DNA from: an uncultured Mucispirillum sp.
GTDB lineage: Bacteria; Chrysiogenota; Deferribacteres; Deferribacterales; Mucispirillaceae
Reading direction: 5' to 3'
Length of the DNA: 36,296 bases
NCBI GenBank assembly: GCA_944324495.1
Contig: CALUWN010000018.1
Coordinates: 1 to 36,296, forward strand
Shown: positions 1 to 36,296 of the stretch, piece after piece
How positions within the stretch are numbered: position 1 is the first letter of the stretch
Layout of the letters: each line of letters starts with the position of its first letter
Notes under the pieces: generated by a model
Database searches by the model: none
Told to the model about the DNA's origin: nothing
The model's input: the letters and a program-made list of their open reading frames with translations, nothing else
Translations under genes and position numbers: made by a program

Positions 1-8
1 TACTAATG

Positions 9-55
9 ATGTAAACTCCTTCGTAAATTTTTAAAGCCGCCTTGTCTAAACTAAA
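9..55 (+). repeat. Dispersed repeat R1, copy 1 (upstream of 5S)
   Basis: This segment matches 427-475 closely. Both share ATGTAAACTCC, a CGT(G)AATTTTTAA block and then GCCGCCTTGTCTAAA followed by an A-rich tail. The two copies flank the 5S gene. It is too short and stop-rich to code, and I do not recognise it as a known element. The region upstream of 5S would normally be the end of the 23S-5S spacer, but no 23S sequence is visible here. Confidence 0.6.
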
Positions 56-112
56 AAATACTGCGTAATTAAGTATGCAACTACGGAAGTGAATTCCTTG
101 TTGATTACTAAA

Positions 113-172
113 AAAGTCCTTCCATGGACTTCAAAAAGAGAATAAGCTGTAATTCTTAGCGTATGCGAAGAA
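113..172 (+). other. Two small stem-loops in the spacer before 5S
   Basis: AAGTCC pairs with GGACTT around a six-base loop near 114-131. TTCTTAGC (153-160) pairs with GCGAAGAA (165-172) around GTAT with one mismatch. They lie just before the 5S gene, so they may be processing stems of the rRNA precursor. This function is inferred from position only. Confidence 0.35.
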
Positions 173-203
173 ACTTATGATTGAAAATTGAATGAAATTT
201 TGC

Positions 204-320
204 TTTGGTGGTCATAGAGGGGAGGTTACACCTGTTCCCATACCGAACACAGCAGTTAAGGGCCCCATCGCCGAAGGTACTTGATGAAGGTAACATCTGG
301 GAGAATAGGACGCCGCCAAA
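204..320 (+). rRNA. rrf: 5S ribosomal RNA
   Basis: This is a 5S rRNA of about 117 bases. The 5' end TTTGGTGGT pairs with the 3' end GCCGCCAAA to form the terminal stem, and flanking GC...GC can extend it. Internal conserved blocks are easy to see: CCTGTTCCCATACCGAACAC, the AGCAGTTAAG block and the GGGAGAATAGGACGCCGCC end. It is the large-subunit 5S RNA and is followed directly by an intrinsic terminator. No 23S or 16S sequence is present, so either the rest of the operon lies to the left beyond the window or this is a detached 5S gene. The exact mature ends may differ by one to three bases. Confidence 0.95.
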
Positions 321-334
321 GCTAATAGATATAT

Positions 335-362
335 AAGGGTTATCATTTGATAACCCTTTTTT
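335..362 (+). terminator. Intrinsic terminator of the 5S transcript
   Basis: AAGGGTTATC (335-344) pairs perfectly with GATAACCCTT (349-358) around ATTT, and a run of T follows. It is placed about 15 bases after the 5S 3' end. Confidence 0.9.
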
Positions 363-402
363 GTTTTTATCTTTTTATTTTATACTGCGTTATTTAAAAA
401 TT
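357..402 (+). repeat. Dispersed repeat R2, copy A
   Basis: Bases 357-380 are identical to 663-686, and the similarity continues through CGTTATTTA to about 402 (copy B to 708). Copy A includes the T-run of the 5S terminator, so the 3' flank of the 5S gene appears to have been duplicated about 300 bases downstream. Confidence 0.55.
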
Positions 403-453
403 CACTTGGTCATTTACCTACGTTTAATGTAAACTCCCTGCGTGAATTTTTAA
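394..453 (+). repeat. Inverted repeat overlapping R1 copy 2
   Basis: TTAAAAATTCAC (394-405) and GTGAATTTTTAA (442-453) are perfect 12-base inverted arms 36 bases apart. The right arm is inside R1 copy 2. The layout resembles a very short palindromic intergenic element. No open frame is present. Confidence 0.5.
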
Positions 454-475
454 GCCGCCTTGTCTAAAATAAAAA
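427..475 (+). repeat. Dispersed repeat R1, copy 2 (downstream of 5S)
   Basis: This is the second copy of the element described at 9-55, carrying the same GCCGCCTTGTCTAAA core. The repeat pair brackets the 5S gene and its terminator. Confidence 0.6.
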
Positions 476-864
476 TCTTAAAAACAGCTTTACGTCTTCT
501 TATACATCATATTATTCTATTTTATATATAGTTTATTATTGTTTCCTAAAATAATTATTTTGCAAGGATAAAAAATTTATTCTAAATAAGCGTAGATTAA
601 TAAATTAAAATATAATTTGTAATATAAGATATAGTAGTAAAATATATAATTTTAGCTATCTCTTTTTTGTTTTTATCTTTTTATTTATTCTTCGTTATTT
701 ACAAATTTTTTTTAATTTATTCTTTCTAGTTTGAATTAACAGGTATAAATGAAATATAAGAAATTATATACTATTCTTTCCTATTGGAAATATTTTCCGT
801 TTCTATTTAATTTAATGAAATATAAAAAAATTAATGTTATTAATAAGTTATAATTATATAATAA
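476..864. other. Gene-free AT-rich stretch
   Basis: No open frame of useful length with a ribosome-binding site is visible on either strand. The stretch holds R2 copy B (663-708) and runs of A/T. Two TATAAT matches (849-854 and 857-862) lie before the candidate small RNA, but no good -35 box is in place for either. Confidence 0.6.
663..708 (+). repeat. Dispersed repeat R2, copy B
   Basis: This is the second copy of the AT-rich block at 357-402. Its first 24 bases are identical to copy A and the rest is diverged. It probably derives from the 3' flank of the rRNA gene. Confidence 0.5.
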
Positions 865-880
865 TGGCATATAACTTGCT
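865..880 (+). promoter_or_regulatory. Sigma-54-type (-24/-12) promoter before the candidate small RNA
   Basis: TGGCAT, five bases, then TTGCT. The GG (866-867) and GC (878-879) pairs are 12 bases apart, as RpoN promoters require. The only deviation from TGGCAC-N5-TTGCW is T for C. The predicted start is near 889-893. It closely resembles the second flgB promoter at 2881-2896. Confidence 0.6.
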
Positions 881-886
881 AAATAA

Positions 887-962
887 GAGTTGGGTAGGAG
901 AACAACTTCGCCTGGGAGATGGAGCTCTCGTGTCAAGCGGACAGGATGTCCGCATTTTTTTT
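887..962 (+). ncRNA. Candidate small RNA with CsrA-type GGA motifs and its own terminator
   Basis: This is a non-coding stretch more GC-rich than its surroundings, bounded by a sigma-54-like promoter and a strong intrinsic terminator. The terminator stem GCGGACA (937-943)/TGTCCGC (947-953) is followed by eight or more T. It carries ACAGGATGT at its apex, which matches the CAGGAUG repeat of CsrB-type RNAs. A second stem GAGA...TCTC (about 916-929) has TGGAGC in its loop. A third GGA lies in TAGGAG (895-900), in the loop of AGTTG (888-892)/CAACT (903-907), but a competing stem would bury that site. I do not recognise a known RNA family. The role as a CsrA-titrating RNA is inferred. The 5' end is uncertain, because an alternative sigma-70 start near 869 would keep the first hairpin whole. 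Confidence 0.5.
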
Positions 963-1150
963 ATATACTTGTTACTTATGAGCATGGCGTGCATCTGCGA
1001 ATAAATTCTTTAAGTCTAGCTAAAAATTGTATTTTTTACTAAACCAGTTATTTAATATATTTTATAATTATAGTACTTATAATAAATAATATATTAATAA
1101 TATTATAATACCAATTATATATCATTAAGTTATTTTTAACATATCAGTTG
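963..1150. other. Gene-free AT-rich stretch
   Basis: I see no coding frame or RNA structure here. It is A/T-rich and leads into the decayed transposase on the minus strand. Confidence 0.6.
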
Positions 1151-1341
1151 TTATTTTCTGCCAGTTTTACTCATTATACCTTGCCTTACATTCAAAGAAT
1201 AATAGGCATTGTGCTTATATCTCTATCTAATAACTTTGCTATCTCTTCCACTTTCATATTGCTCTTCAATAAAACTTCTAATTTATAGCACTCTGAAGAA
1301 ATTAAGTGTTTATTTTTTCTCGGTTTTAGTGTAATATCCAT
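1151..1341 (-). pseudogene. IS30-family transposase, N-terminal remnant
   Basis: The minus strand opens with ATG at 1341 and reads 49 residues to a stop at 1192. The segment KHLISSECYKLEVLLK followed by KVEEIAKLLDRDIST matches the N-terminal helix-turn-helix of IS30 transposases, whose usual pattern is a hydrophobic helix, then EIA..L.RS.STI. After DIST the frame breaks. A short continuation ending in GRK is readable in another frame down to 1151, so the copy is frameshifted as well as truncated. The catalytic DDE domain is absent. AAGGAG about 13 bases upstream could be the old ribosome-binding site. This is a dead fragment and shows that an insertion element once sat between the rRNA gene and the exporter operon. 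Confidence 0.65.
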
Positions 1342-1342
1342 T

Positions 1343-1414
1343 AGTGGTTGTTGTCTCCTTATTTATTTTTTTGGCTAAAAAATATTACTTTATTTTAAGA
1401 GAGTAACAACCACT
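1343..1414. repeat. Inverted repeat around the transposase leader
   Basis: AGTGGTTGTT (1343-1352) and AACAACCACT (1405-1414) are perfect 10-base inverted arms. The match extends imperfectly inward (GTCTC/GAGAG). A T-run follows the right arm, so on the plus strand it could act as a terminator. It may be an insertion-sequence end or leader hairpin belonging to the IS30 remnant. Confidence 0.55.
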
Positions 1415-1436
1415 TTTTTTATTTATTTTTCGCAAT

Positions 1437-1469
1437 CGTTTTTAGAATTTACCCGTTTTTAGAATTTAC
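1437..1469 (+). repeat. Tandem 16-base direct repeat
   Basis: CGTTTTTAGAATTTAC occurs at 1437-1452 and again at 1454-1469, a 17-base period. It lies about 30 bases upstream of the exporter promoter, so it could be a tandem operator. It could also be residue from the neighbouring insertion element. Confidence 0.55.
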
Positions 1470-1496
1470 TACTGTTTATTTTGGTGGATATTTTTA

Positions 1497-1525
1497 TTGA
1501 CAAGCTTAAATCCTAGTATTATAAA
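1497..1525 (+). promoter_or_regulatory. Sigma-70-type promoter of the thrE-like operon
   Basis: TTGACA (1497-1502) is a perfect -35 box. After a 17-base spacer, TATAAA (1520-1525) forms the -10 box. The start would fall near 1532, about 25 bases before the ATG at 1557. Confidence 0.75.
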
Positions 1526-1556
1526 AATTCTTTCTTTAACTATAGAGTGAGGAGCT

Positions 1557-2330
1557 ATGAAAACTGCAGATATTCAAGAACTTAGTAATTTTTTACTAGA
1601 TTATGCCGTTATGCTTATGCGTTCTGGAGCAAATACAGAGCGAACTGTTAGAAATGTTACAAGAATATGCAAATCATTTGGTTATGAAACAGCTATTGCC
1701 ATTTTTCAGCGTAATATTACTATGACTATTTCTAACCCTAATGACCATTCCATTAGAAGAACATACGTTAAACAGCAAATGTCACCCCATTTAAGCTTAT
1801 CAATTGTTAATGATTTAAGTGCATTAAGCTGGCAGTCATTTGACACTGATATTTCTCTTGATGAATTAAAAGAAAAATATAATGAGATAGTATCAAATGC
1901 TCATTCAAATAAATATATTGTACTTGTTTTTGCATCTTTAGCAATTGCCGCATTTTGCGAACTTTTTGGTGGTGATTTCCATTCTATGATAATCGTATTT
2001 TTATCTACAATAGTAGCTTTTGCATTAAGGCTCTTTTTAATTAAAATCAAGTTTGATGTAAGGGCTATGATTATTGCTGTTTCTTTTACGGCATCTATTA
2101 CAGCTTATTATATAGGAAAATATTTGATTAATACTAATACCCTTGATGTGGCAGTTTCTACAAGTGTACTATTTTTAATACCGGGGGTACATATAATAAA
2201 CTCTGTTACAGATATATTAGATGGTCATGTAATAACAGGTATGGCAAGAGGCGTTAGCGCCATGATACTTGTAATATGTATTGCAATAGGCTTATATGCA
2301 ACCCTTGCAATTACAAGGTGGGCTATATGA
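1557..2330 (+). CDS. Threonine/serine exporter family protein, large subunit (YjjP/ThrE N-terminal type)
   Basis: This 257-residue membrane protein belongs to the ThrE/YjjP family. In two-gene versions it pairs with a YjjB-type subunit to export threonine, serine or small carboxylates. The soluble N-terminal half (residues 1-110) contains the usual opening LLDYAVMLMRSGANTERTV and a following basic stretch. Five hydrophobic segments fill residues about 120-255, including the VLFLIPGVHIINSVTDIL segment typical of the family. The length equals that of E. coli YjjP (about 256). GAGGAGCT sits just before the ATG. The stop overlaps the next start as ATGA, so the two subunits are translationally coupled. 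The substrate cannot be read from the sequence. Confidence 0.85.
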   Translation: MKTADIQELSNFLLDYAVMLMRSGANTERTVRNVTRICKSFGYETAIAIFQRNITMTISNPNDHSIRRTYVKQQMSPHLSLSIVNDLSALSWQSFDTDISLDELKEKYNEIVSNAHSNKYIVLVFASLAIAAFCELFGGDFHSMIIVFLSTIVAFALRLFLIKIKFDVRAMIIAVSFTASITAYYIGKYLINTNTLDVAVSTSVLFLIPGVHIINSVTDILDGHVITGMARGVSAMILVICIAIGLYATLAITRWAI

Positions 2331-2824
2331 TAGATATAATTACATCATCACTATTAGAAGCAGTTTTTGCAGCTATGGCTGCTGTTGGGTTTGCGTTAAT
2401 TTCAGACCCACCTAAAAGGCTTATATTCTTTACTGCTCTTTTAGCAGCAGCAGGCAGGGGCGTAAGATATTTCATTATTGCTCAATATGGTATAGGTTTA
2501 TCCATTGCTACTTTTATTGCAGCTTTAGTAATTGGTTTTTTAGGTATATTTATGGCGAATAAATTAAGATGTTCTATGGAAGTTGTATCATTTCCTGCAC
2601 TTTTACCAATGATACCGGGGCTTTATGCCTATAAAACAATTCTTTCTATTGTAGAATACGGCAAAACTACTGATTTAATAGAAAAACAGGCTTTAATTGT
2701 TACCATGTTTGATAATGGAATAACAACTGTTTCCATAATCACTGCATTAGCTGTAGGCGTAACTATACCGCTTTTAATTTTTTATGAAAAATCATTTACC
2801 ATGACACGCAAAATAAAAAAATAG
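2327..2824 (+). CDS. Threonine/serine exporter family protein, small subunit (YjjB/ThrE C-terminal type)
   Basis: This is a 165-residue, almost wholly hydrophobic protein with four or five membrane segments, the expected partner of the preceding gene. The motif FPALLPMIPGLYAYKTIL (about residues 88-105) is characteristic of YjjB-type subunits. I chose the ATG at 2327, not the in-frame ATG at 2276. The 2327 start overlaps the upstream stop as ATGA and gives the family's usual length, while the longer start adds 17 polar residues that fit no membrane topology. The product would form the exporter together with the 257-residue protein. Transcription stops or weakens before the flgB promoter that begins four bases after this gene. 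Confidence 0.82.
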   Translation: MIDIITSSLLEAVFAAMAAVGFALISDPPKRLIFFTALLAAAGRGVRYFIIAQYGIGLSIATFIAALVIGFLGIFMANKLRCSMEVVSFPALLPMIPGLYAYKTILSIVEYGKTTDLIEKQALIVTMFDNGITTVSIITALAVGVTIPLLIFYEKSFTMTRKIKK

Positions 2825-2827
2825 TTT

Positions 2828-2843
2828 TGGCACGCCCTTTGCT
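2828..2843 (+). promoter_or_regulatory. Sigma-54 promoter P1 of flgB-flgC
   Basis: TGGCACGCCCTTTGCT matches the RpoN consensus TGGCACG-N4-TTGCW at every fixed position. GG (2829-2830) and GC (2841-2842) are 12 apart. The expected start is near 2854, 66 bases before flgB. Confidence 0.85.
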
Positions 2844-2880
2844 ATATAAAAAGCAAGTGAGTGAAAAGTGAATTTTAAAA

Positions 2881-2896
2881 TGGCATTTATGTTGCT
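2881..2896 (+). promoter_or_regulatory. Sigma-54 promoter P2 of flgB-flgC
   Basis: TGGCAT-TTATG-TTGCT, with GG and GC again 12 apart. The predicted start near 2907 leaves a leader of only about 13 bases that still includes the AAGAGGTG ribosome-binding site. It lies 53 bases downstream of P1. Confidence 0.6.
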
Positions 2897-2919
2897 AATA
2901 AAAATTTAAGAGGTGTGAA

Positions 2920-3336
2920 ATGATAGGGATTTTTGATAAAACAAAAGTAAATGATATGAACTTTGCTCTTGATACATTATCTGTAAAAAATAATGGTATA
3001 TCAAGAAATATTGCAAACCAAGATACTCCAAAATATAAAGCTGTAAAATTAGTTTTCAGTGAAGTTATGGAAGAGTATTATTCCAATGAAAGAAACCCTA
3101 TGCCTCTTAAAAGAACAAATGCTATGCATATGCCAACAGGCACAGAAGAATTAGACCCAAGAACTTTGGTTCGTTTCCAAAACAACCCAAGTGTAAGAAA
3201 CGACGGTAACGATGTTAATATGGACTATGAAATGAGCCAGCAGGCAGATGCTGAGTTAAGGTATAAACTCCTTTCTCAAATAGTAGGTAAAAAAGTAACA
3301 GGCCTTGTGAATTTAACTAAAACAACGCCACAATAG
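2920..3336 (+). CDS. flgB: Flagellar basal-body rod protein FlgB
   Basis: FlgB is a proximal rod subunit that assembles on the MS ring in the periplasm after export by the flagellar type III system. The 138-residue product has the family length and the N-terminal signature LDTLSVKNNGISRNIANQDTPKYKA (split: LDTLSVKNNGIS then RNIANQDTPKYKA), including the ANxxTP motif of rod proteins. The C-terminal NDVNMDYEMSQQADAELRY helix is also typical. AAGAGGTG lies eight bases before the ATG. It is the first gene of the flagellar locus and sits behind two sigma-54-type promoters. flgC follows after 19 bases. Confidence 0.95.
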   Translation: MIGIFDKTKVNDMNFALDTLSVKNNGISRNIANQDTPKYKAVKLVFSEVMEEYYSNERNPMPLKRTNAMHMPTGTEELDPRTLVRFQNNPSVRNDGNDVNMDYEMSQQADAELRYKLLSQIVGKKVTGLVNLTKTTPQ

Positions 3337-3355
3337 AAAGTGATGGGGTGATGAT

Positions 3356-3760
3356 ATGAGTTATTTTGATGTGTTAGATGTTGCAGCCACAGGGCTTTCA
3401 GCACAAAGAATTAGAATGAGTGTATTATCTTCTAATATGGCAAATGCTAATACTACAAGAACAGAAGATGGCGGGCCATACAGGAAGAAGAATGTTATAT
3501 TTAAACAGGTACTTCAAGGTGAACATAAAGGCGGTGTGCAGGTAGATAAAATCTATGAAGATACAAAACCTCCACGGTTGCAGTATGACCCAACCCACCC
3601 AGATGCTAACGAGGAAGGGTATGTGGCCATGCCAAACATTAGCCCTGTGGAAGAAATGGTAAACCTTTTGGAAGCAGCAAGGGCTTATGAGTCCAACTTA
3701 ACAATTTTACAGTCAGCAAAACAATTATCTAATGCTGCACTTGAAATTGGACGACAATAA
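3356..3760 (+). CDS. flgC: Flagellar basal-body rod protein FlgC
   Basis: FlgC is a second proximal rod protein, 134 residues here, the same length as in enteric bacteria. The N-terminal block LDVAATGLSAQRIRMSVLSS followed by NMANANTTRTEDGGPYRKK is diagnostic, as is the C-terminal block NISPVEEMVNLLEAARAYES before a heptad-rich tail (LTILQSAKQLSNAALEIGRQ). Both ends form the coiled-coil core of the rod. It is co-transcribed with flgB, with GGGGTGATG just upstream of the start. An AT-rich gap of about 235 bases with its own promoter candidate follows, so fliE need not be read only from the flgB promoters. Confidence 0.95.
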   Translation: MSYFDVLDVAATGLSAQRIRMSVLSSNMANANTTRTEDGGPYRKKNVIFKQVLQGEHKGGVQVDKIYEDTKPPRLQYDPTHPDANEEGYVAMPNISPVEEMVNLLEAARAYESNLTILQSAKQLSNAALEIGRQ

Positions 3761-3865
3761 TAGTATATTGGGAAAATTTTTCCCATAGGAATATTTTAAT
3801 AGGAAAAAAATACATATATTACACCTTCATTAGTTAGTGTGTTAGTAAGTGTTATATATTTTATT

Positions 3866-3881
3866 TGGCACAATAATTGAT
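3866..3881 (+). promoter_or_regulatory. Probable sigma-54-type promoter of fliE
   Basis: TGGCAC is a perfect -24 box. Five bases later TTGA replaces TTGC, so the -12 element has GA where GC is expected. The GG-to-GA spacing is the correct 12. It stands about 130 bases upstream of fliE in the flgC-fliE gap. The changed -12 base makes activity uncertain. Confidence 0.45.
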
Positions 3882-3997
3882 AGTAAATAGTGTAATATAA
3901 TATATAAAGCATTTTTATAGTGGGATAATAATAAATAAACTTGCTACTTTTTAAAAAAGATTATATATTATATACAAGAGAAAGATAGGAGCATAAA

Positions 3998-4306
3998 ATG
4001 GCTGACATTAATAAACTGGATATTTTACTTCCAAACAGTCTGCAAACTAATTACAGTTCTCCACAACAGCCAAATGTTGTGGAAGGGGACAGCTTCTCTG
4101 ATATTTTAAAAACTGCTCTTAGTAGTGTGGATTCTGCTCAACATACTGCAACAGAAGCTATTCAACAGGCATTAAATGGTGAAAATACTGATGTGCATGA
4201 TACTATGATAGCTATGCAAAAAGCAGATACATCACTTAAAATGATGATGGAAGTCCGCAACAAACTATTATCAGCTTATCAAGAAGTTATTAAAACACAA
4301 GTGTAG
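3998..4306 (+). CDS. fliE: Flagellar hook-basal body complex protein FliE
   Basis: FliE links the MS ring to the proximal rod. The 102-residue length is typical. The family pattern is clear in the second half: SFSDILKTALSSVDSAQ, then NGENTDVHDTMIAMQKADTS and a final VRNKLLSAYQEVIKTQV helix. The N-terminal 30 residues are variable and polar, as is usual. AGGAGC lies before the ATG. It is separated from flgC by 237 bases and from the next small gene by 119 bases, both with promoter-like or hairpin features. This locus is less compact than the classic fliEFGHIJ operon. Confidence 0.93.
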   Translation: MADINKLDILLPNSLQTNYSSPQQPNVVEGDSFSDILKTALSSVDSAQHTATEAIQQALNGENTDVHDTMIAMQKADTSLKMMMEVRNKLLSAYQEVIKTQV

Positions 4307-4351
4307 TAAATATTTATTAGTTATTTACTGCACTTTTCTCATCCTTACTGT

Positions 4352-4375
4352 AATATAAGTGTTATGCCTTATATT
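4352..4375. repeat. Perfect inverted repeat between fliE and the 70-residue gene
   Basis: AATATAAG (4352-4359) pairs with CTTATATT (4368-4375) around an eight-base loop. There is no T-run, so it is not a clear terminator. It may be an operator or mRNA hairpin. Confidence 0.35.
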
Positions 4376-4425
4376 GCTGTCTATTTTAAAAATCTTTAAT
4401 AGTGTTTTTATGTTTTGAGGTATAA

Positions 4426-4638
4426 ATGGATAAAGAAATGCCAGAAGGTACTAATAATAAGCAGGAAAAAATACCTTCAGAGTATAAGCAGTTATGGTTA
4501 AGTATGCCATTAGTGCTTAGAAATACTTTTATTGTAATATTTATAGTGCTTATTATTGCAACATTTTTTGCTGTATTTTATTTTACTGATGGATTAGAAG
4601 AATTAATCAATATGAGCAAGCAGATTGGTAAAGCTTGA
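4426..4638 (+). CDS. Small single-pass membrane protein between fliE and fliF, unknown
   Basis: I do not recognise this 70-residue protein. Residues 1-31 are polar and charged. Residues 32-53 (RNTFIVIFIVLIIATFFAVF, then YF) form one strong membrane helix. The last 15 residues are polar. There is no signal-peptidase site, so it is probably an inner-membrane anchored peptide with its N-terminus in the cytoplasm. TTGAGG lies about nine bases before the ATG, and the reading frame has codon use like its neighbours. Its place between fliE and fliF, same strand, suggests a part in MS-ring or export-gate assembly, but that is only inference from position. Confidence 0.65.
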   Translation: MDKEMPEGTNNKQEKIPSEYKQLWLSMPLVLRNTFIVIFIVLIIATFFAVFYFTDGLEELINMSKQIGKA

Positions 4639-4790
4639 AAATAAAGCAAAAAAATTAAAGTAAGTTATAAAAAAATGCTTGTAAGTATTGAATAAATTAT
4701 ATATATTGCAATTATATCACTAAGTTATAAGTTGTTTTGTTTGATTTTTTTTAGTGATTATATACTTTAATAGTATAGGAGCGACCAAAT

Positions 4791-6473
4791 ATGGCGGTAC
4801 GTAATCTATCCACACAATTTTTAGATATCTGGGCAAAATTAACTACACTTCAAAAAGCGGCAATTGGTGCTGCCACTGTTGCTGTTATTGCAGCTGTTAC
4901 GGTATTGCTTATATGGGCAAATAAACCAGCATATAAACCATTATATACAGAAATGACACAAGAAGATGTACAGGCAGTATCTAATGAGCTTCGTAAAGGC
5001 ACAGTTCCTTTTAGAGTAAATGGTACATCTATAGAAGTTCCGCAGGAAAATGTTTATTCTACACGTATGATGCTTGCAGAGCAGGGTTTGCCAAAAACAC
5101 CACCTGCTGCTGGGTTTGAACTTTTTGATAAATCTAGTTTTGGTAAAACAGAATTTATGCAGAATGTAGATTTCCAGCGTGCTTTGCAGGGTGAACTAAG
5201 TAATACTATTGCTACTATGGATAAAGTATTAGAAGCAAAAGTACACCTTACACTTCCAAAAGAAAGGTTATTCGTTTCAGAAGAGCAGCAGGCAAAAGCA
5301 TCGGTTGCTTTAAAATTAAAGCAGGACCAAACATTAACTGAAGATGAAGTACGTTCTATCAGCCATTTAGTTGCAGCAGCTGTTAAAGGGCTTGAACCGC
5401 AAAATATTCAAGTGGTGGATACAGCAGGTAACCTGCTTAGTGCTTTTATGACAGAAGCAAATGAACCATACAGGCTTACACAAAATCAAATAGCTTATGA
5501 AAGAGACCATGAAAAATATTTAGAAGAAAAGTTAAGAAAAGATTTAGTTCCTTTGCTTGGTGCCGATAATCCTTTTATAGTTAGTGTTAGTGTTGCTATG
5601 GATTTTAGCAAAAGGGAAATAATAAGTGAAAAATTTGGAGATACTCCTGTTACACGTTCCCAAAGAACATTAGAAATAAACTCTAAACAAACAGGTAAAG
5701 GTCCTCAAGGGATACCGGGTGTTGAATCAAACTTGGCAGAGCCTGATATATTAGTTGACGGCATTGTTAGTGAATACAGTAAAACCGATGAAACCACAAA
5801 CTATGAAATAGATAAGACTGTTACAAGAGAAAATAAAGTAGGTGGTGAGATTAAGAGAATTACTGTTGCTGTAGTAGTAGATGACAGGCAGGCTATAGAA
5901 ACCGTTGACGGGGTGAGAAAACTTGTTAGAAAACCACGTACTGAGGAAGAAATAACAAGTATTCGTGCTCATGTTGCAGCAGCTGTTGGTTATGTTGCAG
6001 ACAGGGATGTTGTTGAAGTTACAAATATATCTTTTGATACTACAAAAGATGAGATAGATTTAATGGCAGAAGAGAGTGCTAGGCGTATGGAAATTATAAG
6101 ACAAGTTGCATCTTATGCAAGTGCTATTGTGATTATTTTCATGTTCTGGCTGCTGATTTTACGTCCTATTATTAAAAGGATTGATAAAGCTAGAGAAATT
6201 GATGAAGAAATGCTTGGAGAATCTGCTCTTGATGCTCAAATGGCAGGGCTTGATATTTCTGTTGGCGATGAAAGTGGTTTCCCTAAATCAGTGGAAGAAC
6301 TTGAACGTGAGATTGAAGCAGAATTGGAAGAATCTACACCAATTGATGTAGAAGCAGTTAAATCAAAAGTTATGCTGAAGAAAATCGAAGAGCAGGCTAA
6401 TGAAGACCCTGAGATGATAGCAAATTTAGTTAAAGCTATGATTAAAGGCGGTGGCGGTCAAGGAGGCAATTAG
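4791..6473 (+). CDS. fliF: Flagellar MS-ring protein FliF
   Basis: FliF forms the membrane/supramembrane ring on which rod, switch and export gate assemble. At 560 residues it matches the enteric protein in length. A first membrane helix covers about 23-44. A YscJ/FliF ring-building region follows, with EMTQEDVQAVSNELRKGTVP, AEQGLPKTPPAAGFELFDKS and EAKVHLTLPKERLF. The proline-rich middle includes GPQGIPGVESNLAEP. The second membrane helix is near 438-460, before a cytoplasmic C-terminus rich in Glu that binds FliG. The tail ends in a glycine run. AGGAGCG precedes the ATG. fliG starts three bases after the stop, so the two are coupled. Confidence 0.97.
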   Translation: MAVRNLSTQFLDIWAKLTTLQKAAIGAATVAVIAAVTVLLIWANKPAYKPLYTEMTQEDVQAVSNELRKGTVPFRVNGTSIEVPQENVYSTRMMLAEQGLPKTPPAAGFELFDKSSFGKTEFMQNVDFQRALQGELSNTIATMDKVLEAKVHLTLPKERLFVSEEQQAKASVALKLKQDQTLTEDEVRSISHLVAAAVKGLEPQNIQVVDTAGNLLSAFMTEANEPYRLTQNQIAYERDHEKYLEEKLRKDLVPLLGADNPFIVSVSVAMDFSKREIISEKFGDTPVTRSQRTLEINSKQTGKGPQGIPGVESNLAEPDILVDGIVSEYSKTDETTNYEIDKTVTRENKVGGEIKRITVAVVVDDRQAIETVDGVRKLVRKPRTEEEITSIRAHVAAAVGYVADRDVVEVTNISFDTTKDEIDLMAEESARRMEIIRQVASYASAIVIIFMFWLLILRPIIKRIDKAREIDEEMLGESALDAQMAGLDISVGDESGFPKSVEELEREIEAELEESTPIDVEAVKSKVMLKKIEEQANEDPEMIANLVKAMIKGGGGQGGN

Positions 6474-6475
6474 AG

Positions 6476-7519
6476 ATGGCTAGAGAAGATACTGCTGCCA
6501 TGATGGCTGCCCTATCGGGCATACAGTCATCACAAGGTATGCGAAAAGCTGCTATATTAATGGTTGCTTTAGGGGAGGAAATATCTTCTAAAGTTATGGC
6601 TTATTTAGATGATGAGGAAGTTTCTGATTTATCTAAAGAGATTGCTTTAACAAGAGTTGTCCCACCTGAGCAGATAGATGAAGTTGTAGAAGAATTCTAC
6701 AATATGATGCTTGCGAAAAAATTTATATCTAAGGGTGGTTTGGAGTATGCAAAATCAATACTTGTAAAATCATTAGGCCCTGAGCGAGCACGTAAAATTA
6801 TTGACAGGCTTACTAAAATGTTGGAGCAGTCCTCTGGTTTTGAATTTTTAACTAAGATTGACCCAAAACAGCTTGCAAAATTTATTATGAACGAACACCC
6901 ACAGACTATTGCCTTGATTTTAGCCCATTTAGACCCATCCCACGCGGCAGAATCTATGGCACAACTGCCTGAGGATTTAAAGGCAGAAGTTGCGGTGCGT
7001 ATAGCTAATTTACAGGATATTTCTCCTGCCGTTGTTAAAACACTTTCTAAAGTGTTAGAAGAAAGATTTGAAGCACTTTCATCATACAATGTGGAAGTTG
7101 GTGGTGTTAAATCTGTGGCAGAAATTTTCAACCGTATGGACAGGGTAGCCAGCAAAACTACTCTTGACAGGTTAGAAAAAGATTCCCCAGAGCTTGTTGC
7201 AAAAATCAGAGATATGATGTTTGTCTTTGATGATATTAAAGTACTTGGTACTGCTGCTATTCAGGAAATCCTTAAAAAAGCAGACAAAAAAGTACTTACA
7301 TTTGCACTTAAAGGGGCAGATGAGGATACTAAGAAGAAATTCTTTGAAAATATGTCTAAGCGTGCTATGGAAACCATGCAGGAAGAAATGGATTACATGG
7401 GCCCTGTACGTCTTAAAGATGTGGAAAAAGCACAGCACGAAATCGTTGCTATTGTACGTGAGCTTGATGAAGAAGGCGTTATTAGTATCGGTGGTGGTGA
7501 AGAGGAACAATTTATTTAA
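6476..7519 (+). CDS. fliG: Flagellar motor switch protein FliG
   Basis: FliG couples the stator to the C-ring and binds FliF, FliM and the MotA cytoplasmic loop. The product is 347 residues, slightly longer than usual because of about 15 extra N-terminal residues. The three armadillo-like domains are visible: an N-terminal FliF-binding part (KAAILMVALGEEISSKVMAY), a middle domain with the EHPQTIALILAHLDPSHAAE motif, and a C-terminal domain with the charged torque helix in IRDMMFVFDDIKVLGTAAIQ. The ribosome-binding site AAGGAGG overlaps the end of fliF. Two strong terminators follow the gene, so this is the end of a transcription unit. Confidence 0.97.
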   Translation: MAREDTAAMMAALSGIQSSQGMRKAAILMVALGEEISSKVMAYLDDEEVSDLSKEIALTRVVPPEQIDEVVEEFYNMMLAKKFISKGGLEYAKSILVKSLGPERARKIIDRLTKMLEQSSGFEFLTKIDPKQLAKFIMNEHPQTIALILAHLDPSHAAESMAQLPEDLKAEVAVRIANLQDISPAVVKTLSKVLEERFEALSSYNVEVGGVKSVAEIFNRMDRVASKTTLDRLEKDSPELVAKIRDMMFVFDDIKVLGTAAIQEILKKADKKVLTFALKGADEDTKKKFFENMSKRAMETMQEEMDYMGPVRLKDVEKAQHEIVAIVRELDEEGVISIGGGEEEQFI

Positions 7520-7529
7520 AAAATATATT

Positions 7530-7561
7530 TACTGTGGGTATATGCCCGCAGTAGATTTTTT
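7530..7561 (+). terminator. Intrinsic terminator 1 after fliG
   Basis: TACTGTGGG (7530-7538) pairs with CCCGCAGTA (7545-7553), one G-T pair, six-base loop, then GA and six T. Confidence 0.85.
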
Positions 7562-7607
7562 AAATATACTAATACTATTTAATTTATAGTAATATAAGTA
7601 TAGAAAG

Positions 7608-7638
7608 TATTGATTATGAATATAGTCAATATTTTTTT
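7608..7638 (+). terminator. Intrinsic terminator 2 after fliG
   Basis: TATTGATTA (7608-7616) pairs with TAGTCAATA (7623-7631) with one G-T pair, followed by seven T. It is in tandem with the terminator at 7530 and separates fliG from fliH. Confidence 0.75.
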
Positions 7639-7681
7639 ATTTTATCATGAATATTTCATATTTTTCTGTTAGGGAGATTTT

Positions 7682-8950
7682 ATGCCTTCAAGAGTGATAA
7701 AAGAAGACAGGAAAGACGGCGTATTTAAAATGAGAGAGTTTGCTACTGTTGAGCGTGGTGAGCGTGATTACAACCTGCGTTCTTTTGCAGATGATGAAGA
7801 GCTTTCTGTTCAAGATATGTTTAGTGATACTGGTGAAGAAGAACCAGAAACAATAGAAGAGTATGAAGATGAAGTAACAGAAAAAGATTACTGGCCACCA
7901 AGCCGACTTGCAAAGGCAGAAGATGGTGTTGTTGGTGAAAAAGTAGATTTGCCAGAAGGAAAACTTGGGCAAGGGTTTGTGGAAGCACCAATGTTTTCTG
8001 ACGGGTTTGATGACGGTCCAAAATCACCAACCGTTATTCGTAATAGAGATACTGAACGAGCAGAAGATGATTTACCATTAGAAGATGTGCCTGTTATGCA
8101 GGTGCAAAGTGATGAGCAGTCATTACAAGAACATACAGAAATGCCAGTAGAAACTCCAGTAGAAACACATAGTATGCATCAAGAAGAAAATGCATCAAAT
8201 GAAAGTGATGAGTTTATTCCAAACCCGTATATGTCACCACTTATTACAGAAAGCGAATTGGAAGAGCTTAAAAATGAATTAGCAGAATATAAAGAAAAGA
8301 TAGATGGGTATAAAGCACACGCAGAAGAAATGGAAGCATTGAAATTAACTGTTGAAAAAGCATTAATGGAGCGTGATAAACAGCTTGAAAATGCTGAAAC
8401 AGAATTAAATACATTAAAAGAAACGCTTCCAGCTCAGGTGGAAGCTGCGAAAAATGAAGGAAAGCAGACAGGTTTTGATGAAGCAAAAGTTCAGTTTGAA
8501 AAAAAATATGAAGTAGAAAAAAGTGATTATTTAAACCAATTAAATGGGTTTTATAGTAATGTACTTGCAAAAATAGATGAAATCAAAGCAGCTGTTGATG
8601 CTTTAGATGAGCAGATTCCTTCAACAGTTATTGGTTTTGTAAAAACATTAATTGGTGCAGAAAGAAAGATAAATGATAGTTTTGCTGCTAATTTAATTAA
8701 GCAGAACTTATCACGTCTTCATGAATATAGAGATTTAAAATTTAAAGTAAATCCTGAAGATTTAGAAGCAACTAAGGAAGCATTACATGATTATGAAGTT
8801 ACAAGTGATGTATCTATTCCTAAAGGTGCGGTAATTGTAGATTCTAAATCTGGTGAAATAGCTTTAGATGCAGATACAATGATAAAAGATTTAGAGCAGG
8901 AAATAAATGCGCAACTTACAGCTGCTGAAGACAGTAAATCCGACAACTAA
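7682..8950 (+). CDS. fliH: Flagellar assembly protein FliH (long N-terminal extension)
   Basis: FliH regulates the FliI ATPase and delivers it to the export gate. The C-terminal 180 residues (about 235-415) carry the FliH/YscL pattern: a long helix with LPAQVEAAKNEGKQTGFDEA, then IPSTVIGFVKTLIGAERKIN and EYRDLKFKVNPEDLEATKE. The first 185 residues are acidic, rich in Glu, Asp, Pro and Ser, and probably disordered, followed by a coiled coil (about 192-255). At 422 residues it is nearly twice the usual 230-240. AGGGAG lies before the ATG at 7682. Two tandem terminators upstream mean it starts its own unit. The end overlaps the fliI start by 44 bases. Confidence 0.88.
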   Translation: MPSRVIKEDRKDGVFKMREFATVERGERDYNLRSFADDEELSVQDMFSDTGEEEPETIEEYEDEVTEKDYWPPSRLAKAEDGVVGEKVDLPEGKLGQGFVEAPMFSDGFDDGPKSPTVIRNRDTERAEDDLPLEDVPVMQVQSDEQSLQEHTEMPVETPVETHSMHQEENASNESDEFIPNPYMSPLITESELEELKNELAEYKEKIDGYKAHAEEMEALKLTVEKALMERDKQLENAETELNTLKETLPAQVEAAKNEGKQTGFDEAKVQFEKKYEVEKSDYLNQLNGFYSNVLAKIDEIKAAVDALDEQIPSTVIGFVKTLIGAERKINDSFAANLIKQNLSRLHEYRDLKFKVNPEDLEATKEALHDYEVTSDVSIPKGAVIVDSKSGEIALDADTMIKDLEQEINAQLTAAEDSKSDN

Positions 8951-10214
8951 AATAATATTAACAGGCAGAGTTACTAAAATTGCAGGGCTTGTGGTGGAAG
9001 CTGATGGGCCCCTTTTAAGTATTGGCAGTAGGTGTGTTATTCAAACCGTTACTGGCAGTGAAATATTTGCTGAAATCATAGGCTTTAGGGATGACAGGGT
9101 TGTTTTAATGCCATATGGTGAAAGTGAAGGTATAGCCCCTGGAAGTATGGTTAGTGAAGTTAGTGACGGTAATAAAGTTTTTGTTGGGGATAGCCTTTTA
9201 GGTAGAGTATTAGATGGTTTTGGCAGACCAATGGACGGTAAAGGTCCACTTGTAGATGTAACACCTGTTCCTATTACAGCAGCTCCTCCCCCACCATTAT
9301 TAAGAAAAGTAATTAAAACACCTATTTCTACAGGTGTAAAAGCAATAGACGGTCTTTTAACTTCAGGCAGCGGACAGCGTGTCGGTATTTTTGCAGGTAG
9401 TGGTGTAGGTAAAAGTGTACTGCTTGGTATGATAGCAAGAAATACAAGTGCTCAAGTAAACGTTATAGCATTAATCGGTGAACGGGGTAGAGAGGTTAGA
9501 GAGTTTATTGAGCGTGATTTAGGTGAGGAAGGCTTGAAACGAAGCGTAGTAGTTTGTGCAACCAGTGACCAGTCTGCTTTGGTACGAAGGCTTGGTGCGT
9601 TTGTAGCAACTGCCATAGCTGAGTATTTTAGAGATAAAGGTAAAGAAGTAATGCTTATGATGGATAGTGTTACTCGTTTTGCCATGGCACAAAGGGAAAT
9701 AGGCTTAACAGTTGGTGAGCCGCCAACATCTAAAGGTTACACGCCTTCAGTTTTTGGTCTTTTACCAAAACTTTTAGAGCGTGCTGGTACTTCAGAGGGC
9801 GAAGGCTCTATTACAGGGCTTTATACAGTTTTATCAGAAGGTGATGATATGAATGACCCTATTGCTGATACTGTACGTTCTATAATTGACGGCCATATTG
9901 TACTAGATAGAAGTTTAGGTGCAAAAAACCATTTTCCAGCTATAAATGTTATGGTTAGTGCTTCACGTCTTATGACAGAAGTTGCAACACCTGAGCATAT
10001 TGCTATGGCAGGAAGAATTAGAGATTTAATTGCTACATATAGAGAAGCTGAAGATTTAATTAATATTGGTGCTTATGCAAAAGGTTCAAACCCAAAAATT
10101 GATGAAGCAATTGCAAAAAACCAAGCTATTACAGCGTTTTTAAAACAGGGTAAAAATGAAAAATTTACTATGGAAGAAACTTTAGGTGTAATGCAATCCA
10201 TAGTAGGTAAATAA
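8907..10214 (+). CDS. fliI: Flagellum-specific ATP synthase FliI
   Basis: FliI is the hexameric ATPase of the flagellar type III export apparatus. All family motifs are present in 435 residues: the beta-barrel start GRVTKIAGLVVEADGP, Walker A GSGVGKS at 164-170, GERGREVREFIERDLGEEG at 191-209, Walker B VMLMMD at 248-253 with SVTRFAMAQREIGL, and AKNHFPAINVMVSASRLM near the end. The start at 8907 lies inside fliH. No other ATG exists before GRV, and 20 residues before that motif is normal for FliI. A GCAGGAAA sequence precedes this ATG. fliJ begins six bases after the stop. Confidence 0.96.
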   Translation: MRNLQLLKTVNPTTKIILTGRVTKIAGLVVEADGPLLSIGSRCVIQTVTGSEIFAEIIGFRDDRVVLMPYGESEGIAPGSMVSEVSDGNKVFVGDSLLGRVLDGFGRPMDGKGPLVDVTPVPITAAPPPPLLRKVIKTPISTGVKAIDGLLTSGSGQRVGIFAGSGVGKSVLLGMIARNTSAQVNVIALIGERGREVREFIERDLGEEGLKRSVVVCATSDQSALVRRLGAFVATAIAEYFRDKGKEVMLMMDSVTRFAMAQREIGLTVGEPPTSKGYTPSVFGLLPKLLERAGTSEGEGSITGLYTVLSEGDDMNDPIADTVRSIIDGHIVLDRSLGAKNHFPAINVMVSASRLMTEVATPEHIAMAGRIRDLIATYREAEDLINIGAYAKGSNPKIDEAIAKNQAITAFLKQGKNEKFTMEETLGVMQSIVGK

Positions 10215-10220
10215 TAATAT

Positions 10221-10655
10221 ATGACTAAAAAATTTAAAATGGAAAAGGTGCTTGAATTAAGGGAAAAAGCACTGGAAAAAGAAAAAATAAAATTATCTGA
10301 ACTTATAAAAATTGAAGAAGAAATACGAGCAGAAAGGCAGGTAATTGCTGATGATATAGACCAAAAATCAGCCGAACTTGAAGAAGACAGGCAAAATAAC
10401 AGGTTTGATTTTATTGATATGTATAATAAATACATAAAACTAAGGCAGAAAGATTTAATAGAGTGTGAAACAAGAAGAAAACAGGCTGAGCAAAATATTA
10501 TAAACCAAAAAGAAGTTTTAAGAAAAGCATTAAACGATGTAAAAGTTATGGAAAAGTTAAAGGAAAAGCATTTGCAGGCCTATCAGGAATATGTAAAGAA
10601 ACAGGAAGAAATGCAGATAGATGAGATAAATATTACAAGAGGATTTAAAGAGTAA
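10221..10655 (+). CDS. fliJ: Flagellar export protein FliJ
   Basis: FliJ is the central coiled-coil stalk of the export ATPase. The 144-residue product has the expected length and is almost entirely charged helix: KKFKMEKVLELREKALEKEK at the start, then repeated acidic/basic heptads up to about 125. The position directly after fliI is the strongest evidence, since FliJ sequences vary widely. There is no clear ribosome-binding site in the six-base gap, so it is probably translated by coupling from fliI. Its stop is followed by AAGGAGAG, the binding site for the next gene. Confidence 0.88.
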   Translation: MTKKFKMEKVLELREKALEKEKIKLSELIKIEEEIRAERQVIADDIDQKSAELEEDRQNNRFDFIDMYNKYIKLRQKDLIECETRRKQAEQNIINQKEVLRKALNDVKVMEKLKEKHLQAYQEYVKKQEEMQIDEINITRGFKE

Positions 10656-10668
10656 TAAGGAGAGTAAT

Positions 10669-11169
10669 ATGAAAAAAGTTGTATTAATATTAGTAATTAC
10701 AATAATATCTGTAAATTTATTATATGCACAAGAAAATAAAAACGTTATAGATACCACAGCAATATTAAAAGAATTAAGAGAAAAAGAGAAAAACTTAAAT
10801 ATTAGAGAGGCAGATTTAAACGCAAAAGAAGCACGCCTTAACGCTATGGAGCAGGATTTACTTGCCAGAGAAGCAGATATTAAAAAAATCCGTGATGAAG
10901 TTTCTGCCCAGCTTAAATCATTAGGCGAGCAGCAAAATGAAGAGCTTGATAAGCTTGTAAAAGTATATTCTACATCAAAACCAAAAGCAGCAGCAAATAT
11001 TATTGTTACTATGGATATTGATACTGCTGTCGCAATTTTTAGCAGAATGACACCTAACGTAGCAGGTAAAATTTTAAACGAACTTGGTAAAGCAAACCCA
11101 GAATACGCATCTAAAATGGCAGAAAGGCTTACATATCAGCCAGTTTTTGGTGATGATAAGAAGAAGTAG
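10669..11169 (+). CDS. motE: MotE-like periplasmic protein (MgtE N-terminal-like fold)
   Basis: This 166-residue protein starts with a signal or anchor segment (residues 1-20, ending LLYAQENK). It continues with a charged coiled coil (about 28-85, REKEKNLNIREADLNAKEAR) and ends in a helical domain like the MgtE N-terminal domain: KPKAAANIIVTMDIDTAVAI, then RMTPNVAGKILNEL. This architecture is that of MotE, a periplasmic motor chaperone encoded near fliJ in many non-enteric bacteria. In the classic case it binds MotB or related stator parts. AAGGAGAG sits before the ATG, and the next gene follows after three bases. Assignment rests on architecture and place, so it could be a related FlbB-type protein. 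Confidence 0.8.
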   Translation: MKKVVLILVITIISVNLLYAQENKNVIDTTAILKELREKEKNLNIREADLNAKEARLNAMEQDLLAREADIKKIRDEVSAQLKSLGEQQNEELDKLVKVYSTSKPKAAANIIVTMDIDTAVAIFSRMTPNVAGKILNELGKANPEYASKMAERLTYQPVFGDDKKK

Positions 11170-11172
11170 TAT

Positions 11173-11805
11173 ATGAATGTATCATTTTCCCCTACAATAT
11201 GTGAAAATTACTTAAAAAGCCTTGATAATATAGAAGATTATAAAATATTGCGGGAAGCAGCAAATAGAATGGGCGTGCCTTCACTGGAGGAAAATGCCTG
11301 TACAGCTCTTACTAATATTGTATCAATTAAGCGGCCTGAAAAAAGTATAGATATAGGCTGTGGTATTGGTGTATCAAGCTATGCCATATTAAAAGGATTT
11401 CCTGAAACTAATTTAACAGCAATAGATAGTAATTTAGAACGCGGGCTTTTCTTTCAAAACCATTTTAAAGATTATAAGAATGTAGCATATTATCAAATGC
11501 GTGGAGAGCAGTACTTAAAAACTTGCGATAAAACCTTTGATTTTGCTTTTATTGACAGTGTAAAGCGGGAATATTTTAATATATGGCAACTTCTACGCCC
11601 AAAACTTAATAAAAATGCCTGTGTAGTTTTTGATGATATATTAATATATGGCTTCGTTATGGCAGAAGAAGCAGAAACTCCATATAAATATCAGACAAAT
11701 AGAAAAGAAGTACAAAACTTTATAAGCCATATCTTTTCAGATACAAGCCTGAATGCTCAGATAATACCAGTAAACGGCGGATTGCTGGTAATATCATTGA
11801 AATAA
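11173..11805 (+). CDS. Class I SAM-dependent methyltransferase (O-methyltransferase-like)
   Basis: This is a 210-residue Rossmann-fold methyltransferase. Motif I is SIDIGCGIGVSSY (about 58-70). The acidic end of strand 2 is LTAIDSN (about 81-87), and the FDFAFIDSVKREYF segment (about 119-132) with the following ACVVFDDIL corresponds to the O-methyltransferase and TrmR-like families. It follows the motE-like gene after three bases, so it belongs to the fliH transcription unit. The acceptor is unknown. Flagellar operons sometimes carry methyltransferases that modify motor or filament proteins, but tRNA or small-molecule targets are equally possible. Three bases after its stop the reading frame of a foreign toxin fragment begins, so the operon seems to have been cut here by an insertion. 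Confidence 0.82.
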   Translation: MNVSFSPTICENYLKSLDNIEDYKILREAANRMGVPSLEENACTALTNIVSIKRPEKSIDIGCGIGVSSYAILKGFPETNLTAIDSNLERGLFFQNHFKDYKNVAYYQMRGEQYLKTCDKTFDFAFIDSVKREYFNIWQLLRPKLNKNACVVFDDILIYGFVMAEEAETPYKYQTNRKEVQNFISHIFSDTSLNAQIIPVNGGLLVISLK

Positions 11806-11807
11806 GC

Positions 11808-12068
11808 GGACATATTATTGCAAGAGTTTTCAATGGTCTTGGAGAACAAATAAATTATGTTCCACAAACTGCTAAACTAAATAATGGTGAATGGAAAACC
11901 ATGGAAAAAAAATGGAACGATGCACTTTCAGAGGGAAAAAAGGTTGAAGTTGATATTCAAATCATTTATAATTCAAATAGTAAAAGACCAAAAAGATTTG
12001 AAGTAAAAAGTATAATTGTTGATAAAAAAGGAATTCAAGAAATAAAGAAATATAAATTCTATAACTAA
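11808..12068 (+). pseudogene. C-terminal fragment of an NS_2-type DNA/RNA non-specific endonuclease toxin
   Basis: No start codon or ribosome-binding site is present, yet the frame reads about 86 residues of a recognisable toxin end. GHIIARVFNGLGEQINYVPQ is followed by NNGEWKTMEKKWNDALSEGK, a KVEVDIQIIYNSNSKRPKRF segment and a stop at 12068. This matches the C-terminus of nuclease domains found in LXG and RHS toxins (YeeF type), where the family pattern is DRGH, then NLVPQ and RP.F.V. Here the catalytic DRGH region is cut: the junction falls at the GH pair, so Asp and Arg are missing. The fragment is a toxin remnant that came with the immunity gene just downstream. Confidence 0.75.
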
Positions 12069-12079
12069 GGAAACGTATT

Positions 12080-12409
12080 ATGACTGATGTATACAAATTA
12101 ATTGCCAACATGATTTGTAATTCAATAAATGGAAAATGGGATAAAGCAATTGTGGAAATAGAATCCTCTCTAGGAAGAATGCTATCAACCAATGCCTATT
12201 ATTTTTATAACAATGAAGAAAAACATGCATTTGAATTAATTGAGGATAATCAAAGCGAAGATTTGGGAGAAAATGTTTTTGCTCTTCAAGCATCTATGTC
12301 TCCTGAGCATAAATGGAACAAAGCTGTTTACACACTTGAAAAGGACGGTCATTTTGATATGACATTTGAATGGGATCAGGCTCTTCAAGACGAATGGGAT
12401 AATGCATAG
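12080..12409 (+). CDS. YezG/DUF600-type immunity protein
   Basis: This 109-residue acidic protein resembles YezG-family immunity proteins. Visible family features are the start KLIANMICNSINGKWDKAI, the YYFYNNEEKHAFEL block, and a C-terminal W-rich end (MTFEWDQALQDEWDNA). YezG-type proteins neutralise YeeF-type nuclease toxins, and the remnant just upstream has exactly that nuclease type, so the pair is a cognate cassette whose toxin is dead. AAGGAAACG precedes the ATG. It probably gives the bearer protection against neighbours that carry the intact toxin. Function is inferred from family and context. Confidence 0.78.
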   Translation: MTDVYKLIANMICNSINGKWDKAIVEIESSLGRMLSTNAYYFYNNEEKHAFELIEDNQSEDLGENVFALQASMSPEHKWNKAVYTLEKDGHFDMTFEWDQALQDEWDNA

Positions 12410-12418
12410 GATTAATAT

Positions 12419-13213
12419 ATGACAAAAATAACCGGAACAAACACAATTTTTGATGAGACAATAGATCCTATTGTTGATCCTATTTATGACATTATTTGCA
12501 AATCGTCAATTAGAGGAATAATGTCAAATGTAAAACAACTTGTAGATATATCCCCTGTTAAATTTAAATTTGGATTCAAATTCTATAACTATTACGATGT
12601 TATTTTTGAATATAAAAATGAAAGATTAACTTGGAAAGCAATCTCTTGCAAAAAAGATGAAGAAGAAATTACAAATAATAAGTTGTATAATCCAATGGAA
12701 AGTCAAGAAATAGTAAACGACATAGACAATATTTTAAAGTTGACAATTCCACAGAAATATTTACAAGTATTAAACGGAAAGAATTATGAGTCTTTTGAAA
12801 AAAGATTAGACTATATTACAGTTTCATCAAAAGAAGAATTCAATGAACTAAAACGAGCTGAAAAAAATGACAATTTTAAGACAACAGATGAATGTTTGGA
12901 TTTTATGATTGAAGAGGTAAAAAAAGCATTTGGTTCAGATGCTGAAAACTTTAAAATCATAGATAATTATGATTATCATGGCTGGCATATAAATTTTACA
13001 TTTGAAGCATACAAATCATTTACAGTAAAAATACATCATGAACTTGCAGATGGAGCTCAGATTGTAATAGGAAGTGATGAACAAATAAGAAATGGAAATT
13101 ATGAACATTGGTTTAATATCCCCATGTCTGCAAATGATTTTGGAAGATTAACAGCAAAAGAATTCCTTGCCCAATTAAAGCAGAATCTTGAGTTACGTCT
13201 TAATAAGTATTAA
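12419..13213 (+). CDS. Unrecognised immunity-like protein with an Imm74-type N-terminus
   Basis: I do not recognise the bulk of this 264-residue protein. Its first nine residues, MTKITGTNT, are identical to those of the Imm74-type gene at 14104, and the nucleotides there are nearly the same. After that the sequences have nothing in common. The rest is rich in Lys, Asn and aromatic residues, has no signal peptide or membrane segment, and carries two apparent halves (about 20-130 and 135-264), the second with WHINFTFEAYKSFTVKIHHE. Position inside an immunity array and the borrowed start suggest an immunity protein made by recombination at a conserved gene start. Confidence in function is low. 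Confidence 0.6.
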   Translation: MTKITGTNTIFDETIDPIVDPIYDIICKSSIRGIMSNVKQLVDISPVKFKFGFKFYNYYDVIFEYKNERLTWKAISCKKDEEEITNNKLYNPMESQEIVNDIDNILKLTIPQKYLQVLNGKNYESFEKRLDYITVSSKEEFNELKRAEKNDNFKTTDECLDFMIEEVKKAFGSDAENFKIIDNYDYHGWHINFTFEAYKSFTVKIHHELADGAQIVIGSDEQIRNGNYEHWFNIPMSANDFGRLTAKEFLAQLKQNLELRLNKY

Positions 13214-13255
13214 CCACCTGTCACCCTACAGAAAAGACATTTTGAAAAATCAAGG

Positions 13256-13474
13256 TTGTGGAATACTATTGTCATAAAAAAAGAGTGGATATCCTGGATA
13301 ATAACCACATTGAGAAATCTTACCTGGTTGGATTATAATTCAGGTGGAAAAGAAATTGTAAAGGAATATGAGGACTGTGAATTGGCTATAATAATGTTCT
13401 TATTAGAGGGAGAGTATTCATTTATTAAAATATTCCCCGTTTGGAAGGATGAAGTTGATATTCAAACATTTTAA
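13256..13474 (+). pseudogene. Degenerate short frame in the immunity array
   Basis: A 72-residue frame opens with TTG at 13256, in the same frame as the stop of the preceding gene, and ends at 13474. The second half (SGGKEIVKEYEDCELAIIMF then SFIKIFPVWKDEVDIQTF) looks like real protein. The first half looks random, while another frame over 13279-13341 reads KRVDILDNNHIEKSYLVGL. This suggests a frameshifted or truncated immunity gene. No ribosome-binding site supports the TTG. The family is not recognised. Confidence 0.4.
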
Positions 13475-13561
13475 TTCAAAAACTTATTTGTAATGAATTA
13501 CAAACAATCCGAAAGGAATTATTGAGTGGTTTCTTAAAAATTCACAATTAGGGGGGGATAT

Positions 13562-14101
13562 ATGAAAATATACATTTTAGAAACAGATATTGATAATTAC
13601 AAAGGATGCTATATAAAAAACGAAGAAACTGATAGAAAAATTTTACGTCAGTTTAATAAAGGTATAGAAATAAGCATTCCTTCTGATTTTCAATTAGAAT
13701 ACGATAGAGATTCTAATAATCCTGCAGGGGATATTTGTGAATGTTATGATTGTAGAGGATTCTTCATAAATAAAAAATTTATGGCAGTACTTTCTGACAT
13801 TTCTCAAATAAATATAAGATTTGTTCCGCTTAATGACGATTTTGTACTATTAAATAATTTAACTGTGTTGGACTGCTTAGATCGAAAAAAAACTAAATAT
13901 AAGTATTTTGAGAATGATATTTTAGGTGTTGAGCAATATTATTTTAAGGAAAACAATTATCCACCTCTTTTTCAAGTTAAACTACAAAATCAATTAATTA
14001 TTCGAGATTATTTTGTAACAGATGAGTTTATAGATATTGTTAAGAAAAACAATATCAAAGGTTTAAAATTTAAGGAAATCTGGGACAGAGAAAAGGACTA
14101 A
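13562..14101 (+). CDS. Imm11/DUF1629-like immunity protein
   Basis: This is a 179-residue cytoplasmic protein without signal or membrane segment. The C-terminal pattern resembles the Imm11 (DUF1629) family: PPLFQVKLQNQLIIRDYFVTDEF (split PPLFQVKLQ and LIIRDYFVTDEF), then KKNNIKGLKFKEIWDRE. The family usually ends with a phrase such as GVxFxxVWD. The first half includes DFQLEYDRDSNNPAGDICEC and is variable in the family. AGGGGGGGAT just upstream of the ATG is an unusually long purine run serving as the ribosome-binding site. It lies in an array with other immunity genes and no matching toxin in this window. Confidence 0.6.
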   Translation: MKIYILETDIDNYKGCYIKNEETDRKILRQFNKGIEISIPSDFQLEYDRDSNNPAGDICECYDCRGFFINKKFMAVLSDISQINIRFVPLNDDFVLLNNLTVLDCLDRKKTKYKYFENDILGVEQYYFKENNYPPLFQVKLQNQLIIRDYFVTDEFIDIVKKNNIKGLKFKEIWDREKD

Positions 14102-14103
14102 TT

Positions 14104-14331
14104 ATGACAAAAATCACCGGAACAAACACATACATAGATGTAGAACTCGATGGCAGAACTGTAAGAATATTAGGCGAAATGATAGTTGGCGGTTTTGTCT
14201 GTTATAAAAGTTCAATGAAAAATTGGCTTGTTCCAGAAAACGAGCCATTAACTGAAGATGACAAAAAAGAGATAATACAGAAAGTAACCGAAAAAACTGT
14301 TGGTTCGCATATGGTAATAACTTTTGAATAA
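14104..14331 (+). CDS. Imm74-like immunity protein
   Basis: A 75-residue protein, two bases after the preceding stop. The sequence MTKITGTNTYIDVELDGRTV, then RILGEMIVGGFVCYKSSMKN and KVTEKTVGSHMVITFE fits the Imm74 pattern of small beta-rich immunity proteins. Its full family length and intact frame suggest it is functional. No toxin partner is nearby. The start of the gene matches that of the 12419 gene over about 26 bases, so this 5' end may be a recombination site in the cassette family. Confidence 0.65.
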   Translation: MTKITGTNTYIDVELDGRTVRILGEMIVGGFVCYKSSMKNWLVPENEPLTEDDKKEIIQKVTEKTVGSHMVITFE

Positions 14332-14491
14332 CCCTCCCCCTATCTCCGTACAGAAGGAGCTCTTTGACAACATCAATGGGTGTGTACGGACACCATTGAT
14401 AAAAATCTTCTCGCACAAAGGATTGTAGCCACGCCGCAGGCGTTCCGAAGGGAGGAATGATTTAAGCTCGTTTCTGGAAACCCAAGAAGTG
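14332..14491 (+). other. GC-richer spacer with a hairpin, possible toxin-cassette linker
   Basis: This spacer stands out by base composition (ACGCCGCAGGCGTTCCGAAG near 14431). CAATGG...CCATTG arms with TGT/ACA inside (about 14380-14400) form a bulged hairpin. The frame starting TCCGTACAGAAGGAGCTC reads SVQKELFDNINGCVRTPLIK, and the spacer at 13222 contains a similar LQKRHFEK, so both may be remnants of a shared linker before toxin ends. Confidence 0.4.
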
Positions 14492-14656
14492 ATGGGAGCT
14501 GAAATTGATAAAAACTTAATAATGGAATATGTTTCATCTGTAAAAGAATCATATCCTGCCAAAAAAATGTTGTTATTAAATACAATATTGTTTAATGATT
14601 ATATCAAAAAAAACACAATAAAAACTAAGGAAGATGTAAAAGAACTCTTTACTTGA
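14492..14656 (+). pseudogene. Short C-terminal gene fragment, unknown
   Basis: An open frame from about 14429 with an ATG at 14492 runs to 14656 and gives 54 residues (MGAEIDKNLIMEYVSSVKES, then KKMLLLNTILFNDYIKK). It looks like the tail of a helical protein. The upstream part (PRRRRSEGRND) is not protein-like, so a 5' truncation is likely. It marks the right end of the acquired array. The family is not recognised. Confidence 0.4.
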
Positions 14657-14758
14657 AGCGGCTCGCGATAAAAAGCGGGTTAGTATTGCGATAAGCATGT
14701 TTTAAATTTTTTAAAATATTTTAGTTTTAAATTCAAGTTAAAAAATAAAAGCGGTTTT

Positions 14759-14811
14759 TTTGAGGCGAACCCCATTTATTTGTCCAATAAATGGGGTTCG
14801 CCTCAAATTTT
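14759..14811. terminator. Long hairpin between convergent genes (repeat copy 1, bidirectional terminator)
   Basis: GAGGCGAACCCCATTTATT (14762-14780) pairs perfectly with its complement at 14786-14804 around TGTCC. T/A pairs extend the stem to 22 and TTTT follows on the plus strand. The central 29 bases are identical to those of the hairpin at 21507-21535. Both copies lie between convergent gene ends. Confidence 0.75.
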
Positions 14812-15247
14812 ATCTACTAATAAAATAAATCTCTGTGCCGTTTTCCTGCAGGCTTAACTTTTCTGAAGTATTTATTATAGAATAATATGATTGATTATCT
14901 TGATAGAGTGTGTAATTATCTTTTGATATAAGAAATGCACGTATTCTGCCCGGTAAGAAAACATCAGCTGATTTATTATCATCAGAAAAAATAACGAAAG
15001 CTTGTAAATCATTTCTGTTATATGAATTTGATTTTTGGAATTTTAATGCTTCTTCATATACAAGCACACACTTATTTTTTGCAAAAGAATAAGCATAGCC
15101 TTTACTGCTGTCACACCCATATTCATCTATATTAGAAATAAAGGAAGATTTTGTAAAAATAATAACAAGAACAAGACCAAGAGCAATTAAAATAATAACG
15201 GAAAGCATAGAAAAATTAAAAGCTTTAAAGGCTTTTTTTCCGTCCAT
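14810..15247 (-). CDS. Membrane-anchored protein, unknown, third gene of the IorAB-like operon
   Basis: This is a 145-residue protein. Residues 10-32 form a membrane helix (FNFSMLSVIILIALGLVLVI), and the rest would lie in the periplasm. A Cys pair occurs in GCDSSKGYAYSFAKNKCVLVYEEA (split GCDSSKGYAYSF and AKNKCVLVYEEA), similar in layout to small exported domains that have GC...GY.WC...KC motifs, though the middle Cys is missing here. The tail FLPGRIRAFLISKDNYTLYQ and GTEIYFISR is beta-like. Its start ATG overlaps the stop of the upstream gene by one base, so the three genes are translated together. I cannot assign a function. Confidence 0.7.
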   Translation of the reverse strand: MDGKKAFKAFNFSMLSVIILIALGLVLVIIFTKSSFISNIDEYGCDSSKGYAYSFAKNKCVLVYEEALKFQKSNSYNRNDLQAFVIFSDDNKSADVFLPGRIRAFLISKDNYTLYQDNQSYYSIINTSEKLSLQENGTEIYFISR

Positions 15248-15720
15248 TAATCAATATCCGTCATTAATTCATTAATTGCTATTTGAATTGCAAAAGGAAG
15301 CCTGCCTAATGAGCCATTGAAGGCTTCTAACTCTTTTTTCATATTTTTTTCAAGCAGATAGCCTGTAACATAAGCAGGTGATAAGTCGCTGATTATTTTA
15401 AATACAGCACCCATTGCTTTCCAGTAATGGATAGCATCAGGGGTTGGGTCTGCTTCAAGGGTAGAAGGTGAAACCGTAATAGTTTTATCGTTTTCAACAC
15501 TGCCTACTAAATCATCAAAATCAATAACAATATCACTGTATATATTTTTTGAACTACCTTTTAATAAAATATAATTTTTTGATGGTGAATAAGGTGTGTT
15601 TTTTTCAAACCCTTCTATATCCACTATATAATCAGACTGAGAAGCACTATAAGTTAATAGTTTTATACAATCATCATAAGTTTTAAAACGGTATCCTGCT
15701 AAAAAAATACGGTAATTCAT
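15247..15720 (-). CDS. Divergent IorB-like protein without the GxGGQG motif
   Basis: I place this 157-residue protein with the IorB (indolepyruvate ferredoxin oxidoreductase beta) fold on layout. It opens MNYRIFLAGYRFKTYDDCIK where IorB has a strand ending in GVGGQG. Its C-terminal part KAMGAVFKIISDLSPAYVTG followed by EKNMKKELEAFNGSLGR matches IorB's NMVMLGAL...N..AF..G end. The nucleotide/thiamine-contacting glycine motif is replaced by GYRFKT, and the middle is shortened. It overlaps the IorA-like gene upstream as ATGA. The resemblance is weak, but the neighbour makes it more likely. Alternatively it is an unrelated small protein. Confidence 0.5.
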   Translation of the reverse strand: MNYRIFLAGYRFKTYDDCIKLLTYSASQSDYIVDIEGFEKNTPYSPSKNYILLKGSSKNIYSDIVIDFDDLVGSVENDKTITVSPSTLEADPTPDAIHYWKAMGAVFKIISDLSPAYVTGYLLEKNMKKELEAFNGSLGRLPFAIQIAINELMTDID

Positions 15721-17027
15721 GAAATCGCTCCTTTACCGCACACTGCTTTACAAGCAAGGCAGCCATTACACATATCAGCATCTACAAGCATATTGTTAGC
15801 AGCCTTATAAATAGCAGGGCATAATGTTTTTTCTATAACATTACATGGTGTATTATCCTTTGAACAGCTGCATTTATTAAGTTTTACTCTCACTTTTGAG
15901 AAATCCTTAATATTATTACAACTATACGGATATAAAGTATTTTTTGTATTACCTAGTTTTTTAGGGTGTTTTATAAATGTAAAACCATTTATTTTATTAA
16001 TACCAGTATCACTAAGCAATATCATTCTGCCACATTTAGTTAAAAATTTGTAGTAATGTGGTTTATATGATGAAGCATAGCCCACAAAAAGAGTAGGTAC
16101 TTTTATTTCGCTGGAAATTATACCAATATAGCCATCTATTGATATAAAGTTAAGCTCACTAAAAGCTTTTTTTACACCTTCGCATTTAATATCAGTATAT
16201 ATAATGGTATCTGTATCAACACCTTTGTTTAATATATTAACAAACGGACACCCCGGGCATAATAAATCATTCACTTTAGGGAATACTCTATCTGCCACAC
16301 TATTAACTTCAAGTGTTATATTATAGTTTTCATAGAAGAATGATAAAAGAGCTTCTTTTTCGCTTTCATACACATCTACTACTTTTGATTTAAGAAATGT
16401 AATATTTTCTGTATGAGCAGCAGGCAGAAAATAATCTGGAAAAAAGCCATGTTTTGAATGAAGTGAAAAAACTTCACCATTATATTCTTTATTAAAACTT
16501 TGCTTAAGACTTTTGCTTATATTATCATATATCTCTTTAAGTTCATCTTGAGAAATAGTTTGCTTAAAGGTAGCTTTACTAATGTATGGAGATATTCTAC
16601 CCATATCGCTGTTTGATTTATTAAACTCAGCATAATTATTAAGAGCATTTGCTGTGACCACAACAGTAACAGGTACTTTATACTCTAATGTAAGCTTTAA
16701 ACTCATTGTGAGTTTTGCAATAATTTCTTCCGCTGTTTTAATAACAACCACTGGCGTGCATATTTTTTTAGGAAGAGTAAATGTAACAAGTAAACACTCT
16801 GCACGTAATGGTGTGTTAATATGAAAGAATGGCAGTTCATTAAATATACCTAAAGCTTTACTACCAATTACTGCTGATGAGTATAAAAAATCAAGGGCAT
16901 CATGCTCATCTACAAAATTTTTAGATGATTCAAGACCCAAAGTGTTACTACTGCCTGCATAAATACTGGCAAAATTGTAACGTTCCAAAATGTCTTTAAT
17001 TATTTCTTTACTGTTTCTAATATCCAT
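15717..17027 (-). CDS. IorA-like 2-oxoacid:ferredoxin oxidoreductase homologue with degenerate TPP site
   Basis: The 436-residue protein resembles a shortened IorA (usually about 600). LCPGCPF at 256-262 corresponds to the family's LCxGCPHR. YTDIKC at 277-282 matches the GDIGCYT region. FVGYASSYKPHYY at 315-326 stands where the thiamine-diphosphate/Mg motif GDSTFxHSG should be. SDTGINKINGF at 339-349 replaces DNxxTAMTGxQ. The Asp and Asn that hold Mg are therefore absent. The C-terminus keeps a ferredoxin-like region: C386, C388, C395, C403, then CNGCLACKAVC with Cys 420, 423, 426 and 430. So electron transfer may persist without the usual catalysis. There is almost no leader: the predicted start lies about three bases before the ATG. 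Confidence 0.7.
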   Translation of the reverse strand: MDIRNSKEIIKDILERYNFASIYAGSSNTLGLESSKNFVDEHDALDFLYSSAVIGSKALGIFNELPFFHINTPLRAECLLVTFTLPKKICTPVVVIKTAEEIIAKLTMSLKLTLEYKVPVTVVVTANALNNYAEFNKSNSDMGRISPYISKATFKQTISQDELKEIYDNISKSLKQSFNKEYNGEVFSLHSKHGFFPDYFLPAAHTENITFLKSKVVDVYESEKEALLSFFYENYNITLEVNSVADRVFPKVNDLLCPGCPFVNILNKGVDTDTIIYTDIKCEGVKKAFSELNFISIDGYIGIISSEIKVPTLFVGYASSYKPHYYKFLTKCGRMILLSDTGINKINGFTFIKHPKKLGNTKNTLYPYSCNNIKDFSKVRVKLNKCSCSKDNTPCNVIEKTLCPAIYKAANNMLVDADMCNGCLACKAVCGKGAIS

Positions 17028-17036
17028 ACAGCATTA

Positions 17037-17065
17037 TATATAATATGATTACAAATTATTTTCAA
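17037..17065 (-). promoter_or_regulatory. Candidate promoter of the IorA-like operon
   Basis: On the minus strand TTGAAA (17065-17060), a 17-base spacer, then TATATA (17042-17037). Transcription would start about three bases before the ATG at 17027, and no Shine-Dalgarno sequence is present, so the mRNA may be nearly leaderless. Confidence 0.5.
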
Positions 17066-17140
17066 TAGATTTTTTTGATTTTAATAATTTTTTATTTCAT
17101 TAATAAAAATAGTAAGCATATTTTTAAGGTAAAGGTTTAT

Positions 17141-17158
17141 TTTATTCTTTTGAATAAA
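17141..17158. promoter_or_regulatory. Palindrome upstream of argD, possible operator
   Basis: TTTATTC-TTTT-GAATAAA is a perfect inverted repeat of seven-base arms, 45 bases upstream of the argD -35 box. Its half-sites are those of an ARG box in inverted order, so a link to ArgR is only suggested. Confidence 0.35.
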
Positions 17159-17202
17159 GGAGTATAAAATAAAAAAATATGTAAATTAAGTATTATATTT
17201 CA

Positions 17203-17231
17203 TTGATTTATTTTAAAATATGGTTTATAAA
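17203..17231 (+). promoter_or_regulatory. Promoter of the arg operon
   Basis: TTGATT (17203-17208), 17 bases, TATAAA (17226-17231). The start near 17238 gives a leader of about 32 bases with AGGAGAT before the argD ATG. Confidence 0.6.
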
Positions 17232-17269
17232 TTATAGCAAAAATATATTGAAGTTTTAGGAGATAGTAT

Positions 17270-18430
17270 ATGTCATCTCTAATGAGTAATTACGGGCGTT
17301 TCCCTGTAAGTTTTGCTTATGGCTTAGGTGCTTATTTATATGATGAAAAAGGCACATCTTATTTAGATTTTGCTTCTGGAATATCTGTTACCAATTTAGG
17401 CCATAATTTTGAACCTGTTACAAAAGCAATTAAAGAACAGGCTGAAAAAGTTATACACACATCTAATCTTTATGAAATAGAACTTCAAAGCAGATTAGCT
17501 GATAAAATCTCAAAAGCTTCCTTTGGTGGAAAGCTGTTTTTTTGTAACTCTGGAGCAGAAGCTAATGAAGCAGCAATTAAACTTGCCCGCCTTTATGGCA
17601 ATACTATCCACTATGGAAAACGATATAAAATAATATCAATGTATAATTCATTTCATGGCAGAACGTATGCTACTATGGGTGTTACAGCTCAGGAAAAAAT
17701 CCAACAAGGTTTTACGCCTATGCCTGCATATAATCAGTACATACCATTTAATGATATAGAAGCTTTAAAAGCGGCTGTTTCTTTAAATGATACTTGTGCA
17801 ATTATACTTGAACTTTTCCAAGGGGAAGGCGGTGTTATGCCTGTGGATACTGAGTTTTTAAAAGAAATACGTAGAATATGTGACGAGCAGGATATATTAA
17901 TGATTTTAGATGAAGTGCAAACAGGCTACGGTAGAACTGGCCATATGTTTGCATATCAGTTATTTGGTATTGAGCCAGATATTATGTCACTTTCTAAATC
18001 TATTGCAAACGGTGTACCTATGGGGGCTGTTGTTGCAAAAGATAAGGTTGCTTCACTTTTTACAGCAGGTACTCATGGTTCTACATTTGGTGGCAACCCA
18101 CTTGCCTGTGCTGCAGGTATAGCTGTTATAGATGAAATGTTAAGGGATAAGTTTTTAGATAATGTAAAATCAAAAGGTAATAAATTAAAAGAGTATTTAA
18201 ATAATAATTTACCTAATGGCTGTACCGTAAAAGGTGAAGGGCTTTTAATAGGGGTAAAAACACCATATACTCCAAAGGATGTAGCTGAAAAGTGCCTTAG
18301 TAAAAATCTTTTGATTGTGCCTGCTGGTAATAATTCTGTAAGGCTTTATCCACCATTAAATATAAATGATGATGATTTAATAAAAGGTGCTGAAATATTT
18401 GTATCAGTAATAAAAGAGATGGGAAAATAG
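17270..18430 (+). CDS. argD: Acetylornithine aminotransferase ArgD
   Basis: ArgD is a PLP-dependent class III aminotransferase that converts N-acetylglutamate semialdehyde to N-acetylornithine. The product has 386 residues. Family motifs are TSYLDFASGISVTNLGH near the start, FFCNSGAEANEAAIKLARLY (about 89-108), the SFHGRTYATMGVTAQ segment, LDEVQTGYGRTGHMFAYQ (about 211-228) and the PLP lysine in MSLSKSIANGVPMGA (about 239-253). The C-terminal VRLYPPLNI is typical. AGGAGA lies before the ATG. argF starts two bases after the stop. Related ornithine aminotransferases share these motifs, but the arg cluster supports ArgD. Confidence 0.95.
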   Translation: MSSLMSNYGRFPVSFAYGLGAYLYDEKGTSYLDFASGISVTNLGHNFEPVTKAIKEQAEKVIHTSNLYEIELQSRLADKISKASFGGKLFFCNSGAEANEAAIKLARLYGNTIHYGKRYKIISMYNSFHGRTYATMGVTAQEKIQQGFTPMPAYNQYIPFNDIEALKAAVSLNDTCAIILELFQGEGGVMPVDTEFLKEIRRICDEQDILMILDEVQTGYGRTGHMFAYQLFGIEPDIMSLSKSIANGVPMGAVVAKDKVASLFTAGTHGSTFGGNPLACAAGIAVIDEMLRDKFLDNVKSKGNKLKEYLNNNLPNGCTVKGEGLLIGVKTPYTPKDVAEKCLSKNLLIVPAGNNSVRLYPPLNINDDDLIKGAEIFVSVIKEMGK

Positions 18431-18432
18431 TT

Positions 18433-19365
18433 ATGATAAAACCGCGTCATTTTTTAACATTATTAGATAGAACACCAGAAGAACTGCAAAACTTGATTAA
18501 TACTGCCATAAAATTAAAAGAAGAAAGGCAGAAAGGCATAAAACACAGGGAGCTTGAGGGTAAAACTCTTGCTATGATATTTGAAAAATCATCTACTAGA
18601 ACTCGTATTAGTTTTGAAACAGGAATGTATGAGCTTGGCGGCCACCCTATGTTTTTAAGCAACCGTGATATTCAGCTTGGCAGAGGAGAAACAATTAAAG
18701 ATACTGCAAGGGTATTAAGCAGATACGTTCATGGGATAATGATACGCACCTTTGGTCATGAAAGGGTGGAAGAATTGGCAGAGTATTCATCTGTGCCTGT
18801 AATTAATGCTTTAACAGATAGTTTTCACCCATGCCAGATTATGGCAGATATGATGACTATGCAGGAAAAATTTGGCAAAATAAAAGGCTTAAAAGTAGCA
18901 TATGTTGGTGATGGCAATAATATGGCTCATTCTTGGATAAACGGTGCTGCTCAAATGGGTTTTCATATTGCCATAGCTTCACCAAAAGGTTACTGGGTTG
19001 ATTATGATATTGTAGATAAAGCAAAAAAAATTGCAGAAAATAATGGCGGTACTATCACATTAACTCATAAAGTGGAAGAAGCTGTTGAAAATGCCCATGT
19101 GGTATATACTGATGTATGGGCAAGTATGGGTCAGGAAGAAGAAAGCCAAAAACGTATAAAAGATTTTCAAGGCTATCAAGTTACAAGTGATGTAATGAAG
19201 CTTGCTTTAAAAGGTGCTGTTTTTATGCACTGCCTGCCAGCTCATCGTGGTGAAGAAGTAAGCGAAGAAGTTTTGGAAAGCGAAAACTCTGTTATATTTG
19301 ATGAGGCAGAAAATAGATTACACGTTCAAAAAGCTATATTGATAGATTGTATTGGAGGAATATAA
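18433..19365 (+). CDS. argF: Ornithine carbamoyltransferase ArgF
   Basis: ArgF makes citrulline from ornithine and carbamoyl phosphate. The 310-residue protein has the carbamoyl-phosphate motif SSTRTR (in FEKSSTRTRISFE), the second carbamoyl-phosphate site HPCQIMADMMT (about 135-145), the ornithine-contacting DVWASMGQEEE and the catalytic HCLPAHRGEEV near the end. All catalytic residues I know for the family are present. It is packed between argD and argG with gaps of two bases, so the three are one operon and probably make arginine rather than catabolise it. Confidence 0.96.
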   Translation: MIKPRHFLTLLDRTPEELQNLINTAIKLKEERQKGIKHRELEGKTLAMIFEKSSTRTRISFETGMYELGGHPMFLSNRDIQLGRGETIKDTARVLSRYVHGIMIRTFGHERVEELAEYSSVPVINALTDSFHPCQIMADMMTMQEKFGKIKGLKVAYVGDGNNMAHSWINGAAQMGFHIAIASPKGYWVDYDIVDKAKKIAENNGGTITLTHKVEEAVENAHVVYTDVWASMGQEEESQKRIKDFQGYQVTSDVMKLALKGAVFMHCLPAHRGEEVSEEVLESENSVIFDEAENRLHVQKAILIDCIGGI

Positions 19366-19367
19366 AA

Positions 19368-20576
19368 ATGGCAAAAGAAAAAGTATTACTTGCATATTCA
19401 GGTGGTTTAGATACATCTGTAATATTAAAATGGCTCACATTAAAAGGTTATGATGTAGTAGCATATGTAGCAAATGTTGGTCAGGATGCTGACTGGGATG
19501 GCATTAAAGAAAAAGCTCAGAAATCAGGCGCAACTGAAGTTATAGTGGATGATTTAAGGGAAGAATTTGTTAAAGATTTCGTTTTCCCAGCAGTTTCTTT
19601 TAATGCATTATATGAAGGCAGATATTATTTAGGTACATCTTTAGCACGCCCTGTAATTGCAAAAGGTATGGTTGAAGCTGCTAAAAAAACAGGCTGCTCT
19701 TATTTTGCTCATGGTGCAACAGGTAAAGGAAACGACCAAGTTCGTTTTGAATTAACAGCAGCAGCTCTTGCTCCAGAATTAGAAGTTATAGCTCCATGGA
19801 GAGATGAAGAATTTTTCAGCGTTATAAAAGGAAGAAAAGAGGCTATAGAATTTGCTGCTAAATATGATATTCCTGTGAAAGCAACAGCTTCTAAACCATG
19901 GTCCAGCGATGATAACGCATTACATATTTCATTTGAAGCAGGTATATTAGAAGACCCTGCTGCTTGCCCACCAGATGATATGTTTGAATACAGCAAAAGC
20001 CCAAAAGATGCACCAGATAAAGCAACTGTTATAGAGCTTGAATTTGAAAAAGGCGTGGCTGTTAAATTAAACGGTGAGAAATTAACTCCATATAATATGC
20101 TTATGGCTTTAAATAAACTTGGTGGCGAAAACGGTATCGGCAGAGTAGATATGGTAGAAAGCAGATACGTTGGTATGAAATCAAGGGGTGTATATGAAAC
20201 TCCGGGTGCAGCTATTATTATGGCAGCTCACAGAGATTTAGAAGGCCTTACTCTTGACGGGGCAGTATTAAACTTAAAAGAAACTTTAATGCCAAGGTTT
20301 GCAACACTTGTATATAATGGATACTGGTTCTCTCATGAAATGGATTGTATGCGTGCTTTACTTGATAAATCTCAAGAATATGTTACAGGTAAAGTGAAAG
20401 TTGAGCTTTATAAAGGTAATGTAACATGTATTGGTAGAAGTTCAGATTATTCTTTATATAATATGGCAATAGCATCTATGGAAGATGACGGTGGTGCTTA
20501 TAACCAAAGCGATGCTACAGGGTTTATTAAACTCCATTCATTACCATTAAAAATGCACGCAAGCCGTAAAAAATAA
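19368..20576 (+). CDS. argG: Argininosuccinate synthase ArgG
   Basis: ArgG joins citrulline and aspartate with ATP. At 402 residues it has the family's usual length. The nucleotide loop AYSGGLDTSVILKWL is at residues 8-22, and GATGKGNDQVRFEL with the later LYKGNVTCIGRSSDYSLYN are standard. An in-frame ATG seven codons upstream (19347) lies inside argF. I chose 19368 because GGAGG sits right before it and ArgG proteins begin just before the nucleotide loop. No argH gene follows. Its stop is followed by AAGGAG, the ribosome-binding site of glyQ. Confidence 0.96.
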   Translation: MAKEKVLLAYSGGLDTSVILKWLTLKGYDVVAYVANVGQDADWDGIKEKAQKSGATEVIVDDLREEFVKDFVFPAVSFNALYEGRYYLGTSLARPVIAKGMVEAAKKTGCSYFAHGATGKGNDQVRFELTAAALAPELEVIAPWRDEEFFSVIKGRKEAIEFAAKYDIPVKATASKPWSSDDNALHISFEAGILEDPAACPPDDMFEYSKSPKDAPDKATVIELEFEKGVAVKLNGEKLTPYNMLMALNKLGGENGIGRVDMVESRYVGMKSRGVYETPGAAIIMAAHRDLEGLTLDGAVLNLKETLMPRFATLVYNGYWFSHEMDCMRALLDKSQEYVTGKVKVELYKGNVTCIGRSSDYSLYNMAIASMEDDGGAYNQSDATGFIKLHSLPLKMHASRKK

Positions 20577-20585
20577 GGAGAATAT

Positions 20586-21455
20586 ATGTATTTTCAAGAT
20601 GTGATAATGAACTTGCAGCGTTACTGGGCAGAACAGGGCTGTATAGTTTACCAGCCTTATGATAATGAGGTGGGTGCAGGCACATTTAACCCTGCTACAT
20701 TTTTAATGTGTTTAGGGCCTGAGCCATGGAAAGTTGCCTATGTAGAGCCAAGCAGACGCCCAACAGATGGCAGGTATGGTGAAAACCCAAACAGGTTGCA
20801 GCATTATTATCAATTTCAAGTGCTTTTAAAACCATCACCTGATAATATTCAGGAGCTTTATTTAAAAAGCTTAGAAGCATTAGGAATAAATTTATTAGAC
20901 CATGATATCCGCTTTGTGGAAGATGACTGGGAATCTCCAACTCTTGGTGCATGGGGTTTAGGCTGGGAAGTTTGGCTTGACGGTATGGAAATCACTCAGT
21001 TTACATATTTTCAGCAGGCAGGTGGTATTGACTTAAAACCAGTATCTGGTGAAATAACTTACGGTTTAGAGCGTATTACCATGTATCTTCAGCAGGTAGA
21101 ATCTGTTTTTGATATAAAATGGAATGAGCATTTAACTTATGGTGATGTTTACCACCAAAACGAAGTTCAGTTTTCAAAATTTAATTTTGAAGTGGCTGAT
21201 GTGCCAACACTTTTTAATCTTTTTGAAACATACGAGAAAGAGTGTGTGCGTATTGCAGAAATGGGGCTTCCTCTTCCTGCTTATGACTACTGTTTAAAAT
21301 GCAGCCATACTTTTAATCTGCTTGATGCAAGAAGTGCTATATCTGTTACAGAGCGTACAAGCTATATTGCTCGTGTTAGAGCGCTTGCAAAAATTTGTGC
21401 TGAAAAATTTGTGGAAACTAGAGAAAAAATGGGCTTTCCACTATTAAATAAGTAA
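20586..21455 (+). CDS. glyQ: Glycyl-tRNA synthetase alpha subunit GlyQ
   Basis: GlyQ is the catalytic alpha chain of the heterotetrameric glycyl-tRNA synthetase. The 289-residue protein has the expected start [20 protein letters not shown], the class II core with [20 protein letters not shown] and [20 protein letters not shown], and the [20 protein letters not shown] end. It is read from the arg promoter or from a start inside argG, since the gap is only nine bases. The beta subunit gene glyS normally follows glyQ, but here a convergent acyl-CoA synthetase gene comes next, so glyS must lie elsewhere. Confidence 0.96.
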
Positions 21456-21496
21456 TATTATAAATTATTTATAAATGGCAGAAATATTGAAAAGTA

Positions 21497-21549
21497 TTTG
21501 AGCCGAACCCCATTTATTTGTCCAATAAATGGGGCTCTTCTCATTTAAA
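21497..21549. terminator. Long hairpin between convergent genes (repeat copy 2, bidirectional terminator)
   Basis: The core 21507-21535 is identical to the hairpin at 14759-14811, including the TGTCC loop. The outer stem has diverged (GAGCCG against CTCTTCTC). It lies between the ends of glyQ and the acyl-CoA synthetase gene. Confidence 0.7.
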
Positions 21550-21561
21550 GCCCTATTAATT

Positions 21562-23214
21562 TTAATTACTTTTTTCTCTTATTTCTACTCGTCTTATTTT
21601 ACCGCTTATTGTTTTTGGCAGTTTATCCACAATCTCTACAATACGCGGATATTTATAAGGAGCTGTAGTTTTTTTCACATATTCTTGAATATCTTTAATA
21701 AGCTCATCTTTATCAGCATTTTTATATTCATCAGCTACTACAACGGTTGCTTTAATTACCTGCCCCCTTAATTCATCAGGAGCACCAGTAACAGCACATT
21801 CCACAACAGCCTTATGTGTCATAAGTACGCTTTCCACTTCAAATGGGCTTATTCTATAACCTGAGCTTTTAATAATATCATCAGCTCTGCCTACAAACCA
21901 AAAATAGCCGTCTTTATCTCGCCATGCAATATCACCAGTATAGTAAATATTATCATGCCAAACGGCATAAGTTTTTTCTTTATCTCTGTAGTATTCTTTA
22001 AATAAGCCTAAAGGTTTTTTCTTATCTGTCCTAATAACAATCTGCCCATGTTCGCCAACTTCACAGCTTTTGCCTTCGCTGTTTATAATATCCACATCAT
22101 ACTGAGGGTTTGCAAGCCCCATAGAGCCGGGCTTTGGTTCTACCCAAGGAAGTGTTACAACAGTTAATGTGGTTTCAGTTTGCCCAAAACCTTCTCTTAA
22201 TTTAATACCTGTCATCTCATAAAATGTATCATACACAGCAGGATTTAAGGCTTCCCCTGCAATTGTGCACCATTTTAAAGATGAAAGGTCTGTATTTAAA
22301 ATATCTTCCCTTATTAAAAACCTAAATACAGTAGGGGGAGCACAAAATGACGTAATTTTATACTTTTCAATAGCTTTTAATATTTCAGCAGGGGTGAATT
22401 TTTCATGGTCATATACAAAAATATTAGCACCTGCTATCCACTGCCCGTATAGTTTTCCCCATACAGCTTTACCCCAGCCAGTATCAGAAATAGTTAAGTG
22501 CAGGCTGTTTTCATCAAGGTTATGCCAGTATTTACCTGTTATAATGTGTCCTAATGGATATAAAAAGTCATGAGCTGCCATTTTTGGGTTTGCTGTAGTG
22601 CCTGAAGTAAAATAAATAAGTGAAATATCATCGTTATTATTAACGTGTTCAGGACGCACAAATTCTGGAGCTTCGTTTATGCCCTTATGGAAATCTTCCC
22701 AGCCTTCTGGAATAATTGGACCAATAGAAACAGTATGTTCTAATGTAGGGGAGTCTGGTTTTGCTTTATTTACGTGTTCAATAATATTTTTGTCCCCACA
22801 GGCAACAATCATTTTAATATCTGCTGCATTATTTCTGTAAACAATATCTTTCTCAGTTAAAAGGTGAGTGGCAGGTATTGCTATTGCTCCAAGTTTGGAA
22901 AGCCCAAGCATAGAAAACCAAAACTCAAAACGACGCTTTAATATAAGCATAACAGTATCGCCTTTTTTAATACCAAGGCGTGCAAAAAAAGATGCTGTCA
23001 TATCAGAAAATTTTTTGAAATCAGCAAATGTGAAATCAAAGCGTTTGCCTTCATCATTTGTCCAAAGCATAGCTTTTTTCTTCGGTTCTTTTTCAGCCCA
23101 GGCATCTACCACATCGTATGCAAAGTTAAAATTATTTGGTACTGCTACTTCATAATTAAGTGCAAAGTCTTCCTGAGATGAAAATGTTATTTGTTTTAAA
23201 AATTTTTTTAACAT
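21562..23214 (-). CDS. Acyl-CoA synthetase, ACSM/medium-chain-like
   Basis: This AMP-forming acyl-CoA ligase has 550 residues. Motifs are the ATP loop YFTSGTTANPKMAAH (201-215), GFGQTETT (342-349), YTGDIAWRDKDGYFWFVGRA (425-444), DDIIKSSGYRI (445-455) and the catalytic Lys 539 in TISGKIRR. The domain order and the N-terminal YEVAVPNNFNFAYDVVDAWA resemble medium-chain/butyrate ligases of the ACSM group rather than acetyl-CoA synthetase, which is about 100 residues longer. The natural acid cannot be read. It lies alone on the minus strand, divergent from tpx with a 230-base AT-rich gap, and ends at the repeat hairpin shared with glyQ. Confidence 0.88.
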   Translation of the reverse strand: MLKKFLKQITFSSQEDFALNYEVAVPNNFNFAYDVVDAWAEKEPKKKAMLWTNDEGKRFDFTFADFKKFSDMTASFFARLGIKKGDTVMLILKRRFEFWFSMLGLSKLGAIAIPATHLLTEKDIVYRNNAADIKMIVACGDKNIIEHVNKAKPDSPTLEHTVSIGPIIPEGWEDFHKGINEAPEFVRPEHVNNNDDISLIYFTSGTTANPKMAAHDFLYPLGHIITGKYWHNLDENSLHLTISDTGWGKAVWGKLYGQWIAGANIFVYDHEKFTPAEILKAIEKYKITSFCAPPTVFRFLIREDILNTDLSSLKWCTIAGEALNPAVYDTFYEMTGIKLREGFGQTETTLTVVTLPWVEPKPGSMGLANPQYDVDIINSEGKSCEVGEHGQIVIRTDKKKPLGLFKEYYRDKEKTYAVWHDNIYYTGDIAWRDKDGYFWFVGRADDIIKSSGYRISPFEVESVLMTHKAVVECAVTGAPDELRGQVIKATVVVADEYKNADKDELIKDIQEYVKKTTAPYKYPRIVEIVDKLPKTISGKIRRVEIREKSN

Positions 23215-23399
23215 ATTTACTTCTCTTTTTTATTAAATTTATCGAAAAATATATATAATTATTTTTTGTATCTTTCAAGAACTATTTTTTTAATATATTT
23301 ATTTTTTAAGCTATATTAAGATATTTTTTTTATTAAATAATGATTTTGTAGAAAGTATGTAAAAGAAATTTATATTTATTGAAGAGAAATAATTTAAAG

Positions 23400-23416
23400 T
23401 ATACTATTTTAGTATA
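23400..23416. promoter_or_regulatory. Palindromic operator candidate at the tpx promoter
   Basis: TATACTA (23400-23406), TTT, TAGTATA (23410-23416) is a perfect palindrome. It sits next to or over the likely -10 element TATAGAAT/TATAAA, about 30 bases before the tpx ATG. The position would suit repression by a peroxide or redox sensor. The regulator is unknown. Confidence 0.5.
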
Positions 23417-23444
23417 GAATATAAACTACTTTTGGGAGTGAAAG

Positions 23445-23948
23445 ATGAGTACAGTTACATTTCAAGGTAATCCATTAACTTTAGAGGGGCAGTTTCCTGC
23501 TCTTAATTCTAAAATAAAAGATTTTAAATTATTAGCAAATGATTTATCACCAAGAACTGCTAAAGATTATGAAGGTAAAGTTTTAGTAATAGTTGCAGTT
23601 CCTTCACTTGATACTGGCGTATGCGATATGGAAGTTAGAAAATTTAATGAGAAAGCAGCTTCATTATCTGATGATGTAAAAATCATAGCAGTTAGTTTAG
23701 ATTTACCATTTGCTCAAAGTAGGTGGTGTGGTGCTGCTGGTATTAAAAATGTGGAAACATTATCAGACCACTATAGTGCAGAATTTGGCAAAAATTATGG
23801 CGTATTAATTAAAGAATTAAGATTACTTGCTAGAAGTATATTTGTTTATGATAAATCTGGAAGTTTAGTTTATTCTGAACTTGTTAGTGAAGTAACTCAT
23901 GAACCAAACTATGATGCAGCAATAGATGCTGTTAAAAAAGCATTATAA
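23445..23948 (+). CDS. tpx: Thiol peroxidase Tpx
   Basis: Tpx is an atypical two-cysteine peroxiredoxin that reduces peroxides with thioredoxin. The 167 residues match the E. coli length. The peroxidatic Cys is C60 in PSLDTGVCDMEVRKFNE and the resolving Cys is C95 in SRWCGAAGIKNVETLSD, positions like C61 and C95 in E. coli. The N-terminus TVTFQGNPLTLEGQFPAL is also typical. GGGAGTG precedes the ATG. A palindrome overlaps the promoter and four hairpins follow the stop. It protects the cell from oxygen and peroxide. Confidence 0.95.
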   Translation: MSTVTFQGNPLTLEGQFPALNSKIKDFKLLANDLSPRTAKDYEGKVLVIVAVPSLDTGVCDMEVRKFNEKAASLSDDVKIIAVSLDLPFAQSRWCGAAGIKNVETLSDHYSAEFGKNYGVLIKELRLLARSIFVYDKSGSLVYSELVSEVTHEPNYDAAIDAVKKAL

Positions 23949-23979
23949 TAAATGCATATCATTCCTTTATTACACATAC

Positions 23980-24005
23980 AAGGGCAGCTAACAGCTGCCC
24001 TTTTA
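23980..24005 (+). terminator. Intrinsic terminator of tpx
   Basis: AAGGGCAGCT (23980-23989) pairs perfectly with AGCTGCCCTT (23993-24002) around AAC, then T. Confidence 0.85.
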
Positions 24006-24008
24006 AAT

Positions 24009-24121
24009 TGGCGAAAAAATACATTTTTTCGCCAGTCTTTTGATGAGCCTGATAATGCTTAACGCATTCTATTAGGCTCTTAATGGTAAACTAAACTTGG
24101 ATACACGCTCCAAGTTTAGTT
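24009..24121. repeat. Three further hairpins in tandem after the tpx terminator
   Basis: Hairpin A: TGGCGAAAAAA (24009-24019)/TTTTTTCGCCA (24024-24034), perfect. Hairpin B: GAGCCT (24045-24050)/AGGCTC (24074-24079), with internal ATA...TAT and TGC/GCA pairs. Hairpin C: AACTAAACTTGGA (24089-24101)/TCCAAGTTTAGTT (24109-24121), perfect 13-pair stem. With the terminator this makes four stems in 142 bases, too regular for chance. No open frame is present. Confidence 0.65.
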
Positions 24122-24297
24122 AAGCAGATTAATTTTTAATGTAGATAATATTTCTTATTATAAGTTTAAAATAATCAATAACTTTTTTGATAGTCTTTAA
24201 AGGCAGTTTATAGCTGTTTTTCTATTATCTTCTTGTAATAATATAATTAATAATGTAATATTTTATAGTATTAATACATACAGGAAGAGGGTATTTT

Positions 24298-26004
24298 ATG
24301 AAAAAAGTATTTTTAGCTTCATTATTTTTATTATCATTAACTATTAATTCTTATGCGAAAGAGAAAATTGAGCCATCTTTTGACTGTAAAAAAGCCAGCA
24401 CAAAAGTAGAGAAAATGATATGTTCTGATGCAGAACTTGCAAAATCAGATAAAGAATTAAATGAACTTTATAATAAATATATAGAGTTTATATCAAATAA
24501 CCTGCCAGATTATAAAGATATAGTGATAAAAGCCCAAAGAAACTGGATGAGAGAGCGTAATAAAATTACAGATATTCAGAATTTAAAGGTGCATTATAAC
24601 CGTATTATATATGAATTAGGGGATGCATTTAATCCGGGATATTCTCCAGCAGGTTTATCAGACTATGATGATGAAGATGTGGCTTATTATTGGAAATATA
24701 AACCAATATCGTTTTACTTTATGAATGGCTATGTAAGAGATGCAAAAAAACCAGTGTATGTATTATACAATAATGATGCAATATGCCAAAATTTATCATC
24801 ATTAAAAATAATTGATTTTAATGAGTTTATCTCAAAAGCAGAACCTTTAAAAGAATATTATCAAGAGCTTAGCGATGGTTCTATGCAGAAAACAACATTG
24901 TTGGATGGAGTAAATTTCTATTTAGCAAAATATAATAATGGATATTTTGGTCTTAGAGATGGAAAATTTCCTTTACCACTTAAATATTTAAAGAAAAACG
25001 AAAAAGGATATTATGAACCATTTATTAAAAGAAAAAGTTATGGATACGAATATAAATCTATTCCAGAAGATTTAGTTTGGAGCAATATTGTTCGTATGCA
25101 GCAGGACGAACCACTTAATGATATGGGTGACAGACAAAGCATATATACATTTAGTTTGCCAGTTGTACATAAAAATAATATGTATATCAAAGAATTAACA
25201 ATATATAATGATATAGAATATTATGGTATAGATTATGATAAAGACCCACCAGTATATGATAAATCAGTTGTTATAAAAGTTGAAAGCCCACTTGTAAGAA
25301 TTTTTTCATATAATAATGACGGTAGTAGAAAACTTGCTTGTGTTTATACTGAAAATAAAGATAGTTTAAATAAACAATATAAAAGTTTTTTTAGAAAATA
25401 TTCAGACTATGAAGCTGCCATGCATATTGCAATTTATTTAGATAAACCTATTAAGTTTTCAGATTATTTAGATAATGTTGAACCAAAAGGTAGTGAAACA
25501 CCTTATATTAAGCAGACTTTGAAAGATACTGAATTTACAGAGGCAGAAGCAGTAGCAGAAGTAAAAAGGCAGATAGATTATTATCTTGCATGGGAGAAAG
25601 GCAAAACTTTCAAACCTGATGAATGTCAAGCGGAATATGAAACAAAATGTTCTATATTTATGGGGCAAGCCAGACAGGGAGATGAAGGGTTTGAAATCAC
25701 AAAATCTATAACTAAATTTAAAAGTTATGAGGAATTTTATAATGCAACAAAACAGTATAATATTTATTATGAATATGAAATACCTGCCAAGTTTCCTGCG
25801 AAGACTACAATGTATGAAAATATAGCTTTTGTTTACTATAAAGGAATGGTTGGAATAGGTGTTTTTGGAGATGATACCAACTTTAGACATCATGACAGCA
25901 CAAAATATGCATTAGTGGATTTTGAATTATACCGTAAAACAAGTAACGGATTTATAGAGCATATTGATGACGGAAAAGATTTCTGGTTTAACTGGAGATA
26001 TTAA
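24298..26004 (+). CDS. Secreted protein with N-terminal LprI-like (DUF1311) domain
   Basis: This 568-residue exported protein starts with a signal peptide (residues 1-20, MKKVFLASLFLLSLTINSYA, cut before KEKIE). The DUF1311/LprI-like domain covers about 27-105: FDCKKASTKVEKMICSDAEL with two Cys, then ELNELYNKYI and KAQRNWMRERN. LprI-type domains inhibit lysozyme in some bacteria. The remaining 450 residues are rich in Tyr, Lys and Asp, match nothing I recognise and contain one further Cys pair (ECQAEYETKCS). AGGAAGAGGG precedes the ATG. It is followed by two decayed copies and a second LprI-domain gene, so the family has expanded here. Confidence 0.72.
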   Translation: MKKVFLASLFLLSLTINSYAKEKIEPSFDCKKASTKVEKMICSDAELAKSDKELNELYNKYIEFISNNLPDYKDIVIKAQRNWMRERNKITDIQNLKVHYNRIIYELGDAFNPGYSPAGLSDYDDEDVAYYWKYKPISFYFMNGYVRDAKKPVYVLYNNDAICQNLSSLKIIDFNEFISKAEPLKEYYQELSDGSMQKTTLLDGVNFYLAKYNNGYFGLRDGKFPLPLKYLKKNEKGYYEPFIKRKSYGYEYKSIPEDLVWSNIVRMQQDEPLNDMGDRQSIYTFSLPVVHKNNMYIKELTIYNDIEYYGIDYDKDPPVYDKSVVIKVESPLVRIFSYNNDGSRKLACVYTENKDSLNKQYKSFFRKYSDYEAAMHIAIYLDKPIKFSDYLDNVEPKGSETPYIKQTLKDTEFTEAEAVAEVKRQIDYYLAWEKGKTFKPDECQAEYETKCSIFMGQARQGDEGFEITKSITKFKSYEEFYNATKQYNIYYEYEIPAKFPAKTTMYENIAFVYYKGMVGIGVFGDDTNFRHHDSTKYALVDFELYRKTSNGFIEHIDDGKDFWFNWRY

Positions 26005-26107
26005 TAATAAAAGTATTATTGTAATATATACATTTGGTATAACAGTAGATTATGTATTAAACAGTAATGTATGAGTATAGAATGTAGTTATATATAAGGG
26101 GTTTATT

Positions 26108-26221
26108 ATGTAAAATTTTTTTTTGAGTATGCTGCTTATATTATTAATTAGTATAAGTTCTTATGCTAAAGAAAAACTGCTAAAAGTATATATAAAACCA
26201 GCATTTTTCAGATGCATTTAA
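26108..26221 (+). pseudogene. Decayed copy of an LprI-type exported protein start
   Basis: A ribosome-binding site (AAGGGG) and ATG at 26108 are followed at once by TAA. The same frame continues with a signal peptide (MLLILLISISSYAKEKLLK from 26129) and ends at 26221. SSYAKEK equals the cleavage region of the upstream LprI-domain protein (NSYAKEK), and KPAFFRC resembles its EPSFDCK. The gene is dead. Confidence 0.65.
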
Positions 26222-26263
26222 TAGATAATAACTTTAAATTTATTGTAAAATAATGGTGATGTT

Positions 26264-26383
26264 ATGAGAAAGTTATTTATATTTATTTTTATAATATTTT
26301 GCTTTAATGCCTTTGCTGAAGAAAATTTATCTAAAAATAATATAACAAACCATTTTAATTCTTTTGCAGTAAAGGGCAATTAA
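26264..26383 (+). pseudogene. Second short exported remnant (39 residues)
   Basis: ATG at 26264 opens a signal peptide (MRKLFIFIFIIFCFNAFA) followed by only 21 residues to a stop at 26383. It is probably the remaining 5' end of another LprI-family copy. A functional 39-residue exported peptide cannot be excluded. Confidence 0.45.
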
Positions 26384-26420
26384 GGTATATTTAAAGAATT
26401 TGATAATTAGGAGGAATATT

Positions 26421-27455
26421 ATGAAATATGTATTAACCGTACTTGCATTTATTGTTTTTTTCCCAACCTTATTATTTGCAGAAAGTGGAGAAGTTGATTT
26501 TAAAGAAGGATATGTTTATAAATATAAGATTATAGAAGATTATAGCACTGATAATACAAAAATAGAGTATGAAGGTAATTTTAAAGTAGATAATATTTCC
26601 CAATACCAAAATGAAAAACGCATTATGAATAATTATGAAAATAGGGATATTCGTAATCATATTTATAAATATAAAATTGGTAATAATATTTATACAGAAA
26701 AATGTGATACTGGATATATCTATAAATATAAAAATGGCAAATATATTTTAAGTAAAAACTTAAGAGAAGATGCAATAACAGCATTATTGGAAGGATATGA
26801 TAAATACCGTGGAGATAATCATCTAGAAGATTTTTATTGTGTTTCAAGAGGTAATGAATTAAAGCACTCATTTAACTGTAATGCAAAAAACCTTACTCCA
26901 TTAGAAAAGAAAATATGTAGTGATGGCGATATATCAAGAGCAGATAAAATATATAATGGATATTACAAATATGTATATAATAAGCTTGATAATGAAGATA
27001 GGAAAGAGTTGAAAAAAATTGCAGATGATATTCTTTCAAAGCGTAACTACTGCTGGAAGAAAACTCCAACAGGTGAATATGATGTAGTAGATATAGATGA
27101 ATATGATTATAATTTTCATAATATGAGAGATATGTCACCTTTAACTGATTGTTTTGATACAATATATAATGAAGGATTTACAAGAATAACAGATTTTTTA
27201 ATGAAACACGAAAATGGAAAAAATAAGCATATATTAGAAAATATGTATAAAAATTCACCAATTAAAATGATATATGCAAAAGATGGATATTCTTTAAATA
27301 TTAAAAGTTACATGTTTATAAGAAAAACAGACAAAACACCTAAACACTATGAAGAAGTATATGAATTTTTAAGCTGTGGTTTTTCAGCATATGATATGAC
27401 TGTAATGCTTGCATCTGGTGTGGTAGATATTTATGGTAATTTTTTAGTTAAATAA
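26421..27455 (+). CDS. Secreted protein with internal LprI-like (DUF1311) domain
   Basis: This is a 344-residue exported protein. AGGAGGAA sits eight bases before the ATG at 26421, so I chose this over the in-frame ATG at 26400 that precedes it. The signal peptide covers 1-20 (VLTVLAFIVFFPTLLFA). The LprI/DUF1311 unit lies in the middle, about 149-212: FNCNAKNLTPLEKKICSDGD, then ADKIYNGYYKY and KRNYC. The first part (25-140) is Lys/Tyr-rich with no recognised fold. It is not an alignable copy of the 568-residue protein outside the LprI unit, so the two share a module rather than a full ancestry. Location suggests the periplasm or cell surface. Confidence 0.68.
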   Translation: MKYVLTVLAFIVFFPTLLFAESGEVDFKEGYVYKYKIIEDYSTDNTKIEYEGNFKVDNISQYQNEKRIMNNYENRDIRNHIYKYKIGNNIYTEKCDTGYIYKYKNGKYILSKNLREDAITALLEGYDKYRGDNHLEDFYCVSRGNELKHSFNCNAKNLTPLEKKICSDGDISRADKIYNGYYKYVYNKLDNEDRKELKKIADDILSKRNYCWKKTPTGEYDVVDIDEYDYNFHNMRDMSPLTDCFDTIYNEGFTRITDFLMKHENGKNKHILENMYKNSPIKMIYAKDGYSLNIKSYMFIRKTDKTPKHYEEVYEFLSCGFSAYDMTVMLASGVVDIYGNFLVK

Positions 27456-27513
27456 ATATTATATATATATTTTAAAAACACTAAATTATTTATATATCTT
27501 ATGCTTCTTACAA

Positions 27514-27538
27514 ATTTTGTTATGATTTTGAACAAAAT
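27514..27538. promoter_or_regulatory. Inverted repeat upstream of the efflux operon
   Basis: ATTTTGTT (27514-27521) and AACAAAAT (27531-27538) are perfect arms nine bases apart. The element stands about 30 bases upstream of a promoter-like TTGTGA-N17-AATAAT (27568-27596), so it may be an operator. No regulator gene is adjacent. Confidence 0.4.
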
Positions 27539-27567
27539 AAATTTTTTTGTTTTATTTTAAAACTTTT

Positions 27568-27596
27568 TTGTGATAAAAAAATCATTACTTAATAAT
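27568..27596 (+). promoter_or_regulatory. Candidate promoter of the efflux operon
   Basis: TTGTGA (27568-27573), 17 bases, AATAAT (27591-27596), about 30 bases before the ATG of the outer-membrane factor. The spacing is good and the boxes are weak. Confidence 0.45.
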
Positions 27597-27626
27597 ACAA
27601 TTATTTACAAAATTTGTGGGAAGTAA

Positions 27627-29027
27627 ATGCGTTACATATTAAGTGCAATATTAATAATTTTTTTAACAGGCTGCGTTCACACATACTCTGAAAAAGAAGT
27701 ATCTGCTAAATATAATTTGCCACAAGCTTTTCGCAACCAGTCTTACATTAATGAACTTAATGATAATAAAACAATATCAGAATATAAAGACCCATTTGCA
27801 GAAATGAAAGCCATGCTGCCAGATGATGATTTTATTAAGGTATTAGATATTGCTTCAAAAGAAAACCCAGATTTATTAATATTAATATCAAAAGTAAAGC
27901 AGGCACGCTATCAAGTAAAATCAGCAACAGGTGCTATGATACCAAAAGTTAATGGTTCCCTTGATTACAGCTACAGCGATAATAACGACGGTCTTAATGG
28001 TAATCTTAATCTTTCGTGGGAAGTAGATATTTACGGCAAGCTTGATGCCTTAAGAAAATCTAAAAAAGAGCTTGTAAAATATGCTTCAGAAAACTATGTA
28101 AATGGGCAGGTAACATTATCTGCTGATACTGCCACATATTACTTTTCATTAAGAAAATCAGCAGCACAAGTGCAGTTTGCAAGCCAAATGGTAGAAAACT
28201 ATAAAGAAATATTAGATATTTATAAACAAATGCGAAGTATTGGGCTTGTGGATGAAACACAATATATTGAAACAACTATGGATTATCTAACAGCTCAAAA
28301 TAACCTGCAAAAATACACTCAGGAAGCAGAGCAGAATAAAAATGCATTATATGCTTTAATCAATAATAAAGAAATAAATATAGCAACAGATTTAGTATAT
28401 GATACATCATTTGCTCCCCATATTCCGCAGATTAATAATATACCAGCACAAGTTATATTAAATAGACCAGATGTGCGAGCAGCAGTATATACCTTAAACA
28501 GTGAACTATATAATCATTACAATAGAAAAATGAGTTTACTTCCAAGCCTTTCTATTAGTGGCAATATTGGCAAACTGCTTGCATCAAGTAATGGCGTAAC
28601 TGATTTAGTATGGCAGATAGCTTCATCATTAACAGCTCCACTTTTAAACAGGCAGGAATTATATGCACAGCTTAAAATACAGGAAGAAACAGTGTATCAG
28701 GCAGAGCAGTCTTTACAAAAATATATAAATACTGCCATATCAGATATTGAAAATGCAACATATATAATGACGTCATCTAACAAGTCATATAACAACACAA
28801 AAGATATACTTGAAAATGCAAAATCATCTATGGAAATATTAAAAAGCAGGTGGGAAAGCGGTATAATTGATGATTTAGAATATTTAATGGCACAAAACGA
28901 TTTTTTAAATACATTTATCTCGTTTTATAATGCATGGTATGAAAATATATCATCATCTATCATGCTTTATAAATCATTTGGTGGCAGTTTTTCTGCAAAA
29001 AATAATAATGGGGGTGATAATTTATGA
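27627..29027 (+). CDS. TolC/NodT-type outer-membrane efflux lipoprotein
   Basis: This 466-residue outer-membrane factor forms the trimeric channel of a tripartite pump. A lipoprotein signal ends at the lipobox LTGC with Cys 16, as in the OprM/NodT group. The repeated helix pattern is visible: KEVLDIASKENPDLLILISK-type segments (here VLDIASKENPDLLILISKVK), LNLSWEVDIYGKLDALRKSK, and the conserved ILNRPDVRAAVYTLNSELY (about 280-298). GGGAAG lies before the ATG. Its stop overlaps the next gene by four bases. With the following three genes it builds a MacAB-TolC-like pump for drugs, peptides or lipids. Confidence 0.9.
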   Translation: MRYILSAILIIFLTGCVHTYSEKEVSAKYNLPQAFRNQSYINELNDNKTISEYKDPFAEMKAMLPDDDFIKVLDIASKENPDLLILISKVKQARYQVKSATGAMIPKVNGSLDYSYSDNNDGLNGNLNLSWEVDIYGKLDALRKSKKELVKYASENYVNGQVTLSADTATYYFSLRKSAAQVQFASQMVENYKEILDIYKQMRSIGLVDETQYIETTMDYLTAQNNLQKYTQEAEQNKNALYALINNKEINIATDLVYDTSFAPHIPQINNIPAQVILNRPDVRAAVYTLNSELYNHYNRKMSLLPSLSISGNIGKLLASSNGVTDLVWQIASSLTAPLLNRQELYAQLKIQEETVYQAEQSLQKYINTAISDIENATYIMTSSNKSYNNTKDILENAKSSMEILKSRWESGIIDDLEYLMAQNDFLNTFISFYNAWYENISSSIMLYKSFGGSFSAKNNNGGDNL

Positions 29028-30280
29028 TAAGTACAAAAGATATGTATGATTCACTTCGTCCTAAAAGAACAAAGAGAAATATTATTATAACGGCTTCTGT
29101 TATTGCTGTAATAGTGCTGATAATTTTATACAATATATTTAAAGACAGTGGCCCAGAATTTACATATACCACAGTAAAAGGTGAAAAAGGTAATGTGGCA
29201 TCACTGGTTAGTGCAACTGGTAAAATCTCTGCTACTAATGAAGTATTAATAGGTAGTCAGGTATCAGGCACAATATCTGCTGTATTTGTAGAAGAAAATG
29301 ATAATGTTAAAAAAGGCGATGTACTTGCAATTATTAACCCAGATACCATAAACCAAACTATTGCTAGATATGAAGCTCAGCTTAATTCTGCTAAAGCAAG
29401 CCTTAATTCTTCAAAAGTGCAGTATAATAATAAGCTTATTAATTATAACAGGTTATCAGAAGTATATAAAGTAACTGGTGGCAAATCACCTTCTAAAACA
29501 GAGCTTGATAATGCTCAAATGGAGTTATCCACTGCAAAAGCAGATGTGCAGGTAAAAGAAGCAAGTATTAAGGAAGTGGAAACAAACTTAAACAGTGCAA
29601 AAATTGATTTAAAAAACTCTATTATCACAAGCCCAATAGATGGTGTTGTTTTAACAAGAAGTATAGATGCAGGGCAGACTGTAGCAGCATCATTTTCCAC
29701 CCCAGAACTTTTTGTAATAGCTGAAAACTTAGAGAAAATGAAGTTGGTTGTAAATGTATCTGAAGCAGATGTAGGTAAAGTAAAAGAAAACCAAAAAGTA
29801 AAATTTACAGTAGATACTTTTCCTGATGATACTTTTACTTCTACAATATATAGGGTTAATAAGGGTGCCACAGAAAGTGATGACAGCATTGTAAGTTATG
29901 AAACTACAATTTATATAGATAATAAAGACTTAAAACTTCGCTCTGGTATGAGTGCCACAGCAGATATAGAAACAGATAGTGCCCAAAATGTTATGCTTAT
30001 TCCCGTATCTGCTTTATTTTTTCAGCCGTTATCTCTTTCATTAACAGATGCTGAAAAACGCCCTGCTATGCTAAGAGGTCCGCCAAGCCATAGAATGAAA
30101 GCCCCAAAAGAAGTGCAGACAGATATCTCGTCAAAAAATGCTACAATATATGTGCTTGTAAATGGTCTGCCTGAAGCAAGGCATATTGTAACAGGTGTAA
30201 GCGATGGCAAGAATATACAGGTAATAAGCGGGTTATCAGAAACTGATGAAGTAATTACAAGCATGAAAAGAAGACAATGA
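29024..30280 (+). CDS. macA: MacA-like periplasmic adaptor (HlyD family)
   Basis: This 418-residue membrane-fusion protein links the inner-membrane ABC transporter with the outer-membrane channel. One membrane helix covers about 20-41. The biotinyl-lipoyl half-motifs are GSQVSGTISAVFVEENDNVK and later ITSPIDGVVLTRSIDAGQTV, separated by a coiled-coil hairpin (about 105-190). The beta-barrel and MacA-type membrane-proximal region follow. It overlaps both neighbours by four bases (ATGA), so production is tightly coupled. The symbol follows the family. The actual substrate may differ. Confidence 0.85.
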   Translation: MISTKDMYDSLRPKRTKRNIIITASVIAVIVLIILYNIFKDSGPEFTYTTVKGEKGNVASLVSATGKISATNEVLIGSQVSGTISAVFVEENDNVKKGDVLAIINPDTINQTIARYEAQLNSAKASLNSSKVQYNNKLINYNRLSEVYKVTGGKSPSKTELDNAQMELSTAKADVQVKEASIKEVETNLNSAKIDLKNSIITSPIDGVVLTRSIDAGQTVAASFSTPELFVIAENLEKMKLVVNVSEADVGKVKENQKVKFTVDTFPDDTFTSTIYRVNKGATESDDSIVSYETTIYIDNKDLKLRSGMSATADIETDSAQNVMLIPVSALFFQPLSLSLTDAEKRPAMLRGPPSHRMKAPKEVQTDISSKNATIYVLVNGLPEARHIVTGVSDGKNIQVISGLSETDEVITSMKRRQ

Positions 30281-30969
30281 GTGATTTTATAAAATTAAGA
30301 AACATAGTAAAAGTGTATGGCAGTGGGCAGAACTCTTTTTTAGCATTAAAGGGTATAGATTTAGATATTAATGCTGGAGAGTTTGTGGCATTAATGGGGC
30401 CTTCAGGTAGTGGCAAATCTACCATGGCAAATATATTAGGCTGCCTTGATAAAGCCACAAAAGGTTCATACCTATTTAACGGTGTTGATGTATTTGCACT
30501 AAATAGAAATGAAACGGCACTTTTACGCAGAAACTACATTGGTTTTATATTTCAAGGCTTTAACCTGCTTGCAAGAACTACAGCTTTAGAAAATGTGGAA
30601 CTGCCGCTTTTATATAGGGGTATGCCAAAAAAAGAAAGGCGTAAAAAAGCAAGGGAAGCTTTAGATATGGTAGGGCTTTTAGAGTGGGAAAAGCATACAA
30701 GTGCCCAGCTTTCAGGTGGTCAGCAGCAGCGTGTGGCAATTGCAAGAGCTATTGCTTCAAACCCACTTTTTTTACTGGCAGATGAGCCAACTGGTAACTT
30801 AGATACTAAAAGAAGTATAGAGATTATGGAAATATTATCAAACCTAAATAAAGATTTAGGAATAACCATATTAATGGTAACACATGAGCCAGATATGGCA
30901 AAATATGCCACAAGAGAAGTTCATTTTAGAGACGGTGAAGTTAATAAGGTGGAGGCTGTTATCAAATGA
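30277..30969 (+). CDS. MacB/LolD-type ABC transporter ATP-binding protein
   Basis: A 230-residue ATPase of the LolD/MacB/FtsE group. Walker A is GPSGSGKST (about 41-49). The signature LSGGQQQR is at 145-152 and Walker B is FLLADEPTGN (about 164-173), with the H-loop His in VTHEPDM. The family's usual EFVALMGPSGSGKSTMANIL block is intact. In E. coli MacB this domain is fused to its permease; here it is a separate gene overlapping the permease by four bases, as in YknYZ-type systems. It powers the pump formed with the neighbouring genes. Confidence 0.93.
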   Translation: MSDFIKLRNIVKVYGSGQNSFLALKGIDLDINAGEFVALMGPSGSGKSTMANILGCLDKATKGSYLFNGVDVFALNRNETALLRRNYIGFIFQGFNLLARTTALENVELPLLYRGMPKKERRKKAREALDMVGLLEWEKHTSAQLSGGQQQRVAIARAIASNPLFLLADEPTGNLDTKRSIEIMEILSNLNKDLGITILMVTHEPDMAKYATREVHFRDGEVNKVEAVIK

Positions 30970-32180
30970 TTTTTAATGCAATTTTCCTTGCCCTAAGGCA
31001 GATAAGCAGAAATTATTTGAGAGCATTTTTAACTATGCTTGGCGTTATTATAGGCGTTGGTGCAGTTATTATTATGATAAATCTTGGTAATGGCACTCAA
31101 GCTATGATTAAAGAAGCCATAGAAAGTTTAGGCAGCAACCTTTTAATGATACACGCTCCACCACACCTAAACCCAAGCGGCACAAGTAAAAGCCGTAATT
31201 TTACCATGCAGGAAGTAGAAAATATTGCAGAAAGAACAGCAGGTGTTAAGGCTGTTGCTCCAGTATCCATGAGTACTGCTGTTGCAAAATATACAAATAA
31301 AAACGTGCAGACATCCATAACAGGTGTAACAGACGGTTATTTTACAGCAGTGGACTGGGATGTATCAATGGGAAGAAAGTTTGAAAACAGGGAATATGTA
31401 GCTGGTGTAAATTCTTGTGTTATTGGTGAAAGTGTTAAAAAAAATCTGCTTGGTGAAGCTGAGCCATTAGGGGCAAGATTAAAAGTTGGCTCAATAGTAT
31501 GCGATGTTGTGGGTGTGCTTGTAAGTAAAGGCCAAGGCGGCAGAGGTAACGACCAAGACGATGTTATTTTAATGCCATTAAAAGCATTTCAAAGAAGTAT
31601 AAAGCCAAGTGATTCTATTTATAATATTCAAATGATTATGATATCGCTGGAAGAAGAAACTGATTATAAAATAGCTTCAGAGCAAATATCTACAATTTTA
31701 AGGCATTTACGAAATATACCAGAAAAAGCACCTAATACTTTTGAAATACAAAGTACAAAAGAAATACAGCAGACTGTAGAAAAATCTATTGGCAGTATGA
31801 CTATTTTTATAGGGGCTGTGGCAGGGGTGAGCCTGCTTGTTGGTGGTATTGGTATTATGAATATTATGCTTGTATCAGTTACAGAAAGAACAAGGGAAAT
31901 AGGTACACGCCTTGCAATCGGAGCATTAGAAAAAGAAGTGCTGTTACAGTTTTTAGTAGAAAGTGCCACAATTAGTGCAGTTGGTGGCTTTATTGGTATA
32001 ATATTTGGGTTTTTAATGACTTTATTATTATCATCAAAACTAAATATTCCTTTTACTTTTGATATGCAGATAGCTGTTACTTCATTTTTGTTTTCTGGTT
32101 TTATAGGCATTATATTTGGTTATCTGCCAGCAAGGAAAGCTTCCAGATTAAACCCAATAGATGCACTGCATCATGAATAA
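30966..32180 (+). CDS. macB: MacB-like ABC transporter permease (FtsX domain)
   Basis: A 404-residue permease with the MacB topology: one N-terminal membrane helix (about 18-40, FLTMLGVIIGVGAVIIMINL), a large periplasmic domain (about 45-270), then three helices at about 278-300, 325-350 and 360-388. MacB_PCD and FtsX signatures are visible: GVKAVAPVSMSTAVAKYTNK, the VGGIGIMNIMLVSVTERTRE block and IGTRLAIGALEKEVLLQFLV, ending YLPARKASRLNPIDALHHE. It works with the ATPase encoded just upstream. No terminator follows. A separate promoter for the next gene starts nine bases after its stop. Confidence 0.92.
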   Translation: MIFNAIFLALRQISRNYLRAFLTMLGVIIGVGAVIIMINLGNGTQAMIKEAIESLGSNLLMIHAPPHLNPSGTSKSRNFTMQEVENIAERTAGVKAVAPVSMSTAVAKYTNKNVQTSITGVTDGYFTAVDWDVSMGRKFENREYVAGVNSCVIGESVKKNLLGEAEPLGARLKVGSIVCDVVGVLVSKGQGGRGNDQDDVILMPLKAFQRSIKPSDSIYNIQMIMISLEEETDYKIASEQISTILRHLRNIPEKAPNTFEIQSTKEIQQTVEKSIGSMTIFIGAVAGVSLLVGGIGIMNIMLVSVTERTREIGTRLAIGALEKEVLLQFLVESATISAVGGFIGIIFGFLMTLLLSSKLNIPFTFDMQIAVTSFLFSGFIGIIFGYLPARKASRLNPIDALHHE

Positions 32181-32188
32181 ATAATTTA

Positions 32189-32217
32189 TTGCAAAGTTAG
32201 ATTAAATAGTATAGAAT
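32189..32217 (+). promoter_or_regulatory. Candidate promoter of the ATPase/nuclease pair
   Basis: TTGCAA (32189-32194), 17 bases, TAGAAT (32212-32217). A start near 32224 gives a leader of about 8 bases to the first ATG (32232) or 20 to the second (32244). Confidence 0.45.
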
Positions 32218-32231
32218 GCAAAATATTATTC

Positions 32232-33521
32232 ATGGGTAAAAATATGCAAATTAAATTGAAAAATATTGGTAAATTAAAAGAAGCAGATATTAAGATTGAT
32301 GGGATAACGGTTATTGCTGGAAAAAACAATACGGGAAAAAGTACAGTAGGTAAGTCTTTGTATTGTTTATTTAGCAGTTTATATAATATTGAAAAAAAAA
32401 TAGAAGATGATAAATATGCTTATATATATCGTGAAGTAAGAAATTTATTTAGAACTAGAACATTGTCTACCACCAGAAAGATTATCACTAAAAATAGTGA
32501 TATAATAAAAAAAATTGCAGAACAAATTTTATCATTAGATTTAGATAAAGCAAAGAAATTGGTAACTAAAGCGTATAATGAAATAGAACAAAGTGAGCAA
32601 GATTTGCTTTATTTGTCTATTGATGAAATATATAAGGCTTTATTTGATATTCAAGATGTGCTAAATATACCCAATAATGACTTTTATATACATAGATTGG
32701 AAAGCATCTTTGAAGCAGAATTTAAGAATCAAGTTAATTTTATTAATTCTAGACGTAGTAGTTCTATTGAATTAACAATAAAAGAAAAAAAAATTAATAT
32801 CAAAATTTATAATGATAAAATTGTACATAATCAATATATGGAATTAGAAAGTGATATTGTATATATTGATAGTCCTTTTGTTCTTGACTCTATAGAGGAC
32901 AATAATTGCATAGATGAATTGGAGCATAGATGTAATATAATTCAAAAGTTAATTGAGAAAAATGATGATACTAATATGACGGCAAATATACAGTTTCAAG
33001 AAAAACTAAAAAGTGTTATGGATAAACTTGAGGAGATCGGTGTAGGTAAACTAATACAAGATAAATCTTTTTATACAAAAGAATATAAATATCAGACAAC
33101 AAATATTAGGAAACCAATAAAATTAGCAAATGTTTCATCTGGTCTAAAAACTTTTATCATTTTAAAAACACTAATATTAAATGGACATATTAAAGAAAAA
33201 GGTTGTATTATTTTAGATGAACCAGAAATACATCTTCATCCTGAGTGGCAGATTGTATTTGCAGAGTTAATAGTAATTTTACAAAAATCACTTAATTTAC
33301 ATATATTACTAAATACTCATAGTCCTTATTTTTTGAGAGCCATACAAGTGTATTCTAAAAAATATAATATTGATAATAGATGTAGCTATTATTTAGCTGA
33401 AAATATAGAAGATAGCATTTCCCATATATTGGATAAAACAAATAGTACAGAAGATATATACAGGCTATTGTATAAACCATTTCAAATACTGGATGATGAG
33501 ATGTTGATATATAATGATTAG
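32232..33521 (+). CDS. OLD/RecF-type AAA ATPase, candidate defence protein
   Basis: A 429-residue ABC-like ATPase of the RecF/OLD kind. Walker A is GKNNTGKS (30-37). A signature-like VSSGLKT is at 301-307, Walker B is CIILDEPEIHLHPEWQ (325-340) and NTHSPYFLRA (361-370) supplies the His switch. Between 45 and 290 lies a variable helical insert with no zinc hook or SMC hinge. There is no C-terminal Toprim domain, unlike full OLD nucleases. An alternative start at 32244 (MQIKLKNIG) fits related proteins and leaves a longer leader. The next gene overlaps by eight bases and has nuclease-like residues, so the pair may form a two-part system. Confidence 0.82.
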   Translation: MGKNMQIKLKNIGKLKEADIKIDGITVIAGKNNTGKSTVGKSLYCLFSSLYNIEKKIEDDKYAYIYREVRNLFRTRTLSTTRKIITKNSDIIKKIAEQILSLDLDKAKKLVTKAYNEIEQSEQDLLYLSIDEIYKALFDIQDVLNIPNNDFYIHRLESIFEAEFKNQVNFINSRRSSSIELTIKEKKINIKIYNDKIVHNQYMELESDIVYIDSPFVLDSIEDNNCIDELEHRCNIIQKLIEKNDDTNMTANIQFQEKLKSVMDKLEEIGVGKLIQDKSFYTKEYKYQTTNIRKPIKLANVSSGLKTFIILKTLILNGHIKEKGCIILDEPEIHLHPEWQIVFAELIVILQKSLNLHILLNTHSPYFLRAIQVYSKKYNIDNRCSYYLAENIEDSISHILDKTNSTEDIYRLLYKPFQILDDEMLIYND

Positions 33522-34062
33522 TATAAAGGAAAAATATAATAATATTCTTTCAAACCATATTGTTTCATTTAAACAAATATCTTATGACAGTAGTAAGAAT
33601 GAATATTTAGTTAATTCTGAAGTTAATGCAGTAAATTTTGATAATGTAGTTGCGGAATATTCTGAAATTAATATGATTAAAAATAATCGAATGAAGTCCC
33701 TTGATGCACTATTTCAGAATGATGATGAGCTAGTGTTTATAGAATTTAAAAATACTGCTAAAAATGTTAAAGAAGATGTTAAATATAAAATATATGGGTC
33801 TATATATGTATTATTAGATATTTCGGGTTTGACTACAGACTATATTCGTGAGCATGTTAAGTTTATTTTGGTTTATAAACAGAAACCATTGTTAAAAGAA
33901 ATATCTCAACAGAAGATTGAAGATAGTATGTTAAATTATTCAAAAATAGAGCGTAATAATATTATTCGATTTAATATGGGTGAGTATAAAGGTACTTTAT
34001 TTAAAGAAGTATATACTTATACAAGTGATGAGTTCAAAACCCATTTTATTGATAATCTATAA
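33514..34062 (+). CDS. Putative PD-(D/E)XK-type nuclease or partner of the ATPase
   Basis: I do not recognise a named family for this 182-residue protein. The core contains KSLDALFQNDDELVFIEFKN: D64, then E77-x-K79 on a beta strand. This D-x12-ExK spacing is that of PD-(D/E)XK nucleases. Upstream acidic helix residues (E48, E51) and a following Lys-rich segment with KYKIYGSIYVLL fit the fold. It overlaps the ATPase gene by eight bases, which is the strongest functional hint. A nuclease effector controlled by the ATPase would resemble several anti-phage pairs. Alternatively the site could be inactive and the protein only structural. Confidence 0.65.
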   Translation: MISIKEKYNNILSNHIVSFKQISYDSSKNEYLVNSEVNAVNFDNVVAEYSEINMIKNNRMKSLDALFQNDDELVFIEFKNTAKNVKEDVKYKIYGSIYVLLDISGLTTDYIREHVKFILVYKQKPLLKEISQQKIEDSMLNYSKIERNNIIRFNMGEYKGTLFKEVYTYTSDEFKTHFIDNL

Positions 34063-34090
34063 AATAAATATAAATAGGTGGTATAAAAAC

Positions 34091-34567
34091 ATGAAAAAAA
34101 TAATAATATTTATGTTGCTGGCATCTATATTTTCAATTCAAGGCTATACAGAAGAACACAGTGAGCTTTATGATAATTTTCTTCATGACCTTTATGAGCT
34201 TGAAACAGCAGAACAAAGTGCACAGGTAGAGCGTTATAAATATGCAACGGCAGAAGGTGTAATGTTTGAAATGATAAGAGTTCATGATATGGTTGGTTTA
34301 AGGTTAATATCAAAACATTATTTGTGGGATGCAAACAGGACAATTAACTTGGCAGATTTTGCAGTATATTATGGTAATCTTGAAGCATTAAAATTTCTTC
34401 TTAATGATGCTTTTTATATAGAATTTATACAGGAAGAACCAAATAACCTTAAATATGCTTATGAAACTTTAAATGAAAAAATGAAAACCAGTAAAGATAA
34501 AGTATATATAGAAATGAAAAAATTACTTGATGATTTTATGGTGAAATACCCTAAAACAGTATTTTAA
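34091..34567 (+). CDS. Small exported protein, ankyrin-like segment, unknown
   Basis: This 158-residue protein starts with a signal peptide (MKKIIIFMLLASIFSIQGYT). I chose the ATG at 34091, since AGGTGG precedes it and an earlier in-frame ATG at 33980 would place 37 odd residues before a clear signal. The mature part is helical, with RVHDMVGLRLISKHYLWDAN and LADFAVYYGNLEALKFLLND. The second resembles one ankyrin repeat. There is no lipobox. It follows the ATPase/nuclease pair by 28 bases but is unlikely to be part of that system because it is exported. Confidence 0.65.
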   Translation: MKKIIIFMLLASIFSIQGYTEEHSELYDNFLHDLYELETAEQSAQVERYKYATAEGVMFEMIRVHDMVGLRLISKHYLWDANRTINLADFAVYYGNLEALKFLLNDAFYIEFIQEEPNNLKYAYETLNEKMKTSKDKVYIEMKKLLDDFMVKYPKTVF

Positions 34568-34658
34568 TATAAAAAATATAGTAGTATTTTATTTATTCAT
34601 TTACTTATTTTATAAAATAAAGTATTAACTATTCATAATAACTTTTACGAGGGATGAA

Positions 34659-35405
34659 ATGAAAAGATTTCTATTATTACTTGCTATTGCAGCAGTATCA
34701 GTATTTATGGTTGCAGGTTGCAAAAAATCAGCTGAAGAATCTAATAAACTTGTTGTTGGTTTAAATGCTGAATTTCCACCATTTGAATATAAAGAAGCAA
34801 ATGGCAATATTGTTGGCTTTGATGTAGACTTAATGAATGAAATAGGTAAACTTATTAATAAAGAAATAGAATATAAAAACATGGGTTTTGACAGCCTTTT
34901 AATCGCTATCCAGTCTGGTAAAATTGATATTAGTATTTCAGGCATGACAGCAACTGATGAAAGAAGGCAGGTTGTAAATTTTTCTACTCCTTATTTTGTA
35001 TCAAAACAAGCTATCTTAACTCGTAGTGATTCAACTATTACTAATTTTGATGACTTAACAGGTAAAACAATTGGTGTTGTGCTTGGTTATACTGGTGATT
35101 TAGCTGTAACAGAAAAATATAAAGATACTGCAAATATTATTAAATTTGATTCTGGCGACCAGCTTATTTTAGCATTAAACTCTAAAAAAATGGATGTGGC
35201 AGTTATTGATATGGAGCCTGCTAAAAAATATGTTGAGTTTAACCAAGGTCTTAAATTAGTAGAAACTCCACTGGCAGAAGAAGAATATTCTATAGCTATC
35301 CCAAAAGGTAAAGAACAGCTTGTTGAAGATATAAATAAAGCCCTTGAAACATTAAAATCAAACGGCACATACGATAAAATATATTCAAAATATTTTAAAG
35401 ATTAA
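34659..35405 (+). CDS. Amino-acid ABC transporter substrate-binding lipoprotein
   Basis: A 248-residue periplasmic binding protein (SBP family 3). The lipoprotein signal ends at VAGC, Cys 21. The family signature GLNAEFPPFEYKEANGNIVG (about 34-53) and FDVDLMNEIGKLINKEIEYK follow, then GFDSLLIAIQSGKIDISISG and TDERRQVVNFSTPYFVSKQA, all diagnostic. A ligand-contact GMTATDERR is present. Basic or polar amino acids are the usual ligands, but this cannot be read from the sequence. No permease or ATPase gene is adjacent, so the transporter parts lie elsewhere. A bidirectional terminator follows. Confidence 0.92.
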   Translation: MKRFLLLLAIAAVSVFMVAGCKKSAEESNKLVVGLNAEFPPFEYKEANGNIVGFDVDLMNEIGKLINKEIEYKNMGFDSLLIAIQSGKIDISISGMTATDERRQVVNFSTPYFVSKQAILTRSDSTITNFDDLTGKTIGVVLGYTGDLAVTEKYKDTANIIKFDSGDQLILALNSKKMDVAVIDMEPAKKYVEFNQGLKLVETPLAEEEYSIAIPKGKEQLVEDINKALETLKSNGTYDKIYSKYFKD

Positions 35406-35411
35406 TCATAA

Positions 35412-35440
35412 AAGAGCCTGTATATATTATACAGGCTCTT
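35412..35440. terminator. Bidirectional terminator between the binding protein and the toxin-antitoxin pair
   Basis: AAGAGCCTGTATA (35412-35424) and TATACAGGCTCTT (35428-35440) form a perfect 13-pair stem with a TAT loop. On the minus strand TTTTAT follows it; on the plus strand the T-tract is weak. Confidence 0.7.
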
Positions 35441-35444
35441 AAAA

Positions 35445-35726
35445 TTACTTGTTAGGTACTAATTCGACTTTCAACTGCATATTCAAACCTTTTGCAAGCC
35501 TTTGAAGTGTTTTTAAAGATGGATTTGCTCGTCCATTTTCAAGTTTACTTATATCTGCCTGATTTATACCTGTTAATGCTGCAAGCTGTTGTTGGGTATA
35601 ATTATTTTTTTCTCTAGCATCTATTAAAGCATGAACTATTTGATATTCTATTTCACTTTTTTCCCATTCTTCTTTAAACTCTTTGTTTTTAAGTTGTTTT
35701 TTTATATATTTATTTAGGTCGTTCAT
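35445..35726 (-). CDS. HigA-type antitoxin, XRE-family DNA-binding protein
   Basis: A 93-residue antitoxin with an N-terminal helix that binds the toxin and a helix-turn-helix at about 34-85: YTQQQLAALTGINQADISKL, then RANPSLKTLQRLAKGLNM. This is the usual HigA/XRE layout. It follows the toxin gene with a 17-base overlap, the toxin-first order typical of higBA. It would repress its own promoter and block the toxin. TGCTCC upstream (GGAGCA on this strand) marks the ribosome-binding site. Confidence 0.88.
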   Translation of the reverse strand: MNDLNKYIKKQLKNKEFKEEWEKSEIEYQIVHALIDAREKNNYTQQQLAALTGINQADISKLENGRANPSLKTLQRLAKGLNMQLKVELVPNK

Positions 35727-36075
35727 TTTCTATGCTCCTGTAATATTTATTTTTACATTCTTTTGCAATATTAATTTCATTTTTAGGTGTTTTATTTGTT
35801 TTTTTAATGAAACCATTTGTTAAAATAATATTTTTATCTTTATAAAAAAAATATAACACTCTATATATGTTACTTGACTGCTTTATTCGCAGTTCAAAAA
35901 TACCATCATCTATATTTTTTGAATATGGCTCACGCAGTGAATAACCAAAATCTGATAAAAGTTGTATATTTCTTAATGTATGTACTCTTGATTTTGTATC
36001 TAAGCTATCTAAAAACTCTTCAATATAACATCTTTTACTTTCTTTATCTCTGTAGAATTCAATATTGAAATTCAT
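35710..36075 (-). CDS. HigB-type toxin (RelE/ParE superfamily, Gp49-like)
   Basis: I start this protein at 36075 (121 residues, MNFNIEFYRDKESKRCYIEE). AGGT lies 11 bases before this ATG, and a good promoter at 36101-36129 starts transcription only just upstream. The in-frame ATG at 36156 would precede that promoter. The family pattern is seen in REPYSKNIDDGIFELRIKQS, the IYRVLYFFYKDKNIILTNGF block and KKTNKTPKNEINIAKECKNK. HigB-type toxins cut mRNA on the ribosome. The conserved Arg and Lys residues in the central beta strands are present. Confidence 0.85.
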   Translation of the reverse strand: MNFNIEFYRDKESKRCYIEEFLDSLDTKSRVHTLRNIQLLSDFGYSLREPYSKNIDDGIFELRIKQSSNIYRVLYFFYKDKNIILTNGFIKKTNKTPKNEINIAKECKNKYYRSIENERPK

Positions 36076-36100
36076 TAATTTTATAACCTCATTTATATTT

Positions 36101-36129
36101 AATTTATGGGATATATCATATATTGTCAA
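36101..36129 (-). promoter_or_regulatory. Promoter of the toxin-antitoxin operon
   Basis: On the minus strand TTGACA (36129-36124), 17 bases, TAAATT (36106-36101). It matches the sigma-70 consensus well, and a start near 36094 fits the toxin ATG at 36075. Confidence 0.75.
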
Positions 36130-36220
36130 TACCAATTCATACTGCTTCACCCCCATTTTTTATTAAAAAATGCTATAACTACTTGATAATATATGTAAAA
36201 ATAGAAATAATAGTAATAGC

Positions 36221-36259
36221 TGTCATTCAGAGCCTACGATAGTAGGCGAAGCAGTTTCT
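36221..36259. repeat. Dispersed palindromic repeat at the window end
   Basis: TGTCATTCAGAG followed by GCCTAC-GATA-GTAGGC (36232-36247) and GAAGCAGTTTCTTT. This matches the form of the widespread TGTCATTCTGAGC...GAAGAATCTC-type intergenic palindromes. The core hairpin is a perfect six-pair stem with a four-base loop. Confidence 0.6.
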
Positions 36260-36296
36260 TTTAACCTTTTTAATTGTATAGGGTTGTAATATTATT

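Follow-up and report, generated by a model that had tools for sequence, protein, structure and literature searches.

The window analyzed here (36,296 nucleotides of contig CALUWN010000018.1 from an uncultured Mucispirillum sp. whose genome is 2.43 Mb) carries three overlapping genes on the minus strand, as the sequence-only reading had described, and their products are here called A, B and C (Table 1). The last codons of A overlap the start of B (ATGA), and the stop codon of B shares one nucleotide with the start of C. Divergent from A lies argD, and beyond it are argF, argG and a gene resembling that of a glycyl-tRNA synthetase alpha subunit (names read from the translations). Other parts of the window are of separate interest. 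Downstream of the cassette is a run of small genes, among them one for a YezG-like immunity protein and one with a weak match to Imm11, and the run suggests a polymorphic-toxin immunity island. About 4.5 kb from the cassette is a gene resembling those of AMP-binding acyl/aryl-CoA ligases, enzymes whose genes are often found beside canonical iorAB. Another product of the window, 568 aa long, carries an LprI (lysozyme inhibitor) domain at its N terminus, the host of the gene being a gut mucus bacterium.

Table 1. Genes, domains and predicted cluster ligands of the A-B cassette, with other features of the window.
Feature	Position	Strand	Description
Protein A, 436 aa	15717..17027	-	IorA-derived alpha-beta-ferredoxin fusion, thiamine-diphosphate site lost
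Protein B, 157 aa	15247..15720	-	predicted IorB-type (OFOR gamma) fold; lacks both GxGGQG and HGMxQRGG
Protein C, 145 aa	14810..15247	-	predicted single-pass membrane protein; outside the conserved A-B pair
A residues 1-250			alpha (Pyr-type) domains
A residues about 251-372			beta (PP-type) remnant
A residues 373-436			two-cluster ferredoxin domain
A residues 253-262, LCPGCPF (C257, C260)	16242..16271	-	two predicted proximal [4Fe-4S] ligands; 24/24
A residues 278-282, TDIKC (C282)	16182..16196	-	third predicted proximal ligand; 24/24, 21 or 22 residues after the CxGC Cys
A residues 366-371 with PYSC (C370)	15915..15932	-	fourth predicted proximal ligand; 24/24
Ferredoxin domain, A residues 382-436	15720..15884	-	eight Cys, two predicted [4Fe-4S] clusters
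Run of small genes	12080..14101	+	possible polymorphic-toxin immunity island
YezG-like immunity protein	12080..12409	+	within the run of small genes
Weak Imm11 match	13562..14101	+	within the run of small genes
AMP-binding ligase-like gene	21562..23214	-	acyl/aryl-CoA ligase-like
LprI-domain protein	24298..26004	+	568 aa

Searched against the standard family libraries, protein A matches at its ferredoxin end only, and with the TIGR03336 profile (IOR_alpha) it scores 23.9 bits, far below the cut-off of 650.9 that marks a functional IorA. Taken singly, 20 of 21 members of the A family match that same profile (best E 1.2e-10). From 21 relatives a profile of the A family was built and compared by hhalign with canonical IorA, represented by 18 proteins of which three come from outside the phylum and 15 from within it; the two align colinearly over 406 columns with 96.5% probability and an E value of 7e-10. 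Because a ferredoxin domain alone can yield such scores, both profiles were cut into segments; the three segments of A align with IorA in the correct order and each with its own counterpart, namely the ferredoxin segment (E 8e-14, score 67), the central segment containing CPGC...C (E 1.8e-6, score 41) and the N-terminal segment (E 0.002, score 30), whereas the latter two score only 11-18 when column-shuffled or reversed. A search of PDB sequences with the A profile returned ferredoxin domains only. An AlphaFold2 model of A (mean pLDDT 85, pTM 0.61) places residues 1-250 with the alpha chains of OFORs (Z 16), so the predicted fold is that of an OFOR, and the absence of an IorA fold, which would have spoken against the earlier proposal, is not what the model indicates. 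The colinear profile matches, the predicted fold and the domain order alpha, beta, ferredoxin agree: A is an IorA-derived alpha-beta-ferredoxin fusion.

The identity of protein B comes from structure and context. Its model (pLDDT 91, pTM 0.87) has OFOR gamma subunits or domains as its only structural matches, with Z from 13.2 to 7.2 (Foldseek E 3.2e-5; VIA Z 13.2), and the next proteins below them are NusE/ribosomal S10 proteins at Z 4.7. By sequence profile B reaches an hhalign probability of 0.4-0.5% with canonical IorB/POR, and Pfam POR matches none of 17 B members. An alpha-beta-ferredoxin chain with a separate gamma gene is also the arrangement of canonical iorAB copies. Position, size and modeled fold together identify B as an IorB-type gamma subunit, a link that sequence profiles alone do not show.

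In solved OFORs, Mg and thiamine diphosphate (TPP) are held by a Gly-Asp-Gly motif of the beta part together with an Asn, and a Glu of the alpha part activates TPP (PMC5020499). These elements are missing throughout the A-B family: GDx...DN, NEK (with the activating Glu) and KHVG are each present in 18/18 canonical IorA proteins and in 0/24 A proteins, and a stray GD[GSA] without DN in one of the 24 is read as chance. The A protein of the window has neither the Glu of NEK nor GDS...DN; as had been noticed from the letters of the sequence, GYASS and SDTGINK stand at the places of the canonical IGDST and LDNRxTxMTG, and the second frame opens MNYRIFLAGYRFKT where IorB has MKxNILMVGVGGQG. Likewise, GxGGQG and HGMxQRGG are found in all 17 canonical IorB proteins and in none of 20 B proteins. 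The stretch between the third and fourth proximal-cluster cysteines is 88 residues long in the window's A, compared with 147 in the canonical IorA of locus L038 (C362 to C509). Judged by these motifs, the TPP site is gone from every member of the A-B family.

The ligands of the iron-sulfur clusters have fared differently. The CxGC motif is a ligand of the proximal cluster in OFORs (PMC5020499). LCPGCPF, YTDIKC and the C-terminal CxxCxxCxxxC ferredoxin motif, all reported by the sequence-only reading, are present in A. Canonical IorA motifs CPGC, GDIGC and RPC align with cysteines 12, 15, 46 and 197 of the Sulfolobus tokodaii beta chain (5b48_B), which we take to be all four of its cluster ligands, and C370 of A corresponds to the Cys of RPC and to that at 197. 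The four proximal-cluster cysteines are kept in 24/24 A proteins, families f5 and f9 included, and the eight ferredoxin cysteines (C386, C388, C395, C403, C420, C423, C426 and C430 in the window) in 23/24, the exception (L019) being without two of them. In the 23 A proteins that have the first ferredoxin Cys, the PYSC-like Cys lies 16 residues ahead of it. The first ferredoxin motif has an unusual spacing, CxC...C...C; its cysteines (C386, C388, C395, C403), a second set in the ferredoxin domain, and the invariant C370 of PYSC add to what had been seen before. Among the 25 invariant residues of A are nine cysteines and one charged residue, whereas in canonical IorA 31 of 128 are charged. The cysteines of the OFOR electron path, proximal and ferredoxin alike, are thus in place, the clusters themselves being predicted. 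As the TPP motifs are absent and the cluster cysteines conserved, it appears that the catalytic parts have been lost and the electron wire kept, and the core of the earlier proposal, a non-catalytic homologue pair of IorA and IorB that retains its electron-transfer parts, is supported.

Loss of active-site motifs could also mean that A-B is the decaying remnant of an iorAB pseudogene, and it is here that selection and distribution are informative. Within Mucispirillum, pairwise dN/dS values (Nei-Gojobori) are 0.10-0.22 for A and 0.05-0.12 for B, against 0.09-0.14 for the yardstick argD and a looser 0.06-0.32 for C. Relatives are free of frameshifts, so the frames are preserved complete, as had been proposed, and A-B is by these substitution rates under strong purifying selection. 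With frames intact and selected across most families of the class, and with invariant cluster ligands, conservation and dN/dS make a pseudogene next to impossible.

Protein A is found in 34 of 51 genomes of the phylum Deferribacterota and B in 33, the sole difference being a genome (G024) cut by a contig end. Outside the phylum A was detected in 0/334 genomes at E<=1e-12, a first-look filter by which very distant relatives could be missed, and no plasmid-borne copies of A-B were found. Among the carriers are two genomes of 1.3 Mb, from a separate lineage of the class, that lack IorAB; Deferribacteres symbionts of the Rimicaris shrimp midgut have genomes of 1.25-1.36 Mb (PMC9636832). The non-carriers are family f6 (12 genomes), family f10 (three) and two incomplete genomes. 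Carriers of families f3 and f8 have the gene order AMMECR1(+) B(-) A(-) argD(+), while in two f6 genomes (G036, G019) argD lies right beside AMMECR1, leaving no space for a remnant of A-B, and coordinates likewise place the two side by side in G032. A comparison of loci L165 and L167 (f6) with L085 and L089 presents the same AMMECR1-argD surroundings without and with A-B, a clean empty site by which gain or loss could be dated. We read the empty site of f6 as a loss because f9, the class-level outgroup, carries A-B. The pair is ancient, is inherited vertically and is common to most of the class.

We hypothesize that A-B, without catalysis of its own, is a dedicated carrier or relay of electrons with three clusters on an IorAB scaffold, which is probably the correct reading. 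The two proteins would assemble into a complex that descends from indolepyruvate:ferredoxin oxidoreductase but neither binds TPP nor performs 2-oxoacid chemistry. Its proximal cluster, one buried [4Fe-4S] held by C257, C260, C282 and C370, would be reduced by an outside donor at the position of the former active site, and electrons would then travel via the two-cluster ferredoxin domain to an acceptor, or in the reverse direction. Cluster occupancy, formation of the A-B complex and electron transfer are each steps that we infer.

No conserved operon partner besides B was found. AMMECR1 is the convergent neighbor of B in families f2, f3, f7 and f8, but it is missing from the carriers Mucispirillum, g2 and f9 and present in the non-carrier f6, so the adjacency looks historical and AMMECR1 is rejected as a functional partner. 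Canonical IorA scores above the cut-off in most other families and is absent from Mucispirillum, g2 and f9; since these carriers lack both IorAB and AMMECR1, neither is an obligate partner. A second intact iorAB, for which the sequence-only reading had advised a search, is not found in the window's genome: it has no canonical iorA (0 above the TIGR03336 cut-off), a gene present in most other families of the order. Also considered was a gene resembling thiC next to A, which occurs in family f7 only. In genome G028 the gene directly upstream of A (L017, 2927-3574, minus strand) encodes a member of the FmdE family that bears a zinc finger of the DksA/TraR type.

In every A-B carrier tested there is a frame of about 1200 aa that contains POR and resembles a single-chain pyruvate:ferredoxin oxidoreductase (PFOR), and PFOR-linked ferredoxin metabolism is therefore the best lead to the electron source. 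In three of these carriers (G010, G046, G047) this frame contains the only OFOR gamma domain detected. The same frame raises the possibility that A-B serves an active OFOR, this PFOR being the most plausible one, as assembly factor, decoy or accessory subunit; since G019 has the PFOR without A-B, however, the enzyme does not require the pair, and its gene is unlinked to A-B, which leaves such a role very improbable.

A membrane-anchored third partner had also been proposed. A membrane protein is indeed encoded by the third frame, and its gene overlaps B: C has a short basic N-terminal tail, one hydrophobic segment and, beyond that segment, two invariant cysteines, and it has no match in Pfam or NCBIfam. 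The partnership is weak: the gene occurs in 10/10 Mucispirillum genomes and in no other among 60 genomes, C changes faster than either A or B, and the positive-inside rule would place its main domain outside the cytoplasm. C also enters into the idea that A-B is a sensor of redox state, oxygen or iron, with exposed clusters that change state and signal to a regulator or to a partner in the membrane, which in Mucispirillum would be C. No feature of A-B is more conserved than the cluster ligands and an invariant catalytic pattern is absent, as a sensor would have it, and M. schaedleri inhabits a micro-oxic mucosa, where it expresses systems that scavenge oxygen (PMC5285517). But the 22 neighborhoods compared contain no conserved linked regulator gene, C is restricted to one genus while A-B is class-wide, and a chain of three clusters exceeds the needs of a simple sensor; we regard a sensor as unlikely.

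The emptied TPP cavity by the proximal cluster might instead have become the active site of a new enzyme acting on another substrate. The beta remnant contains invariant S319, D340, Y368 and N372 near the proximal-cluster ligands, residues that could belong to such a site, and the gamma loops of B, whose dN/dS is low, would line the cavity. Against this, a single charged residue is found among the 25 invariant in A, and apart from the historical neighbors no metabolic gene is conserved in linkage, so a new enzyme seems quite unlikely. Put more broadly, A-B may be a metalloprotein found across the class whose old thiamine cavity, next to the proximal [4Fe-4S], now serves as a new catalytic or ligand-sensing site; such a new function arising from a dismantled oxidoreductase is a tentative possibility.

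The non-catalytic relay would be a complex of central metabolism whose cofactor chemistry has been lost in all subunits while its electron wire is still selected, and it lets one ask what use an oxidoreductase scaffold has without its reaction. The physiology of Mucispirillum, which is common in the mouse gut and expands during inflammation, would also gain a redox protein that is conserved but has no name. Automatic annotation will tend toward a bare "4Fe-4S protein" or "indolepyruvate oxidoreductase", the latter of which would mislead metabolic models. A search of the open literature turned up no published description of a TPP-less OFOR pair.

What is known, then, is the OFOR fold and the IorAB architecture; what is new is a pair that is, as read from its residues, non-catalytic. 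Like IorA/IorB (TIGR03336 plus a gamma subunit), A-B consists of an alpha-beta-ferredoxin single chain with a separate gamma gene downstream, and A shares with IorA the CPGC...C...C proximal-cluster cysteines and the two-cluster ferredoxin end. Unlike IorA, A is without the TPP-activating Glu and the GDS/DN Mg motif and is about 59 residues shorter between the third and fourth proximal-cluster cysteines (window A against the IorA of L038); unlike IorB, B is without GxGGQG and HGMxQRGG. The predicted folds resemble those of solved OFORs (PorABCD 9bt4, OorDABC 8ys5, KorAB 6n2n, StOFOR 5b46/5b48), with Z of 15-16 for residues 1-250 of A against alpha chains and of 10-13 for B against gamma chains or domains; solved OFORs bind TPP and oxidize 2-oxoacids, whereas the TPP ligands are missing in A-B. 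The eight-Cys C-terminal domain of A is like those of 2[4Fe-4S] ferredoxins and ferredoxin-domain electron relays, but in A it is joined to an OFOR body whose active site is gone; a further cluster is predicted there, and the chain is paired with a gamma-type subunit.
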